Shown in pieces: positions 1 through 64,000 of a stretch of DNA of 64,000 nucleotides. The DNA comes from Shewanella donghaensis (GTDB lineage Bacteria > Pseudomonadota > Gammaproteobacteria > Enterobacterales > Shewanellaceae). The DNA lies in NCBI RefSeq assembly GCF_007567505.1, contig NZ_CP041783.1, forward strand, positions 744,001 to 808,000, written 5' to 3'. The notes beneath the pieces are model-generated. The model did no database searches. It was not told the DNA's origin and worked only from the letters and a program-made list of their open reading frames with translations. Every line of letters starts with the position of its first letter. Position 1 is the stretch's first letter. Made by a program: the position numbers and the translations under genes.

Positions 1-1
1 A

Positions 2-271
2 AGAATGCAGCATGAACAACGTATTCAATATATTGCCAATAGCTTTAACATTCCTTTAGAAAATTGTCATGTGGAAGAAGGTTTACCAGAAGATGTAATC
101 CCTGATTTAGCTGAAAAACTAGATGCTGAATTAGTCGTTCTTGGTACAGTTGGTAGAACAGGTTTTTCTGCAGCATTAATCGGTAATACCGCTGAACATG
201 TTATCGATAGTATCAATTGTGACCTACTAGCGATTAAGCCTGATGGTTATAAATCTCCTCTAGAAGAGTAA
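2..271 (+). CDS. uspE: Universal stress protein UspE, C-terminal part (5' end outside window)
   Basis: The window opens inside this gene; the frame is open to the left edge, so the ATG at 5 is not a real start. About 89 residues are visible. They form the end of a Usp domain, with the nucleotide-binding run [19 protein letters not shown] and the UspE-like ending [14 protein letters not shown]. UspE is a two-domain (tandem Usp) cytoplasmic protein of about 300-316 residues linked to stress survival, so about a quarter is seen here. The assignment to UspE rather than a single-domain Usp rests on the C-terminal sequence and on ttcA lying next door. A terminator hairpin follows directly. Confidence 0.85.
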
Positions 272-305
272 AGCTTTACCAACAGCCTGAATGCTGGAAT
301 AATAT

Positions 306-340
306 GCGCCCTGAAACGAATGGTTACTGGGCGCTTTTTT
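306..340 (+). terminator. Intrinsic terminator of uspE
   Basis: Perfect stem GCGCCC/GGGCGC (306-311 with 329-334), a 17-base loop, then six T (335-340). The run of T ends directly at the ATG of ttcA at 341. Confidence 0.85.
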
Positions 341-1279
341 ATGTCTCAAATGCAACAACAAGATAAATTACAGATAGAACGTCAAAATAAACTTGAAAAG
401 AAGTTACGTCACGAAGTAGGACGTGCCATTGGCGACTATCAAATGATTGAAGAAGGTGACATTGTTATGTGTTGCCTTTCTGGCGGCAAAGATAGCTACG
501 CCATGCTAGATATTCTGCTTACTCTACAAAAACGCGCACCAATTAAATTTGAAATCGTTGCTGTTAACCTAGATCAAAAACAACCTGGTTTCCCAGAAGA
601 TATCTTGCCTGCTTATCTAGATACGTTGGATGTGCCGTACCATATCTTAGAAAAAGATACCTATTCAATCGTTAAAGATAAAATACCAGAAGGTAAAACA
701 ACCTGTTCTTTATGCTCTCGCCTACGTAGAGGAACCCTATATGGTTTCGCTCAGCGACTTGGGGCAACAAAAATAGCTTTAGGCCATCATCGTGACGACA
801 TCATTGAAACATTATTCTTAAATATGTTTTTTGGTGGAAAAATGAAAGCCATGCCACCGAAGTTATTATCAGACGATGGTGCCAATATGGTGATCCGTCC
901 TTTGGCCTATTGTAAAGAGAAAGACATCGCTGAATATGCTGAATTAAAAAAATTCCCAATTATTCCATGTAATCTTTGTGGCTCACAAGAAAACTTAAAA
1001 CGTGGCGCAGTAAAGGATATGTTAAAGCAGTGGGATGTCGACTTCCCTGGCAGAATAGAATCGATATTTACTGGTATGCAAAATACCTCACCTTCACAAG
1101 GTGTCGATCGGAATGCATTCGATTTTATTGCACTTGAACGTAATGCCAATGCACCATTAACGGGTGAAGTAGCGGAATCTAACTTACCTGCATTCGACTT
1201 TTTAGATACCAGTAATAATGGTCATATAAATCTCGATGTAGCTACCAGAATTGATGTTGTGAGTACTTATAAGCCATAA
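341..1279 (+). CDS. ttcA: tRNA 2-thiocytidine biosynthesis protein TtcA
   Basis: TtcA makes 2-thiocytidine at position 32 of several tRNAs, using ATP and an iron-sulfur cluster in the cytoplasm. The PP-loop SGGKDS lies near residue 47 of the protein counted from 341, and the two cluster/sulfur CxxC motifs are CSLC (about 122) and CNLC (about 210). The rest reads like E. coli TtcA, including LGHHRDD and MPPKL. The frame is open from an ATG at 320, but that start would lie inside the uspE terminator loop, so I chose ATG 341, giving 312 residues, the family's usual size. No clear ribosome-binding site precedes 341; ATG 350 is a further alternative. A bidirectional terminator follows. Confidence 0.96.
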
Positions 1280-1300
1280 TCGTTAATATCCGTTAATAAC

Positions 1301-1328
1301 AAAAAAGCCCTCAACAGAGGGCTTTTTT
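1301..1328. terminator. Bidirectional terminator between ttcA and the DUF2987-like gene
   Basis: Perfect 12-bp stem AAAAAAGCCCTC/GAGGGCTTTTTT around the loop AACA. Its A and T tracts let it serve both converging genes. Confidence 0.92.
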
Positions 1329-1362
1329 GTTAGTCATTTTTATTTACATCATCAATGTGTGA

Positions 1363-1998
1363 TTAGAGAACATAGGGGCTGATAATGTTAGGTAGAGCTG
1401 AAAATGATATTTCACTCAACTCAGCTAACTGTTCATTATCGACTTGCAAGTGTTCTGTGATTATTTGTTGGCGCTGATCGATAGTTACGGTTACTGGGTA
1501 ATCTGATTCAGCGAAGCTAAACGTTACACCTGATATCGGTTTCCGAAAATATTTCATCGGAAAACCCTGTTGTCCATCTAACAAGGCATCCATATTATCT
1601 TTAACGGCAACAATCGTTTCTTGATCATATGATTGCTGTTGTTCTTTCGCTCTAACCTGCATAGCAACACCACATTCAGATGAGTCACCTTTCATGGTTA
1701 AATTAATCAAACCACGATCAGATTTTAGCTGTGCATCAAAAGGTAAATACAAACGTTGTTGCTTATTAAACGTCAGCGGATATTCATTTTTCTCAGTGGT
1801 AATATTACCGCTAATAATCGTACATTGGTTAGTTTTTGGGACACTGAAAGCGATCTCAACGAGTTGATAATTTGCTTTATTAACTTGTTTTAGTCTCTCG
1901 TAAAATCCAGCATAAGGAATTGAAACGGTATCAGCTAAAGAAAAAGAGCTGATGCATAAAGCCATGGTGGAAAAGGTTAATCTATATCGTAATTTCAT
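1363..1998 (-). CDS. Exported protein of unknown function, DUF2987-like
   Basis: A 211-residue protein with a clear Sec signal peptide (KLRYRLTFSTMALCISSFSLA, cut near residue 22). The mature part begins with a pattern VSIPYAGFYERLKQVNK that I associate with the DUF2987 family of Shewanella and Vibrio; this family name is from memory and not certain. Two cysteines near residues 58 and 108 could form a disulfide in the periplasm. No enzymatic motif is visible. The start lies 3 bases after the stop of the Bax-like gene, so the two form one transcript, which hints at an envelope role. It ends at a bidirectional terminator. Confidence 0.7.
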   Translation of the reverse strand: MKLRYRLTFSTMALCISSFSLADTVSIPYAGFYERLKQVNKANYQLVEIAFSVPKTNQCTIISGNITTEKNEYPLTFNKQQRLYLPFDAQLKSDRGLINLTMKGDSSECGVAMQVRAKEQQQSYDQETIVAVKDNMDALLDGQQGFPMKYFRKPISGVTFSFAESDYPVTVTIDQRQQIITEHLQVDNEQLAELSEISFSALPNIISPYVL

Positions 1999-2001
1999 CT
2001 A

Positions 2002-2808
2002 CTACAATCCAGCCAAAAATTTTTTGTTATGTCGTAACATCTCAAGTAACTCATCAATATATGCATGTTTACGTTCAGAATAGTGTAATAAACCATATAC
2101 CAGCTCTTCGGCTGAAGGTTGTTTGTTTTGAGCTCGTAAATCGGCTCTGATTGAACGAAGTAATCGATACGCAGCATTAGTATTTAAATTTAGCATATAG
2201 GCTGCTATAGAATCTTCTGGCGTATCAAAAGCAGCAACTTCGTGATTCAGGCCTGGCTTTCTCGATTTAGGAACAAGTCCACAACCTTTAGAAAAGCACC
2301 ATTGACCGAAATAATTATTACCTTGCTTAGCAAAACGTGAACTGCCCCAACCCGTTTCATTAGCTGCTTGAATTAGTACCATCTTGGCAGGCACAGTATC
2401 CACTCTCTCTAACAGAGGGCTTAAGCTTACTTCATCAAACTTTTTAACAGGATAATTGTATCGTGCAGTTAAATTTTTAAGCTTAAATAATTCAGCTTGG
2501 GTGAGTGTTTGTCCGTTCTCAAGGTTATTTAGTAAGCCTTTTAGAAAATTACGTTCTGCGGTAATAATGGCATTTTGGTGTTTTACTGCTGGCGCCATAT
2601 AATCAAAGAATACTTGTTTTTTCGTTGGTATGTCAGTGATGCTTGAAAAGTCTGGGATCTCTTCAGATGATAAACGATTTTGTTGAATTTCAGGCGTTGT
2701 GACTAAAATCTGCTCGATAGTCGGTACCAGCCAAACTCTAATGACAATAATACAAACGATGACCAAGCCTAAGCCAACGGTAAACTTACCAATTCTGCCT
2801 GTTTTCAA
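2002..2808 (-). CDS. Bax-like glucosaminidase-domain protein
   Basis: A 268-residue protein with one N-terminal membrane segment (about residues 9-29, GLGLVIVCIIVIRVWLVP) followed by an exported part. The C-terminal half carries the glucosaminidase (GH73-like) signature QAANETGWGSSRFAKQGNNYFG, with the expected catalytic Glu in ANETGWG, and FDTPEDSIAAYMLNLN. It matches the Bax family of E. coli in length and layout, so it probably acts on peptidoglycan from the inner membrane. The substrate is inferred. It is the first gene of a pair with the DUF2987-like gene, 3 bases apart. Confidence 0.85.
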   Translation of the reverse strand: MKTGRIGKFTVGLGLVIVCIIVIRVWLVPTIEQILVTTPEIQQNRLSSEEIPDFSSITDIPTKKQVFFDYMAPAVKHQNAIITAERNFLKGLLNNLENGQTLTQAELFKLKNLTARYNYPVKKFDEVSLSPLLERVDTVPAKMVLIQAANETGWGSSRFAKQGNNYFGQWCFSKGCGLVPKSRKPGLNHEVAAFDTPEDSIAAYMLNLNTNAAYRLLRSIRADLRAQNKQPSAEELVYGLLHYSERKHAYIDELLEMLRHNKKFLAGL

Positions 2809-2984
2809 TTAAACCTCTAATTATAATATTTTTGATAATTATACCGAGATTTTCAATGAATAGAAGATTTGTATTTATGGTATTATTTTTAGCATTAAGA
2901 ATTATTACACTATAATCGGATCTGTTAATCCTATGGATTGATTAGCTTATCCAGTGTTGAATTTATTTCTGAAAGGAATCAAAC

Positions 2985-3878
2985 ATGCTTAAACAACATT
3001 TAGAAGATTATTCTGATGTAGTGGCATTAGGTGGTGGTCACGGATTAGGCCGAGTACTTGCAGCTTTATCCTTTTTAGGCCCTAAATTAACGGGAATTGT
3101 CACAACTACCGATAATGGGGGCTCAACAGGCCGTTTACGTGAAGATGACAATACCATTGCTTGGGGCGATTTAAGGAACTGTCTATCGCATTTAGCCATG
3201 CGACCTTCTATTGGTACTATGTTATTCGATCATAGATTTACGGCCGAAAATGAATTAAGCGGTCATAATTTAGGTAACTTAATCCTTCATGCATTGGATC
3301 AATTATGTGTAAGGCCGCTTGAAGCAATTAATTTAATTCGATCGCTGCTAAACATCACAACTCGTATCATCCCCATGTCAGAGCAATCAACAAATTTGAT
3401 AGCAAACAATCATTCAGGAGTGAAAGTCTTCGGAGAAGTGAATGTCGATGATATGGATGAAATGCCAGCATCATTATATCTCCAACCAGCAGTCGAGGCA
3501 ACTTGTGAGGCGGTTCAAGCCTTAAGCCGAGCAGATGTCATTATCATTGGGCCTGGTAGTTTTATTACTAGTGTCATTCCACCTTTGCTACTGCCTTCTA
3601 TTGCACATGCGATACAGCATTCTGATGCCCGAATAATATTCATCGATAATCTAACCTGTGAAGCCTCTCCGGCAGGGAAAACCTCATTGGTTGATCGAAT
3701 TGCTTGGTGTAATCGTCTTATTGGTAAAGCAGCAATAACAGATGTCATTGTGAATGGGGATATAAAAATTATTGGGGAATACGTTAGCTATTTTCCATTG
3801 GTGAGTTCGCATCACCCAGGCTTACATAATAAACTCGCATTAGTGAACGCGTTGAATGAAGTATTAACTTCTAAATAA
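2985..3878 (+). CDS. yvcK: YvcK/YbhK-family gluconeogenesis-factor-like protein
   Basis: A 297-residue CofD/YvcK-family protein. The N terminus has the dinucleotide-binding glycine run VVALGGGHGLGRVL (about residues 12-25), followed by TTTDNGGSTGRLR and WGDLRNCL, and the middle has IIIGPGSFITSVIP. In Bacillus YvcK is needed for growth on gluconeogenic carbon and for cell shape, and it binds UDP-sugars; E. coli calls its relative YbhK. The exact role here is inferred from the family. GAAAGGAATCAAACATG gives a good ribosome-binding site for this start. A terminator shared with the convergent aminotransferase follows. Confidence 0.88.
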   Translation: MLKQHLEDYSDVVALGGGHGLGRVLAALSFLGPKLTGIVTTTDNGGSTGRLREDDNTIAWGDLRNCLSHLAMRPSIGTMLFDHRFTAENELSGHNLGNLILHALDQLCVRPLEAINLIRSLLNITTRIIPMSEQSTNLIANNHSGVKVFGEVNVDDMDEMPASLYLQPAVEATCEAVQALSRADVIIIGPGSFITSVIPPLLLPSIAHAIQHSDARIIFIDNLTCEASPAGKTSLVDRIAWCNRLIGKAAITDVIVNGDIKIIGEYVSYFPLVSSHHPGLHNKLALVNALNEVLTSK

Positions 3879-3901
3879 AAAAGGGCCTTAGGCCCTTTCT
3901 A
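3877..3901. terminator. Terminator between yvcK-like gene and aminotransferase gene
   Basis: Stem AAAGGGCC/GGCCCTTT with loop TTA (3880-3898), flanked by A and T tracts, placed between two converging stops. Confidence 0.85.
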
Positions 3902-3911
3902 TTTCTGTTAT

Positions 3912-5105
3912 TTATAAAACTTGTGCAATAGCTTTACAAATTACTGGAATATTTTGTTTTGTCATTCCTGCAACGCTAATACGGCCAGAGCCGACAATGT
4001 AAACGCCAAACTCTTCTTTTAATCGAGCGACTTGCGCTTTATTGAGTCCAGAAAAACTAAACATTCCATTTTGACGAGAAATGAAACTGAAATCCTGTGA
4101 TACACCCTCTTGTTCTAAAGTCTTTACAAACAATACTCTCATTTTCGCAATACGTTGTCGCATAGCAGTTAACTCTTGTTCCCACTCTGTACGTAATGCG
4201 TCATCTGACAAAATTGTACTGACGATTAATCCTCCATGTGCAGGTGGATTTGAATAAGTTGCACGAATCGTTTTTTTGATTTGGCTAAAACTTTTGCTTG
4301 CCGCCACTTCATTTTCAGCAACAACCGTAACAGCACCGATTCTTTCATTGTATAAACCGAAGTTTTTAGAGAAAGAGTTTGCAATGATAAGTTCAGGTAC
4401 TTTAGCCGCGACAACTCTAAGTCCTTGTGCATCTTCTTCGATACCTGCACCAAAACCTTGGTAAGCAAAGTCAAATAACGGTACAAGTTGTTTGTCACTG
4501 CATAATTGACCAATGATTTCCCATTGAGCTAAAGATAAATCAATTCCTGTCGGGTTATGGCAGCAACCATGCAATAACACCACATCACCCGCTGCTGCTG
4601 TATTTAGATCCATAACCATGGCGTCAAAGTCCATCGCGTGAGTTTCGGCTTTGTAATAACCGTACTCTTTAATCTCTAATCCGGCAGTTTGAAATATATT
4701 TTGATGATTAGCCCACGTAGGGTTACTTACCCAAAGTGTTTTTGATTCGGTATTTCTAACCAGAAATTCAGCAGCGATGCGTAATGAACCTGTACCACCT
4801 GGTGCTTGTGCCGTATAAGCACGATTGTCACTGATGATTGAGCTGTCTTGACCAAATAATAATGTTTGAACAACTTGGTTATAAAGTTCAACACCTTCAA
4901 TACCCAGGTAGTTTTTTGATTTCTCAGTTTCCAAAAGAATCGCTTCAGCTTTTTTGACAGAAGTTAACACCGGTGTTTGGCCGGCTTCATCTTTATAAAT
5001 ACCGACACCTAAGTTTACTTTTTCAGTGCGAGGATCTTTTTTAAATGCATCTGTTAAACCTAAAATTGGATCTGCTGGCGCTTGAGGGATATGAGAAAAT
5101 ATCAT
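3912..5105 (-). CDS. Aspartate/aromatic amino acid aminotransferase (AspC/TyrB family)
   Basis: A 397-residue class I PLP-dependent aminotransferase. Visible motifs: [10 protein letters not shown] at 31-40, the cofactor region APGGTGSLR near 101, HGCCHNPTG near 179, FDFAYQGF near 211, and the PLP lysine K247 in [15 protein letters not shown]. It interconverts 2-oxo acids and amino acids with glutamate, most likely aspartate/oxaloacetate and perhaps tyrosine or phenylalanine; AspC and TyrB cannot be separated by eye. It is a single gene with its own terminator and 270 bases of upstream intergenic DNA. Confidence 0.92.
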
Positions 5106-5376
5106 TACATCTTTCCTACTTCTGAAGTGAACAATTTTTTGTATTTATACCACTGTATGGCTTCAGGAAATAGTAACAATTAGAAAAGTGAGTAGAATTA
5201 CATCACACTTTAAAGAATCAATAATAAAAATATATCTTTTATCAATAATAATCAGAATATATGCGCTAGATTGCTATCTAATTCAATATAGTCTGTTTTT
5301 AATTTCAGATAGTACTGTTTTCAGTTCATCAGTGACTTTGGTTTTCTAACAGACCGTATTTTACAGATTACAAAAC

Positions 5377-5406
5377 AAAAAAGCCCCGACATTTCTGTCG
5401 AGGCTT
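5377..5406 (-). terminator. Terminator of the Leu-Cys-Gly tRNA operon
   Basis: On the minus strand a stem AAGCCTCGACA/TGTCGGGGCTT (one mismatch) is followed by a run of T, 7 bases downstream of the tRNA-Leu 3' end. Confidence 0.85.
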
Positions 5407-5412
5407 GAATGA

Positions 5413-5497
5413 TGGTACCCGAGGCCGGACTTGAACCGGCACGCCTATTAAGCGAGGGATTTTAAATCCCTTGTGTCTACCGATTCCACCACTCGGG
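5413..5497 (-). tRNA. tRNA-Leu(TAA)
   Basis: An 85-base class II tRNA with encoded CCA. The minus strand begins GCCCGAG and ends CTCGGGT-A-CCA; the anticodon stem GGGAT/ATCCC holds a loop with TAA. It has a long variable arm (CGCTTAATAGGCG) and the T-arm GGTTCAAGTCC. It is the last gene of a three-tRNA operon. Confidence 0.97.
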
Positions 5498-5607
5498 CTT
5501 AACTTTTTTAGTCATCACTTCGAATCGGAAAAGTGACATACTAGTGACAAATAAAGATATTCATCACAAACTCTTTGCTTTAAATGATTTAACGCTAACC
5601 ACAATGA

Positions 5608-5646
5608 ATTTTAAATCCCTTGTATCTACCGATTCCACCAGTTTGG
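5608..5646 (-). pseudogene. Fragment of tRNA-Leu(TAA), 5' half only
   Basis: The bases 5608-5641 repeat the D-arm and anticodon-loop half of the intact tRNA-Leu next to it, with one change (GTATC for GTGTC in the plus reading). Similarity stops at the acceptor stem (AGTTTGGC instead of ACTCGGGC) and there is no variable arm, T arm or CCA on the other side. It therefore cannot fold as a tRNA. It sits between tRNA-Leu and tRNA-Cys inside the operon. Confidence 0.8.
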
Positions 5647-5698
5647 CATAAGTTTCGTTTTAATCATTATTAATATCATAACAATCAAACCAAATTTG

Positions 5699-5772
5699 TG
5701 GAGGCGCGACCCGGAGTCGAACCGAGGTCGACGGATTTGCAATCCGCAGCATAGCCATTCTGCCATCGCGCC
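5699..5772 (-). tRNA. tRNA-Cys(GCA)
   Basis: 74 bases with encoded CCA. Acceptor stem GGCGCGA/TCGCGCC, anticodon arm CGGATTGCAAATCCG with anticodon GCA, T-arm with GGTTCGACTCC. Middle gene of the tRNA operon. Confidence 0.97.
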
Positions 5773-5791
5773 GAAATTCAATAAATTGAAT

Positions 5792-5867
5792 TGGAGCGAC
5801 ATATCAGGTTCGAACTGATGACCTATACCTTGGCAAGGTATCGCTCTACCAACTGAGCTAATGTCGC
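5792..5867 (-). tRNA. tRNA-Gly(GCC)
   Basis: 76 bases with encoded CCA. Acceptor stem GCGACAT/ATGTCGC, D-arm AGCTCAGTTGGTAGAGC, anticodon arm ATACCTTGCCAAGGTAT with anticodon GCC. First gene of the tRNA operon, about 47 bases downstream of a strong promoter. Confidence 0.97.
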
Positions 5868-5913
5868 ATTTGCAAATCAAAAACAACAAGTTGTTCCCTG
5901 TTTGCGGAATAGA

Positions 5914-5941
5914 ATTCTACCGTTTTACTAGATTGTGTCAA
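5914..5941 (-). promoter_or_regulatory. Promoter of the Gly-Cys-Leu tRNA operon
   Basis: Minus strand: TTGACA (5941-5936), 16 bases, TAGAAT (5919-5914). It lies just upstream of tRNA-Gly and is a near-consensus sigma-70 promoter, as expected for a stable RNA operon. Confidence 0.75.
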
Positions 5942-6128
5942 CGATGAATTCCACTTTTTTATCACTAATATGTTCGTTTGTTGCTTTAATCTACTTATCG
6001 AATAAATATTAACGATTTATGCTTAATTGTTAATCCTATCTTGGTAGGAGGGAGTGGAACAGAGAGTTCTACTGGCTAATGCTTCAGTGAAATACTATAA
6101 TTTAATATTTGCTACCTAAAATTAGTGC

Positions 6129-6157
6129 AAAAAAAAGCACTTCAAATGAAGTGCTTT
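6129..6157 (-). terminator. Terminator of the long GAPDH gene
   Basis: Perfect 10-bp stem AAAGCACTTC/GAAGTGCTTT with loop AAAT and, on the minus strand, a T tract of eight, 18 bases past the stop. Confidence 0.88.
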
Positions 6158-6174
6158 CAAATAGTTTAACTTAA

Positions 6175-7608
6175 TTATTTAGGTAACGATAATGTCGTTA
6201 AACCAAGCATCTTCTGCATAACACCGACAACTTGGCAGCTATAACCAAATTCGTTGTCATACCAAACATATACAATTGCTCGTTTACCGTCAGCAATAGT
6301 CGCTTGTGAATCAACAACGCCTGCATAACGAGACCCCACTAAATCACTCGATACAATCTCTGTAGATTCAGTAAAATCAACTTGGTTCTGTAACTCTGAT
6401 GTTAATGCAATATCTTTCAGATATTCATTTAACTCATCACGGTTCGTTTCAGCATTCAAGTTAACACTAATGATAGCCATTGAGACGTTTGGTGTAGGAA
6501 CACGGATAGCATTACCCGTTAACTTACCTTCTAATACTGGTAGAGCTTTAGATACTGCTTTAGCAGCACCCGTTTCAGTGATCACCATGTTGAGTGGTGC
6601 ACTACGTCCACGACGGTCAGCACTATGGAAGTTATCAATGAGGTTTTGATCATTAGTATAAGAATGAATTGTTTCAACGTGTCCATTCTCAATACCGTAC
6701 TTGTCATTAACCGCTTTAAGTACCGGTGTAATAGCATTAGTAGTACAACTTGCCGCAGAGACAATAATATCTTCAGGTAGAATGTCATTTTCATTCACAC
6801 CATAAACGACATTCTTAATTGCACCTTTAGCAGGAGCAGTTAGTAATACTTTACTTGCACCTTTACTCTTGAGGTGTAAACCAAGTCCAGCCTCATCTTT
6901 CCAAATACCAGTGTTATCAACAATTAATGCATTGTTAATACCGTATTTAGTGTAATCAACAGCATCTGGCGAATTAGAGTATATAATTTGAATGTAAGTA
7001 CCGTTAGCGATTAAGGCATTATTCTCTTCATCTACTTCTACAGAACCGTTGAATGGGCCATGTACTGAGTCACGACGTAATAAACTTGCACGCTTCTCTA
7101 AATCACCTTTTTTGCCGCCTCGTAGAACAATAGCGCGTAAACAAAGCTTATTGCTTAAACCCGTTTTTTCGATCATTAGACGTGCTAATAAACGACCAAT
7201 ACGGCCAAAGCCATATAAAACAACATCCTGAGCTGGGACATCATCACCAAAGTTAATACCTGGCTCTAGCTCTTGTGTCATATAAGATTGGATTTCTGAC
7301 GCATCAGAATGATCACGCCAATAATTAATGGCTAATTTTCCAATATCAACTTTACAATGTTTGACTGATAATTTGCTTAGCGCTTCAACAAATGGGAAGC
7401 TTTCACGTAGGCGTAGTTTTTCACCAATATGGCGACGAACTAAGCGATGCGCTTTAATTATTTCAATTGTAGATGCGTTTAAAAGTGGTTTACCATAAAC
7501 TAGGACTTCAACACCCTGATTACGATATAATTTTCCTAGTAAAGGCTGCATAGCCTCAGCCATTTCGAAACGTTCTTGCCAACTTTGTAGATGTTTATCA
7601 GCGCTCAT
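6175..7608 (-). CDS. Long-form glyceraldehyde-3-phosphate dehydrogenase
   Basis: A 477-residue GAPDH with an N-terminal extension of about 125 residues compared with normal GAPDH (about 335). The Rossmann motif VLYGFGRIGRLLARL lies at about 130-144, the catalytic Cys is C288 in SAASCTTN, its histidine partner is in ETIHSYTNDQ, and the end has WYDNEFGYSCQV. This long type is known from Shewanella, Vibrio and relatives; the role of the extension is not clear to me. The reaction is oxidative phosphorylation of glyceraldehyde 3-phosphate or its reverse. Divergent from a lipoprotein gene, with HexR-like boxes between them, which would fit a gluconeogenic role. Confidence 0.92.
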   Translation of the reverse strand: MSADKHLQSWQERFEMAEAMQPLLGKLYRNQGVEVLVYGKPLLNASTIEIIKAHRLVRRHIGEKLRLRESFPFVEALSKLSVKHCKVDIGKLAINYWRDHSDASEIQSYMTQELEPGINFGDDVPAQDVVLYGFGRIGRLLARLMIEKTGLSNKLCLRAIVLRGGKKGDLEKRASLLRRDSVHGPFNGSVEVDEENNALIANGTYIQIIYSNSPDAVDYTKYGINNALIVDNTGIWKDEAGLGLHLKSKGASKVLLTAPAKGAIKNVVYGVNENDILPEDIIVSAASCTTNAITPVLKAVNDKYGIENGHVETIHSYTNDQNLIDNFHSADRRGRSAPLNMVITETGAAKAVSKALPVLEGKLTGNAIRVPTPNVSMAIISVNLNAETNRDELNEYLKDIALTSELQNQVDFTESTEIVSSDLVGSRYAGVVDSQATIADGKRAIVYVWYDNEFGYSCQVVGVMQKMLGLTTLSLPK

Positions 7609-7675
7609 TAAAAAGATCCTTTATCTCATATTTCAGCATAAAAAATGCGGAAAGAATTGAGTAACAAAAAGAAAA

Positions 7676-7716
7676 GACCAATAATCAGATTATTGTAGGG
7701 TGATCCCCTATTGGTC
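7676..7716. repeat. Two overlapping, mutually exclusive hairpins
   Basis: A 17-base palindrome CAATAATCAGATTATTG (7679-7695) overlaps the left arm of a second stem, GACCAATA (7676-7683) with TATTGGTC (7709-7716). Only one can form at a time. It lies between the divergent GAPDH and lipoprotein genes. Confidence 0.45.
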
Positions 7717-7772
7717 GGCGACATTGTAATGAAATTTGAGCTATATCGCCAGTAAGAAATTTTTACTAAACC

Positions 7773-7787
7773 TGTAATTTTATTAGA
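7773..7787. promoter_or_regulatory. HexR-like operator upstream of the lipoprotein and long GAPDH genes
   Basis: TGTAATTTTATTAGA matches the HexR consensus as I recall it (TGTAAT-WWW-ATTACA) at 14 of 15 positions. A weaker copy, TGTAATGAAATTTGA, lies at 7725-7739. HexR controls central carbon genes, including GAPDH genes, in Shewanella. Confidence 0.5.
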
Positions 7788-7811
7788 AAAAAACGCTATT
7801 TGGAGCCAGTT

Positions 7812-8642
7812 TTGAACAAAAGTTTAGTAATAATTACATCATTTTCGCTATCTGCTGCTTTATTAGGCCTATTTGGTTGTGATGTTGGTCGAAATAGTGC
7901 CGGCATATGTAAAAATAATCCTGAACTTTGTGCTGATTTACACAAAGATAGTTGGTGTTTAATTGAAAAAGGTGACCTTATTCGGAGTCGTTACCAATTA
8001 AAGCTCACATCCGAGCCCACAGGCAAACAACTTTATGACCAACTAATTAAGTTAGAATCTTATAGTAGCTGTATTGAACTTGCTGCTGGTATTCAGCACA
8101 TCATTAACACCCATAGAACTGAAGACAGAGAAAGAGCATATGCTGTCAGTACCCAAAACTTAGCTCAACTTAGAGAACACACTAAAGATAATCCCGATCT
8201 CTATCTAGCTTTTTATCGATGGACAACCTTTAATGACTTCCCTTCTAGAGATATTGTTTTAAAAGCTGAACGTGAAGGTTCACTAAATGAAACGTTTATG
8301 ATTTCACAGGTTGCTACCCATTATCTAAAAACTGACTTAAATCGTTCAAAGATATTGCATTTACACCTCATGTCTCATGTTGATCCCAAAGACTTTGATA
8401 CTGATTGGTTGCTAGGTTTAGCGACGATATACCGAAGAGAGCAGAATGTTGAGAATGAATACCTACTGATAAAAGCTAATTTAATAATGAGTGAGAATGT
8501 CGCTTCTCAAGAAAAATTAATGGCTTTGATTGCTAATGATAAAGCGTTAGCGACCCAACTAAATCTTGATGCAAATGAATTAGTCAAACAACTAAAAGCT
8601 GGAAAATTTGTTACAAGTGATCTTAAATATAGATTCGAGTAA
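7812..8642 (+). CDS. Lipoprotein of unknown function (DUF2989-like)
   Basis: The start is TTG at 7812, because GGAG at 7802-7805 sits 6 bases before it; the TTG at 7800 has no ribosome-binding site. This gives 276 residues with a lipoprotein signal (NKSLVIITSFSLSAALLGLFGC) and a clear lipobox LFGC. Cysteines are frequent just after it (CKNNPELC, SWCLIEKGD). The rest is helical-looking without an enzyme motif. I associate it with DUF2989, found in Shewanella and Vibrio, with moderate certainty. It lies between two GAPDH genes, an arrangement I recall from other Shewanella, but no link to glycolysis is shown. Confidence 0.75.
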   Translation: MNKSLVIITSFSLSAALLGLFGCDVGRNSAGICKNNPELCADLHKDSWCLIEKGDLIRSRYQLKLTSEPTGKQLYDQLIKLESYSSCIELAAGIQHIINTHRTEDRERAYAVSTQNLAQLREHTKDNPDLYLAFYRWTTFNDFPSRDIVLKAEREGSLNETFMISQVATHYLKTDLNRSKILHLHLMSHVDPKDFDTDWLLGLATIYRREQNVENEYLLIKANLIMSENVASQEKLMALIANDKALATQLNLDANELVKQLKAGKFVTSDLKYRFE

Positions 8643-8745
8643 AGACCTATCATCCTTTTTGAATCTTGAATGATACAAACTCATTTATATAATTTTTGAA
8701 CAAGACTTTCAAAAAACCACTATAATTTCATTAATTTTTGATTTT

Positions 8746-8760
8746 TGTAAATTAAATACA
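8746..8760. promoter_or_regulatory. HexR-like operator upstream of gapA
   Basis: TGTAAATTAAATACA keeps the TGTA-N7-TACA frame of HexR sites. It is about 40 bases upstream of a possible promoter, TTGACG (8800-8805), 16 bases, TAATTT (8822-8827). Confidence 0.4.
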
Positions 8761-8878
8761 CCAATTTCGGCTTTTATTGTCATTTTGAGGCTTTTTTACT
8801 TGACGAAAACCTCTAATTTGGTAATTTTAGTACCATTAGATTTATGTAACAGATTTATAATCACTTGAGGGATATGCA

Positions 8879-9889
8879 ATGACTATCCGTGTCGCAATTA
8901 ACGGCTATGGCCGTATCGGTAGAAATGTTTTACGTGCGCTTTATGAAAGCGAAAAGGATTACCCAATTGAAATCGTAGCAGTTAACGATTTAGGTGATGC
9001 TTCAATCAATGCTCATCTGACTAAATACGATTCAGTTCATGGCCGTTTTAACGCTAAAGTAGACCATGATGATGAAGCTATTTACGTTAATGGTGATAAA
9101 ATTTTAACATTCCAAGAACGTGATCCTTCAAAATTGCCTTGGGCTGAGTTGAATGTTGATGTTGTTTACGAATGTACTGGTATTTTCACTTCTAAAGATG
9201 CGGTACAACCACATCTAACTGCTGGTGCAAAAAAAGTAATTATCTCTGCACCAGGTAAAAATGTTGATGCGACTGTGGTTTACGGTGTTAACAATGATGT
9301 ACTGACATCTGAAATGACTGTTATTTCAAATGCATCTTGTACAACTAACTGTTTAGCACCATTTGCTAAACCGTTAAATGACGAGATTGGTATTGAATCC
9401 GGTTTAATGACCACTATTCATGCTTACACGAATGACCAACGTCTATCTGATGTATATCACACAGACTTACGTCGAGCTCGTGCGGCGGCCATGTCAATGA
9501 TCCCAACTCAAACAGGTGCAGCTGCAGCTGTAGGACTTGTGGTTCCTGAGCTACAAGGTAAGTTCGACGGTTTAGCAGTACGCGTACCAACAGTAAACGT
9601 ATCGTTAGTTGATTTAACCTTTGTTGCTGCTCGTGACACTACCGTTGAAGAAATCAATGCTATTATTACTAAGGCAGCTCAAGTAGCGCCATTAAGCGAA
9701 GTATTAGCTGTCAACGTTGAGCCTTTAGTGTCTATCGATTTCAACCATAATGCGTTCTCATCAAACTTTGATGCTACTCAAACACGTGTTAATGGTCGTC
9801 TAGTTAAAGTCATGTCTTGGTATGATAACGAATGGGGTTTCAGTAACCGCATGTTAGATAATACTGTTGCATTAATGAATGCTAAATAA
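8879..9889 (+). CDS. gapA: Glyceraldehyde-3-phosphate dehydrogenase, standard length
   Basis: A 336-residue type I GAPDH. It has the NAD-binding [18 protein letters not shown] at 8-25, the catalytic cysteine C154 in SNASCTTNC, its histidine in [10 protein letters not shown], and the ending [13 protein letters not shown]. The N terminus ([10 protein letters not shown]) is also close to erythrose-4-phosphate dehydrogenase (Epd), so the substrate needs care; TIHAYTNDQ is typical of true GAPDH. Cytoplasmic. TTGAGGGATATGCAATG gives a strong ribosome-binding site. It has its own promoter region with a HexR-like box and its own terminator, so it is monocistronic. Confidence 0.95.
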
Positions 9890-9915
9890 TTATACCAATT
9901 GAAAAATTGATATAG

Positions 9916-9943
9916 AAAAGCCCTGCTTACGCAGGGCTTTTTA
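9916..9943 (+). terminator. Terminator of gapA
   Basis: Perfect 10-bp stem AAAGCCCTGC/GCAGGGCTTT, loop TTAC, T tail, 28 bases after the stop. Confidence 0.92.
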
Positions 9944-10047
9944 TTGTCTCGATAAAAACAGTGCTAGATGAAAACTGCATCAAGTGAGTTAACAAGGATG
10001 CAGAATTTTCGGGTTAGACAGTATGGGAAAAGCCATTTTTAAAACTC

Positions 10048-11115
10048 TTACGCATTGCCTTTCACTTTCATATTAAGGGTCTTAGCAAAGTTTAACATTC
10101 TGTTTAACGGTATCAGTGCTTCTTCACGCAATTCATCATTAACAAACACTTCATGTGAAGTCTTATCAGTACTGCTCAGCGATGCTTCAATAGCTTGTAA
10201 GCCATTCATCGCCATCCAAGGACAGTGTGCACAACTTTTACAGGTCGCGCCATTGCCACCCGTTGGTGCTTCAATCAATGTCTTGCCAGGGGCAGCTTGC
10301 TGCATTTTGTAAAAAATACCGCGATCTGTTGCAACAATAAACTCTTGATTATCCATTGTCTGCGCGGCTTTAATTAACTGACTAGTTGAACCCACAGCAT
10401 CCGCCAAGGCAACAACATTAGCAGGAGATTCAGGATGAACTAAAATAGCAGCACCAGGATGCTGTATCTTCAATTCACGTAATGCTTTGGCTTTAAATTC
10501 GTCATGGACAATACAGTCGCCCTGCCACATCAACATTTCTGCGCCAGTTTCTTTGGCGATATAGCTGCCTAAATGTCTGTCTGGACCCCAAATTATTTTT
10601 TTGCCTTCGCTATCAAGGTGCTCAACAATTTCAAGTGCGATGCTTGAGGTAACAACCCAATCAGCTCGCGCTTTAACAGCGGCTGATGTATTGGCGTAAA
10701 CCACAACGGTATGATCTGGGTGGGCATCGCAGAACGCAGAAAATTGTTCAATAGGGCAACCAATATCAAGTGAGCAAGTTGCTTCTAACGTTGGCATTAA
10801 AATTGTTTTCTCTGGGCTCAAAATTTTAGAGGTTTCGCCCATAAATTTAACGCCAGCAACGATTAATGTTTTAGCAGGATGATCACGACCAAATCTTGCC
10901 ATTTCTAATGAATCAGAAACACAGCCGCCAGTTTCTTCCGCTAATGCTTGGATTTCAGGATCGGTATAGTAATGTGCAACAAGAACGGCATTTTGTTCTT
11001 CTAAAAGCTGTTTAATTCTTTTTTTATATTCAGCCTTTTCGGCGTCTGCCAATAATGCAGGTTTTGCAGGAAAAGGATATTCGATTGAATCGATATTCGG
11101 TGCCGAAGTGATCAT
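10048..11115 (-). CDS. nadA: Quinolinate synthase A
   Basis: NadA condenses iminoaspartate with dihydroxyacetone phosphate to quinolinate in NAD biosynthesis and uses an oxygen-sensitive [4Fe-4S] cluster. The 355-residue length fits the E. coli type. Cluster cysteines are visible: C114 in [10 protein letters not shown], one near 201 in [11 protein letters not shown] and the C-terminal [13 protein letters not shown] near 291-297. Substrate-binding pieces such as [19 protein letters not shown] and HPESP are present. It stands alone; no nadB is adjacent. The bkd terminator hairpin lies upstream. Confidence 0.96.
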
Positions 11116-11171
11116 TATGGTTCCGAGAAGTTACAACGTTTGGGGATTATACAAAAACATCTCATAAAATT

Positions 11172-11194
11172 AAAGGACGCTTTCGCGTCCTTTT
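11172..11194 (-). terminator. Terminator of the bkd operon
   Basis: Perfect 9-bp stem AAAGGACGC/GCGTCCTTT with loop TTTC; on the minus strand it is followed by an interrupted T tract. It lies 38 bases past the bkdB stop. Confidence 0.8.
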
Positions 11195-11231
11195 AGTCTA
11201 CTCAATATCTAGATTGACAATATGAGATTTA

Positions 11232-12809
11232 CTAGCGCATTGCTAATAGCATCTCTTGAGGCTGTTCAAGGTATTGTTTCCACAGATTACAGAATCGGGC
11301 TATTGTTCCGCCATCGATAACTCGATGATCACCAGACCAACTTACTTGCATAATCTTACGTGCTTCAACTTCACCTTTATCATTAAAACGAGGCAAAGTT
11401 TGCAACTTACCCAATGCAACAATAGCCACTTCTGGTTTATTGATAATCGGTGTTGCAACGGTACCACCTAGTGCGCCGATATTTGAGATAGAAATTGTTC
11501 CACCTTTTAAATCAGCTGGTGAGACTCTGCCGCTTCGGGCAGCTGTTGTTAAACGTGTAATCTCAGCTGCAACTTCTAAGATAGATTTATCTTGGACGTC
11601 TTTGACATTAGGCACTAATAAACCAACTTTAGAGTCTACAGCCATCCCAATATTATGTGATGCTTTAAAGGTCAGCTCAGTACAATCAGCATTAACTTGG
11701 CTGTTTAATACTGGGAAACTATTTATTGCTAATGACATTGCTTTCATAAAGAAAGGCATCATGGTCAATTTAACTTCATCAGTAGAATAGCGTTGCTTCA
11801 TTTCAGCACGCAAGGCGACTAAGTCAGTAAGGTCAAATTCTTCGCAATAGGTAAAATGTGGAATAGTCGATACTGATTCAACCATCATTCTAGCCATTAC
11901 AGCTTTAACACCTTTAATAGGTTCTACTATATCAGCAGCAGATTTGACGACTGGAGCGCTTATAGACTGAGGATTATCCGCTACTGATGCAACAGGACTA
12001 CTAGTAACCGTAGTCGGCGCTGCGCCGCTAACATGAGCTTCTACATCTTCTTTAAACACACGGCCATTCTTACCTGTACCCTTCACATCAGCAATATTGA
12101 TATCTAAACTGCGCGATAATCGTCTAACTGCAGGGCTAGCTAAGGCTTTACCTTGTGCAACAGGTTCAGATGACACTACCGTGGTTGGTGATGCTTGTAC
12201 CGCTTGGGTATTCGCAGCAATAACTGCTGTTGTTGATTCAACTTCGATAGCAAATAAAGGCTCATGTACTTTTGCTAACTGACCTTTTCGATAATGAAGT
12301 TTAGCAATCTTGCCGTTTTTAATCGCAGGGATTTGAACAAGGGCTTTATCAGTCATAACATCAGCAATGGGTTGGTCTTCAACAACCATCTCACCTTCTT
12401 CGACTAGCCAATCAACAAGTTCACACTCTACTATCCCTTCACCAATATCAGGCAAAAGAAATTCTTCAATCGTTTTACCAGCAACAGCTTTAGTTTCAAC
12501 AGAAGCTGTATCAGTTTCAGTTGTTGCAATATGTTCTGCTGCATCATTAGTTGTTTCAACAGCTACTACACCGTCAATTTCAACGGCATAAAGCGGTGCA
12601 TGCACTTTGGCAATTTCACCTTTTGCATAATAAAGCTTAGTAATCACGCCACCATGTGGTGCAGGAATCTGAACTAATGCTTTATCAGTCATCACATCAG
12701 CTATGGGTTGATCTTCAACAACTACATCGCCTTCTTTGACCATCCAATCCACTAGTTCACATTCAACAACGCCTTCACCAATGTCAGGCAAAATAAAATC
12801 TTTTATCAT
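11232..12809 (-). CDS. bkdB: Branched-chain alpha-keto acid dehydrogenase E2 (lipoamide acyltransferase)
   Basis: A 525-residue E2 core of the branched-chain 2-oxo acid dehydrogenase complex; it transfers acyl groups from lipoate to CoA. Two lipoyl domains are nearly identical (about 3-78 and 117-192), with lipoyl lysines K43 and K155 in MTDKALVQIP. An Ala/Val/Thr/Pro linker follows, then an E1/E3-binding domain (ASPAVRRLSRSLDINIADVKG), a second linker and the catalytic domain ending with the active site SGDHRVIDGGT. Third gene of the bkdA1-bkdA2-bkdB operon, 9 bases after bkdA2. No E3 (lpdA) is adjacent, so the complex must share one from elsewhere. Confidence 0.95.
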   Translation of the reverse strand: MIKDFILPDIGEGVVECELVDWMVKEGDVVVEDQPIADVMTDKALVQIPAPHGGVITKLYYAKGEIAKVHAPLYAVEIDGVVAVETTNDAAEHIATTETDTASVETKAVAGKTIEEFLLPDIGEGIVECELVDWLVEEGEMVVEDQPIADVMTDKALVQIPAIKNGKIAKLHYRKGQLAKVHEPLFAIEVESTTAVIAANTQAVQASPTTVVSSEPVAQGKALASPAVRRLSRSLDINIADVKGTGKNGRVFKEDVEAHVSGAAPTTVTSSPVASVADNPQSISAPVVKSAADIVEPIKGVKAVMARMMVESVSTIPHFTYCEEFDLTDLVALRAEMKQRYSTDEVKLTMMPFFMKAMSLAINSFPVLNSQVNADCTELTFKASHNIGMAVDSKVGLLVPNVKDVQDKSILEVAAEITRLTTAARSGRVSPADLKGGTISISNIGALGGTVATPIINKPEVAIVALGKLQTLPRFNDKGEVEARKIMQVSWSGDHRVIDGGTIARFCNLWKQYLEQPQEMLLAMR

Positions 12810-12818
12810 ATCTTGCTC

Positions 12819-13796
12819 CTAGTAATTCACTGATGCTTTTATGGCTTCGAATGTTTTTAATTCATCAGGCATATATTCTTTTTCATGGATCAACGGATAA
12901 GGCGTATCAAGACCACAAACACGACTTATTGGAGACTCAAGGCTTAAGAAGCATTCTTGCTGTATGGTTGCCGCTATTTCACCGGCAAAGCCTCCCGTTA
13001 ACGGCGCTTCATGGTTTATTAATAAACGACCCGTTTTCTTAACTGAAGCTGCAACGGTTTCTATATCCCAAGGCGATAGAGTACGTAAATCGATAATCTC
13101 TGATGAAATACCTTCTTTTTCAGCCATTACAGCCGCTTTTTCAAGGATTTCCATTTGAGCGCCCCAACCTAGTAACGTAATGTCGGTACCAGATTTAACC
13201 ACCTCAGCCTTACCTATTTCGATTTCGTAATCACCAGCAGGAACTTCGCCAACAGATGCACGATAAAGTCGCTTAGGCTCAAAGAATATAATTGGGTTAG
13301 GATCGCGAATAGCTGCGAGTAACAAACCTTTCGCTTGTTCAGGGTTTCTTGGAATAATGACTTTCAGACCAGGAGTTTGGGTAAAATAAGCTTCAGGTGA
13401 TTGAGAATGATAATGACCACCCGCAATACCGCCGCCATATGGCGTTCTGAAAGTTAACCCACCAACGTCAAATTGATTACCACTACGGTAGCGGAACTTA
13501 GCCGATTCGTTTACGATTTGATCGAATGCAGGAAAGATATAATCAGCAAATTGAATTTCAGCAACGGCTGTCATCCCATTTGACGCTAAACCATTCGCAA
13601 AACCAGCAATGCCCTGTTCTGTTAAAGGGGTATTGAAACAACGATCACGGCCAAATTTCTCTTGGAGTCCTGACGTAGCACGGAAAACTCCACCAAAGTG
13701 TCCAACATCTTCACCAAATACAACCATGTTTTTATCAGCTTGCATAGCGATTGATAAAGCATCATTGATGGCGTGTAACATATTCATTTCTGCCAC
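12819..13796 (-). CDS. bkdA2: Branched-chain alpha-keto acid dehydrogenase E1 beta subunit
   Basis: A 325-residue E1 beta subunit that pairs with BkdA1 in the thiamine diphosphate-dependent decarboxylation of leucine-, isoleucine- and valine-derived keto acids. Typical stretches are seen: [54 protein letters not shown] and the C-terminal [15 protein letters not shown]. Its start lies 2 bases after the bkdA1 stop, so translation is probably coupled. The glycine-rich [15 protein letters not shown] fits branched-chain enzymes better than pyruvate dehydrogenase. Confidence 0.95.
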
Positions 13797-13798
13797 GA

Positions 13799-14977
13799 CT
13801 AGATTCTCCCTGCACTTTTTGGATACGACTTCGGATATTTTTTAATGTGTTGTTTTAGATCCGCTAATTGTTTCTCTAAAGCTGGTGTCGGTTTATCCAA
13901 TACATCAGTGATTAATAAATCAATATGTGGCAACGGTACTTTCTCAGCAACTTTCACTGCATTAAGCACTTCTTCACGGTATTTCTCATATGCTGAAGCA
14001 TCGTCTTTTTCGTTTAGCCAATCTTTATTGATCATCCAAAGTTTGAAGCGTTTAACTGGGTCATGTTGCTCCCACTTGGCTTCTTCTTCTTTTGAACGAT
14101 AACCTGAAGGATCATCAGATGATGAATGCGCACCTAAACGATATGTCATCGCTTCAATAAGTACTGGGGCGTTATGTTCTAATGCATGAGCACGCGCTTG
14201 TTGGGTCGCAGCAAGGACTGCAAGCATGTCATTACCGTCAACACGTATAGTATGCATGCCGTAACCAACGCCGCGACTTGCAATACCATTACCTGCAAAT
14301 TGCTCTTCAGTCGGTGTGGAAATAGCATAACCATTATTACGACAAAAAAAGATGGTTGGAGATTTCAATACCGCAGCCATATTAAGACCAGCATGGAAAT
14401 CCCCCTCTGATGCAGCGCCTTCACCAAAATAACAAATGGCAACATTCCGTTTGCCTTGTAATTTAAAAGCGTGTGCAACACCGGTAGCTTGTGGTATTTG
14501 AGTCGCAAGTGGCGATGAAATAGTCTGGTAATTTAATTCTTTACTACCGTAATGAATTGGCATCTGTCTGCCTTTACCTAAATCCTTTTCATTGCTGAAC
14601 ATTTGATTCATAAATTGTTCAGTCGTAAAGCCACGGTAACGCAGTGATGCATGCTCTCTATACTGAGCCAAGATAACATCGCCATCATCTAATGCAGCGG
14701 TACTGCCAATGATTGATGCTTCTTCACCAGTACAAGTCATATAAAAACTGATACGGCCTTGTCTTTGTGCGCTTAGCATACGCTCATCTAATACTCGGGT
14801 GAAAACACAAGTATCATGAATACGTTCAGCCAAGGCTTTATCAATAACGGGCATAACGGCATTTTCGTAAGTAGTGCCATCTGCTTGCAAAATTTTTAAA
14901 ATCGGAATGTGCAATGAAGCTTTGTCTAAGAAGCTGACACGATGCACTGTTTCATTAGTCAGTGTTGCGTTGCTCAT
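13799..14977 (-). CDS. bkdA1: Branched-chain alpha-keto acid dehydrogenase E1 alpha subunit
   Basis: A 392-residue E1 alpha subunit. The thiamine diphosphate motif is [21 protein letters not shown] through to RNNGYAIS, and the substrate side has [12 protein letters not shown] and the phosphorylation-loop-like [16 protein letters not shown]. First gene of the three-gene bkd operon for branched-chain amino acid breakdown and branched fatty acid primer supply. The perfect palindrome about 63 bases upstream may be the operator that links the operon to branched-chain amino acid control. Confidence 0.95.
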
Positions 14978-15039
14978 ATTGTGCTCTTGTTATTTATAGC
15001 TTTAAAAATTAAAGCGTAATTATTATATGCGAACGAACA

Positions 15040-15053
15040 TTACGTTAACGTAA
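15040..15053. promoter_or_regulatory. Palindrome upstream of bkdA1, LiuR-type operator candidate
   Basis: TTACGTTAACGTAA is a perfect 14-bp palindrome 63 bases upstream of the bkdA1 start. The double ACGT core resembles, from memory, sites of the MerR-family regulator LiuR, which controls branched-chain amino acid degradation in gammaproteobacteria. Confidence 0.5.
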
Positions 15054-15126
15054 ACTTTCTATCAACCAATGTTCATTCCACTGAGTGAATAACCTGTCAT
15101 ATAAAATGTATATTTAGCTTTACAAT

Positions 15127-16158
15127 TTATTGGATGTATTCATTAGGCGCTGGTACTAAGCATAGTACTGTACGTTGCCCTACTGGTACATTTTCATTCG
15201 GAAAAACGATAGCTTCATACGGATGTGATACACAAATACTGGTACCACCCTCAGTTGCCAAGACATGCCCCTGGTCAAATCCTGAAAAATTAACCGTTGA
15301 TTTATCAAAAGTAAATTTAAAATCGTCAAAGTGTTTGTTAATAGAGCGAGACACTTTATATAAATGCAGTTTATCTTTATCCAATGGCGCTACGTTAACG
15401 TTTTGCTCAGTGATTAGCTGTAATAACATGGTCTTAGTATTAGCAAACTTAGCCATATCATTTTCGCCAAAAGGCATCACTTTTCCTAGTTCAACGGTAA
15501 ACGCATCTGCTTTGAATTGTTCTGATGAATAATAGCTAAAAGTAGTGGTAGGTTCATGATGGAATAAAATTGTATCAACATCACATCCAGCTAAGAACAT
15601 AATTTGATCGGCACTAAAGCTACGACCAGGCCTGTAGGGATATATCGCAAACTTTTCATGTTTAGATGGTTTGATTGCAGTGTGTAAATCATAGTGAATA
15701 CGTTGCGAATGCTCATTATCTAGAAAAAAGTCGGCTACATATTGCTCTAATTGTTTAGCTCGAACCCTTTCCTTATTACATAAGCCTTCACCAGCAGAAT
15801 GAGCACCACTGAACAAACGATTCATATTTTCTTCTACAAAACGTGTTTGCGTCAGTATGGACTCAGGGTTACCTATCAAAAATAAAACTCTCTGCTTAGC
15901 TACAATTGTTTCACTTAATAACTGATTAATCAGTTCATTACAGATTTCAATTGGCGCAGTTTCATTACCATGAATGGCACAGGACAAAACGATATCCTTA
16001 GTCGACCCCTTAGCAGGATTAAAACTAATGACACCGTTATCTAAAATATTGACTGTGGTTTGATTCGAAAGGACGAAGGAGTGGCTTACTACCTTGTTAT
16101 TGATGTTATCTATGGTAAAAGCTAGAAAATCTTTATCATTCATTAGTTTTTGAAACAC
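15127..16158 (-). CDS. astE: Succinylglutamate desuccinylase
   Basis: AstE hydrolyses N-succinylglutamate to succinate and glutamate, the last step of the arginine succinyltransferase pathway. The 343-residue protein shows the zinc carboxypeptidase/aspartoacylase motifs: CAIHGNETAPIE (His and Glu ligands, near 61-72), IGNPESI, ENMNRLF, the zinc histidine in HYDLHTAI and the catalytic Glu in VELGKVMPFGEN. No other ast genes are adjacent; I recall astE standing apart from astCAD in Shewanella. Cytoplasmic. It is divergent from msrA. Confidence 0.93.
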   Translation of the reverse strand: MFQKLMNDKDFLAFTIDNINNKVVSHSFVLSNQTTVNILDNGVISFNPAKGSTKDIVLSCAIHGNETAPIEICNELINQLLSETIVAKQRVLFLIGNPESILTQTRFVEENMNRLFSGAHSAGEGLCNKERVRAKQLEQYVADFFLDNEHSQRIHYDLHTAIKPSKHEKFAIYPYRPGRSFSADQIMFLAGCDVDTILFHHEPTTTFSYYSSEQFKADAFTVELGKVMPFGENDMAKFANTKTMLLQLITEQNVNVAPLDKDKLHLYKVSRSINKHFDDFKFTFDKSTVNFSGFDQGHVLATEGGTSICVSHPYEAIVFPNENVPVGQRTVLCLVPAPNEYIQ

Positions 16159-16332
16159 GCTGACTCCTTGAATGCGGCATTAAAAATTGAATGGTATCAA
16201 ACGATAGCTAGATTCTACCACATCTGGGGGAAGCTAACGTTAAGTAACATTTAACAGACTGTAAATCTTTACTTGCATTTTTTTTGGTATCCAATATAAT
16301 TTTAGCCATCTAGACTTCTTTACGGATAATTT

Positions 16333-16812
16333 ATGACTATAGCAACTTTTGGTGCAGGCTGTTTTTGGGGCGTTGAGCATTTCTTCAGACAAGTAAACGG
16401 TGTTGTTGCAGCAGAATGTGGTTATATGGGTGGTAACGATAAGTACCAAACTTATGAACAAGTCAAAGCTGGCGCTACAGGTCATGCTGAAGTCGTACAA
16501 ATTGAATATGATGAGACTGTTGTTAGTTACGATGAGTTATTAACTGTTTTTTGGCAAAATCACAATCCAACCACGTTGAACATGCAAGGTGCTGATATCG
16601 GTAATCAATATCGCAGTACTATATTTACACATGACGACGCTCAAAAAGAGATTGCACAACAGTCTAAACTTGCACTTACAAAAAGTGGCAAGTGGGGATC
16701 GAAACTTATAGTCACTGAAATAACTTCAGTGCAAACTTTTCATCCGGCTGAAGAATATCACCAAAATTATTTACAAAAGAATGACTTACCTAGTTGCCAT
16801 ATCAGTTTTTAA
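16333..16812 (+). CDS. msrA: Peptide methionine sulfoxide reductase MsrA
   Basis: Reduces methionine S-sulfoxide in proteins. The active site GAGCFWGVEHFFRQVNGV sits at the N terminus (Cys near residue 10), and the rest follows the short MsrA type of about 160 residues (YMGG, HAEVVQIEYDE, FWQNHNPTT, GNQYRSTIF, FHPAEEYHQNYL). The resolving cysteine is probably the one in LPSCHISF at the C terminus. Monocistronic, with its own hairpin downstream, and followed by trxB, whose thioredoxin pathway supplies its electrons. Confidence 0.95.
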   Translation: MTIATFGAGCFWGVEHFFRQVNGVVAAECGYMGGNDKYQTYEQVKAGATGHAEVVQIEYDETVVSYDELLTVFWQNHNPTTLNMQGADIGNQYRSTIFTHDDAQKEIAQQSKLALTKSGKWGSKLIVTEITSVQTFHPAEEYHQNYLQKNDLPSCHISF

Positions 16813-16822
16813 CACTAGAAAG

Positions 16823-16851
16823 CACCAACAATCCTGTTGTTGGTGTGTTTT
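16823..16851 (+). terminator. Terminator of msrA
   Basis: Perfect 9-bp stem CACCAACAA/TTGTTGGTG, loop TCCTG, then GTGTTTTA. The T tail is imperfect. Confidence 0.65.
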
Positions 16852-16953
16852 ATGTACATAATCGATTACCTCAATCTATATCTTAGTGCTAACTGCGCTT
16901 TACCCCACTCTGTAAATTCCCTACAATCCATTCAAATTGCTTAAGGCATGTAA

Positions 16954-17922
<969 letters not shown>

Positions 17923-17971
17923 ATTCGTCAGTTTGTAATCAACTAGGTTACACACAGTGAGCTAGTAACGA

Positions 17972-18001
17972 GAAGCCATCCATTATTGTGATGGCTTTTT
18001 T
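17972..18001 (+). terminator. Terminator of trxB
   Basis: Stem AGCCATC/GATGGCT region (GAAGCCATC with GATGGCTTT), loop of about nine bases, then a T run. Confidence 0.8.
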
Positions 18002-18122
18002 ATGGTTTGTATTTTATCTATTTAATATACAAGGTTATAAAAAGTTTGGTTCAGTTGTTAATTATGCCTAAAGTTCAGCATAAACAACTAAAGCTAGCAA
18101 ACGGGAGCTAGCTGACATGATA

Positions 18123-18695
18123 CTAAGTCCTGATAACTTCCATGCTGTATAAAACAACTTCCGCATCACCGACTACATCAGGATGCTGTTGTTTATTAAT
18201 GAACTGCATACCCAATTTTTTCATTATATTAATTGAGCCTACATTGTTTTCATCAGCAATCGCTGAAAACTTTACGACATCAAGTTGATGTTTAATTAAT
18301 AAATCAATTATTGCTTTAGCACTTTCTGTAGCAAAGCCTTGGCCCCAAGCAGATTTCTTAAACCGCCAGCCAATTTCAAGATTATCAAACTCTGGTGTTT
18401 CTGTAAAAAATCCCATAGGGCGAATCAAGACCCAACCTACGAAATTGTCCCTGTCATCAGCATGCCCTTGTATGTTTTTATTAAATACTTTCCATAAGCC
18501 CCAACCTTTAACTGGCTTTAAATAACTCTTCAATCGTGGGATATAAATATTATTAATGTCTGCTCTAGAAGTCAGCACGCCACCGTTGATATATTTCATT
18601 ACGTTAGGATCTTGGTCCAAATCGTAAAGCAAATCGGCATCATCAAGTGTCATTATAGAAATTGATAATCTGTCTGTTGTTAATTGGTTTTTCAT
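18123..18695 (-). CDS. GNAT-family N-acetyltransferase (RimJ/RimL type)
   Basis: About 190 residues. The opening NQLTTDRLSISIMTLDDADLLYDL is the usual start of RimL-like GNAT proteins, and the acetyl-CoA motif is seen as EIGWRFKKSAWGQGFATESAKAIIDLL followed by ENNVGSINIMKKLGM. The frame is open to an ATG at 18722, but MKNQL at 18695 is chosen because GGAAATAGAT precedes it at a usable distance and the family begins here. The substrate is not known. Single gene between trxB and the rplT terminator, transcribed in the same direction as the rplT operon. Confidence 0.82.
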   Translation of the reverse strand: MKNQLTTDRLSISIMTLDDADLLYDLDQDPNVMKYINGGVLTSRADINNIYIPRLKSYLKPVKGWGLWKVFNKNIQGHADDRDNFVGWVLIRPMGFFTETPEFDNLEIGWRFKKSAWGQGFATESAKAIIDLLIKHQLDVVKFSAIADENNVGSINIMKKLGMQFINKQQHPDVVGDAEVVLYSMEVIRT

Positions 18696-18750
18696 AATAT
18701 CTATTTCCATAAAATTGATCATATTGACAACACTCTAAATTTTAGACATA

Positions 18751-18778
18751 AAAAAAGGAACCCTAAGGTTCCTTTTTT
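18751..18778 (-). terminator. Terminator of the thrS-infC-rpmI-rplT operon
   Basis: Perfect 12-bp stem AAAAAAGGAACC/GGTTCCTTTTTT with loop CTAA, 17 bases past the rplT stop. Symmetric, so it could also work on the plus strand. Confidence 0.92.
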
Positions 18779-18794
18779 AAAGAATAATAACTAA

Positions 18795-19154
18795 TTACTT
18801 AGCTAAAGCTTCTTTTGCTTTTTCAACTAAAATTGTGAAAACAACTTTGTCGAATACAGCGATGTCAGCCAAAATCTTACGATCGATTTCGATCGAAGCT
18901 TTTTTAAGACCGTTAATGAAACGGCTATAAGAAAGACCATTTTGACGAGAGGCCGCATTGATACGTGCAATCCAAAGTTGACGGAATTGACGTTTCTTTT
19001 GACGACGGTCACGGTAAGCATATTGACCAGCTTTAGTTACTGCTTGAACAGCAACACGGAAAGTACGAGAGCGAGCTCCGTAATAACCTTTGGCTAATTT
19101 AAGTACTTTTTTGTGACGAGCACGAGCGGTTACACCACGCTTAACTCTAGGCAT
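18795..19154 (-). CDS. rplT: 50S ribosomal protein L20
   Basis: 119 residues, the usual size. The basic N terminus [23 protein letters not shown] and the middle [23 protein letters not shown] are diagnostic for L20, an early 50S assembly protein that binds 23S rRNA. In E. coli L20 also represses rpmI-rplT translation through a pseudoknot; I did not trace that structure here. GGAGATATGAACAATG gives a strong ribosome-binding site. Last gene of the operon. Confidence 0.98.
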
Positions 19155-19172
19155 TGTTCATATCTCCTTTAA

Positions 19173-19367
19173 TTAAGCGTATGGTAGTTGACGTGCAATT
19201 GCTGGCACATCAGACTTGGCTACTAAACATTTAGCACGTAAGTGACGTTTACGCTTAGTGCTCTTCTTTGTCAAAATATGACGTAAGTGTGCCTGTTTAC
19301 GCTTGAAACCATTAGCGGTTTTTCTGAAGCGTTTTTGGACACCCTTATCTGTTTTCATTTTAGGCAT
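19173..19367 (-). CDS. rpmI: 50S ribosomal protein L35
   Basis: 64 residues starting [22 protein letters not shown] and ending with the conserved [18 protein letters not shown]. The frame is open 8 codons further upstream, but the family always begins at MPKMK, and GCGGAGTTTTAGCAATG places a good ribosome-binding site before 19367. Part of the large subunit; sits between infC and rplT as in most bacteria. Confidence 0.97.
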
Positions 19368-19457
19368 TGCTAAAACTCCGCATTGGGACATTAATAAAAC
19401 GCAAGGCGAGCAAAATCCTTAACAAGGACTTTGCTACTTTTTTAATTGGTTGCCCTA

Positions 19458-20000
19458 CTATTTCTTTTTAGGTGCTAGGACCATAACTGCTTGTCGACCT
19501 TCCATTTTCGGGAAAGATTCAACAACAGCATATGTTTCCAAATCTGCTTTGATACGGTTCAAAAGATCCATACCTAAGCTTTGGTGTGCCATTTCGCGAC
19601 CACGGAAACGCAGCGTAATTTTCGCTTTGTCCCCATCTTCTAGAAAACGAATCAGGTTGCGTAGTTTTACCTGATAGTCGTTTTCATCAGTGCCAGGACG
19701 GAATTTAATTTCCTTCAGCTGGACCTGTTTCTGCTTCTTCTTTTGTTCTTTTTGAGCTTTCGCTTTATCAAAAAGGAACTTACCGTAGTCCATGATGCGA
19801 CAGACCGGTGGCTCAGCATTAGGACTGATTTCAACTAGGTCTACACCCGCTTCATCAGCTAATTCTTGAGCCTGTGAAATACTTACGATACCAACTGCTT
19901 CGCCTTCGATATCTGATAGGCGAACTTCTGGTACACCAGTGATTTCATCGTTAATACGATTAGGGGCTGGCTGTCGCCCTGCTGCTCTCTTGATCTTTAT
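19458..20000 (-). CDS. infC: Translation initiation factor IF-3, with AUA start codon
   Basis: IF-3 binds the 30S subunit and rejects non-canonical start codons. The frame reads [19 protein letters not shown]... through [23 protein letters not shown] and FRGREMAHQ to APKKK, a normal 180-residue IF-3. The first in-frame ATG is at 19793, in the middle of the protein, and a stop (TAG, 20006-20004) closes the frame upstream. The only start with a proper ribosome-binding site is ATA at 20000, with GGAGG eight bases before it. E. coli infC uses the equally rare AUU so that IF-3 limits its own synthesis. The gene starts 3 bases after the thrS stop, in the same frame. Confidence 0.93.
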
Positions 20001-20003
20001 GAC

Positions 20004-21932
20004 CTATTCCTCCAACAAAATTAGACTACGGCTCGAAATTTGTTTTTGTATCTTGGCAATAAAATCATTGATTTTAATCTTGCCTAAATCGATACCGTCA
20101 CGCGTTCGTACCGCAACTTCCTTATTTTCTATCTCTTGATCACCAACGACCAATAAATAAGGTACACGCTTTAACGTATGTTCACGTATTTTAAAGCCTA
20201 TTTTCTCATTCCTCAAGTCTTTAGATGCACGAATACCACTTTCTTTGAAAGTTTTAACAATTTCGTCAACATAATCAGACTGTTTATCAGTAATATTCAT
20301 AACAATTACTTGCACTGGTGCAAGCCATGTCGGGAATTTACCTGCGTATTCTTCAATTAGAATACCAAGGAAGCGCTCAAGTGAGCCCAAAATAGCTCTG
20401 TGAATCATAACCGGTGTTTGACGAGTGTTATCTTCAGCAACATAAGTTGCACCTAAACGTGAAGGTAACGCATAATCAAGCTGCACTGTACCACATTGCC
20501 AAGCACGATCTAAACAATCATGTAAGGTAAATTCGATTTTTGGGCCATAGAACGCACCTTCACCGGGTAAAATGTCAAACTCAATGTCGTTTGAACGCAA
20601 AGCTTGCTTTAAAGCTTCCTCTGCACGATCCCACATATCATCATCACCAATACGCTTTTCAGGGCGCGTTGATAATTTAACAACAATGTTTTCAAAACCA
20701 AATGTACCGTAAGTGTCATACACCATTTGGATACATTCGCTAACTTGTTCTTGAACTTGGTCGTCTGTACAGAATACATGTGCATCATCTTGTGTAAAGC
20801 CGCGCACACGCATTAAACCGTGTAATGAACCTGATGGTTCGTTACGATGACAACAACCAAACTCAGCCATTTTTAATGGCAAGTCACGGTAAGATTTCAA
20901 ACCTTGATTAAAGATTTGAACGTGACCTGGGCAGTTCATTGGCTTAATGGCGTATTCGCGGTTTTCACTATTTGTAGTGAACATCGCATCAGCGTACTTA
21001 TCCCAATGGCCAGAACGTTCCCATAAGTTACGATCCATCATTAATGGACCTTTAACTTCTTGGTAAGTGTACTGCCCAAGCTTTTGGCGTATAAACTTCT
21101 CAAGCTCTAGATAAATGCTCCAACCATCATTATGCCAGAACACCATTCCTGGCGCTTCTTCTTGCATATGGTAAAGATCTAATTGCTTACCAATTTTACG
21201 ATGGTCACGCTTAGCCGCTTCTTCAAGACGGTTTAAATGTACTTTAAGTGCTTTCTTGTCTGCCCAAGCAGTACCATAAACACGTTGTAGCATTTTATTG
21301 TCAGAGTTTCCGCGCCAGTATGCACCAGCAACACTCATCAATTTGAAGTTTTGACAGAACTTCATGTTTGGAACATGAGGACCGCGACACATATCAACAT
21401 ATTCTTCGTGGTGATATAGCGCTGGCGTTGCATCTTTGCTGATGTTCTCATCTAAGATTGCAATTTTGTATTCTTCGCCGCGTGATTCAAACGTATCACG
21501 GGCTTCTTGCCAAGAAACAACTTTCTTAACGACACTGTAACTGGTCTTTGCTAATGCTTGCATACGCTTTTCTAGCGCATCAATATCTTCTTGAGTTAGT
21601 TTGTGATCTAAATCGATATCGTAGTAAAAGCCATTATCAATAGTAGGACCGATTGCCATTTTAGTTTCAGGCCACATTTGCTTAATAGCATGACCTAATA
21701 AATGCGCACAAGAATGGCGAAGGATTTCAACACCCTCTTCATTTTTAGCCGTAATGATTGAAAGTTCTGAATCTGTGGTGATTAAATCACAAGCATCCAC
21801 TAGCTCGCCGTTTACACGGCCAGCAATACACGCTTTTGCTAAACCAGGACCAATGTCAGCAGCGACATCTAAGGTAGATACAGAATCGGCAAACTCACGT
21901 TTGCTGCCATCAGGCAAAGTAATAATAGGCAT
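20004..21932 (-). CDS. thrS: Threonyl-tRNA synthetase
   Basis: Charges tRNA-Thr with threonine. 642 residues, the same as E. coli ThrS: TGS domain (about 1-61), editing domain with [11 protein letters not shown] and CRGPH (to about 240), class II catalytic core with MVFWHNDGW, motif 2 region [28 protein letters not shown] and the zinc ligands Cys, His, His, and an anticodon-binding domain from about 535. AAGGAA lies just before the ATG. The leader holds two hairpins that mimic tRNA-Thr anticodon arms, as in the E. coli autoregulated operator. First gene of thrS-infC-rpmI-rplT. Confidence 0.98.
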
Positions 21933-21948
21933 TTCATTTCCTTATCCA

Positions 21949-21972
21949 GTGGTGACCCACACGTAGGGCCAC
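21949..21972 (-). promoter_or_regulatory. thrS translational operator, proximal hairpin with CGU loop
   Basis: Minus strand: GTGG-CCC, a 7-base loop TACGTGT, GGG-TCA-CCAC. The middle three loop bases are CGU, a threonine anticodon at the position it takes in a tRNA. The hairpin lies 16 bases before the thrS ATG and next to its ribosome-binding site, matching the place of operator domain 2 in E. coli thrS. Confidence 0.75.
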
Positions 21973-21995
21973 TTGGTAATAAATATATAAAAGAA

Positions 21996-22043
21996 ATGCC
22001 ACCGAACTTCAGACATTACAGGAGTCTGAGTTATAAGTGGCAT
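21996..22043 (-). promoter_or_regulatory. thrS translational operator, distal hairpin with UGU loop
   Basis: Outer stem ATGCCAC/GTGGCAT (21996-22002 with 22037-22043), internal loops, then inner stem CTCAGAC/GTCTGAA with one G-U pair (22024-22030 with 22008-22014). The 9-base terminal loop TCCTGTAAT (minus strand) has UGU, another threonine anticodon, exactly in its centre. It corresponds in position to domain 4 of the E. coli operator. Confidence 0.65.
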
Positions 22044-22051
22044 GAAATTGT

Positions 22052-22081
22052 ATTGTATGTGAAAAGTCCTTTTGCAAGCAA
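22052..22081 (-). promoter_or_regulatory. Candidate thrS promoter
   Basis: Minus strand: TTGCTT (22081-22076), 18 bases, TACAAT (22057-22052). Transcription would begin near 22045, right at the base of the distal operator hairpin. The remaining 22082-22329 holds no gene I can see. Confidence 0.5.
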
Positions 22082-22329
22082 GTACACGCATCATTAATAA
22101 GTAAATAAACAGCTAGTCAGATAACTTAAACCACTTTTAAGAGTCGATAAGCCCTATCAATAGCTAGATTAAGCTTAAATGCCGCAAGTGTCATAACTGA
22201 CGACTTTGTGATTACTACACTATTAGTAATTTTTACTATACTTAAGATCAGTTAATTAATGGCTAAGTTAACAAACGACGACCTGTTTGAGCACAGCTAT
22301 TTATTTAACGATAAATAAGAGGGGAAGTT

Positions 22330-22530
22330 ATGAATTTAGTCAGCAGAGTAATAAGTTGTCCACATTGTGGTCATAATCAACATGTCCACATTGATACTAG
22401 CTGTGGCGATCAAGAGTATTATGATGATTGTCGTATATGTTGTAATCCGATCCACATGCGTTTACAAGTGAATGATGCTAATAGAACCATTCAATTATTT
22501 GTCAATTCTGATGATGAACAATTTTATTAG
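22330..22530 (+). CDS. CPXCG-motif cysteine-rich protein
   Basis: A 66-residue protein with CPHCG at about 10-14 and CRICC near 34-38, two CxxC knuckles expected to bind one zinc ion. It belongs to the small CPXCG-motif cysteine-rich family common in gammaproteobacteria, whose function is not known to me. AGAGGGGAAGTTATG gives a strong ribosome-binding site, so expression is likely real. Monocistronic between the thrS leader and the convergent ribE gene. Confidence 0.85.
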   Translation: MNLVSRVISCPHCGHNQHVHIDTSCGDQEYYDDCRICCNPIHMRLQVNDANRTIQLFVNSDDEQFY

Positions 22531-22611
22531 TGAGGTAGATTCATTGAGTTGATTAATGCAATATCAAAATATGGCTTAGACTTTCAAATGAAATCTAAGC
22601 CATTTTTATAT

Positions 22612-23229
22612 CTACTTAACCAAGACTTTTTTAGCGAGTATACGTTCAACTGTATCGACAATAACTTGAGTTTGACTATCGATTTCTATATTGATGCTAT
22701 CGCCCACTTTACAGTCACTCAAATTGGTGAGTTTTAATGTTTCCGGAATTAAATGTAACTTAAACTGATTTTCAGAAATTTCACCCACGGTTAAGCTACA
22801 ACCGTTAACACCGACAAACCCTTTATAGAAAATATAGTCCATCCACTTTGCTGGCACATCTAATGTTAAATTAAAATGCTCATTTGTATTACTAACATGG
22901 GAAATTGTTGCCATAGTATGAACATGACCAGACAAAATATGTCCACCAATCTCTTTTCCAAAGGTCAACGACCGTTCGATATTTACTTTGTGCCCTGGCT
23001 CTACAAAATTTAGGTTTGTAACCTGTAACGTCTCTTCCATTACATCAAAATAAACTCTATCATTCACAAGCTTAGTAACGGTCAGACAAACACCGTTATT
23101 TGCCACACTGGCACCGGTCTCTAGACCGTGCTGTAGCTCCTCTGGAATATTTATTTCAAATGTCTTTAAACCACTCTGTGCTTGAATAGAAATAACATCA
23201 CATGTGGCTTGTACGATACCAGTAAACAT
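22612..23229 (-). CDS. ribE: Riboflavin synthase, alpha subunit
   Basis: Dismutates two molecules of 6,7-dimethyl-8-ribityllumazine to riboflavin. 205 residues with the two homologous lumazine-binding domains: MFTGIVQATCDV at the start of the first and FTGI-like repeat features (GHILSGHVHTMATI, then CSLTVGEI) in the second. VANNGVCLTV matches the substrate loop. It is separate from other rib genes here, and the 31-base gap to divergent norM leaves no room for an FMN riboswitch. Confidence 0.93.
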   Translation of the reverse strand: MFTGIVQATCDVISIQAQSGLKTFEINIPEELQHGLETGASVANNGVCLTVTKLVNDRVYFDVMEETLQVTNLNFVEPGHKVNIERSLTFGKEIGGHILSGHVHTMATISHVSNTNEHFNLTLDVPAKWMDYIFYKGFVGVNGCSLTVGEISENQFKLHLIPETLKLTNLSDCKVGDSINIEIDSQTQVIVDTVERILAKKVLVK

Positions 23230-23260
23230 ATTTTCGCTCTTATAAGTTGAAGGTTTTTAA

Positions 23261-24631
23261 ATGAATCACACAGGCTTTCAAGCCAAAAAATTAATACAAC
23301 TCGCTTTGCCTGTATTAATCGCTCAAGTTACCCAAACAATGATGGGCTTTATCGATACTGTCATGGCCGGTAGAGTCAGTGCCGTTGATATGGCCGCCGT
23401 TGCGATTGGTACCAGTTTATGGTTACCAGCACTGCTGTTTGTACAAGGGCTTATCCTCGCTTTTACGCCGGTATTTGCGCATCATCATGGCGCTAACAAC
23501 CCTAAAGCAATCCAGCCTCTCATGTCTCAAGCTTTCTATATTGCCATAATTGGTACGATTGGTGTGTTGCTGTTTCTCTCATTTGCTAAAACTATCTTTA
23601 CCATGATGGAACTAGACCCTGCATTAGCAGATTTAAGTGCCGGTTATCTCAATGGGTTTATGTGGGGCGTTCCTGCATTTATTTTATACCAAATACTGAG
23701 AGGTTGTTCAGAAGGAATATCTTACACATTACCAACGATGATCATTGGCTTTGTTGGTTTAGCAGTAAACATTCCAGCTAACTATATCTTTATCTATGGT
23801 CATTTTGGTGTTCCACCTATGGGCGGCGCAGGTTGTGGTATTGCCACGGCTTTAGTCTTCTGGGCAATGCTGATTGCAATGATGATTTATATGCAGTTCC
23901 ATAAGAAGTTTGCCGAAATCGCGCCGTTTGCAACCTTAAATAAACCTAATTGGAAAACCATTTGGGAAATGACGAAGCACGGCATGCCAATCGCAATGGC
24001 GTTGTTTTTCGAAGTGAGTTTATTTGCTGTTATCGCACTACTATTAGCACCACTAGGCGCAAATGTGGTTGCAGGTCATCAAATCGCCTTGAACTTTTCA
24101 TCGATTGTGTTCATGTTGCCACTATCAATTGGTATCGCGGTGTCGATTCGAGTAGGTTATTACCTTGGCCAAGACAAAGTAGAAATATCTAAAATGGTCA
24201 CCAAGATTGGACTGATTTTAGCTTTTTCATTAGCTGTAGTTACCGCAATCATTACCGTGTTGTTCAAAACTGAAATTGCCCTACTTTACAATAATAACCC
24301 TGAAGTTGTTGCACTAGCAGGAAGCTTAATGTTCCTTGCAGCGCTTTATCAATTATCTGATTCTATCCAAGTCGTTGCTGCTGGCGCGTTACGTGGTTAT
24401 AAAGATACCAAGAGCGCTTTCTATATTACATTGGTTTCATACTGGGCCATTGGTATGACACTTGGTTACACATTAGCGCGTACAGATATTATTGTTCCGG
24501 CAATGGGTGCACATGGGTTCTGGATAGGCTTAATCGCAGGTTTAACGAGTGCCGCGATATTGTTTGCATTCCGATTGGTCTATATTCAAAAAAATGCCAA
24601 CTTTAAAGCGGTACTTGAAGATAGTCATTAA
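23261..24631 (+). CDS. norM: MATE-family multidrug efflux protein, NorM-like
   Basis: A 456-residue inner-membrane protein with about 12 hydrophobic segments. It begins KKLIQLALPVLIAQVTQTMMGFIDTVMAGRVSAVDMAAVAIG, the standard NorM opening, and has the second-half counterpart GMPIAMALFFEVSLFAVIALLLAPLGANVVAGHQIALNFSS. NorM proteins export cationic drugs and dyes in exchange for sodium ions or protons; the substrate here is inferred. It is divergent from ribE, 31 bases apart, the same pairing I remember in other gammaproteobacteria. Confidence 0.92.
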   Translation: MNHTGFQAKKLIQLALPVLIAQVTQTMMGFIDTVMAGRVSAVDMAAVAIGTSLWLPALLFVQGLILAFTPVFAHHHGANNPKAIQPLMSQAFYIAIIGTIGVLLFLSFAKTIFTMMELDPALADLSAGYLNGFMWGVPAFILYQILRGCSEGISYTLPTMIIGFVGLAVNIPANYIFIYGHFGVPPMGGAGCGIATALVFWAMLIAMMIYMQFHKKFAEIAPFATLNKPNWKTIWEMTKHGMPIAMALFFEVSLFAVIALLLAPLGANVVAGHQIALNFSSIVFMLPLSIGIAVSIRVGYYLGQDKVEISKMVTKIGLILAFSLAVVTAIITVLFKTEIALLYNNNPEVVALAGSLMFLAALYQLSDSIQVVAAGALRGYKDTKSAFYITLVSYWAIGMTLGYTLARTDIIVPAMGAHGFWIGLIAGLTSAAILFAFRLVYIQKNANFKAVLEDSH

Positions 24632-24788
24632 ATGTTGCTGACTAAATAGTAAATAAAATGAAGTTGTGAAATAAGTAGTGAAACAAGTTGTAAGCGCCGT
24701 AATCCGATAGATAAAGACTCGGATACGGCGTGATATAAAACAATTTGCACACCAAATCACCACTCACACACTTTTTTAGTTTTTTTAC

Positions 24789-24816
24789 TTGCATCAAACA
24801 CTGTATACCGTAAGAT
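24789..24816 (+). promoter_or_regulatory. Promoter of the tRNA-Val pair
   Basis: TTGCAT (24789-24794), 16 bases, TAAGAT (24811-24816), 45 bases before the first tRNA-Val. Confidence 0.5.
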
Positions 24817-24861
24817 ATCGCTCGTTCCAAAGATTACATGCAAATGTCATTTTAAAACAAT

Positions 24862-24938
24862 ACAACCGTAGCTCAGTTGGTTAGAGCACTACCTTGACAT
24901 GGTAGGGGTCGGTGGTTCGAATCCACTCGGTTGTACCA
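24862..24938 (+). tRNA. tRNA-Val(GAC), first copy
   Basis: 77 bases with encoded CCA. Acceptor stem ACAACCG/CGGTTGT, D-arm AGCTCAGTTGGTTAGAGC, anticodon stem CTACC/GGTAG with a TTGACAT loop giving anticodon GAC. Confidence 0.97.
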
Positions 24939-24958
24939 TATTTTTTGAAAGACACGTT

Positions 24959-25035
24959 ACAACTGTAGCTCAGTTGGTTAGAGCACTACCTTGACATGGT
25001 AGGGGTCGGTGGTTCGAATCCACTCAGTTGTACCA
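24959..25035 (+). tRNA. tRNA-Val(GAC), second copy
   Basis: 77 bases with encoded CCA, identical to the first copy except for one changed base pair: the acceptor stem is ACAACTG/CAGTTGT. Both partners changed, so the pairing is kept. 20 bases separate the copies. Confidence 0.97.
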
Positions 25036-25054
25036 CTTTCAAATTATAATAATT

Positions 25055-25078
25055 CAGCCAGCTTATGCTGGTTTTTTT
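25055..25078 (+). terminator. Terminator of the tRNA-Val pair
   Basis: CCAGC/GCTGG stem, loop TTAT, then seven T. Confidence 0.85.
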
Positions 25079-25132
25079 ATGTCTAAAATTCCTAAGTTCT
25101 ACAAAATATCTTTAGCAGTTTTTAAATATCAT

Positions 25133-25155
25133 AAAAAAACCACTCAATGAGTGGC
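25133..25155 (-). terminator. Terminator of the first GH10 xylanase gene
   Basis: Minus strand: stem CCACTC/GAGTGG with a 3-base loop followed by seven T, 24 bases past the stop. Confidence 0.82.
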
Positions 25156-25178
25156 TGTTTTATAGTTTATATAAAGGG

Positions 25179-26345
25179 TTATAAAGAGTTCACAAAACCT
25201 TTTAACTTCATATCTCTATCAATGAGTAACGGATAATCTGTTCGCCCCTTCATTGGCCAACCATTGCGCCAAGTTTGTTTATCACTTACACCCCAAAACG
25301 TAACACGGCCTATGCTTTCGCTATGTTTTTTATAAATAGCAAACAAGTTTTGATAACGTGATGCTAATTGTTGCTCTATTTCAATAGGTAATCCTTCTGT
25401 ATAAGGATTGTATTGTTGTTGCAGTGCGACATCTAATGAAACATCTGCACCTTCTGCTAAATTTTCAGGAAATGGTAAGACTGAAATATCAAGCTCTGTG
25501 ACCATGACATCTACACCCGTGGCAGCAAAAGCGACTATGGAATCTTCAACTTCATTGAAGTCAGGATAATCTAATGAATAATGCGCTTGCATTCCAACAC
25601 CATCAATTTGAATGCCCTTTTGTTTAAGGCGCTTTATCAACTTAATTGCACCGGCTCTTTTCTCAGGTTTAAACATGTTGTAATCGTTGTAATATAATTT
25701 GGCATTAGGCGCTGCTTGATGTGCATAGATAAAGGCTTGTTCAATAAAGTCATCTCCAATAATTTGCTGCCATTTTGATTCACGTAAACTGCCATCTTCA
25801 TTCAAAGCTTCATTGACTACATCCCAAGCAAATATTTGTTCAGCATATCGTCCGGCAACAGTTTTAATATGTATTTCCATCACTTTTAATAATTGCGCAC
25901 GATTTAAAGGGTTACCAGCATCATCTTCGAATACCCAATCAGGCGTTTGCGAATGCCAAACAAGAGTATGCCCTACCAATTGTTGATTGTTGTTCTTAGC
26001 AAAGTTCACTAATGCATCAGCAACGTCAAATTGATACTCATTAGGTAAAGGATTCACCGACTCCCATTTCATTGAGTTTTCAGGTGTGAAGGTATTAAAG
26101 TGTTCGGCTGCTAATCGCAGTTCCGGATCTGCAGAGTTCAGTACTTGAGCTTTGCTAATTGCAGTACCAATTTTAAAGTTTTCAGCAAAATGATTTTTTA
26201 AAAGTATATCTTTAGAGAATGTTGGTGCAATTTCAGGTAAGGCCTGCTGTTGTAATCCTTGGTGACTATTACAGCCTGAAACAACCAAAACCACCGTGAC
26301 ACAACCTGCAATTAACGATTTATTGAATTTTTTAATTATTTTCAT
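25179..26345 (-). CDS. GH10 endo-1,4-beta-xylanase, lipoprotein
   Basis: A 388-residue GH10 xylanase that cuts internal bonds in xylan. A lipoprotein signal ends in the lipobox VSGC (C25), so it is anchored in a membrane, probably the outer one. The catalytic acid/base is E179 in WDVVNEAL and the nucleophile is E284 in VTELDIS; other GH10 marks are SMKWE, VGHTLVWHSQTPDW, YYNDYN and TFWGVSDKQTW. It is a single catalytic domain without a carbohydrate-binding module. Paralogous to the next gene. An inverted repeat with GT-N7-AC core lies about 315 bases upstream. Confidence 0.95.
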   Translation of the reverse strand: MKIIKKFNKSLIAGCVTVVLVVSGCNSHQGLQQQALPEIAPTFSKDILLKNHFAENFKIGTAISKAQVLNSADPELRLAAEHFNTFTPENSMKWESVNPLPNEYQFDVADALVNFAKNNNQQLVGHTLVWHSQTPDWVFEDDAGNPLNRAQLLKVMEIHIKTVAGRYAEQIFAWDVVNEALNEDGSLRESKWQQIIGDDFIEQAFIYAHQAAPNAKLYYNDYNMFKPEKRAGAIKLIKRLKQKGIQIDGVGMQAHYSLDYPDFNEVEDSIVAFAATGVDVMVTELDISVLPFPENLAEGADVSLDVALQQQYNPYTEGLPIEIEQQLASRYQNLFAIYKKHSESIGRVTFWGVSDKQTWRNGWPMKGRTDYPLLIDRDMKLKGFVNSL

Positions 26346-26933
26346 TACTTTCTAAATCCAGCTATTTGTGAGTAATTCTAGCCATGTAATAATGCACTAC
26401 ATCGACCAAAATAAAGTTAATATTAATCCTTCGAACGATTCTAATTAATGGCTAATGATCTCATCATCCGAATGAATATTGGCTTTAATTTTTAGGGCTA
26501 TTCGATACCCTGCTACTTATTTGCTTGTTAATACCGATGTAATAAATGGCATTCTTTTGATTACAGATTTCATTTATGCTCTCCATTTTTGTATACCTAG
26601 CCCAAAGCACTACTTATGATTGTTTCTATATAACAATAATAAAATTAGAAAACCATTAATAGTCTAATTGACCATAAGATGATTAAACTTAGACTATTTC
26701 TATGCTTTTGAAAACATTTATGTAACAACTATTTTGATTTTATTGACGAGTTAACATTAGTATTTAACTGTTATAAACCGTTAAATACATTGTTCTTCAT
26801 GCACTTAGTTGCTTGCGGTATGTTCTAATAAAATTTTACAATACGTAATTATCAGCCATACCCGCTAAAATCATTAATTTGAAGTAATAAACAACTATGC
26901 CAATTAGCCGCGATGCTCAATGTATTCAAGCTT
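26346..26933. other. Intergenic region between the two GH10 genes
   Basis: 588 bases, AT-rich, no coding frame I believe. It carries the 5' region of the first xylanase gene and, at 26659-26675, an inverted repeat described separately. No transposon or RNA gene is seen. Confidence 0.6.
26659..26675. promoter_or_regulatory. Candidate Nudix-regulator operator, site 1
   Basis: AT-A-GTC-TAATT-GAC-C-AT: inverted half sites GTC/GAC with flanking AT/AT, core GT-N7-AC. It lies upstream of the first GH10 gene and is closely alike to site 2 (28219-28239). Confidence 0.5.
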
Positions 26934-28166
26934 CTAGTTAAACAATGCCTTAAAGGCTGCCTTAGGTTGAAGTTGTCTATCCCACAACAACGGATAATTG
27001 GTTCGGTTCGGGATTGGGTAATCATTTTTCCACGACATACCATCATGTAGTCCCCAAAAGGTGACTCTGTCGATTTTTTCACGCTTTGCTTGGAATATTT
27101 CAAATAACTCTGCATATCGTGCTGCTAATTTTGCTTCGATTACTGCGGGAAGATGATGAGTAAATGGGTCTAAATACGCTTTAAACTCTTGTTCCTGAAA
27201 CTGTGGGTGCATAAAACCTTGACCAATAACTTGCCCTTCTTTGGTAAAAGGCAGCACATCAATATCGAGTTCCGTTATCATCACCTTCAGCCCCAAAGCT
27301 GCGTAGGTATCAATAGCCTCTTCAATATAATGGCGTTCTGGAAAGTTAAGTCCCCAATGGGCTTGAATTCCAATTCCATCAATCTTAATACCCTCACGTT
27401 GTAGCATTTTAATCATTTTAACAATGCCATCACGCTTGGCCGGTTTCCAAGCATTAAAATCATTATAATAAAGCTCTGTATTAGGCGCGTACTTGGCGGC
27501 AAAGGTAAAAGCGGCTTTTGCCATTTCATCACCACTTCCAATAACATTAGTCCACACTGTTTGACGATAGTTGCCATCATCGCCAATGACTTCGTTCAGT
27601 ACATCCCAAGCATCCACTTTGCCACGATACCTTCCTGCAACTAACTTAATGTGTTGCTCCATCCGTTCAATTTGCTGTTCTGGGGAGTTTTGTTCACCAT
27701 TCTTTTGTTTAAAAAACCATTCAGGTGTTTGGTTATGCCACACAAGCGTATGCCCTACTATGAACATGTTGTTATTTTTACCAAATTCAATAAATTGGTC
27801 AGCTGCTGTAAAATTGAATTGCTCAGGGAGTGGATTGACGATCTCTGCCTTCATGGCATTTTCAATAGTGATGGTATTGAACTGTTCGGTAATAATTTCT
27901 GCACTTAGGGGATCAAGCCCAGAGACAATTTCATCATTCACAGCGACACCAATTTTAAAATCATTGTTAAAATGCTGCTGCAAACTTTCTTTATTATTAA
28001 CGTTATGTTGTACAGCCGCTTCAGTGGCTAAGCTATTAGCTGTAAACAATATTGGCACTGCAGTAACACTTAATACCGCTATCAATCTCATTAGCCCTCG
28101 TCTCTTTAAAATTAGCTCCTTCAAGCCTAGTGGTTTTAGCTTTAGTCTCTTTAAAGTTAGTCTCAT
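26934..28166 (-). CDS. GH10 endo-1,4-beta-xylanase, secreted
   Basis: A GH10 xylanase of 410 residues from the start at 28166. Catalytic E192 in WDVLNEV and E299 in ITELDID; also VGHTLVWHNQTPEW, YYNDFN and TFWGLHDGMSW. The start at 28166 has AAGGATGTAAG before it. A second start at 28091 (MRLIAVLSVTAVPILFTANSLA) would give an ordinary Sec signal peptide, while the longer form adds 25 very basic residues rich in Leu, Lys and Arg. No lipobox, so it should be periplasmic or secreted, unlike its lipoprotein paralogue. An operator-like inverted repeat lies 53 bases upstream. Confidence 0.93.
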   Translation of the reverse strand: MRLTLKRLKLKPLGLKELILKRRGLMRLIAVLSVTAVPILFTANSLATEAAVQHNVNNKESLQQHFNNDFKIGVAVNDEIVSGLDPLSAEIITEQFNTITIENAMKAEIVNPLPEQFNFTAADQFIEFGKNNNMFIVGHTLVWHNQTPEWFFKQKNGEQNSPEQQIERMEQHIKLVAGRYRGKVDAWDVLNEVIGDDGNYRQTVWTNVIGSGDEMAKAAFTFAAKYAPNTELYYNDFNAWKPAKRDGIVKMIKMLQREGIKIDGIGIQAHWGLNFPERHYIEEAIDTYAALGLKVMITELDIDVLPFTKEGQVIGQGFMHPQFQEQEFKAYLDPFTHHLPAVIEAKLAARYAELFEIFQAKREKIDRVTFWGLHDGMSWKNDYPIPNRTNYPLLWDRQLQPKAAFKALFN

Positions 28167-28218
28167 TCTTACATCCTTTGTATAAAATAGTGTTAGCTAT
28201 CTTATTAGGATTTAAATC

Positions 28219-28239
28219 TAATAGTCAATTTGACCATTA
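28219..28239. promoter_or_regulatory. Candidate Nudix-regulator operator, site 2
   Basis: TAAT-A-GTCAATTTGAC-C-ATTA: a 21-base inverted repeat with one mismatched pair and a GT-N7-AC core. It lies between the divergent GH10 and SMP-30 genes and could control both. Confidence 0.6.
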
Positions 28240-28352
28240 TAAATTATTTTGTTAACTTAATATTACATTACTGCTGACCATAATTAGCTTTAGTTTACGA
28301 TCTAATTCGAAAGGCTGACATAAATGACAATTCTCCTAGAGACATTTTTTAA

Positions 28353-29363
28353 ATGAATACAACAAGTAATAAAATATTTAAACGAGCATTGTTATTGGGG
28401 GGATTGGGCGTTTTCTCACCCTATATGATGGCTATTGATAAGCAAAACAGTGTGGAGATGCAAAAATCAAATTATCCAGATATTGAAAACTGTCCTACAA
28501 ATATAAAGCCTTTTGCAAGTGACTTATCACCCCAATTAATCACCACTGATCTCAAATTCTTAGAAGGGCCAACTTGGTCAACGTTTACAAACAAGTTTTA
28601 TTTCTCAGAAATGGATTTTAATAGTCTTCAAACAAATGGGCCAGAAGCCGCTATTTATTCATGGAACGAGCAAGACGGTATTAAATTGTTTATTGAAAAT
28701 AGCGGTACTAACGGACTTTTTTCTGAAGATAAGCAGTTAATCAGCATGAATCATGATACGCGTTCAGTGAGTACATTTTCCCTTACGACTAAAAAGCGAG
28801 TTTTAATCGTTAATGATTATAACGGCGCGAAGTTTAACTCTCCCAATGACCTTATAAAACATCCTTCTGGTGATTTATTCTTTACCGATCCAGACTGGCA
28901 ATTAAGTGACCGGCCACAACAAACCCCCTTCACTGGCGTGTACAAATTTAGTGAAGATAATGAAGTTACCTTACTATCAACACAATTCATCAAGCCAAAT
29001 GGCATAAGTTTATCTCCTGACAACAAAACTATATATATTGGAGATTATAGCCATCAAATATTTGCACACCAACTTACCAAAAACAACGAGATTGGAGAGT
29101 TAATGTTCAAAATCAATATTGATACGCCGGATGGGATCAATGTAGATTGTGCAGGAAACATCTATGCTGCCAGTCATAATGAAGGTAATTTATATGTTTA
29201 TAACCCACAGGGTGAATTACTTCAAAGCGTTTATATCGCGCCTAAAATTACCAACTTAGCTTTTGGTGGAAAAGATTTAAAAACCATTCTAGTCACAACG
29301 GGTAATGGTTTATTTACCTTTAAATCTAATATCCCAGGGATAACACCAACTCATTCGAATTAA
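28353..29363 (+). CDS. SMP-30/gluconolactonase-family protein, exported
   Basis: A 336-residue six-bladed propeller protein of the SMP-30/gluconolactonase family. Expected metal ligands are visible: Glu in LEGPTW (near 72), Asn in FNSPNDL (near 165), Asn in IKPNGIS and Asp in DTPDGINVD. An N-terminal hydrophobic stretch (RALLLGGLGVFSPYMMA) suggests export. Such enzymes open sugar lactones; in this locus a xylono- or aldonolactone is a reasonable but unproven substrate. Divergent from the second GH10 gene, sharing the operator-like site between them. Its stop overlaps that of the convergent ThuA-like gene by 4 bases. Confidence 0.82.
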   Translation: MNTTSNKIFKRALLLGGLGVFSPYMMAIDKQNSVEMQKSNYPDIENCPTNIKPFASDLSPQLITTDLKFLEGPTWSTFTNKFYFSEMDFNSLQTNGPEAAIYSWNEQDGIKLFIENSGTNGLFSEDKQLISMNHDTRSVSTFSLTTKKRVLIVNDYNGAKFNSPNDLIKHPSGDLFFTDPDWQLSDRPQQTPFTGVYKFSEDNEVTLLSTQFIKPNGISLSPDNKTIYIGDYSHQIFAHQLTKNNEIGELMFKINIDTPDGINVDCAGNIYAASHNEGNLYVYNPQGELLQSVYIAPKITNLAFGGKDLKTILVTTGNGLFTFKSNIPGITPTHSN

Positions 29364-30232
29364 TCTGATGCCTCATGAGTTGTTTTATTAGTCGAGTACA
29401 TACCTTTTCCTGTCGCAGCCCAATATATTCCGCCGTATAAATGGGCTAAAAACACTTCATTTTGATAAACAGGTTTGATGTGGCCCAGTGAAGTATAAAA
29501 TGAACGGCCACCATCATAGTTCTGGTACCAAGCAACGGGGTGAAAACTTCCCATACCACTGCCCTTTTTTGTTACCCAATCAGCATTAGGGTCGTAGCTG
29601 GTTTCATCTACGGTCAAAAGATAATTCAATCCCGTTGAATTGGCTTTACCAAACTCATACCATTCGTCAGTCCACAGGATCTTTTCAGGCATTGATTCTA
29701 GACCTGGAAATTCACTAGACACTTTAGACAGCCAAGCTGTTTGCACTACTGGGTGTATAACGAACGTATGCCCAACGAGTTGTTGGTACCACTGCCAATC
29801 GTATTCGGTATCTGAAGCACTATGTATGCCGACAAAACCTTTACCCGACTGTATATAGCGTTCAAATGCTTGTTGCTGTTCATTAGACAGAATATCACCT
29901 GTCGTCGACAGAAATACCACCACATCAACATTGCTCAGATATTCATCGTTAAAGTAATGGCTTTCTTCATGCCAGATCAAATTGAAATAATGTTTATCCG
30001 CTAACTGTTCTAATGCCGTAACACCTGCTGGAATTGACTTATGATGCCAGCCATTTGTTTTAGTAAACAACAACACATTGAATTGTTTGTCAGGCAGAGA
30101 GTCAAAGCTGGTTGCATGAGCTGATTTATTAATGGACAAACTAAAGACGACAAGCAAAAAAACAATCAACAAATGACTAAACAACAAATTGCATTGAGGT
30201 ATTTCGTGTTTAAAAAACTTATTCATTATCAT
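29360..30232 (-). CDS. ThuA-like domain protein, exported
   Basis: A 290-residue protein with a signal sequence (LLFSHLLIVFLLVVFSLSINKSAHA) and a ThuA-like (glutamine amidotransferase-like fold) domain: FNVLLFTKTNGWHHKSIP, VVVFLSTTGDILSNEQQQAFERYIQSGKGFVGIHSASDTEYDW, GSFHPVAWYQNYDGGRSFYTSLGH. ThuA-like domains occur in sugar utilisation loci; proposed roles include sugar binding or oxidation of sugars, and none is firmly shown. AGGAAAATAATG supports this start. Third gene of a tight set with the halogenase-like and DUF6445 genes (7 bases after the latter). Confidence 0.85.
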   Translation of the reverse strand: MIMNKFFKHEIPQCNLLFSHLLIVFLLVVFSLSINKSAHATSFDSLPDKQFNVLLFTKTNGWHHKSIPAGVTALEQLADKHYFNLIWHEESHYFNDEYLSNVDVVVFLSTTGDILSNEQQQAFERYIQSGKGFVGIHSASDTEYDWQWYQQLVGHTFVIHPVVQTAWLSKVSSEFPGLESMPEKILWTDEWYEFGKANSTGLNYLLTVDETSYDPNADWVTKKGSGMGSFHPVAWYQNYDGGRSFYTSLGHIKPVYQNEVFLAHLYGGIYWAATGKGMYSTNKTTHEASD

Positions 30233-30239
30233 TATTTTC

Positions 30240-30923
30240 CTAGTTAAATTTAATGAATAGATTGGCTGTTAACCTTCCAGTCATTGGATTGTCATTTATG
30301 TCTAATTCAGGGTTTACTAAGCTGGAATGCAGTAACTGACCAGAAAAAATAATGAGGCGGTTTTCTTGGTAAGGGATCACTTTATAACATTCAAAATCTG
30401 GATGATGCTCACCGCAATAACCGCTGTTTGATAATCCATTTACTGTCGTTTGGTATTCATGTAAACGCACTTCATTTATAAATTCATAGCCACTGCTTTT
30501 ATGTCGATAAAATGCTGTACCACCATGTTGATATTGAGATAAGTAATGAATACATGCAATGAGGTTTGGTTGATAAGTATCAAAGTGCGGAATGGTCTGT
30601 ATTAATGACAAATCAGCTTCTTGTGTTGTCAGTAACGAATAGTAGTTATCACGTGGGCTTGGAGTAAGTTCCCGAGGGAAGTTAAAAACCTTATATAAAG
30701 GCAGCATCAAAGGTTTGAGATAGGAAACCACATCAACTTTAGACATGGCGGATCTTATCCCCGGATATTGAGTATGCTTGTCCTGTGTAAAATTAGCGCT
30801 AGCGATAATAACATCACGAACAAGTGCTATATCCGCCATATAATCATCAATGATAACAATAGGTATTCTACTGTTACCCACATACTCAACACAGGGTTTA
30901 ATATTAGGGTTAATACTGAACAT
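30240..30923 (-). CDS. DUF6445-like protein, possible Fe(II)/2-oxoglutarate oxygenase fold
   Basis: A 227-residue cytoplasmic protein without signal peptide. It resembles DUF6445 proteins that accompany tryptophan-halogenase-like genes in TonB-receptor loci (family name from memory). HFDTYQPN (near 112) and the late LLHSSLVNPE plus GRLTANLFIKF suggest the HxD...H...R ligand set of Fe(II)/2-oxoglutarate oxygenases; this is inference from motifs only. Six bases separate it from the halogenase-like gene and seven from the ThuA-like gene, so the three are co-transcribed. Confidence 0.72.
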   Translation of the reverse strand: MFSINPNIKPCVEYVGNSRIPIVIIDDYMADIALVRDVIIASANFTQDKHTQYPGIRSAMSKVDVVSYLKPLMLPLYKVFNFPRELTPSPRDNYYSLLTTQEADLSLIQTIPHFDTYQPNLIACIHYLSQYQHGGTAFYRHKSSGYEFINEVRLHEYQTTVNGLSNSGYCGEHHPDFECYKVIPYQENRLIIFSGQLLHSSLVNPELDINDNPMTGRLTANLFIKFN

Positions 30924-30929
30924 AGTGCG

Positions 30930-32417
30930 TTACAGTGTATTAGATTTGCAGTAATTGTTTATAAAATCAATATGGTTAGGCCAGCTATTAACTCTACGCT
31001 TGATAGACTGTTTAATTGTCCCTAAAAATTGCGCCAATTCTTCATCTGACATGTTATCGACAATAGGGTGATATTGTTCAGGTAACAACCCTTGGCCTAA
31101 CATCACTTGTAACCATGATGCCTCACCAAATAACTCTTTATCTGACTTGAACACTTGACCACTTTGTTTAAATAAATCAATTCGCTTTTGTAAACTCTCT
31201 GGTATATCCATTTGCTTACAGTATCGCCAAAACTCGCTGTCTTGACGTTCAGTTACATGATAATGAAGTACAATAAAGTCACGAATATTTTCGATTTCAA
31301 CACGCATTTTTTGATTAAAATCATCTACAACACCGCTTTCCATGGCTGTTGTAGGTAAATTTTGCATTAACCTAACTATGCTCTGCTGAATCAAATGAAT
31401 ACTGGTTGATTCTAGTGGCTCAATAAAGCCACTGGATAATCCAATAGCCACACAATTTTTGTTCCAATGCTTACGTCGAGTACCGGTGCGAAACTTTAAT
31501 ACCCGAGGTTCATTAAGTAGTTCACCTTCAATATTTTCCACTAACAAGGCTTTAGCTTGATCATCAGTTAAGTACTTACTACAAAATACCAGTCCGTTAC
31601 CCATTCTATTTTGTAGTGGAATTTGCCATTGCCAACCTGACTCTCGCGCAATAGAACGAGTATAGGGCACTAACGGTTTTGTTTGTTTAGTTTGTACTGC
31701 CACTGCACTGTCACAAGGTAACCAGTGGCGCCAATCGTCATAGCCAGTATGAAGTGCACCTTCGATCAACAAGCCCTTAAAACCAGTGCAGTCAATGAAT
31801 AAGTCACCAGCAATACATTCACCATTAGTTAACGTTAATGAGTCTATAAAGCCATTTTCATTATTCAAATTTACCTTTGATATTGTTCCTTCGATACGTT
31901 TTGCGCCATGCTTTTCAGCAAAGGTTCTTAAAAAGCGTGCATATAAGCCTGCATCAGTATGGAAGGCATGGTTTCTATCTTGGTTAGGGAGCACCGCAAA
32001 TCTTCCCACACGACTTGCTACATGTTCCGGGCAGTAGTCGCCGATATCGCTAGCAACGCCTTGCTTAAAGCCTTTAAGCCAAAAATGTTGAAATCCCGCA
32101 GCCCAGCAACTTTGGCCAATATAGCCAAATGAATGCATATAGTCTTGGCCAACATCTCGCCAATTCTCAAATGAGATGCCTAATTTAAATGTCGCATTAG
32201 TTGCCGCCATAAAATCGGCTTCTTTAATTTTTAATAAGTCATGAAACACATGCAAGGTGGGTATTGTTGCCTCGCCCACGCCTACAGTGGGGATCAAGTC
32301 CGATTCAACTAAGGTCACATTAATATGCCTACCTAATAACTTTGAGAAAGCCGCAGCGGCCATCCACCCTGCCGTGCCGCCGCCAGCGATTACTACATTT
32401 GTTATTTTTTTTGTCAT
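30930..32417 (-). CDS. Flavin-dependent halogenase-like protein (tryptophan halogenase family)
   Basis: A 495-residue flavoprotein. The FAD motif VVIAGGGTAGWMAAAAFSKLLG is at the N terminus, then GVGEATIPT, a lysine in ATFKLGISFENW at the place of the catalytic Lys of PrnA, and the halogenase signature WxWxIP in SGWQWQIPLQNRMGNG. These features mark the tryptophan halogenase family. Family members inside carbohydrate loci have mostly unknown substrates. The frame is open from a TTG at 32432, but ATG 32417 begins at the usual MTKKITNVVIAGGG and has AGG upstream. First gene of the set with DUF6445 and ThuA. Confidence 0.9.
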   Translation of the reverse strand: MTKKITNVVIAGGGTAGWMAAAAFSKLLGRHINVTLVESDLIPTVGVGEATIPTLHVFHDLLKIKEADFMAATNATFKLGISFENWRDVGQDYMHSFGYIGQSCWAAGFQHFWLKGFKQGVASDIGDYCPEHVASRVGRFAVLPNQDRNHAFHTDAGLYARFLRTFAEKHGAKRIEGTISKVNLNNENGFIDSLTLTNGECIAGDLFIDCTGFKGLLIEGALHTGYDDWRHWLPCDSAVAVQTKQTKPLVPYTRSIARESGWQWQIPLQNRMGNGLVFCSKYLTDDQAKALLVENIEGELLNEPRVLKFRTGTRRKHWNKNCVAIGLSSGFIEPLESTSIHLIQQSIVRLMQNLPTTAMESGVVDDFNQKMRVEIENIRDFIVLHYHVTERQDSEFWRYCKQMDIPESLQKRIDLFKQSGQVFKSDKELFGEASWLQVMLGQGLLPEQYHPIVDNMSDEELAQFLGTIKQSIKRRVNSWPNHIDFINNYCKSNTL

Positions 32418-32550
32418 GTTGGTAGCCTGCAAATATTATTAGTAATAATAAAATGTGTTTGTTTTATAACTTATGATAATTTAAAGATAAAATCTATGTA
32501 AAACAATTCGATAAACTTGCTAGTCGACGTATTAATGATTAAATAAATGG

Positions 32551-33279
32551 CTAGTGTGTTTGCTGCTTATTTCTAAGTTCAACCAACTTTCTTATATGGG
32601 CTTGTGAAGCAATAATCATATATATTGCTTCTAGATAACCCTCTTTGTGCAGATGCATTACTTTTTCTGCTGCTAATTGACCCAATACATCTTCGTTAAT
32701 GGTATAAAAGCCGATCAGTTGATGTTTGCTGGCGTTGTTTAATTCAACATCTATAGTGACCGCTTCCAACAGTTCATATGCTGTCAGAGCTTCGACAAAC
32801 ATTTTATTTTCATCAACACCTTGATGTAGCAACTCCAACATATTGGCGATGTTTTCCAAATACTCGCTGTTACCACCATAGGGTAGAAATAAATCAATAC
32901 CTGTTTCTTCATTCACTCTTGGGGAATCAACATCAAGGGTAATAACACGCTGTGGTTCAGAGTTACAGTTTAGCGTTGATTGCTGCATACCAATATAAAA
33001 AGGCATTCTTTGCATTGAAATAGGGATATAACTAGCATCCCAATGACCATCGTTTAAGAATAGATTCTCATTATTAGTAAAGCCAAATAATGTCACGGGG
33101 GTAAATTCTCCCGTATCAGCATTCTTTTGGAACATTATCGGATAATGCGCTTGCACGGTTTTAAATTCTGCAACAAATGTTGGTGAGAACCACTGATCGT
33201 CGCCGTATTTTGCTGAACGCTCGGTAATAATTTTAAGGTCTTTATGTTCAATGTTATTGAGCAGTACATGCTTGGCCAT
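32551..33279 (-). CDS. SapC-family protein
   Basis: A 242-residue protein with the SapC-family pattern: VLLNNIEHKDLKI, EFKTVQAHYPIMFQKNADTGEFTPVTLFGFTNNENLFL, WDASYIPISMQRMPFYIGMQ. SapC was first described in Campylobacter S-layer gene clusters; in Shewanella, Caulobacter and Xanthomonas relatives it turns up beside TonB receptors and halogenase-like genes, with no settled function. No signal peptide, so cytoplasmic. AAAGGGTAAACCATG gives a good ribosome-binding site. It lies between the receptor and the halogenase-like gene in the same direction. Confidence 0.85.
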   Translation of the reverse strand: MAKHVLLNNIEHKDLKIITERSAKYGDDQWFSPTFVAEFKTVQAHYPIMFQKNADTGEFTPVTLFGFTNNENLFLNDGHWDASYIPISMQRMPFYIGMQQSTLNCNSEPQRVITLDVDSPRVNEETGIDLFLPYGGNSEYLENIANMLELLHQGVDENKMFVEALTAYELLEAVTIDVELNNASKHQLIGFYTINEDVLGQLAAEKVMHLHKEGYLEAIYMIIASQAHIRKLVELRNKQQTH

Positions 33280-33436
33280 GGTTTACCCTTTGATAATGAG
33301 TGATTACAGTTGAGTTATGCGTGAATAGAGAACTAACCTTACAATTTAATGATTATTGGGAAGACAATATGCCTATTTAACATCGAGTTGTGATTAGCTT
33401 TACATTCAGCTTTTATTACTAGATTAAGATAAAGGG

Positions 33437-33464
33437 TGATAGCGACTGGGGGCAGCCGCTATCA
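33437..33464 (-). terminator. Hairpin after the TonB receptor gene, without T tract
   Basis: Stem TGATAGCG/CGCTATCA (8 bp) around a 12-base loop, 15 bases past the receptor stop. No clear run of T follows, so it may act as a partial terminator or mRNA stabiliser between receptor and SapC genes. Confidence 0.4.
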
Positions 33465-33478
33465 TTTACAGCTCGCTA

Positions 33479-36400
33479 CTAGAACGTATAACGAACCCCT
33501 AATCCATATCGTGCACCTGTTTGTGTTGTTTCAAACACTAACTGGCTTTGACGACCATGTTTTCTCACGACTTCTTCAGTGATGTTAATACCTTCAGCAA
33601 AGACGGTTAGGCCTTCAACTGCAGGGATGTCATAGCTGACACTAAAGTCAATTTGATAATATTCTTCAGTATAAATAGGTGTGGTTAAATCACCGTTAAC
33701 TCTTTTATCTGATAAGAATTGATCGCGCCAGTTATAAGCTATACGCGCTTGAAAACCATAATTATCATAGAACAAGACTAAGTTGGCAGTATCACTTAAG
33801 CCAACCAAGGCTTCGGTATCTTCAAGCGAACTATCATCATATTGCAGATCAGAATCAACCATGGTGTAGTTAGCTATACCACCAAAACCTGAGTCCCAGA
33901 ACAAATGTTGAACATTAAATTCAAAGCCATCGATGGTGTGTTCTGTATCGCCATTCACAGGGACATTAAGATTAAATACGACACCTTCATCCGTTAATGG
34001 GTCGCCAACAATACTACCGCCATCGAGCAGTCCATCTTCATCAAACTTTGGTGTTACATTTGGATCATCTGCATAATTTTCGAAGATATAAGTACGAATT
34101 TGCTCATTAGACGCATTGGCACCTAATGCAGTAACTGCCGCATTAAATTTATCGCCATTAAGTGGATCTGACAAATTGAAGATATTAGATTGTTTCGAAC
34201 CATAACTAATCCAGTTCGATACGTCTTTTTTGAAGTAGCCAATAGATGCATAGCTTCCTTCATCGTAATACCACTCAGTTGATAAGTCGTAATTGATTGA
34301 CTCTAATGGCTCAAGACCAGGGTTACCTGAACTACCGGTATAACCACTTAAGTTACCGCCAGTATTAATGGTGGTTCCGCCGAGTAACGAGTTATAACCC
34401 GCACGAGAAATCGTTTTACCTGCTGCTGCACGTACACGTAATTCGTCAGTCACATCAAGATTGAAGTTAATGTTAGGTAAGAACAAATCATAATCAGCAC
34501 TTTGACTTAAGGTTTCAATACCTGTTTGCCCAGTAACTGAAGTCGATGTATCTTCATTCCACTCAACACGGCTATAGCCTGGTGCTGATGCTGTTGATAC
34601 CACATCTGTTTGCTCGTAACGTAAGCCAACATGGACACTAAATGGCATATCAAACATGTCACCTAAGTAATTAGCTTGAATGTAAGCTGCGGTGGTTTCT
34701 TCTTCAGTAAAGCGGTTAGTATCAGCATCCCACTGGGTTGAAGCACAGAACTGCCCTTCACCATTGGGGCCTGCTGCTGCGCCTGATGCGGCCTGACAAT
34801 CACCATATAAACCATCAACATTAGCTACGGGATCTGCATATTCTGCAGCATTGATAATTTCATCAAAATCAGCAAAGAAAATACGATTGAATAAATCATA
34901 ATCACTTTGAGTCGCTGTTCCTTCAAAATTGCCAGTGCTGTCATCAAACTTGTCTAGGATGGTGTCTTCAGTCCAATTAATATCTTCGAAATCACCTTCT
35001 TCACCCACTCCACCCCAATCGGGACGTTGTACTTGGGTATGACGATAGCGGTTATTCACTGTATTTAGTGACACACCAAAATCAATACTTAAATCACTGT
35101 TTAAATGATATTTACCATCTAACTGAGTTTGATCAATTTCTGAAGTATATTTATCATTGGCAAACCAACTACCCGATAAACGCATGGTACTTGGATTAAA
35201 GTTCTCAATATCACCGATAGCAATACCAGGTAGGCTTCCTGTTAAATCAAGACCAGATCGAGTACGTGTGTATGAAGGCAATTGCACATTGTTTCGCGTT
35301 CCATGACGCGGATCAGTGGCTTCCATATTGGCTTTAGAGCTGTGATGGTCCAGTGTTAGTACCAAGTCATCAGTTACTTGCCAATCAATATTTAAACCAA
35401 TTGAATCTGTTATTTCTTCACGACCCCAAGCACCTACCGTTAACGAGGTATCTTTTAAATCGGCCGGACTATTAATGTCATAAATTTCAGAGTATATAAG
35501 GGGTACTGCATTGGGCTCGCCTGTCCAAACTGATTCGCTACGATCGCCTGCATAGTTAAACCAAACAGATGCATCAGTGTGCTGCTCTTCGATAGTATTT
35601 CTAAAAGTAGTGTAATCCGCAGTAATAGTTAACGTCTCGATAGGACGGTATTGCAGCGTTAATTGACCATTAATACGCTCACGTTGACGTTCTTCAATAA
35701 CATAACGTGGCTGTTGAGGGTTCGAGTAAATTCCAGATGTTGGACGGTTGGTACCACCGGCTTCACCAGCAGGAACGCCACCCCAACCCGCGTTGGTATA
35801 ATCACTTGCGCGATAACCCTGATCTTGCAAGAACTGCTTCATGCCGCTTTCACGTTCTTGATAACTACCCGATATCGCAATACCGAATGTGTCATCAGCA
35901 AAAGTCTGTGAATATAAACCACTCAATTCAGGCGTGACACCACCAGTCTCAGTTGACTGATCGTCAACACCTTTACCTGAAATCGTTGCAGTTAAACCAG
36001 GCGCACTTAGAGGTTTAAAGCTGGTTAAATTAATTGTCGCACCGATACCGCCAGATGTAACACTGGCATCTGAAGTTTTATAAACTTCAACACCTGATAC
36101 ACTTTCTGCAGCTATATTTGCGAAATCAAAGGTACGGCTACCTGTGGTGTTCGGTAGTTGGCGACCATTTAAAGTAATTAGATTTTGCTCTGACCCAAAA
36201 CCACGTACTGTAACAGTACTACCTTCACCGTTTGAACGATCAATCGAAACACCAGTGATACGCTGTAATGATTCAGCTAAGTTAGTATCAGGGAATTTAC
36301 CGATATCTTCAGCAGAAATAGCATCGACTACGCCATTTGCTTCTCGCTTTAAATCCATTGAACGGACTAAACTGCCGCGAATACCTGTAACTTGAATCAC

Positions 36401-36502
36401 TTCTACTTCATCAGTTGCTTCATCAGCAAAACTGGTTTGTGTTGCAGCCATAGAACCTAGTGCTGCTAGAATTGAAGTGGTTATTATCTTTTTATTAAAC
36501 AT
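33479..36502 (-). CDS. TonB-dependent receptor, carbohydrate type
   Basis: A 1007-residue outer-membrane receptor of the Xanthomonas/Caulobacter carbohydrate type. Signal peptide FNKKIITTSILAALGSMAATQTSFA, then a TonB-box-like region (DEVEVIQVTGIRGSL), the plug (EANGVVDAISAEDIGKFPDTNLAESLQRITGVSIDR, VRGFGSEQNLITLNGRQLP), and a long beta-barrel ending in the outer-membrane signal RYGLGVRYTF. In this locus xylan fragments are the obvious ligand, by context only. The frame is open 10 codons further, but GGGGAGAG lies just before ATG 36502. Its leader holds two hairpins and an operator-like inverted repeat about 260 bases upstream. Confidence 0.93.
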   Translation of the reverse strand: MFNKKIITTSILAALGSMAATQTSFADEATDEVEVIQVTGIRGSLVRSMDLKREANGVVDAISAEDIGKFPDTNLAESLQRITGVSIDRSNGEGSTVTVRGFGSEQNLITLNGRQLPNTTGSRTFDFANIAAESVSGVEVYKTSDASVTSGGIGATINLTSFKPLSAPGLTATISGKGVDDQSTETGGVTPELSGLYSQTFADDTFGIAISGSYQERESGMKQFLQDQGYRASDYTNAGWGGVPAGEAGGTNRPTSGIYSNPQQPRYVIEERQRERINGQLTLQYRPIETLTITADYTTFRNTIEEQHTDASVWFNYAGDRSESVWTGEPNAVPLIYSEIYDINSPADLKDTSLTVGAWGREEITDSIGLNIDWQVTDDLVLTLDHHSSKANMEATDPRHGTRNNVQLPSYTRTRSGLDLTGSLPGIAIGDIENFNPSTMRLSGSWFANDKYTSEIDQTQLDGKYHLNSDLSIDFGVSLNTVNNRYRHTQVQRPDWGGVGEEGDFEDINWTEDTILDKFDDSTGNFEGTATQSDYDLFNRIFFADFDEIINAAEYADPVANVDGLYGDCQAASGAAAGPNGEGQFCASTQWDADTNRFTEEETTAAYIQANYLGDMFDMPFSVHVGLRYEQTDVVSTASAPGYSRVEWNEDTSTSVTGQTGIETLSQSADYDLFLPNINFNLDVTDELRVRAAAGKTISRAGYNSLLGGTTINTGGNLSGYTGSSGNPGLEPLESINYDLSTEWYYDEGSYASIGYFKKDVSNWISYGSKQSNIFNLSDPLNGDKFNAAVTALGANASNEQIRTYIFENYADDPNVTPKFDEDGLLDGGSIVGDPLTDEGVVFNLNVPVNGDTEHTIDGFEFNVQHLFWDSGFGGIANYTMVDSDLQYDDSSLEDTEALVGLSDTANLVLFYDNYGFQARIAYNWRDQFLSDKRVNGDLTTPIYTEEYYQIDFSVSYDIPAVEGLTVFAEGINITEEVVRKHGRQSQLVFETTQTGARYGLGVRYTF

Positions 36503-36554
36503 CTCACTCTCCCCTCGCTTCGTTATTGCCAATATGGCAATGACTCCTTTTTAA

Positions 36555-36582
36555 ATTAGTGACTTCCCCAGAAGTCACTAAT
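36555..36582 (-). promoter_or_regulatory. Perfect 12-bp hairpin in the TonB receptor leader
   Basis: ATTAGTGACTTC and GAAGTCACTAAT (plus strand) around the 4-base loop CCCA. It lies 53 bases before the ATG and is followed on the minus strand by TTAAAAAGGAG, not by a terminator T run. Confidence 0.6.
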
Positions 36583-36763
36583 CTCTTGATTTAAAAATCC
36601 AATAAAGAGTACTAACAAAGACTGCAATCGATTTCGTATGTTATTAAATCGTTAAATTCAATATAAAGCTATAGTTAGTCGATTCTCTGCTCATTTATTG
36701 CTTTATTAAATGTGTAAACTTTTCTGTATTATTTGTCCTAAAACCTAATTGGATATTGCTTAT

Positions 36764-36778
36764 TAGTCTTTTTGACTA
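36764..36778. promoter_or_regulatory. Candidate Nudix-regulator operator, site 3
   Basis: TAGTC-TTTTT-GACTA: perfect 5-bp inverted repeat with a GT-N7-AC core, upstream of the TonB receptor gene and 46 bases past the end of the GH43 gene. Confidence 0.6.
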
Positions 36779-36824
36779 TTACTTATTTAGGCAAATAAAA
36801 ATCACAACCTAAACTATGATTTAT

Positions 36825-37892
36825 TTATTCATAAGCCGTTATTGTGACTATTTTTCCATTTTCATCATGATGTAATTCTGTTTTTTTAACGCATCGTAAA
36901 TGTGTCTGACCCTTTGATAAAGTAGAGTCATGGTAAAATAAAAACCATTTACCTTGATGAAGGACTATCGAATGATGATTGGTCCAGCCTAACACCGGGT
37001 TTAATATCACCCCCTGGTAAACAAAAGGCCCATAAGGGTTATCACCAATACCATATGCGATATTATGGGTATCGCCTGTTGAGTATGAAAAATAGTATTT
37101 ACCATTATATTTATGAACCCAAGACGCTTCAAAAAAGCGGCGTTCATTATCTTCAGTTGTGATGGCGTTACCCTCTTCATCAAGGATAACAATATCTTTC
37201 ACCGGTTCAGCAAGTGACAACATATCGTCTGAAAGTTTTGCCATCTTTGCTGGTAATGAAGCTTGATCATCAGCTGGATATTGATCTTCAGATGAAAATT
37301 GGTTTTGATGCCAGTTTTGTAATTGACCGCCCCATAAACCACCGAAATATAAGTAATAACTACCATCATCATCTTCAAAAATAGCAGGGTCGATACTAAA
37401 AGAACCTTCGATATAGCTGTCTTCTGCTACAAATGGCCCAGCAGGAGATAAACTTGTCGCAACACCTATTCTGAAAATCCCTTCTAAATCTCTTGCGGGA
37501 AAATAGAAATAATAAGTACCATTTTTATGCGCTGCATCTGGCGCCCAAAGTTGTTTACTAGCCCACTTAACATTCTCAAGACTCAACGCAACGCCATGAT
37601 CAATAACTTCATTTGTGTCATTTTGAATAGACAAGACATGATAATCACGCATAGCAAAATGGTCGCCATCATCATTAATAGCATTATCTGTTTCTATATC
37701 ATGAGAAGGATAAATATATATTTTATTATTGAAAACATGAGCAGATGGATCTGCTGTATAAATGCTAGTAATTAATGCTTCATCCTTTTGTTTAAAAGAA
37801 TTGGCTTTTTTAATATCTAACGCTTGCTTCCTTTCAGCATCACTCACTTCGTTATTAATCATGATTTCCCTTTTATTTATGGCAGAAGCCAT
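36825..37892 (-). CDS. GH43-family glycosidase, cytoplasmic
   Basis: A 355-residue five-bladed propeller glycosidase of family GH43 (beta-xylosidase or alpha-arabinofuranosidase). The three catalytic acids are likely Asp in YTADPSAHVF (near 49), Asp in GSFSIDPAIF (near 148) and Glu in RRFFEASWVHKYNGKYY (near 235). No signal peptide, so it should act on imported oligosaccharides. GAGGAATTGTTATG supports the start at 37892; ATG 37862 (MINNEV) also has a good site. Downstream of the sugar symporter gene by 99 bases, same direction, so probably one transcript. Confidence 0.88.
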   Translation of the reverse strand: MASAINKREIMINNEVSDAERKQALDIKKANSFKQKDEALITSIYTADPSAHVFNNKIYIYPSHDIETDNAINDDGDHFAMRDYHVLSIQNDTNEVIDHGVALSLENVKWASKQLWAPDAAHKNGTYYFYFPARDLEGIFRIGVATSLSPAGPFVAEDSYIEGSFSIDPAIFEDDDGSYYLYFGGLWGGQLQNWHQNQFSSEDQYPADDQASLPAKMAKLSDDMLSLAEPVKDIVILDEEGNAITTEDNERRFFEASWVHKYNGKYYFSYSTGDTHNIAYGIGDNPYGPFVYQGVILNPVLGWTNHHSIVLHQGKWFLFYHDSTLSKGQTHLRCVKKTELHHDENGKIVTITAYE

Positions 37893-37974
37893 AACAATTC
37901 CTCGTACAATTTTATAAAATGTTTATTAAACCAGCATATAAATGAGTTAAACCTTAATTAATATAATAAGACTT

Positions 37975-38004
37975 CTTAACTTCACTTAACTTCATTTAAC
38001 TTCG
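37975..38004. repeat. Three tandem 10-mers at the 3' end of the symporter gene
   Basis: CTTAACTTCA, CTTAACTTCA, TTTAACTTCG in direct tandem. The TGA stop of the symporter gene (37994-37992) lies in the middle copy, so slippage here would move the stop. Confidence 0.8.
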
Positions 38005-39347
38005 GCCAGGTTTAATTGAATCTTTTTAACTTCTAATTCTGTTAATCGATATTTACTAATAACCACTAAACAAACAACCGTGCAAATAATAGGTATGCCA
38101 GCGAAGGCAAGTAAAATACCTGAAAGTGTATGCTCTGTTTGCACTTCATTAGGAATATAATCATAAGCAGATAATATCCAGCCAGCTAACGCCCCACCAA
38201 TTGCAAAACCGAATTTAATCGCCAGTAAATGTCCAGAAAATGTAATTGCAGTCAGCCTTTTACCGATTTTCTCAACACCATAATCAACAGTGTCAGCAAC
38301 CATAGAAAACATGATGGGGGTAATGATCATATGTGCAAAGTTAGCAATGAAGTAAGTCACAAATATGAGCGCTATTTGGTCACTATCAATGACGTAAAAT
38401 AATGAATGAGAAATGATAACAACCACTAAAGCCACTTGAAACAGAATCTTTTTCTCAATGAATTTAGAGAGAAAGTTGGTCGAAATTGCCCCCAACACTG
38501 AACCCACTGCCGCCAAGGTTAAGAAGTTTGATAGTAACTCCTCATCACCGATGTAATATTTAATATAGTGCGGTGCAACAGATGCGCGAATTCCGATTAG
38601 GATCAAGGTAGCAAGACTAATAATCGCGATAACAAGCCATTGGTCATTTTTAAATAGCTGAAAAAAGTCTTTAAAAATACTCTGAGTTGAGCGCTCATGT
38701 TTATCAGTTTCGTTGGTTAATGTTTCCTTCGTCATTGCAAAACACAATAAAAAGCAAACAGCAGCTAATGAGCCCATGAATATCATCGCTAACGGATAAC
38801 CAACAGCATCGTCGCCTTGACCGAAATATTCAACTAAACGCGGTATTGCCCACACGATAACGACTAGTGCAGCCATTGCCATGGCAAATCGAAATGATTG
38901 TAATGATGTACGCTCTTTAGGATCTGACGCCATCACCCCGCCCAATGCGCCATAAGGAATATTAATTGCGGTGTAACATGTCATTAATAGCCCATAAGTA
39001 ACGTAGGCATATATGAGTTTGCCTGTGCTATCAAAATCAGGTGTTATAAACGCTAAACAGGCTAATACACCATAAGGTACTGCTAAAAATAGAATGTAAG
39101 GACGATATGAGCCCCAACGTGTACGGGTTCTGTCGGCGATTCCGCCCATGATAGGGTCAGTGAATCCATCAAACAATCGTACAGATAAAAGTAATGTGCC
39201 AGCTGCAGCTGCTGACAAGCCATAAACATCGGTATAAAAAATCAGCATGAAGTTAGCGACCATTTGAAACACAATATTACTTGCAGTGTCCCCAAGGCCA
39301 TATCCAAGCTTTTCTTTAATGCTGAGTTTATTAATAAAAGTGTCCAT
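37992..39347 (-). CDS. GPH-family sugar:cation symporter (XynT/XylP-like)
   Basis: A 451-residue inner-membrane transporter with about 12 segments. KLSIKEKLGYGLGDTASNIVFQMVANFMLIFYTDVYGL and RLFDGFTDPIMGGIADRTRTRWGSYRPYIL are hallmarks of the glycoside-pentoside-hexuronide symporters, which include XynT, XylP and MelB. Import of xylo-oligosaccharides or xylosides from the periplasm is the likely job, given the neighbouring GH43 and GH10 genes. An inverted repeat (39367-39385) sits directly upstream. The 3' end has three tandem 10-base repeats spanning the stop. Confidence 0.9.
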   Translation of the reverse strand: MDTFINKLSIKEKLGYGLGDTASNIVFQMVANFMLIFYTDVYGLSAAAAGTLLLSVRLFDGFTDPIMGGIADRTRTRWGSYRPYILFLAVPYGVLACLAFITPDFDSTGKLIYAYVTYGLLMTCYTAINIPYGALGGVMASDPKERTSLQSFRFAMAMAALVVIVWAIPRLVEYFGQGDDAVGYPLAMIFMGSLAAVCFLLCFAMTKETLTNETDKHERSTQSIFKDFFQLFKNDQWLVIAIISLATLILIGIRASVAPHYIKYYIGDEELLSNFLTLAAVGSVLGAISTNFLSKFIEKKILFQVALVVVIISHSLFYVIDSDQIALIFVTYFIANFAHMIITPIMFSMVADTVDYGVEKIGKRLTAITFSGHLLAIKFGFAIGGALAGWILSAYDYIPNEVQTEHTLSGILLAFAGIPIICTVVCLVVISKYRLTELEVKKIQLNLAEVK

Positions 39348-39366
39348 TACTGTTCCAACTAAAGGT

Positions 39367-39385
39367 TATAGTCATAAACACTATA
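39367..39385. promoter_or_regulatory. Candidate Nudix-regulator operator, site 4
   Basis: TATAGTCATAAACACTATA: perfect 6-bp inverted repeat around a GT-N7-AC core, 20 bases upstream of the symporter start. Confidence 0.6.
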
Positions 39386-39436
39386 TCAAACCATTAACAT
39401 TGTAAACAACTTTGATTAACTTTTAACAGGATGTAA

Positions 39437-39460
39437 AAAAAGACAGCGAATGCTGTCTTT
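39437..39460 (-). terminator. Terminator of the Nudix regulator gene
   Basis: Perfect 9-bp stem AAAGACAGC/GCTGTCTTT, loop GAAT, with a seven-base T run on the minus strand. Confidence 0.88.
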
Positions 39461-39481
39461 ATTAGATTTGAAAATTTGCTT

Positions 39482-40198
39482 TTAGTATTCGAATGTATAA
39501 CCGAATTGTGCCAATTTTTCATAGACTTCCACATCAAACCGATACAGTGCAGCAGCGCGATGTGCTACATTGCGTTGCTTTTCTTTACAGTCGATGAGTA
39601 AATCCATTTTTAATATTTTTCTGCGGAAGTTGGGTTTGTCTAGCGTTACGCCCAATATAGATTCATATAAATCTTGCAGTTGTAATAGCGTGAACTTTTC
39701 AGGTAACAAGCTGAAACCAATAGGTTCATGCCTTACTTTGTATTTCAGATGATTTAAGCAACTGGCCAAAATATTATCATGATCAAACATCAGTGTTGGT
39801 ACTTGTCTCACATCAAACCATTCACACTCAATCGCATTAGCACCATGAGTTAAATTGGTGTCATCGAAACGGACTAGAGAATAAAAAGCAATGGTAATAA
39901 TTCGTCTAGCAGGATAGCGATCAACATCGCCAAATGCACCAAGTTGGTCTAAGTACAAGTTTTCAACACCTGTCGTGTTTTTAACAACGCGAGATGCTGC
40001 CGTTTCAAGGTTTTCATTACTACGCACCCAGTGACCTACTAGTCCCCACTTATTTGTTGCAAGCCCCTGATTATATTTAACCAGCAACACTTTTAGCTTG
40101 CCTTCATGTAGGGTAAAAATAAGATTATCGACGGTTAAGTTACTAATACAATCAGCTGGGATGGTTTCTTCATCAATAACGTCGTTTATAAAATTCAC
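39482..40198 (-). CDS. Nudix-type transcription regulator (NrtR-like)
   Basis: A 238-residue protein with an N-terminal Nudix fold (DNLIFTLHEGKLKVLLVK, LVGHWVRSNENLETAASRVVKNTTGVENLYLDQLGAFGDVDRYPARRIITIAFY) and a C-terminal winged-helix part (FTLLQLQDLYESILGVTLDKPNFRRKILKMDLL). The Nudix box GX5EX7REUXEEXGU is degenerate, with no REXXEE, so it should bind a ligand and not hydrolyse it, as in NrtR regulators. NrtR-family members bind sites with a GT-N7-AC core; four such sites lie in this locus. It starts at GTG. A pentose or xylose derivative is a likely effector. Confidence 0.88.
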   Translation of the reverse strand: MNFINDVIDEETIPADCISNLTVDNLIFTLHEGKLKVLLVKYNQGLATNKWGLVGHWVRSNENLETAASRVVKNTTGVENLYLDQLGAFGDVDRYPARRIITIAFYSLVRFDDTNLTHGANAIECEWFDVRQVPTLMFDHDNILASCLNHLKYKVRHEPIGFSLLPEKFTLLQLQDLYESILGVTLDKPNFRRKILKMDLLIDCKEKQRNVAHRAAALYRFDVEVYEKLAQFGYTFEY

Positions 40199-40561
40199 AG
40201 GAGGTTTCCAATTAGTAAAACAAGCTTTGTGATAAAAGGTTAAGACATGCTGCAGTTAATTATCCACTACCATATGGCCTAACAGTGAAACACAACAGAA
40301 TTGATAATCACTTTACTCATCAAAAACATAATTGTAAATGACTGATACAAATTCCATTTATCGTTTTTAGGAGGAAGAGTTGAATAAAAAAGAACAAATA
40401 CCTGGTGTGATAAGCGTCTATATAGCTGCGATTTCTGCCAATGGTTAAACAGACGTTTTGTGTTTACAAAATAAATTGAATATCTATCTATAATTACTCA
40501 ATCAACGACTAACTCGAAACAGTAGTCCAGCTTAAACTGTATAAGAAATTACCACAAAAGG
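40199..40561. other. Intergenic region between the two regulator genes
   Basis: 363 bases. It contains the promoter region of the Nudix regulator on the minus strand and, on the plus strand, one possible 22-codon reading frame behind a strong ribosome-binding site (40380-40448). Confidence 0.6.
40380..40448 (+). CDS. Possible 22-residue small protein, TTG start
   Basis: TTTTTAGGAGGAAGAG directly precedes a TTG that opens a 22-codon frame encoding NKKEQIPGVISVYIAAISANG, ended by TAA. The ribosome-binding site is among the best in the window, but the frame is short, the start is TTG and I know no homologue. It is the only plus-strand candidate between the minus-strand Nudix and LacI genes. It might be a true small protein, or the relic of the first codons of a lost gene. 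Confidence 0.3.
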   Translation: MNKKEQIPGVISVYIAAISANG

Positions 40562-41596
40562 TTATTCAATTGGTTTACTGGACTCTCTTTGAATTATTTT
40601 AAAATCTAAAATATTGCGTAATTGATTGCTTTTTAAATCGGTAAAATCTTTAACCTTATTAGAAGTAAACAAACTAACAGCTAACTTTGCCATTTCATCA
40701 ATGGGTTGTCTTACTGTAGTAATATTTGGCCATACTACCGTTGCAAGGGTTGTATCATCAAATCCGACAACGGATAAATCATTTGGAACATTGATCCCTT
40801 GATTTTGTGCGATCGAGATAACCGCTGCAGCCATATCGTCATTGGCAGCAAATATGGCACTAGGTTTGTCTTTTAAAGCTAACATTTTTGTCGCTGCAAC
40901 CATGCCAGATTGATAAGTAAAACAACCTTGTTCTATGTATTCTGGTGGGGTGTTGATTTTATTTGAGCGTAAAGCATCTAAATAACCCTGATAACGTAAG
41001 CGACTAACACCTTGATTAGCATCACCGATAATATGACCAATTTTATTATGGCCTTGCTTAATCAACATTTCCGTTAAATCAAACGCAGCTTGATAATCAT
41101 CCATACAAATATACGGCGAGATAGTTAAATGGCTGTCGGGTGCCACTCGCACAAACGGAACATTAGCCTCTTGTAAGCAATCAATGATTTCTTTTTGCTC
41201 ACACACAGGCGGCAATAAAATCATCCCATCGACCTTGGTTTCATTGATCAAATCTTTTACAGATTGCAGTGTTTTTTCAATGTTCTTATCCGCTTCATCA
41301 ACCACTAAATGAAAGCCCTTAGTTCGGCAACTTTTTAACGCGCTTAACAAGAACTGACTTATATAGGCATCGCTGGGATTATCATAAAGTAATCCTATTA
41401 AATAGGATTTATTACTGGCTAAACGACGAGCAGATTCGTTAGGTCGATATTGTAACTGTTCGGCAACGGCTAACACTTTGCTGCGAGTGCTATCACTGAC
41501 TTTAGGATCTTGATTTAACACCCTTGATACAGTCATCATTGACACACCCGCTTCTAGCGCTACATCTTGTATGCGGGCTTTTTTTACTTTGACCAT
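40562..41596 (-). CDS. xylR: LacI-family transcription regulator, probable xylose regulator
   Basis: A 344-residue LacI-type repressor. The helix-turn-helix is ARIQDVALEAGVSMMTVSRVLNQDPKVSDSTRSKV (about 6-40), followed by the hinge-helix QYRPNESARRLASNKSYLIGLLYDNP and a periplasmic-binding-protein-like effector domain with AIFAANDDMAAAVISIAQNQGI and VVGFDDTTLATVVWPNITTVRQP. It is most likely the regulator of the two TGTTAGCGCTAACA sites before xylB-xylA-tal and the GH43 xylosidase gene; that site is close to the xyl-box of Xanthomonas XylR. Effector by context: xylose or a xylo-oligosaccharide. AGGTAAGCAATG gives the start. Confidence 0.88.
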   Translation of the reverse strand: MVKVKKARIQDVALEAGVSMMTVSRVLNQDPKVSDSTRSKVLAVAEQLQYRPNESARRLASNKSYLIGLLYDNPSDAYISQFLLSALKSCRTKGFHLVVDEADKNIEKTLQSVKDLINETKVDGMILLPPVCEQKEIIDCLQEANVPFVRVAPDSHLTISPYICMDDYQAAFDLTEMLIKQGHNKIGHIIGDANQGVSRLRYQGYLDALRSNKINTPPEYIEQGCFTYQSGMVAATKMLALKDKPSAIFAANDDMAAAVISIAQNQGINVPNDLSVVGFDDTTLATVVWPNITTVRQPIDEMAKLAVSLFTSNKVKDFTDLKSNQLRNILDFKIIQRESSKPIE

Positions 41597-41852
41597 TGCT
41601 TACCTACTAATAAAACTACGTCGAGAAATTAAACAGTTAATGACTGTATGAAGATAGACAGCTATTTGGGTACGTTACATTATGAATAATAACATTTTTA
41701 AAATCATAAATGTAATAACCTACTTTCCTAGAAGCGACCATTAGCCATATTAAATTAATGAAATCAGACTCATTCTACACATGCCATAAAATTGCCCGTA
41801 AATCGCTAAAGACAATCAGTAGCTATATATGAGAACCAAATTAGATCGCTAA

Positions 41853-41877
41853 AAAAAAGCGCTAAAAAAGCGCTTTT
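41853..41877 (-). terminator. Terminator overlapping the end of the oxidoreductase gene
   Basis: Minus strand: stem AAAAGCGCT/AGCGCTTTT with a short AT-rich loop, followed by T. The 5' arm is made of the last codons of the gene and the TAG stop (41864-41862) falls at the base of the second arm. Confidence 0.75.
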
Positions 41878-42818
41878 ACACTGGCCAGCTGGCTTTGAAA
41901 TAATAAGCTGTGTTGATGGCTAACAACCGCACTTTGTAACTTCCCTTCCTCAATGAGTCGACATGCTTCATCTGCTTCAAAGTGATAACCCAGTGATTGC
42001 CTGTTGTCATTAAAACTCTCAACCAATTCATCAAGGTGAAATAAACGACACTCTTTAGCTCTAAAGGCATCAGGAATTAAAATATAACCTTTATCACCGA
42101 TAAGATAGGCATTATTACTTAATCGACATTGAAAGGATGTCGCAAGACTGACCATCACATCATCACTTTTACCTATGATAATGACATCATCCTCAACACC
42201 GGTTTCACAAACATTGGCTTTAACAAACAAGTTATCGATATCTGCTTCAAGAAAGAAATCTGCAATAGCTAACGGGTAAATACCCATATCTAATAAGCAT
42301 CCTCCCGCTAAATTAGGATTGTACTCTCGACCATCTAATTTAAAAGGCACGGGATAACCAAAATCAACTTTAATATGTTTAAGCTGTCCGATGCGGCCAT
42401 CATTTAACCACTCTTTAGCTTTTTGCATCGCGGGTAAAAAATAGGTCCATAATGCTTCCATTAGTAGCAAACCTTTATCTTGCGCTAACCTGACTAATAT
42501 TTCACATTCTTTATGTGAAACTGTCATGGGTTTTTCGCACAGTACGTGTTTTCCTGCTGATAAGGCATCAAAGGCTTGTTGAAAATGAAAATTGTGGGGC
42601 GTGGCAACATACACAATATCCACCTTGGGATCATCAAATAATGTTTGGTAGCCTTCGTAGGATTTTTCAACATTATATTGTTTAGCAAATTCATCAGCGT
42701 CAGCTTGCTTTCTTGCGGCTACTGCATATAAATGGCTATTCTTTGAAAAAATTAAGTCTTGGCAAAATAAACCTGCAATCCTTCCTGCACTCACAATACC
42801 CCAATTTAGCTGAGTCAT
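41862..42818 (-). CDS. Gfo/Idh/MocA-family oxidoreductase
   Basis: A 318-residue NAD(P)-dependent oxidoreductase. The Rossmann part reads LNWGIVSAGRIAGLFCQDLI, then VDIVYVATPHNFHFQQAFDALSAGKHVLCEKPMTVS with the catalytic Lys in CEKP, and NLAGGCLLDMGIYPLAIADFFL. This is the group of dimeric dihydrodiol dehydrogenases and D-xylose (NADP) dehydrogenases, so a xylose-oxidising or related side reaction is possible; the substrate is not proven. AAAAGGGAATTAGAAATG supports ATG 42818 and not the ATG 13 codons upstream. Divergent from xylB; the xyl-box between them could control both. Confidence 0.87.
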   Translation of the reverse strand: MTQLNWGIVSAGRIAGLFCQDLIFSKNSHLYAVAARKQADADEFAKQYNVEKSYEGYQTLFDDPKVDIVYVATPHNFHFQQAFDALSAGKHVLCEKPMTVSHKECEILVRLAQDKGLLLMEALWTYFLPAMQKAKEWLNDGRIGQLKHIKVDFGYPVPFKLDGREYNPNLAGGCLLDMGIYPLAIADFFLEADIDNLFVKANVCETGVEDDVIIIGKSDDVMVSLATSFQCRLSNNAYLIGDKGYILIPDAFRAKECRLFHLDELVESFNDNRQSLGYHFEADEACRLIEEGKLQSAVVSHQHSLLFQSQLASVKALF

Positions 42819-42978
42819 TTCTAATTCCCTTTTATGTTTAAAGATATATTTTGCCAAAACTACATCGCTATTGCGGTCTTATCACTAAGGTTAATTGGCT
42901 ATAGCAAAAGTTAACAAGCAACTGACGTTAACATTAATTACACAAAATACCCTTGATAGATTTAAAACTCAATGCTAA

Positions 42979-42992
42979 TGTTAGCGCTAACA
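42979..42992. promoter_or_regulatory. Xyl-box upstream of xylB-xylA-tal
   Basis: Perfect 14-bp palindrome TGTTAGCGCTAACA, 32 bases before the xylB start. One base from the Xanthomonas xyl-box TGGTAGCGCTAACA as I recall it. Confidence 0.8.
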
Positions 42993-43024
42993 AAGTATAA
43001 CACAATATAACAACGGATTGAATT

Positions 43025-44485
43025 ATGTATCTTGGAATCGACTTAGGAACTTCTTGTGTAAAGGTCATTATTTTAGACAATGATGATCAGTTGTTAGCAC
43101 AAGCGAGTTCAGCACTAACAATATCTCGACCACAATCACAATGGTCTGAACAAGATCCGAACCAATGGTGGCAAGCGACCTGTTTAGCAATGGCTGAGCT
43201 CAAATTAACCCAAGCTGATTTGCTCAAAAAAATTAACGCTATTGGTTTGTCAGGTCAGATGCATGGCGCAACCTTACTCGATAGTAATGACCAAATCATT
43301 CGTCCAGCGATATTGTGGAATGACGGCCGTAGCCAAGTTCAATGCAAAACCTTAGAAGAAAATGAACCTGATTCACGTGACATTACTGGCAACATCGCGA
43401 TGCCAGGCTTCACTGCCCCTAAATTATTATGGGTAAAGGAGAATGAGCCAGAAAACTTTAATAAAGTTGCCAAGGTTCTATTGCCTAAGGACTTTTTACG
43501 TTTACAAATGACCGGAGACTATGCCTCTGATATGTCTGATGCAGCCGGTACGCTCTGGCTAGACGTAAAGAACCGTTGCTGGTCAGAAGCAATGTTATCA
43601 GCAACATCAATGACTATTGAGCAAATGCCGTCGTTATATGAAGGCACTGACATTACCGGAACATTAAGCGAGGACATCGCTAGTTTATGGGGAATGAACA
43701 CTGTACCTGTTGTCGCAGGTGCAGGTGACAATGCGGCTGGAGCCATAGGTATTGGCGTGATAAAGCCCAATCAAGCATTTTTATCACTGGGCACCTCAGG
43801 GGTATATTTTGTGGCAAATGAGCAATATTTACCCAACCCGGATAATGCGGTACATACATTTTGCCATTGCTTGAGTAATACATGGCACCAAATGTCAGTG
43901 GTATTAAGTGCAGCAAGTTGCTTGACCTGGGTGACTAAACTAACGGGCTACGACAACGAATCTGCTTTATTAGATCAAATAGCTAAATGTGATTTCAGCC
44001 AGCCAAATTCAGTTTTGTTTTTACCCTATCTATCAGGTGAGCGTACCCCTCACAATAATCCGACTGCTAAAGGGGTTTTCTTTGGTTTGGACCATAACAC
44101 TGATGCCGCCACCATGGGCCGTGCGGTATTAGAAGGCGTTGCCTTTGCTTTTGCTGATGGACAACAAGTTTTGTTAGATGCTGGTGCAACTATTGAAGAA
44201 ATAACGGTTATCGGCGGTGGCTCAAAAAGCCGATTATGGGGAGATATTCTTGCTAGCGTATTAAATCGCCCATTGTCCTATCGTGAAGGCGGAGAAGTTG
44301 GCCCTGCCTATGGTGCAGCTAGATTAGCAAGAATAGCCATTGAGCAAAGCCCCGCCGAAAAAGTCTGTACTAGTGGCAAACTCAAACATCTTGTATTACC
44401 TAACCCTGAAATGCAGGGATATTACGCCACGCAATATCAACAATTCAAAAGCTTATATCAAGCCACTAAACACCTATTTATCTAA
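43025..44485 (+). CDS. xylB: Xylulokinase
   Basis: Phosphorylates D-xylulose to xylulose 5-phosphate. 486 residues of the FGGY kinase family: YLGIDLGTSCVKVIILD at the start, GLSGQMHGATLLD (xylulokinase-specific, near 77-89), ILWNDGRSQ, the catalytic-base region AGDNAAGAIGIGV near 235, SLGTSGVYFV, LPYLSGERTPHNNP and the adenosine motif TVIGGGSKSRLWGDILASVL. The order and length match E. coli XylB. First gene of xylB-xylA-tal, with the xyl-box 32 bases upstream. Confidence 0.97.
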   Translation: MYLGIDLGTSCVKVIILDNDDQLLAQASSALTISRPQSQWSEQDPNQWWQATCLAMAELKLTQADLLKKINAIGLSGQMHGATLLDSNDQIIRPAILWNDGRSQVQCKTLEENEPDSRDITGNIAMPGFTAPKLLWVKENEPENFNKVAKVLLPKDFLRLQMTGDYASDMSDAAGTLWLDVKNRCWSEAMLSATSMTIEQMPSLYEGTDITGTLSEDIASLWGMNTVPVVAGAGDNAAGAIGIGVIKPNQAFLSLGTSGVYFVANEQYLPNPDNAVHTFCHCLSNTWHQMSVVLSAASCLTWVTKLTGYDNESALLDQIAKCDFSQPNSVLFLPYLSGERTPHNNPTAKGVFFGLDHNTDAATMGRAVLEGVAFAFADGQQVLLDAGATIEEITVIGGGSKSRLWGDILASVLNRPLSYREGGEVGPAYGAARLARIAIEQSPAEKVCTSGKLKHLVLPNPEMQGYYATQYQQFKSLYQATKHLFI

Positions 44486-44556
44486 TTTACATCTTATAAA
44501 TAAATAAAAAACTAATACAAATCATATACAAACTAACCGAAAAATATGGAGTCATC

Positions 44557-45876
44557 ATGAGCGAACAATTTTTTAAGAATGTCGAAAAAATCAAATTCGA
44601 AGGCGAATCGAGTAAAAACCCTTTTGCATTTCGTTACTACGACGAAAACCGTGTAGTCATGGGTAAAACAATGAAAGAACATTTACGTTTTGCCGCATGC
44701 TACTGGCATAACTTCTGTTCTACAGGTTTTGATATTTTTGGTGAAGGCACCTTTGACAGACCTTGGATTCAGCCAGTCGGTGATCAACTTGCATTAGCTG
44801 AACAAAAAGCCAAAGTCGCCTTTGAATTTTTTGAAAAACTCGGTGTACCTTACTTTTGCTTTCACGACACGGACATAGCACCTGAAGGGGCTACGCTAAA
44901 AGAAAGCCATGCTAACGTAAATCATATTGCTGATGTACTAGAAAAAGAAATGCAACGTACTGGGGTTAAATTACTTTGGGGTACAGCTAATCTATTTTCA
45001 AATAAACGGTTTTGTGCCGGTGGTGCAACAAACCCGAACCCTGAAGTTTTTGCCTATGGCGCTGCACAAGTTAAACATGCCATGGAAGTTACTCACCGTT
45101 TAGGTGGTGAGAACTATGTTTTATGGGGTGGCCGTGAAGGTTATGACTCACTACTTAATACTAATTTAAAACAAGAAAGTGAACAGTATGCGCGATTTTT
45201 AAAAATGGTTGTAGAACACAAACATAAAATCGGTTTTAAAGGCACATTATTGATTGAGCCAAAGCCACAAGAACCAACTAAGCACCAATATGACTATGAC
45301 ACGGCAACCGTTGCAGGCTTCTTACACAAGCACGGTTTACAGAATGAAATCAAAGTCAACATTGAAGCGAATCACGCTACTTTGGCTGGTCATAGTTTTC
45401 ATCATGAAGTAGCAGTAGCATGTGCTGAAGGCATTATGGGCAGTATCGATGCTAACCGTGGCGATATGCAAAATGGTTGGGATACAGACCAGTACCCGAA
45501 TGACGTAGCTGAGTGTACGCTAGTCATGTATGAAATTTTAAAGTCAGGTGGCTTTACCACTGGCGGCTTAAATTTTGATACAAAACTTCGTCGTCAGTCA
45601 TGTGAAAATGATGATTTATTCCATGGCCACATTGGCGGTATGGATACCATGGCTAAATCATTACTCAATGCAGCCCAACTTATTGAAGATGCGCCGTTAT
45701 CTTCATTTGTAGAGCAACGTTATGCAGGGTGGAATAAAGGCCTAGGTAAAGATATTTTTGATGGACAACATAGTTTAGAAAGCTTAGCAAAAGTCGTTCA
45801 TGAACAAAATATCAATCCTACATCGACTTCAGGGCGACAAGAACTACTAGAAAACGTCGTCAATCGTTATATTTAA
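44557..45876 (+). CDS. xylA: Xylose isomerase
   Basis: Converts D-xylose to D-xylulose with two divalent metal ions. 439 residues, the class II (longer) type. Visible: [27 protein letters not shown], the base pair residues in [75 protein letters not shown] and [18 protein letters not shown]. All are metal or substrate regions of XylA. GGAGTCATCATG is the ribosome-binding site. 71 bases after xylB; a terminator hairpin follows before tal. Confidence 0.98.
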
Positions 45877-45883
45877 GGACTGT

Positions 45884-45913
45884 TCCCCCATCTAATAAAT
45901 GGGGGATTTTTTT
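45884..45913 (+). terminator. Terminator hairpin between xylA and tal
   Basis: Perfect 8-bp stem TCCCCCAT/ATGGGGGA, loop CTAATAA, seven T. The 3' arm GGGGGA is also the only ribosome-binding site for tal. Confidence 0.88.
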
Positions 45914-45916
45914 ATC

Positions 45917-46858
45917 ATGAATATGTTGGAACAATTAAAAAAAATCACCACTGTAGTCGCTGATAGCGGCGATATTGACGCGATTAAGCTTCACAAACCT
46001 ATAGATGCAACGACTAACCCTTCTCTCATCTTACAAGCATCAAAACTACCACAATACCAATATCTTATTACTAAATCGATATCTCAAGGTAAAGACAACA
46101 TCGATGATATTTGTGATCATTTAACCGTTAACTTTGGCTGTGAAATTTTAAAATGTATTTCAGGACGTATATCCAGTGAGATTGATGCTAGGTTGTCATT
46201 CGACACTGTAGCAAGCATTGAGAAAGCGAAAAAGATAATTGCCATATATGAGGCCAATGGTATAGATAAAAGCCGGGTACTCGTTAAATTAGCAGCGACA
46301 TGGCAAGGTATTAAGGCAGCTGAAGAGCTTGAAAAACAAGGTATTAATTGTAACCTCACCTTGCTTTTTTCAATGACTCAAGCCATTGCCTGTGCAGAAG
46401 CAAAAGTCACCTTAATTTCCCCCTTTGTGGGACGAATTTTAGACTGGCATGTACAACACTCGGGTAAGCAATTTGAGGCTTTTGAAGATCCAGGCGTATT
46501 GTCTGTCAAGGCTATTTTTGACTATTACAAAACATATAACTATCAAACAGAAATAATGGCAGCAAGTTTCAGAAATATTGATGAAATTATAGCATTAGCC
46601 GGTTGCGACTTACTGACTATTGCACCTAGTTTACTGACTGAATTAAACAATACTCAAGGTAAGTTAGTCCACAAATTAAATACTAAAGAAATATGCAGTG
46701 TTAAGCCTAAGACACTTACAAGGTTAACATTTGAGCAATTCTCGTGGCAGCTAAACGAAGATGAAATGGCTTGTGATAAATTATCAGAAGGGATCCGTAA
46801 TTTTGCTAAAGATCAGACTATCTTAGTTGAAATGATCCAACAGCTTCGCAAAGCATAA
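45917..46858 (+). CDS. tal: Transaldolase
   Basis: Transfers dihydroxyacetone units between sedoheptulose 7-phosphate and glyceraldehyde 3-phosphate, linking the product of XylB to glycolysis. 313 residues of the TalB type: [30 protein letters not shown], the Schiff-base lysine in [19 protein letters not shown] (near 130), [31 protein letters not shown] and [12 protein letters not shown]. The frame is open from 45899, but that ATG lies inside a terminator stem, so ATG 45917 is chosen. It sits behind the hairpin that ends most xylBA transcripts, so it should be made at a lower level. Confidence 0.95.
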
Positions 46859-46892
46859 CGTTAATCTAAAATGTTAACTGACATTAAAGTTA

Positions 46893-46929
46893 TTAAGGCC
46901 ATCATAATTTATATGATGGCCTTAATTTT
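46893..46929. terminator. Bidirectional terminator between tal and the GH43 xylosidase gene
   Basis: Perfect 14-bp stem TTAAGGCCATCATA/TATGATGGCCTTAA with a 5-base loop and a T-rich tail, between converging stops. Confidence 0.9.
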
Positions 46930-46967
46930 AGTTAAATATGTATCTTTATCGACCCATGATGAATGAG

Positions 46968-48569
46968 TTAATGCCTTTCCCTATAGGTAAAATAATCGAA
47001 CTCAGCTGGAATATTCGCACCCGTTAAATCTTGGCAACACATACCCACAAATGCCCCAGTAAAGTTAGCACCTTCGCCCTTACCTGCTTCATCAGAAATG
47101 AGACTGTAATCTAAATCACATATCGGTAGCCACGCGTTACCATCTACAGAGTAACTAAAAGTTAACCGTTCATAATCAACATCAGCTCTTAAGCCTATAT
47201 TTTCACTTTGCTCATCAGTAATAGGTATACGTTGCTGATAAATAGGAAAGTCAGCTTTTAAAGACTCATCACCTAAACAGCTCATGACATCGATATGTAT
47301 CCCATTTTCATCATATGAGACATACAGATAATGAAATTTATGCGCATTGTAATAGCAAATTAATCCTGCTTGTTGTTGAAAACTCGTAGGTTTAAAGCGC
47401 AATTGTGTTTGTGCTACAAATGAATGATGTTGCTGTCTTCTAGCGATTAATGCCTGTTTAAACGTACTGCCAACTGAATGTTTTCCGTATAGCGCCAGCG
47501 CACCAGGCTTATCAGTTAAGCTATAAAAGCAATCAGGGTTGGGAATTCTTAGCCATTGATAATGATCAGGTAATACAGCACCAGAAAAATCATCATGATG
47601 CGAATAATCTCGTTGTGGCTTTGCTGTTAGCCCTTTAGGATTTATTTCGCCGTAAATTTCGCCCGACGCTAAACTAAACCAACCATCATCTTTTAATATT
47701 AATGCTTGAATACCCGTTTCTCGGCCAAGTGGACTGCGCTTGTCTCCGTTTTCTAATGTAATCGGCCTAGATAGAAGATGCGTTAAAAACCACCGTCCAT
47801 CTGGAGATTGCACTAATCCGCCGTGTCCAGTTCGTTGCAGAGGCTTATCCAAATTATCTTTAGACGTTAGCACATGAACATTAGGATCGATTTCATAAGG
47901 ACCAGTGATACTTTTAGAGCGTGCAAACGTACAAGCATGTTCGTAGCTCGTTCCGCCTTCTGCGGTTAATAAGTAGTAGTAATCATTAATCTTGTATAAA
48001 TGAGGTCCTTCGGTCAGCTGATGTTTACTGCCAGAAAATATATTGACTGCTGTGCCAATAAGTTTTTGCTGCTGTTCGCAATATTGTTGTAGCACAATAC
48101 CGGCAAAAGGATGCTTACCAGGACGATGATCCCACAGCATATTCACTAGCCATTTACTGCCAGTATCATCATGAAATAAAGATGGATCGAAACCACTACT
48201 GTTTAAGTAAACGGGATCGCTCCATTCACCATCAATTGTGGAGCAAGTCGTAAGGTAATTGGGACAATCTTTAAAGTTACCATCAAACCGCTGGACGTTA
48301 GTATAAATCAGATAGAACAAACCATCTGAATAACTCAAACACGGGGCCCAAATGCCACAAGAGTCGGGGCAACCTGTCATATCCAGTAAAGCAGCTCTGT
48401 TTAATGGCCTACTAATTAATTTCCAGTTAACTAAATCCTGTGAATGATAAATTTGTACCCCTGGATACCACTCAAAAGTTGACACGGCAATGTAATAGTC
48501 ATTATTCACTCTCACGATACTAGGATCTGGGTGGAATCCGGGCAAAATAGGGTTTATTTGTTGGCTCAT
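46968..48569 (-). CDS. xynB: GH43 beta-xylosidase
   Basis: A 533-residue GH43 beta-xylosidase that frees xylose from short xylo-oligosaccharides. It has the usual two domains: the propeller (NPILPGFHPDPSIVRVNNDYYIAVSTFEWYPGVQIYHS, with the base Asp in FHPDPS; NSSGFDPSLFHDD; acid Glu in HQLTEGPHLYKINDYYYLL) and a C-terminal beta-sandwich (about 330-533) typical of XynB/SXA-type enzymes. No signal peptide, so cytoplasmic. A perfect xyl-box lies 62 bases upstream, so it belongs to the LacI-type regulon with xylB-xylA-tal. Confidence 0.95.
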   Translation of the reverse strand: MSQQINPILPGFHPDPSIVRVNNDYYIAVSTFEWYPGVQIYHSQDLVNWKLISRPLNRAALLDMTGCPDSCGIWAPCLSYSDGLFYLIYTNVQRFDGNFKDCPNYLTTCSTIDGEWSDPVYLNSSGFDPSLFHDDTGSKWLVNMLWDHRPGKHPFAGIVLQQYCEQQQKLIGTAVNIFSGSKHQLTEGPHLYKINDYYYLLTAEGGTSYEHACTFARSKSITGPYEIDPNVHVLTSKDNLDKPLQRTGHGGLVQSPDGRWFLTHLLSRPITLENGDKRSPLGRETGIQALILKDDGWFSLASGEIYGEINPKGLTAKPQRDYSHHDDFSGAVLPDHYQWLRIPNPDCFYSLTDKPGALALYGKHSVGSTFKQALIARRQQHHSFVAQTQLRFKPTSFQQQAGLICYYNAHKFHYLYVSYDENGIHIDVMSCLGDESLKADFPIYQQRIPITDEQSENIGLRADVDYERLTFSYSVDGNAWLPICDLDYSLISDEAGKGEGANFTGAFVGMCCQDLTGANIPAEFDYFTYRERH

Positions 48570-48630
48570 AATTGACCTACATTGTGACTAAAATGTTATT
48601 AAGTAATTTTATTTTATATCACAACTTTAT

Positions 48631-48644
48631 TGTTAGCGCTAACA
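48631..48644. promoter_or_regulatory. Xyl-box upstream of xynB
   Basis: TGTTAGCGCTAACA, identical to the site before xylB; here the palindrome extends to 16 bp with an outer T/A pair. Confidence 0.8.
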
Positions 48645-48900
48645 AATGATCGCGAATAAATAATGTTAATCACGACTAAGCTGAAGGCTAATTACCCATC
48701 AAATGGTTATTGTTAACACTGATAAACATTAGGTTGTGGTTTTCACTATTGATAAATATTCTATATTAGCGGAATGCTGCATTTGTTCGGCAGGGGCTAG
48801 ATGTAAAATAACGCTAATAGTGATGATGAATTCTTAAAACTAAATTGAGCTATTATTATATAAAGTTTACGGTAAACCAATCTCTTATTAGACAGCTATA

Positions 48901-48932
48901 AAAAATGTCACTCCATTTGAGTGACATTTTTA
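48901..48932. terminator. Terminator downstream of galE
   Basis: Perfect 12-bp stem AAATGTCACTC/GAGTGACATTT region with loop CATTT and A and T tracts on both sides. It lies about 104 bases past the galE stop and is the only terminator there. Confidence 0.8.
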
Positions 48933-49035
48933 AGTAACATTAAAGATAAACAAAAGGACTATGTAAGCTTTAACATCAGCAATATTGACCTTTATTTATT
49001 TTTTAATTAAAGCACTATAAAGGTTATATAAACCA

Positions 49036-50064
49036 TTAATCTTTGTCATAGCCATTTGGATTGGCTGATTGCCAGCGCCAAGTATCAACCATCATTTGAT
49101 CTAAAGTGCGTTTTGCTTGCCAATTAAGTTGTTGGTTAGCTTTTTGTGTATTTGCCCAGAAAGCAGGTAAATCCCCTGCTCGTCTTGGACTGACTTCGTA
49201 AGGAATAGGTTTATCTACCGCCTTTTCAAATGCTGAAACAATATCAAACACGGACACGCCATTACCCGTACCCAGATTAAATGATTCAACTCCGGTAAAT
49301 GTTTCATTTTCTTGCAGCCAGTTCATGGCTGCTACGTGGCCTTCAGCTAAGTCCATAACGTGAAGGTAATCTCGCTCACAGGTTCCGTCTTTTGTTGGGT
49401 AGTCAGCACCAAAAATACTTAATTTTTCACGTTTACCTACCATCACTTGTGCAACATAAGGCAGCAAATTATTTGGAATGCCATTTGGGGACTCACCAAT
49501 TTGTCCACTTTCATGTGCGCCGATTGGATTAAAGTAGCGTAACGATACCCCTCTAAAGTTAGCATTTGACACTGCCACATCAGCCATAACTCGTTCAACC
49601 ATCACTTTGGTGGCACCGTAAGGACTAGACGGTGTACCGAGTTTCATGGTTTCAACATAAGGCGCTTCATTGTCTTCACCGTAAACGGTAGCCGATGAGC
49701 TAAAAATGAAGTTATTAACATTATGCTCAGCCATGACTTCCAGCAAACATACTGACCCATGGACGTTATTCTGATAATACTCTAATGGGACCTGAGCTGA
49801 TTCACCGACCGCTTTTAATGCTGCAAAATGAATAACAGTTTGAATGTCGTAATCAGCAAATAATGCGTTTAATGCTTGCTTGTCACGTATATCACCTTCT
49901 ACAAAACTAACTGATTTTCCTGTTAATGCTTCTACGCGCTTTAATGATTCTATATTTGAATTAAAGAGGTTATCAAAAACAACGACATTACAATTGTTTT
50001 CCAGTAGAGATAACACGGTATGAGAGCCAATATAACCAGCACCACCAGTGACTAATACGTTCAT
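49036..50064 (-). CDS. galE: UDP-glucose 4-epimerase
   Basis: Interconverts UDP-glucose and UDP-galactose (or the N-acetyl forms). 342 residues of the extended short-chain dehydrogenase type: NAD motif VLVTGGAGYIGSHTVLSLL, FVEGDIRD, HFAALKAVGES, the catalytic FSSSATVYG and YGATKVMVE (Tyr and Lys), RYFNPIGAHESG and ERDYLHVMDLA. Length matches E. coli GalE. AAGGAACAGTAATG gives the start. No other gal or surface polysaccharide genes are adjacent, so the pathway cannot be named from context. Confidence 0.95.
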   Translation of the reverse strand: MNVLVTGGAGYIGSHTVLSLLENNCNVVVFDNLFNSNIESLKRVEALTGKSVSFVEGDIRDKQALNALFADYDIQTVIHFAALKAVGESAQVPLEYYQNNVHGSVCLLEVMAEHNVNNFIFSSSATVYGEDNEAPYVETMKLGTPSSPYGATKVMVERVMADVAVSNANFRGVSLRYFNPIGAHESGQIGESPNGIPNNLLPYVAQVMVGKREKLSIFGADYPTKDGTCERDYLHVMDLAEGHVAAMNWLQENETFTGVESFNLGTGNGVSVFDIVSAFEKAVDKPIPYEVSPRRAGDLPAFWANTQKANQQLNWQAKRTLDQMMVDTWRWQSANPNGYDKD

Positions 50065-50612
50065 TACTGTTCCTTATGTCGACAGTGATTACACTGTTCC
50101 ATTTTCAATTGAAGCGAATTCATATATGAGTAACAACATTCTGAGCTCATATCATCGACATGAGTTACTCATTCTAGATAATTTACAGATGCTGCTAAAT
50201 TTAAGATGTTACTCATTTATTTTTGATCTTTTATTACAGGTTTTACTAAGAATAATTCTAAAAAATCACTTTAAGCGCTAATTTTAGCAATTAATGTACT
50301 TTTATTACAGGTTTAAATGTGAAAGTTATGTAAACACACTTTGAAAAACAATATGTCAAACCTGAATTACTTTCGTTGATTATATCTAAAATAAATCACA
50401 AAAACAGTTTGAAATTATCGATATAAAACCCTTAACACCCTATATTTATTCGAATTTATATTATCTCTATAGAGTCATAACTTATTGACACAAAAAATTA
50501 CACATTGTTACCACTCAGAGTTAACAATCCCTGTAACATAACCATATAATATTGTTAACTTGATTTACTCTCAGAGCAACTACGCTCCAAAGCACAGTAA
50601 AGAGGAAGTACC
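50065..50612. other. Intergenic region between galE and the RND efflux genes
   Basis: 548 bases, AT-rich, with no frame I believe. The galE promoter must lie at the left and the RND promoter at the right end (50521-50550). Confidence 0.6.
50521..50550 (+). promoter_or_regulatory. Candidate promoter of the RND efflux operon
   Basis: TTAACA (50521-50526), 18 bases, TATAAT (50545-50550), about 60 bases before the GTG start. Confidence 0.5.
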
Positions 50613-51818
50613 GTGGCGACAACAATGCAAAAAGCTTTTCCATTTGTAGTAATTATCACAGGCGCTGTGATTGCTACCGCTTTAATCATGCTTAAACAGG
50701 CTCCAGAAGAAAAACCGCCTATTGATAACACGCCTTTAGTATCAGTACAGAGCATTAAATATGAACCTATGAAATTTACTGTGAGTTCTTACGGTGTCGT
50801 TAATGCTAAATATCACACTGAGTTAGTTGCTCAAGTCAGTGGTGAAATAACTTATGTATCTGACACTTTTGTAAAAGGTGGCTTCATTAAAAAAGGCCAG
50901 ATACTCGCTAAAATTGATCCAAGCGATTATGAGTCTGCATTACTTGATGCTCAAGCAGATCTTGCATCAGCTAAATCTAGCCTCGTTTTAGAAAAGGCTA
51001 CTGCAGAAGTTGCAGAACGAGAATGGGCTGAGATTACTGACAGTAAACCCAGCGACCTGAGTTTACGTAAACCACAATTAGCACAAGAAATCGCCAAATT
51101 AAAAAGTGCTGAAGCAGGTTTGCAACGTGCACAACGGAATTTAGAACGATCAATCATTAAAGCACCATACGACTCATTAATCGGTAGTCGTAATATTGGT
51201 ATGGGCAGCTTTGTCAGTAATGGTTCGTCAATTGGATTAGTTTATAACACTGAGAAAGCTGAAGTTCGTCTGCCATTAGCTGATAAAGAAATGCAATACC
51301 TTGACCGTAAAGGCACCAATGCAGAAGTCACTCTGGTAGGTAATTTTGCCGGTGAAAAACAACAATGGAAAGGCACTATCGTCCGCAGCGAAGGCGTTAT
51401 AGACAGTAAAAGTCGTATGACGTATTTGATCGCTGAGGTTAATGATCCATACGGCCTTAAAAGCAATCATAAAGAATTACGTTACGGCACATACGTAACA
51501 GCCCATATTGGCGGAACAAATGCCGGCAACGTGGCAGTGATTCCACGCCACTTAATTGTTAACGGTTTAGTCGCTGTGATGGATGAAGAAAAGAAACTCA
51601 GATACTTGCCCGTCAATATTATCAGACAAGATGGTAGCAACGTTATTATCTCAAGTGGCATTGAGGAAGGAATGAACATTATTACTTCAGCCCTTGATTA
51701 CCCTATTGAAGGAATGACTGTCGCGTTACCAGAAGATAAAATACTTCAACAAGACGTTCCAGTTGATGACGCCGACGAAGATTCAGAGTCTGCAATCGTT
51801 ATGGAGGGTAAGGAGTAA
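50613..51818 (+). CDS. RND efflux periplasmic adaptor (membrane fusion protein)
   Basis: A 401-residue adaptor that joins an inner-membrane RND pump to an outer-membrane channel. An N-terminal membrane anchor (AFPFVVIITGAVIATALIML) is followed by a lipoyl-like half motif VNAKYHTELVAQVSGEITYVSDTFVKGGFIKKGQILAKIDPSDYESALLDA, a coiled-coil hairpin (about 110-185) and ERSIIKAPYDSLIGSRNIGMGSFVSNG. AGGAAGTACC before the GTG at 50613 supports that start. The next gene, the pump, starts 2 bases after this stop. No outer-membrane channel gene is near. Confidence 0.92.
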   Translation: MATTMQKAFPFVVIITGAVIATALIMLKQAPEEKPPIDNTPLVSVQSIKYEPMKFTVSSYGVVNAKYHTELVAQVSGEITYVSDTFVKGGFIKKGQILAKIDPSDYESALLDAQADLASAKSSLVLEKATAEVAEREWAEITDSKPSDLSLRKPQLAQEIAKLKSAEAGLQRAQRNLERSIIKAPYDSLIGSRNIGMGSFVSNGSSIGLVYNTEKAEVRLPLADKEMQYLDRKGTNAEVTLVGNFAGEKQQWKGTIVRSEGVIDSKSRMTYLIAEVNDPYGLKSNHKELRYGTYVTAHIGGTNAGNVAVIPRHLIVNGLVAVMDEEKKLRYLPVNIIRQDGSNVIISSGIEEGMNIITSALDYPIEGMTVALPEDKILQQDVPVDDADEDSESAIVMEGKE

Positions 51819-51820
51819 TC

Positions 51821-54800
51821 ATGGAAGACACTCATAAAGGCTTAATTGCTTGGTTTGCTCGTAACAGTGTTGCAGCAAACCTATTGATGGCAATAATATT
51901 AATAGGTGGTCTACTCACCGCAAATACCATTCGTAAACAATTTTTCCCTGCTGTTGAAATTAACTGGATAGAATTCAGTGCGGTTTACCCAGGCGCCGCG
52001 CCGCAGGAAGTTGAAGAAGGCATTACCGTTAAAATTGAACAGGCCTTAGAAACTGTTCAAGGTCTACAGCGCGTTATTACCTACTCGAACCGAAATCAAG
52101 CTTCTGGTTATTTCAGAATTGAAGATTCTTATGACCCACAAATTGTACTTGATGAAGTGAAATCTGAAATCGATTCAGTTTCTACCTTCCCTGCAGGAAT
52201 GGAATTCCCGAAAGTAGAACGGATTAAAATACGTCAGGAAGTGATGTATTTAAGTCTTTATGGCGATTTATCTCAACGCCAATTAAAAGACTTGGGTGAA
52301 AAAATACACCAAGAAATAATGCAACTGCCAAATGTGAATATTTCAGAGTTTTACGGCGGGTTAAATTATGAAATTAGCGTTGAAGTCAGTAAGGATCGTT
52401 TACGAGAATTTGGTTTAAGTTTTAATGATGTTGCTGAAGCGGTTCGCGGTTATTCACGCAATATGTCAGCGGGTCAGATTAAAGCAGAAAATGGCTATAT
52501 AAATTTACGGGTTCAAAACCAAGCCTATGTGGGGTATGAATTTGAAGACTTACCTTTACTGACACTTGATGATGGTACTAACCTGCTTCTAGGCGATGTG
52601 GCCACCGTTAATGACGGCTTTGAGGAAGGTATACAATACTCTAAATTTAATGGTCAAAATGCCGTTACTTTCTTTGTTGGTGCCGCTAAAAACCAAAGTA
52701 TCACTGACGTTGCTGAAACATTAAAAAAGTATGTTGCTGAAAAGCAAGATATTCTACCTGATGGCGTCACGTTAGAGCCCTGGGTTGATATGACTTACTA
52801 CCTTGAAGGTCGTTTAGACCTGATGCTAGATAGTATGAAAACTGGCGCATTTTTAGTCTTTATCATGCTGGCTTTATTCCTACGGGTGCGCTTAGCATTT
52901 TGGGTCATGATGGGTTTACCAGTCTGTTTCTTGGGTACGCTGCTATTCATGCCGATGGGCTTTATTGACGTTACCATTAATGTCATCAGTTTATTCGCCT
53001 TCATTCTGGTGCTGGGGATCGTGGTCGATGATGCCATTGTAATGGGCGAAAGCGCCCATACAGAATGTGAAGAAAATGGCCAAAATATTGATAGTGTGAT
53101 TAGAGGTGTCAAGCGTGTTGCTATGCCCGCCACCTTTGGTGTTCTGACCACAATTGCTGCATTCTTACCTATAACCTTAGATGATGGACCCTCGTCCGCT
53201 TTTGGCCAATCCATTGGGTTTATCGTCATTCTGTGTTTATTGTTCTCATTGGTTGAATCAAAGTTAATCTTACCTTCTCACTTGGCTCATATGAATAAGC
53301 CAAAGGTGGTTAAACCTGGTTCAAAAAATCCTCTTGATTGGTTACGAAATATCGTTAACTTCATCCAAGGAAAAATTGAAAGAAACCTGACTAAGTTCAT
53401 TTCAAACGTCTATCGCCCTAGCCTAACCATGGCGGTGAAATATCGCTATACCGTTATAGCAACCTTCATTATGCTAATCGTGATTTGTGCTGCGCTATAC
53501 ATAAGTGGTTTAGTACGCTTTATTGGTCAGCCTAAGATCCCCCATGACTTTCCTCGTATTAGTTTAGAAATGAATGTTGATGCAGCAGAAACCGCAACAC
53601 TAGATGCAGCCCATGCCATTGAAACAGCGCTCAGGACTGTAGAAAATGACCTTCAAGAAAAATACGGCCAAGGCATGATTGCTGAACTGCAAGTCGAACT
53701 CCAAGGGCGTACAAGAGCAGAAGTGAGAACTAAACTTGTCGACCCAGAGATTCGACCACTCAATACCTTTGAAGTTGCAGAGCTTTGGCGTCAAGCAATG
53801 CCTAAAATACCAGGGGTAAAATCATTTACAATTCAAGATAGTTTGTTTGGTGGTGGACGTGATGATGGTGATATTAGCTTCCGTTTAGAAGGGAATGATG
53901 AGGTCCAGCTCATTGCGGCTTCAAAAGCATTAAAAGACAAATTGAATACGTTAAAAGGTGTTAGTGACATCAATGATAGTCGTCAATCATCAGCTAAAGA
54001 AGTTCAATTTGACTTAAAACCATTGGCGCATAGTTTAGGACTCACACTCGCTAATATTGCATCCCAAGTGGGCAATAGCTTTTATGGTCTTGAAGCCCAG
54101 CGTATCATCCGTAATGGTGAAGAAATTAAAGTCATGCTTCGATACCCTGAAGAGCAACGTAATTCTATTGCTTTGGTACAAGAAGTCTTAATTAAAACCC
54201 CACAAGGTGCAGAGCTTCCTTTATCAGAAGTCGCAAACATCAATGTAGTACAAGGTGTCAGTAGTATTCGCCGCGAAAACGGTAACCGAACGATCAATGT
54301 TTGGGCTTCTGTTGATGCGGAGCAAGCTGAACCGTTTAAACTGGCTAAAGACATTCGTGATAACTTTATTCCGCAATTACTGGCTAAATTTCCACGAGTA
54401 AAAAGCGAAGTTTCAGGTAGTATTCAAGAGCAACTTGATAGCGCTGATACTCAATTAAGAGACTTCATTATTTCTTTGTTGGTGATATACAGTTTATTAG
54501 CTATACCGCTAAAATCTTACGTGCAACCCTTCATGATTATGTCGGTTATTCCTTTTGGTGTCATCGGTTCAATGCTGGGGCATATCATTCTTGGTATTGA
54601 TTTAAGTGCCCTTTCCGTTTTCGGTATTATTGCTGCGGCAGGTGTGGTGGTGAATGACTCCTTAGTCATGGTTGATTATGTCAACAAAGCGCGAATACAA
54701 GGGGTTAGACTGCATGATGCGGTGATTAATGCGGGTTGTCGTCGTTTTAGGGCGATTATGCTAACGTCATTAACCACTTTCATTGGCTTGGTACCTATCA

Positions 54801-55018
54801 TGGCAGAAACGAGCATGCAGGCGCAGATGGTTATACCAATGGCAGTTTCATTGGCATTTGGGGTATTATTTGCAACAGTTGTGACACTCTGTTTAATCCC
54901 ATGCTTATACATCGCAATTGAAGATACTCGTCAATTCTTAATAGGATCATGGCGCCATTATTTTCCTTTATCTGAAGAGCCAGCTGAAATGACAAAGGGC
55001 ACAATAAATCAACTTTAG
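51821..55018 (+). CDS. RND efflux inner-membrane permease
   Basis: A 1065-residue AcrB-type proton-driven pump with the usual repeat of one plus five membrane segments around two large periplasmic loops. Opening GLIAWFARNSVAANLLMAIILIGGLLTANTIRKQFFPAVEINWIEFSAVYPGAAPQEVEEGI; membrane segment 4 with the proton-relay acids in ILVLGIVVDDAIVMGES, and the second-half counterpart IIAAAGVVVNDSLVMVDYVNKAR. It is of the type found with short adaptor genes in Shewanella and Vibrio; the substrate cannot be told. Translation is coupled to the adaptor gene, and a terminator follows. Confidence 0.93.
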   Translation: MEDTHKGLIAWFARNSVAANLLMAIILIGGLLTANTIRKQFFPAVEINWIEFSAVYPGAAPQEVEEGITVKIEQALETVQGLQRVITYSNRNQASGYFRIEDSYDPQIVLDEVKSEIDSVSTFPAGMEFPKVERIKIRQEVMYLSLYGDLSQRQLKDLGEKIHQEIMQLPNVNISEFYGGLNYEISVEVSKDRLREFGLSFNDVAEAVRGYSRNMSAGQIKAENGYINLRVQNQAYVGYEFEDLPLLTLDDGTNLLLGDVATVNDGFEEGIQYSKFNGQNAVTFFVGAAKNQSITDVAETLKKYVAEKQDILPDGVTLEPWVDMTYYLEGRLDLMLDSMKTGAFLVFIMLALFLRVRLAFWVMMGLPVCFLGTLLFMPMGFIDVTINVISLFAFILVLGIVVDDAIVMGESAHTECEENGQNIDSVIRGVKRVAMPATFGVLTTIAAFLPITLDDGPSSAFGQSIGFIVILCLLFSLVESKLILPSHLAHMNKPKVVKPGSKNPLDWLRNIVNFIQGKIERNLTKFISNVYRPSLTMAVKYRYTVIATFIMLIVICAALYISGLVRFIGQPKIPHDFPRISLEMNVDAAETATLDAAHAIETALRTVENDLQEKYGQGMIAELQVELQGRTRAEVRTKLVDPEIRPLNTFEVAELWRQAMPKIPGVKSFTIQDSLFGGGRDDGDISFRLEGNDEVQLIAASKALKDKLNTLKGVSDINDSRQSSAKEVQFDLKPLAHSLGLTLANIASQVGNSFYGLEAQRIIRNGEEIKVMLRYPEEQRNSIALVQEVLIKTPQGAELPLSEVANINVVQGVSSIRRENGNRTINVWASVDAEQAEPFKLAKDIRDNFIPQLLAKFPRVKSEVSGSIQEQLDSADTQLRDFIISLLVIYSLLAIPLKSYVQPFMIMSVIPFGVIGSMLGHIILGIDLSALSVFGIIAAAGVVVNDSLVMVDYVNKARIQGVRLHDAVINAGCRRFRAIMLTSLTTFIGLVPIMAETSMQAQMVIPMAVSLAFGVLFATVVTLCLIPCLYIAIEDTRQFLIGSWRHYFPLSEEPAEMTKGTINQL

Positions 55019-55069
55019 TGAATGATCTTTAGAACTTGATCTTTAGAACATAGCCTTTAAAAATAACAG

Positions 55070-55097
55070 AAAGCGAAACGTTAAGTTTCGCTTTTTT
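55070..55097 (+). terminator. Terminator of the RND operon
   Basis: Perfect 10-bp stem AAAGCGAAAC/GTTTCGCTTT, loop GTTAA, then a T run. Just upstream, 55023-55049 holds two copies of TGATCTTTAGAAC one base apart. Confidence 0.9.
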
Positions 55098-55221
55098 GTT
55101 TATTGACTCTGATGAAAATCCTGTTATTCGAAAATATAGGAATAATAGTCTCGTCACATAAAAGTTATATGATATTTTTCAATGAAAAACTTTATAACAA
55201 CAATACAAAAAAGAGTGACTT

Positions 55222-56586
55222 ATGACTACGCGGGTTTCTTTATCTACCACGGGCTCAAATACCATTACATCAACAAGAGCTATTACAACAAGAGCTATTA
55301 CGGCAGTAAAACCTCTAACTTCAACAAAGTTCCTGTTTAAGCTATTGAGCTTAACAGCGTCGCTAATCATCAGTGCTAGCTGTGTTGCCGTTGAAATCAA
55401 TCAAGATTCAAATCCTGAAATTAAAGATACCACCACGCCTTATGTGTTATTGATTTCTATTGATGGCTACCGCCATGACTATAATCAAGTACATGAGCCA
55501 AAAAATCTCATTAAATTCGCCAAAAACGCCGCAAAAGTAACTCAATTCACGCCGTCATTTCCAACAGTCACTTTTCCAAATCACTTGACCCTAGTCACTG
55601 GTTTATACCCAAGTCATCACGGAATTGTGGCTAATCGCTTTTATAATCCCACTTTAGACCGCCATTATGCCCTAAGCGATCGTGAAGCAGTAACAGATGG
55701 ACGCTTTTATGATGGCGTGCCGCTATGGTCATTAGCCGCTCAACAAAATATGAAATCAGCAACTTACTTTTGGCCAGGTTCAGAAGCTGAGATTGCGGGA
55801 CATAGACCGACCTACTGGCAAAAATATGATGGAAGAACTCCGAATGAGCTTAGAGTAAAGCAAGTCATCGATTGGTTTAATTTACCTAAAGCAGACCGTC
55901 CACAGTTTGTGACTTTATATTTTTCTGATGTAGATAGCGCGGGACATCATCATGGCCCCTTATCTCATAAAACTTATGATGCTGTTCAATACATTGACAC
56001 GATTATTGGAAATTTATTAGCACAAATTGACACTTTACCTTTTGCGGTAAATGTCATCATTACCTCAGATCATGGTATGGCTAACGTAGACAAATTTGAA
56101 CGAGTTTATACAGATAAGTTATTTGGTGAGAATAAGGATTTACGCTCTAGGTTCAGTTTTATTAACGACGCTGCCTTCTCTTTAGTACACGCTAACGGTC
56201 ATGATAAAAAGCACGATTTAATTGAGCTTGAAAAGCTTGTCGATCAGACAGAAGGGTTAGTTTTTTATCGAAAAGAATCCATCCCTAAGCATTTAGAGTT
56301 TGATTTTAACCCGTCTATCGGTGATGCCATATTAGTAACCCATGATCATTTCATCACTAGTACAGATGCTAAAGCGGGACCAATAGGAAAACACGGTTAC
56401 TATGCCGAAGCCGTACCTGATATGAACACCATACTTTATGCCAATGGGCCTGCATTTAAAGCTGGAGCAAGGGTTACTCAAGCAAAGAATATTCACTTAT
56501 ACCCTTTGATTGCAGAGATATTGAATTTGAGTATTACAGAGCCTGTTGATGGCCAACTTGAAGTGCTACAGCCTTTGTTAAAATAA
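55222..56586 (+). CDS. Nucleotide pyrophosphatase/phosphodiesterase-family protein, exported
   Basis: A 454-residue alkaline-phosphatase-superfamily enzyme of the NPP/ectonucleotide pyrophosphatase type. The first metal Asp is in LLISIDGYRHDY, the nucleophile Thr in SFPTVTFPNHLTLVTGLYPSHHGI, then LYFSDVDSAGHHHGP, VIITSDHGMANV and IGKHGY with the remaining metal ligands. A hydrophobic stretch at about 38-56 (LFKLLSLTASLIISASCVA) looks like a signal peptide after an unusually long 37-residue head that includes TRAIT repeated twice. Periplasmic cleavage of nucleotide or phosphodiester substrates is expected. Single gene with its own terminator. Confidence 0.88.
   Translation: MTTRVSLSTTGSNTITSTRAITTRAITAVKPLTSTKFLFKLLSLTASLIISASCVAVEINQDSNPEIKDTTTPYVLLISIDGYRHDYNQVHEPKNLIKFAKNAAKVTQFTPSFPTVTFPNHLTLVTGLYPSHHGIVANRFYNPTLDRHYALSDREAVTDGRFYDGVPLWSLAAQQNMKSATYFWPGSEAEIAGHRPTYWQKYDGRTPNELRVKQVIDWFNLPKADRPQFVTLYFSDVDSAGHHHGPLSHKTYDAVQYIDTIIGNLLAQIDTLPFAVNVIITSDHGMANVDKFERVYTDKLFGENKDLRSRFSFINDAAFSLVHANGHDKKHDLIELEKLVDQTEGLVFYRKESIPKHLEFDFNPSIGDAILVTHDHFITSTDAKAGPIGKHGYYAEAVPDMNTILYANGPAFKAGARVTQAKNIHLYPLIAEILNLSITEPVDGQLEVLQPLLK
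55272..55301 (+). repeat. Two perfect tandem 15-mers at the 5' end of the NPP-like gene
   Basis: AACAAGAGCTATTAC occurs twice without a break, giving the repeated residues TRAIT in the head region of the protein. The unit is a multiple of three, so copy changes keep the frame. Confidence 0.9.
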
Positions 56587-56607
56587 AAACCTAAACCTAA
56601 TACAAAA

Positions 56608-56638
56608 AAGGACAATATCTTCACGATATTGTCTTTTC
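56608..56638 (+). terminator. Terminator of the NPP-like gene
   Basis: Perfect 9-bp stem GACAATATC/GATATTGTC with loop TTCAC and a T-rich tail. Confidence 0.8.
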
Positions 56639-56705
56639 ATTCTTAATATCAGAATCGTAGTAAAGCAATGAATTTTAAAATCAATTATCAGGGATTATGA
56701 GTGGA

Positions 56706-56954
56706 TCAATTTTTCTCAGCGAGCATGACTTGATGGTAAAGTGCATCTTTCATTTCTACTCGTTGCTGTTTTAAATCATGAATTTCTGCATCTGAAATTG
56801 GAGAGTCTTTTAACTCCAGATTACGAATTTGTTTATCGAGTGAATCATATTGTTTCAATATCTTGGCAAAATGTTCATCACAACTATTGAGTGAAGTGAT
56901 GGTATCAATGTGATCTGGAAATTCGTGTCTAAGGGAATGATTTTCACCTAACAT
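56706..56954 (-). CDS. YdcH-family (DUF465) small protein
   Basis: An 82-residue helical protein: LGENHSLRHEFPDHIDTITSL, FAKILKQYDSLDKQIRNLELKD and LKQQRVEMKDALYHQVM follow the YdcH/DUF465 pattern of two coiled-coil helices. The function of the family is not known to me. AAGAGG six bases before ATG 56954 decides the start; the frame is open 13 codons further upstream without a ribosome-binding site. Single gene, convergent with the NPP-like gene. Confidence 0.85.
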   Translation of the reverse strand: MLGENHSLRHEFPDHIDTITSLNSCDEHFAKILKQYDSLDKQIRNLELKDSPISDAEIHDLKQQRVEMKDALYHQVMLAEKN

Positions 56955-57228
56955 AAAAAGCCTCTTTTTTGTGTCTTTAACCAGTAGTGTCAAACTACAT
57001 CAATTAACAATTAAAATGGATTACACTTCTTATTAAAATGTAGAGCAATTAGTATAAAAAACAAGTGAGCGCCCCTAAGTTTAACTAACTTTAATCATTC
57101 ACTTTGAAAAGAACCTGATTAGCTAATAATAAGTAGAAAAATACACATAGGGAGAATAACTAGTTTATAATTTTATTTGAAATTATTGATTACCTTACTT
57201 TATCGTTATTTGAAACTCGGCTAAATGA

Positions 57229-58056
57229 ATGTCTAACTCAGCAAACTGTAACCCGCTCTTTCTCGATTTTTCTACAATTAACAGCAATGCTCCAAAAATT
57301 GATAAAATCACTATTATTGGAAATGCTAGCGGCTCTTGGCAAGCTGCAGATGATGGTTATTCAATCATTTTTAATGGCACAGTTTCTGATAATAAAAATA
57401 TCATTAATATCTGTAATGGTCCTTATGCAGGCTCTGAAGAAGACTTTGTCGTTACAGGAGATCATAGTGAATGGTTGGCAATTGCATTGTCAGTAACAGC
57501 AAGGTTACTGGAAGTAAAATTACACTGCTGGCCATCATCTGGGTTAGTCAGTTTTGTATTGTTTAATCAACTAAACTGCCAACTGGCATTACAACGTATG
57601 TCGTTGCTGCCAAGCTTAAAACGAAGTCACGACATGCCAAGCAATCAGCATTTACCTTGTGTGGTGCATAATTGGCTAGGAGAGCGCCGTATTGCACTTG
57701 CTACAATAAACACTTCAACTCAATGGCCTGAGCTCTATTTATCAGAGCAACACTCCTCGCCTGTTAATAATAGTTTACCCGTTAATGACGATCCTTTTGC
57801 GCTTTTGACACAAGTTGTTGAACAAAACACACAGCACCAGGTGGGACAAGAACAACTAAACGCCTTAGCGAATACACCGTTATCAACTTGGTCGGTCAAT
57901 GCTACAGAACAAAAATTACTAACAGCTGAATTAGTCTTTTTTAATCAACAACCTGATACTGAAACTAGCTTTTGGTATTTATCAAATAACACCGCTTCAC
58001 AATACTTAGACCCCATTCGAACTGCACTCGCTTTATGCAGACAGCAGTTGTATTGA
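57229..58056 (+). CDS. Protein of unknown function
   Basis: A 275-residue protein that I do not recognise. No signal peptide and no strong membrane segment, so probably cytoplasmic. The first 110 residues look like beta strands (IDKITIIGNASGSWQAADDGYSIIFNGTVSDNKNIINICNGPY), and the rest is rich in Gln, Asn, Leu and Ser. Cysteines are scattered without a metal motif. The ribosome-binding site is weak, and ATG 57225 (in another frame) is next to the start. Base composition and codon use look like the neighbours. It may be a lineage-specific gene placed before the cytochrome gene, 150 bases away. Confidence 0.6.
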   Translation: MSNSANCNPLFLDFSTINSNAPKIDKITIIGNASGSWQAADDGYSIIFNGTVSDNKNIINICNGPYAGSEEDFVVTGDHSEWLAIALSVTARLLEVKLHCWPSSGLVSFVLFNQLNCQLALQRMSLLPSLKRSHDMPSNQHLPCVVHNWLGERRIALATINTSTQWPELYLSEQHSSPVNNSLPVNDDPFALLTQVVEQNTQHQVGQEQLNALANTPLSTWSVNATEQKLLTAELVFFNQQPDTETSFWYLSNNTASQYLDPIRTALALCRQQLY

Positions 58057-58206
58057 TATCTGAATATCCATTCAAGTATTGAGCATTCATAAATCGATTT
58101 TTATATGAGAATTGTTAATTTTTGCAGATAGTCAGCGAGTAAGTGTTGGTTATTTGTAAATTTGATCTTAAGATGACTTATAAATCGTCTAAGTCACAAA
58201 TTTAAT

Positions 58207-60447
58207 ATGAAATTCAATCAGCTAGTTACCTATACCCTTGTAGCAATCACGTTATTCCTTAGCGGCAATCTCTCCGCCGCCGACTTCATGGGTACACAAA
58301 GCTGTGTTGAATGCCACCAGCAACAATATAAAGATTGGCAAGGCTCCCATCATGATATGTCCATGCGACATGCTGAGCCTAAATCGATATTAGCCAACTT
58401 TAACAATCAACAGTTTGATCATTTAGGTGAAATATCCCGTTTTTTTATGAAGGAGAAACAGTATTGGGTCAATATAAAAGGGCCAGACGGTCAATTTAAA
58501 GATTATCGAATAAGTTATACCTTCGGCTTTGAACCACTGCAGCAATACATGGTGGAATTTGAAAACGGTGCAGTGCAATTAATTCCATTTGCATGGGATA
58601 GCCGTACTAAAGATGAAGGCGGTCAACGCTGGTTTTATTTGTATCCTGATATGGATCCCTTTGATGAATTCTATTGGACCAATAAAGGCCAAAATTGGAA
58701 CTACATGTGCGCTGATTGCCACTCCACCAATGTTCAAAAAAACTATGATGCAAATAGTAACAGCTTTAATACTAGTTTCTCTGAAATCAATGTGGCCTGT
58801 GAAGCCTGTCATGGGCCAGCGAGTAAACACATTGAATGGTCTAAAGATCAAACTAAATCAACGCCATTATTAGGCTTTGAGCGTGATTTAGCCCCTAAAG
58901 TTGGTGCTTGGGAGTTTGTTAAAGGCCAAAAGATATTGCAACCCAAGCAAGTCAAAACTTCTGCGCAATTAGAAACATGCGGACAATGTCATAGTCGCCG
59001 CTCCCAACTAACAGATAGTAAAGCGAAAGCTCATGATCATATCGATAATTTCTCAAATAAATATATGCTGAGTGATGTGAGTCCAAATTTATATTACCCT
59101 GACGGTCAAATTTACGATGAGGTTTTTGTTTTAGGGTCTTTCAAGCAATCTAAAATGCACATGGCAGGCGTCGTATGTAGTGATTGTCATAATCCACATA
59201 GCAATAAATTAAAAGCACCAGTGGAAGTTATCTGTTATCAATGTCATGTACCAAGTGAGTATTCAGCAGATAAACACAGCAAGCATGCCGAAGGTACTGA
59301 AGCTTCAAAATGTGTAACTTGTCATATGCCAAAAACCACTTATATGGAAGTTGACCCACGAGCTGATCATAGTTTCAAAGTACCAAGGCCGGATTTAAGC
59401 TTAAAAATAGGTACACCAAATGTGTGTAGTCAATGTCATGATGATAAAACAACTACCTGGGCTGCTCAAACAGTCGCTAAACAATTTCCTAATTCTGTTA
59501 TTAGAAAAACACCTAGCTACGCGGTCGCATTTTCAAATGCTGCCGCAGGCGCACCTTCTAGCAGTGACGCACTTTCTGAGATTGCTTTAAACCCGCAACA
59601 ACCGGAAATAATCAGAGCTTCTGCATTATCAAGAATGACTAATTTCCCTAGTCAACAAACCTATACCGCCATTGAGCGATCGGTTAAACATGTTGATGCC
59701 CAAATAAGATTATCGGCAATTATTGGTTCTGGTGGGTTTGCTTTCCCTAACAGATGGCCGTTGCTTTCCCCTTTACTCACTGATTCTGTCTTCTCTGTTA
59801 GAACTGAAGCTGCCAGCGCCTTAGTCTCTGATTGGTCAAACATGGATGAATCACAACAAATGCTGATGACAGTAGCACTCAATGAATACATTGAAATTCA
59901 ACAATACAATACTGACCGCGGTTTTGCCTGGTTGAATATAGCTAATGTTTATCTAGCAAAAAAGCAGTTTGATAAAGCAGAAGAGGCTTACAAGCGCGCG
60001 ATTAAAGTAGAACCCATACTGGCCACCAGCTACGCTAACTTAGCTGACCTTTATAGACAAACAGGTAAAGAAGCACAATCTATTGCCATCTTAAAACAAG
60101 GGATTGAAAATCAACCGAAAGCAGGCTTACTTCGTTATAGCGCAGGTCTGGCATACTACCGACAACAAGATTTAACCCAAGCTATTGAATATTTCACACA
60201 AGCTACTGTTGTTGAGCCAACCAATCCGCAAAATTGGTCTGTTTTAGGTTTAGCACAAGAGAAGGTAAATCCAGCTGATATGATGAAATCTCTGTCTAAA
60301 GCCTTTGAAGTCAGTAATGATCCCCAACATTTATATTCTTTGTGTCAGTTTAAGATTAAATATCGCGATCCAACCACCAATGCTTGCTTGCAACAATTAT
60401 CCGAACGCGTTTCACCACAAGTTATGAAGCAACTAACGGGTCAATAA
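58207..60447 (+). CDS. Octaheme cytochrome c with C-terminal TPR repeats
   Basis: A 746-residue exported multiheme cytochrome. Signal peptide KFNQLVTYTLVAITLFLSGNLSAA, then eight CXXCH heme motifs in the first 420 residues or so: CVECH, CADCH, CEACH, CGQCH, CSDCH, CYQCH, CVTCH and CSQCH. A HEAT-like stretch (about 450-560) follows, then TPR repeats (about 575-700, with FAWLNIANVYLAKKQFDKAEEAYKRAIKVEPILATSYANLADLYRQTGKEAQSIAIL and similar). It should be periplasmic and carry electrons; the TPRs suggest a protein partner. The redox partner is not known. The next gene is a DM13 lipoprotein. Confidence 0.92.
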   Translation: MKFNQLVTYTLVAITLFLSGNLSAADFMGTQSCVECHQQQYKDWQGSHHDMSMRHAEPKSILANFNNQQFDHLGEISRFFMKEKQYWVNIKGPDGQFKDYRISYTFGFEPLQQYMVEFENGAVQLIPFAWDSRTKDEGGQRWFYLYPDMDPFDEFYWTNKGQNWNYMCADCHSTNVQKNYDANSNSFNTSFSEINVACEACHGPASKHIEWSKDQTKSTPLLGFERDLAPKVGAWEFVKGQKILQPKQVKTSAQLETCGQCHSRRSQLTDSKAKAHDHIDNFSNKYMLSDVSPNLYYPDGQIYDEVFVLGSFKQSKMHMAGVVCSDCHNPHSNKLKAPVEVICYQCHVPSEYSADKHSKHAEGTEASKCVTCHMPKTTYMEVDPRADHSFKVPRPDLSLKIGTPNVCSQCHDDKTTTWAAQTVAKQFPNSVIRKTPSYAVAFSNAAAGAPSSSDALSEIALNPQQPEIIRASALSRMTNFPSQQTYTAIERSVKHVDAQIRLSAIIGSGGFAFPNRWPLLSPLLTDSVFSVRTEAASALVSDWSNMDESQQMLMTVALNEYIEIQQYNTDRGFAWLNIANVYLAKKQFDKAEEAYKRAIKVEPILATSYANLADLYRQTGKEAQSIAILKQGIENQPKAGLLRYSAGLAYYRQQDLTQAIEYFTQATVVEPTNPQNWSVLGLAQEKVNPADMMKSLSKAFEVSNDPQHLYSLCQFKIKYRDPTTNACLQQLSERVSPQVMKQLTGQ

Positions 60448-60592
60448 GGATTGCGCTAGCCACTAATAAACATGAATAGATAACAATAATTCATCTTTAA
60501 ACGCCTGAAACTTTAAATGTTAAACTTTTGTGAGGATTCAGGCGCAAAGATCAATTAGATTAATACAATGATTCTTAAACTGTATTTATCCT

Positions 60593-61588
60593 ATGTCTAC
60601 AAAACACAATAATAAGCCTTTAATTACCATTTTCTGTGCAACGTCTTTGTTGTTTTTAGTGGGTTGTGGTGGTTCAAGCGATGACTCGTCCAACTCAGAT
60701 ATAACTAGTGATACTGCTACGCCTTCAACTCCAGCAGTTCCAACAACGCCAGCAACCCCGACGCCAGAATCTCCTACTATTTTAACGGGATTATTTTTAG
60801 ACTCAGCAGTCTCTGGCCTTAATTACCAAACGGCTTCTCAACAAGGAGTCACCAATTTAGCGGGTGAATTTAGCTACCTTGCAGATGAAAATATCACCTT
60901 TTCTATAGGGCAAACTGTTTTCCCCGCATTAAATGCAGATGCTTATATCACCCCATTATCTGTATTCAATACTACAGATATAAACGCCACCGAAGTGGTA
61001 AACACATTAAGATTATTACAATCATTAGATAGCGATCGTGATGTTACCAATGGCATCGTACTCCCCAGTGACATACATACCTTGGTTACAAATAATATTG
61101 ATTTTAGGGCCAATAATTTTGAATCTCTTTGGCTAGAGGTTATTCAATCGAGTCAACTGACAAATAAAACCTTTGTCACGGCAGATGATGCCATTTACCA
61201 CTTCCAACAAACATTAATGACAATCGATGATGGCAGCGCTTCAACTTGTACTAAAACCCATGCAAAAATCGGTTGGACTGGTATGTTTGAAACATTTGCC
61301 CACAATGTATCTGGTAAAGCAACTATCGTTGATGACTGCACCATTGTGATTGAACAATTTGATTATGATGGATTAGGACCTGATGTATATTTTTATGGTG
61401 CTATTGCCAATGATTATGTAGGCAGTTCTGCATTTAGTATGGGTAATAAACTTAACGGTCAGAGCTATGCTAATGCTCAATTAACCATTAAATTACCTAA
61501 AAGCATGACAATGGATGATTTAACCGGAATGAGCGTATGGTGTGTAGACTTTAACGCTAACTTTGGTCAAGTCACTTTCACCCAGTAG
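60593..61588 (+). CDS. Lipoprotein with C-terminal DM13 domain
   Basis: A 331-residue lipoprotein: signal with lipobox LVGC near residue 25, then GGSSDDSSNSD and a Thr/Pro-rich linker to about residue 64. A middle domain (LTGLFLDSAVSGLNYQTASQQGVTNLAGEFSYLADENITFSIG) resembles repeats common in Shewanella surface lipoproteins. The C-terminal 100 residues fit the DM13 domain: HNVSGKATIVDDCTIVIEQFDYDGLGPDVYFYGA ... TIKLPKSMTMDDLTGMSVWCVDFNANFG, including the conserved Cys. DM13 is thought to be redox-active, close to cytochrome-type DOMON domains. It lies 145 bases after the octaheme cytochrome gene in the same direction. Confidence 0.82.
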   Translation: MSTKHNNKPLITIFCATSLLFLVGCGGSSDDSSNSDITSDTATPSTPAVPTTPATPTPESPTILTGLFLDSAVSGLNYQTASQQGVTNLAGEFSYLADENITFSIGQTVFPALNADAYITPLSVFNTTDINATEVVNTLRLLQSLDSDRDVTNGIVLPSDIHTLVTNNIDFRANNFESLWLEVIQSSQLTNKTFVTADDAIYHFQQTLMTIDDGSASTCTKTHAKIGWTGMFETFAHNVSGKATIVDDCTIVIEQFDYDGLGPDVYFYGAIANDYVGSSAFSMGNKLNGQSYANAQLTIKLPKSMTMDDLTGMSVWCVDFNANFGQVTFTQ

Positions 61589-61775
61589 TCAGTTCAATCC
61601 ATTGCATAGTTGAAATAGCTAAAGATGTTGAAATCACGCAACACACTAGCTGGCGATGTTAGTTATTCATGTTTAAGACATAAGCTATACAGTTTTATAT
61701 CAGTAATTCATTCTAAAGTAGGCTCTATTTGTCATTGAAATCATCAATACTAGTAGAGCTTAATAAAAGTGGATT

Positions 61776-62159
61776 ATGGATATGACGATTATGGACAATG
61801 CTATCATTGACGATTCTATTATGAAGAATGTTATTCTTCGATTATGTTTTTGTATGTTTTTAACTAACTCAATAACGGCCGCTAATGCAGTAACTGCACT
61901 AAATGAATGTCCAAGTGAGCAACATCAATTTAAATGGTCTGGCGGCGGCGCTTATCCACAAATCCTTAGTCATAATAATCAATTACATTTAATCTCTGAT
62001 GTGTCTGGAACATGGATAAATGATCCAGAAACATCACAGTGGCAGTTCAGTAACACCGGACTATCAAATTTAAGCATTTCCAGTATCACTTTCTCCTCTT
62101 CTCATCCTGAAATCGGTTATGTCACTACCAATCCAGTAATAACCAGACTATCCATTTAA
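61776..62159 (+). pseudogene. Truncated exported protein, N-terminal part of a BNR/propeller-like protein
   Basis: 127 codons. After a signal-like segment (NVILRLCFCMFLTNSITAANA) comes CPSEQHQFKWSGGGAYPQILSHNNQLHLISDVSGTWINDPETSQWQFSNTGLSNLSISSITFSSSHPEIGYVTT, which reads like the first blade of a long BNR/YVTN-type propeller protein. It then ends abruptly (ITRLSI, stop) and the following 400 bases hold no continuation in any frame. I take it as a remnant of a larger gene. An 11-bp hairpin (AATCAACATC/GATGTTGATT) lies at the stop. Confidence 0.55.
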
Positions 62160-62577
62160 TCAACATCAGAGAAGATGTTGATTAACGATTGACAGGATTT
62201 AACTAAAGTAATTTAAAAATATCAATTTACGGGCTAGATTTATAATGCCTCAACAAACACTCCACCTCTGATGAGCAGGGATAAATAAATCTCTCAATTT
62301 CAATTAGCGCAACTCACTATTTCAAAAACTAGCATTACCATCATCTACTGACTGATTTAGTCCTTATTGGGCTATCAACACGCATCCCATAAGCTTAAAC
62401 CTGAGCATTATTTGCATCACTAATTAACCGATAACTGATTAAACATTAAACAAATATTCTGTGTTCTTTAAGTAACACAATAATCAAATTAACCTTGATT
62501 TACATCAATGACCATTTTCCCAGCAGTTTTATATTAGAAAAAGCAGTTTGATCCTCCAACACGGAAAAGGTTATCAG
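62160..62577. other. Intergenic region with the hydrogenase control region
   Basis: 418 bases. No gene in the first 330; the right end carries an FNR box and promoter, listed separately. Confidence 0.7.
62494..62507. promoter_or_regulatory. FNR (EtrA)-type site upstream of hyaA
   Basis: TTGATTTACATCAA matches the FNR consensus TTGAT-N4-ATCAA at every fixed position. TATATT at 62530-62535 is where a -10 box must lie if the site is centred at -41.5, the class II activation position. Confidence 0.82.
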
Positions 62578-63714
62578 ATGGATACACATGCAGCTCTATA
62601 TCAACGATGTAAAACTCGTTTAGATCAGTTACAGAAACTACAACCTCGTCAGAGCGTAACCCTAGAAGACAAATTAATAAAAAGTGGGATTACCCGACGT
62701 GAGTTTATGACATGGAGTGCGTCCGTTACTGCACTTCTCGCTTTACCCCTTCCATTTTCAAGCTTAGTTGCTGAAGCCGCAGAACTCGCCGATAGAGTGC
62801 CGCTAATTTGGTTACACATGGCTGAATGTACAGGTTGTTCAGAATCCCTTATAAGAACCGATACCCCAAACTTAGATAGCCTAATCTTTGACCATATTTC
62901 ATTGGAATATCATGAAACATTAATGGCAGCTTCTGGTTGGCAGGCAGAAGAAAACCTAGAGCACGCATTAGAGGCTTACAAAGGCAATTACTTACTGGCT
63001 GTCGAAGGCGCAATCCCAACCGCTAATAATGGCGCGTTTCTCACTGTTGGCTGTAAAGGTCACACAGGCATGCACATTGTAAAAGAAGCCGCTAAAGGCG
63101 CTGCTGCCATTATCTCTGTGGGAACCTGCGCAGCATTTGGTGGAGTACAAGCTGCGTCACCTAATCCAACCGGCGCCAAAGGTGTACAAGACGTCATCGA
63201 TAAGCCCGTTATTAACCTCGGTGGTTGTCCTCCTAGTGAAAAGAACATCGTCGGTACTTTGATGTATTTCATCATGTTCGGAAAACTGCCGGCTTTAGAT
63301 ATGTTCAATCGCCCTAAATGGGCCTATGGCGCCAGAGTTCATGATAACTGTGAACGACGAGGACGTTTTGATGCTGGCGAATTTGTTGAGACCTTTGGCG
63401 ATCAAGCCGCAAAAGATGGTTACTGCTTATACAAAGTAGGTTGTAAAGGGCCTTATACCTATAACAACTGCCCTACTGAACGTTTCAATCATCATACAAG
63501 CTGGCCAGTGCTAGCAGGTCATGGCTGTATTGGTTGTTCAGAACCTAATTTTTGGGATGACATGGCTGATTTTGAGAAACCATTAGGAAGGCAGCTACTC
63601 CACGGCATTGACGCCACAGCCGATACTATTGGCGCCGTCATTTTAGGTGCGACCGTTGTAGGCATAGGTGCCCACGCTGTAACCAGTCTTTTTGCCAAGC
63701 CGCTAGAGGAATAA
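62578..63714 (+). CDS. hyaA: Periplasmic [NiFe] hydrogenase small subunit
   Basis: A 378-residue electron-transferring subunit. A long Tat signal (TRREFMTWSASVTALLALPLPFSSLVAEA) starts the protein. Cluster cysteines appear in order: proximal in HMAECTGCSESL and SVGTCAAFGG and LGGCPP, then medial/distal clusters in HDNCERRGRF, KVGCKGPYTYNNCPTERFN and GHGCIGCSEPNFWD. A C-terminal membrane segment (IGAVILGATVVGIGAHAVTSLF) anchors it to the cytoplasmic membrane. AAAAGGTTATCAG favours ATG 62578 over an in-frame start ten codons earlier. Heads the hydrogenase operon; FNR-type control is likely. Confidence 0.95.
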   Translation: MDTHAALYQRCKTRLDQLQKLQPRQSVTLEDKLIKSGITRREFMTWSASVTALLALPLPFSSLVAEAAELADRVPLIWLHMAECTGCSESLIRTDTPNLDSLIFDHISLEYHETLMAASGWQAEENLEHALEAYKGNYLLAVEGAIPTANNGAFLTVGCKGHTGMHIVKEAAKGAAAIISVGTCAAFGGVQAASPNPTGAKGVQDVIDKPVINLGGCPPSEKNIVGTLMYFIMFGKLPALDMFNRPKWAYGARVHDNCERRGRFDAGEFVETFGDQAAKDGYCLYKVGCKGPYTYNNCPTERFNHHTSWPVLAGHGCIGCSEPNFWDDMADFEKPLGRQLLHGIDATADTIGAVILGATVVGIGAHAVTSLFAKPLEE

Positions 63715-63717
63715 ACC

Positions 63718-64000
63718 ATGAGCAAACGTGTAGTTATTGATCCTATCACCCGTATTGAAGGTCATTTACGAGTTGAAGTTGAGGTCGATGAAAATAATGT
63801 GATTCAAAAGGCTTGGTCATCATCAACTTTGTGGCGTGGTATCGAAGTAATATTAAAGGGCCGTACCCCTATGGATGTGGGTCTAATTGTGCAGCGCATA
63901 TGTGGCGTGTGTACTTATTCCCATTATCGTTGCGGCACTGAAGCGGTTGAAAATGCCTTAGGCGTAAAAATACCGTTAAACGCAAAATACTTACGTTCAC
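63718..64000 (+). CDS. hyaB: Periplasmic [NiFe] hydrogenase large subunit, N-terminal part (cut by window end)
   Basis: The catalytic subunit begins 3 bases after hyaA. The visible 94 residues carry the large-subunit start RVVIDPITRIEGHLRVEVEVDENN and the first nickel-binding motif RICGVCTYSHYR (L1 motif RxCGxCxxxH). The window ends here, so the second cysteine pair and the C-terminal cleavage site are not seen. It completes the uptake hydrogenase; the signal lies only on HyaA, and the two are exported together. Confidence 0.96.
   Translation, partial: MSKRVVIDPITRIEGHLRVEVEVDENNVIQKAWSSSTLWRGIEVILKGRTPMDVGLIVQRICGVCTYSHYRCGTEAVENALGVKIPLNAKYLRS

Follow-up and report, generated by a model that had tools for sequence, protein, structure and literature searches.

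A halogenase-containing cassette in the xylan locus

What do a flavin-dependent halogenase, a possible Fe(II)/2-oxoglutarate oxygenase and a SapC protein accomplish when they are encoded behind a TonB-dependent receptor among genes of xylan utilization? The question is raised by a stretch of 64,000 nucleotides from Shewanella donghaensis (contig NZ_CP041783.1, positions 744,001 to 808,000; hereafter the window), for which the original prediction proposed a co-inherited group of five genes that may modify the receptor, act on aromatic decorations of xylan or produce a signal. All five genes were found at the predicted places on the minus strand. The TonB-dependent receptor (33479..36502) matches TIGR01782 with 628.7 bits against a cut-off of 310 and contains the PF07715 plug and the PF00593 barrel. 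It starts with ATG, its open frame extends to a TTG at 36532, its N-terminus is signal-like and its C-terminal residue is Phe. The receptor is followed by SapC, 242 aa long (32551..33279; PF07277, 226.8 bits, gathering cut-off 28.9), by a flavin-dependent halogenase of type B (30930..32417; PF04820 Trp_halogenase, 621.3 bits; ATG start in a frame open from TTG 32432), by a DUF6445 protein, a predicted Fe(II)/2-oxoglutarate oxygenase (30240..30923; PF20043, 192.1 bits), and by a ThuA-like protein with a strongly hydrophobic N-terminus (29360..30232; PF06283, 223.1 bits). As predicted, 6 bases separate the halogenase from DUF6445 and 7 bases DUF6445 from ThuA. The xylan setting also held up: two GH10 and two GH43 genes, a GPH symporter, a LacI regulator, an FGGY kinase, a xylose-isomerase-like protein and a transaldolase surround the cassette.

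A 12-pair stem-loop on the minus strand (33437..33464) occupies the gap between receptor and SapC. It is a consensus match alone, and the regional number of such sites does not exceed that in shuffled sequences; possibly, it keeps the enzymes at a lower expression level than the receptor. Two further genes were noted in the vicinity: an SMP-30/gluconolactonase-like gene on the plus strand (28353-29363), the end of which shares 4 bases with that of ThuA, and a regulator of NrtR/AraR type with a NUDIX domain (39482-40198), located beside the LacI regulator.

The composition of the predicted group had to be revised. ThuA was detected within 8 kb at none of 80 halogenase loci from public genomes (searched with one seed, among the matches listed) and is merely the next gene in the run, while DUF6445, present at 12 of the 80 (among the matches listed), is an occasional rather than a constant member. 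Conversely, the window locus is devoid of two frequent partners, an FIH-like cupin_8 oxygenase and a second halogenase. The genes between 30240 and 36502 represent one local form of a cassette linked to receptors, which is found again next to TonB receptors in sugar loci of alpha-, beta- and gammaproteobacteria.

Linkage of halogenases to TonB-dependent receptors

The 4.9-Mb source genome encodes six full-length PF04820 halogenases, four SapC and three DUF6445 proteins, in addition to two pieces of one diverged PF04820 relative. Every one of the six halogenases lies downstream of a TonB receptor on the same strand, with five receptors involved in all. Besides the xylan locus (receptor-SapC-halogenase-DUF6445), the arrangements are receptor-halogenase-SapC-cupin_8-halogenase-DUF6445 at a GH1/GH3 locus, receptor-halogenase-SapC at a GH20 locus, receptor-halogenase at a GH13/alpha-glucan locus, and receptor-halogenase-SapC at a fifth locus with no sugar assigned. 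Nine receptors of this genome exceed the TIGR01782 cut-off, and the five top-scoring ones are exactly those linked to halogenases; the remaining four have no adjoining PF04820 match. Next to the third DUF6445 gene (L176, 7735-8442), neither a receptor nor a halogenase was recognised.

We then considered 15 related genomes, 12 of which contained a total of 28 halogenases (E <= 1e-60). Receptor rows numbered 59, that is 50 from the relatives (E <= 1e-80, some of them fragments) and nine from the source genome. All 34 halogenases (28 and the six own) were located within 4 kb of a TIGR01782-type receptor row, while uniform placement would yield about 1%; these 34 cases are not independent, because 14 of the 15 relatives belong to one genus. 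Within the same genomes, 19 of 21 SapC genes lay within 5 kb of a receptor row and, seen from the other side, 24 of the 59 receptor rows lay within 5 kb of a halogenase. One relative has neither halogenase nor SapC; its ortholog of the N-acetylglucosamine receptor is broken into two frames (L180, 6031-8680), while the GH20 and LacI genes there are intact.

When the six own halogenases were used as queries against public genomes, at least 80 loci were retrieved as best matches, spanning alpha-, beta- and gammaproteobacteria; the counts that follow hold among the matches listed. A receptor was present within 5 kb in 65 of 80 loci, and in 59 of the 65 loci whose upstream DNA extended over 8 kb or more. 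SapC was near in 49 of the 80, the FIH-like cupin_8 in 55, and two or more halogenases occurred in 47. The first module gene after plus-strand receptors was a halogenase 47 times, SapC 16 times and cupin_8 once, always on the same strand, and the gap from the receptor to the next module gene had a median of 109.5 bp (60 cases). In its fullest form, the module reads receptor - halogenase A - SapC - FIH-like oxygenase - halogenase B - (DUF6445), and it accompanies beta-glucoside, alpha-glucan, N-acetylglucosamine, galactoside, agar and xylan genes. The co-occurrence check places the linkage far beyond chance. As for the genera named in the original prediction, loci were retrieved from Shewanella (L047) and Xanthomonas (L117), as well as from Sphingomonas, Duganella, Colwellia and others; for Caulobacter, the observation is confined to the presence of PF04820 and SapC in a control genome. 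In a metagenome-assembled genome of Comamonadaceae, halogenase and DUF6445 share one frame of 741 aa (L085, 10007-12232).

Among the neighbours unmatched by our seeds, no recurring gene for building or exporting a compound was found at the 80 loci (among the matches listed). The largest clusters of such neighbours, present at 14 and 7 of the 80 listed loci, have the appearance of shadow frames in GC-rich DNA; those next in size, at 6 of the 80, resemble genes of sugar transport or metabolism, judging from the starts of their sequences. At six of the 65 listed loci with sufficient upstream DNA (L053, L072, L081, L099, L107 and L118), tblastn detected no receptor. The most telling of these is L072, where halogenase-SapC-cupin_8-halogenase (6555-11482) stand in 13.6 kb with no receptor, the far end being a contig end.

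Halogenase types and the accompanying oxygenases

The window halogenase carries GGGTAGW at position 17, K83, WQWQIP at 267 and E341 (ORF numbering), so the catalytic Lys and Glu, the presence of which was to be checked, are in place by alignment. Both are invariant across the six own halogenases and kept in 41 of 41 type A and in 90 of 93 (each residue) type B sequences, the A or B type of the 80 loci being assigned by best seed. Ranked by score, the solved relatives are headed by Xcc4156 (6y1w, 619.5 bits), with BrvH (6frl, 465.3 bits) in third place. Alignment to 6y1w is gap-free in both substrate-binding regions, as these are named in extracts of PMC7336383, indicating short loops in the window halogenase. 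From its sequence, the enzyme is of the BrvH/Xcc4156 type with an open site, a predicted brominase. Identity as a free-tryptophan halogenase of the PrnA/RebH kind was considered and rejected: PrnA carries inserted lid residues relative to the window halogenase, the lid residues that bind the amino and carboxyl groups of Trp being those named for RebH in extracts of PMC5945002. Eight of the 28 halogenases from related genomes represent a third type, with identities of about 31-39% to the seeds of A and of B alike; it resides in receptor loci L214, L215 and L219-L224, once or twice as the sole halogenase.

The original prediction of a possible Fe/2-oxoglutarate oxygenase fits DUF6445. The residues H113xD115, H199 and R217, corresponding to the Fe/2-oxoglutarate triad plus Arg, are invariant in 13 of 13 sequences, and the structural model contains the double-stranded beta-helix. 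The nearest folds belong to protein hydroxylases, with the small-molecule oxygenases PolD and PasI within 2 Z. The P4H-like hydroxylases OGFOD1/Tpa1, PHD2 and EF-Tu P4H share the fold of the model and the Fe/2-oxoglutarate residues; identity to the structure-matched chains is 9-17%. On the basis of this model, DUF6445 is predicted to be a Fe(II)/2-oxoglutarate oxygenase. The cupin_8 partner of the module matches FIH and possesses the Fe/2-oxoglutarate residues as well.

SapC as a partner of exported proteins

The family name of SapC (PF07277) presumably implies a role in the S-layer. The AlphaFold model of the protein is of high confidence (pLDDT 96.5, pTM 0.90), and comparison with solved structures gave no matching fold. 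SapC was present in 42 plasmid records, of which we viewed 16 neighbourhoods, hand-picked by rank and diversity from an incomplete plasmid gene table. Five were module-type, one was devoid of annotation and ten were of another kind. In the five module-type copies, the receptor comes first and is followed by module subsets in the same relative order; they adjoin GH16/GH3, agarase, GH3 or galactosidase genes, with one having no sugar gene in its stretch.

As for the ten other contexts, a large or surface-type exported protein was encoded upstream of SapC in five and absent in five. These proteins were of filamentous-haemagglutinin (FHA) type in one context, autotransporter-associated repeat proteins in two (one with an intervening gene), a LEPR-XLL protein (separated from SapC by HlyD and a protease) and a DUF4214 protein, a family whose members are exported. 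Small as the sample is, it points to SapC as a partner of exported polypeptides. The halogenase-free paralogues behind giant or surface-type exported proteins are found at L187, L190, L192, L197 and L189. A small DUF6447 protein (about 70-90 aa) directly adjoins SapC on Sulfitobacter and Pseudomonas plasmids (L189, 5815-6033; L194, 4744-5004).

Receptor phylogeny and the search for a target residue

A tree of 117 receptors was built with FastTree, a fast method, with long branches flagged. The alignment comprised 86 linked and 31 unlinked receptors. Of the linked ones, 19 came from related genomes; the other 67 were frames of the window, the own genome or the loci that had at least 780 aa, contained no X and lay no more than 5 kb from a halogenase or SapC. 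The unlinked ones came from related genomes (27) and from the own genome (four). Receptor fragments of G001 and G006 were excluded, as were frames cut off at contig ends. The window receptor falls in a halogenase-linked clade. Absence of a linked halogenase required 8 changes on the tree, compared to a mean of 27.5 after shuffling (as low in none of 500 shuffles), and the states none, A, B, AB and third required 19 changes, compared to 63.1 (none of 200). Type A was linked to 12 of 14 receptors of the N-acetylglucosamine-type clade, the other two having the third type alone; type B was linked to all 14 of the maltose-type clade and to all 52 of the beta-glucoside/xylan clade, 37 of which had type A too. 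Halogenase type clusters by receptor clade, a statement about clustering and not about direction.

No target residue was identified in the 117-receptor alignment. The largest contrasts in Trp between linked and unlinked receptors were W324 (67 of 86 vs. 5 of 31) and W935 (69 of 86 vs. 6 of 31); both were rejected as candidates, as they follow receptor clades. A column test on the 117 receptors that took ancestry into account could draw on 5 independent contrasts when any halogenase was considered and on 12 when type A was; it gave no significant column. W240 came nearest, in the test of type A (2.9 with vs. 0.3 against; median p 0.25).

What do the cassette enzymes act on?

We give roughly even chances to the reading that the cassette enzymes act on the newly synthesized receptor precursor before its export, attaching halogen (probably bromine) and hydroxyl groups to its side chains. 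Of the three tasks put forward originally, modification of receptor residues is the best supported. The receptor precursor would be the substrate, SapC would hold or present the unfolded receptor chain, or serve in its recognition, while the halogenase and hydroxylases act, and the modified side chains would alter sugar binding or stability of the receptor. By eye, no signal-like N-terminus was seen on SapC or the cassette enzymes; a crude hydropathy window did not separate the halogenase Rossmann start and the window DUF6445 from receptors. SapC and the enzymes are predicted to be cytoplasmic, lacking an export signal and, if so, would therefore meet the receptor before it is exported.

Other substrates have to be weighed. 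Natural-product pathways commonly use halogenases and 2-oxoglutarate oxygenases, and the cytoplasm might be where a small molecule, an indole or aromatic compound bearing halogen or hydroxyl groups, is made to work with the receptor as signal, ligand or antimicrobial. DUF6445 fits small-molecule oxygenases almost as well as protein hydroxylases, and the module at L072 has no receptor in its stretch. Relatives brominate indole compounds, among them free indole in vitro, but not free tryptophan; however, the activity of BrvH is low on indole and nil on free tryptophan (extracts of PMC5945002). Because six halogenases follow five receptors in one genome, types cluster by receptor clade and no compound-building or compound-exporting neighbour recurs, signal production is disfavoured, and we consider a small-molecule product in general unlikely. 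Xylan is often feruloylated and the locus lies amid xylanases, so that the imported sugar or its aromatic decorations (ferulate, lignin links) could be the substrate. We regard this as the remotest of the alternatives: the module is also present at loci for N-acetylglucosamine, alpha-glucan, agar and galactosides, none of them sugars known to bear such groups, as well as at beta-glucoside loci, and the enzymes have no visible export signal by the crude test. Its presence at loci for other sugars argues that the task is unrelated to xylan aromatics.

The modified polypeptide might also be some other exported product of the operon, or a general protein of the envelope such as TonB or ExbB, as SapC paralogues behind other exported proteins and halogenases with no nearby receptor would allow. 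The receptor is, however, the most constant non-enzyme neighbour (65 of the 80 listed loci), while the other genes vary with the sugar, and we find this quite improbable. Finally, the genes could travel together as a co-regulated or selfish cassette with no shared biochemical task, with which the plasmid-borne copies are consistent. The tight spacing of the listed cases, the clustering of types by receptor clade and the conservation of the catalytic Lys and Glu speak against it and leave it, in our estimate, little probability.

Comparison with known systems

Xcc4156 and BrvH, which share catalytic residues and short substrate loops with the window halogenase, have been studied as isolated enzymes; the main text of PMC5945002 contains neither 'tonb' nor 'sapc', and that of PMC7336383 does not contain 'tonb'. 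A second halogenase gene lies upstream of BrvH (extracts of PMC5945002), as in many modules. Peptides have been proposed in print as substrates on account of the open active site of such brominases, and the native substrate of the Xcc4156/BrvH type is stated as unknown in extracts of PMC7336383. MibH and SrpI of RiPP pathways are likewise flavin-dependent halogenases, acting on Trp in a ribosomal peptide (extracts of PMC5945002 and PMC11544707). SrpI requires a leader and modifies a C-terminal Trp (extracts of PMC11544707), whereas the window receptor ends in Phe; moreover, no small ORF recurs in the gap between receptor and module, where 103 small frames (these gaps only being scanned) gave two cross-locus pairs. 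QhpG forms a complex with partner proteins, dihydroxylates a protein-borne Trp and is structurally nearest to CmlS (extracts of PMC7876137). It serves cofactor biogenesis, not receptor modification, and the sequence kinship of the flavoprotein maturases QhpG and LodB of tryptophylquinone proteins is weak (25.4 of 240 and 23.7 of 400 bits, far below the curated cut-offs). The carbohydrate utilisation (CUT) loci of Xanthomonas, Caulobacter and Shewanella similarly combine a receptor with sugar genes (extracts of PMC1790865 and PMC2996990), and the words 'halogenase' and 'SapC' do not appear in the main texts of these papers.

In the full-text literature outside subscription papers, we found, among the matches listed, no report of the cassette or of the receptor as its substrate, no paper on DUF6445, and none joining halogenase, SapC and TonB-dependent receptor. 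Papers on N-acetylglucosamine and maltodextrin loci reportedly list such genes, and the gene association may therefore be partly in print already.

For most brominases of the BrvH/Xcc4156 type, the neighbourhood names one specific, testable polypeptide. More broadly, and with lower probability, the TonB receptors for sugars may carry covalently attached bromine and hydroxyl groups in many proteobacteria. A dedicated cytoplasmic line that combines SapC with one or two tryptophan brominases and with one or two Fe/2-oxoglutarate hydroxylases would introduce them into the unfolded receptor before secretion and so place modified aromatic side chains in the outer membrane, while SapC would, in general, present exported surface proteins to enzymes of this kind. 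If confirmed, the modified receptor would be, to our knowledge, the first halogenated native outer-membrane protein. Its confirmation would also provide protein brominases with defined protein substrates, assign a task to SapC and DUF6445, two families without one, and add an unexpected extra step to the bacterial tuning of sugar uptake.
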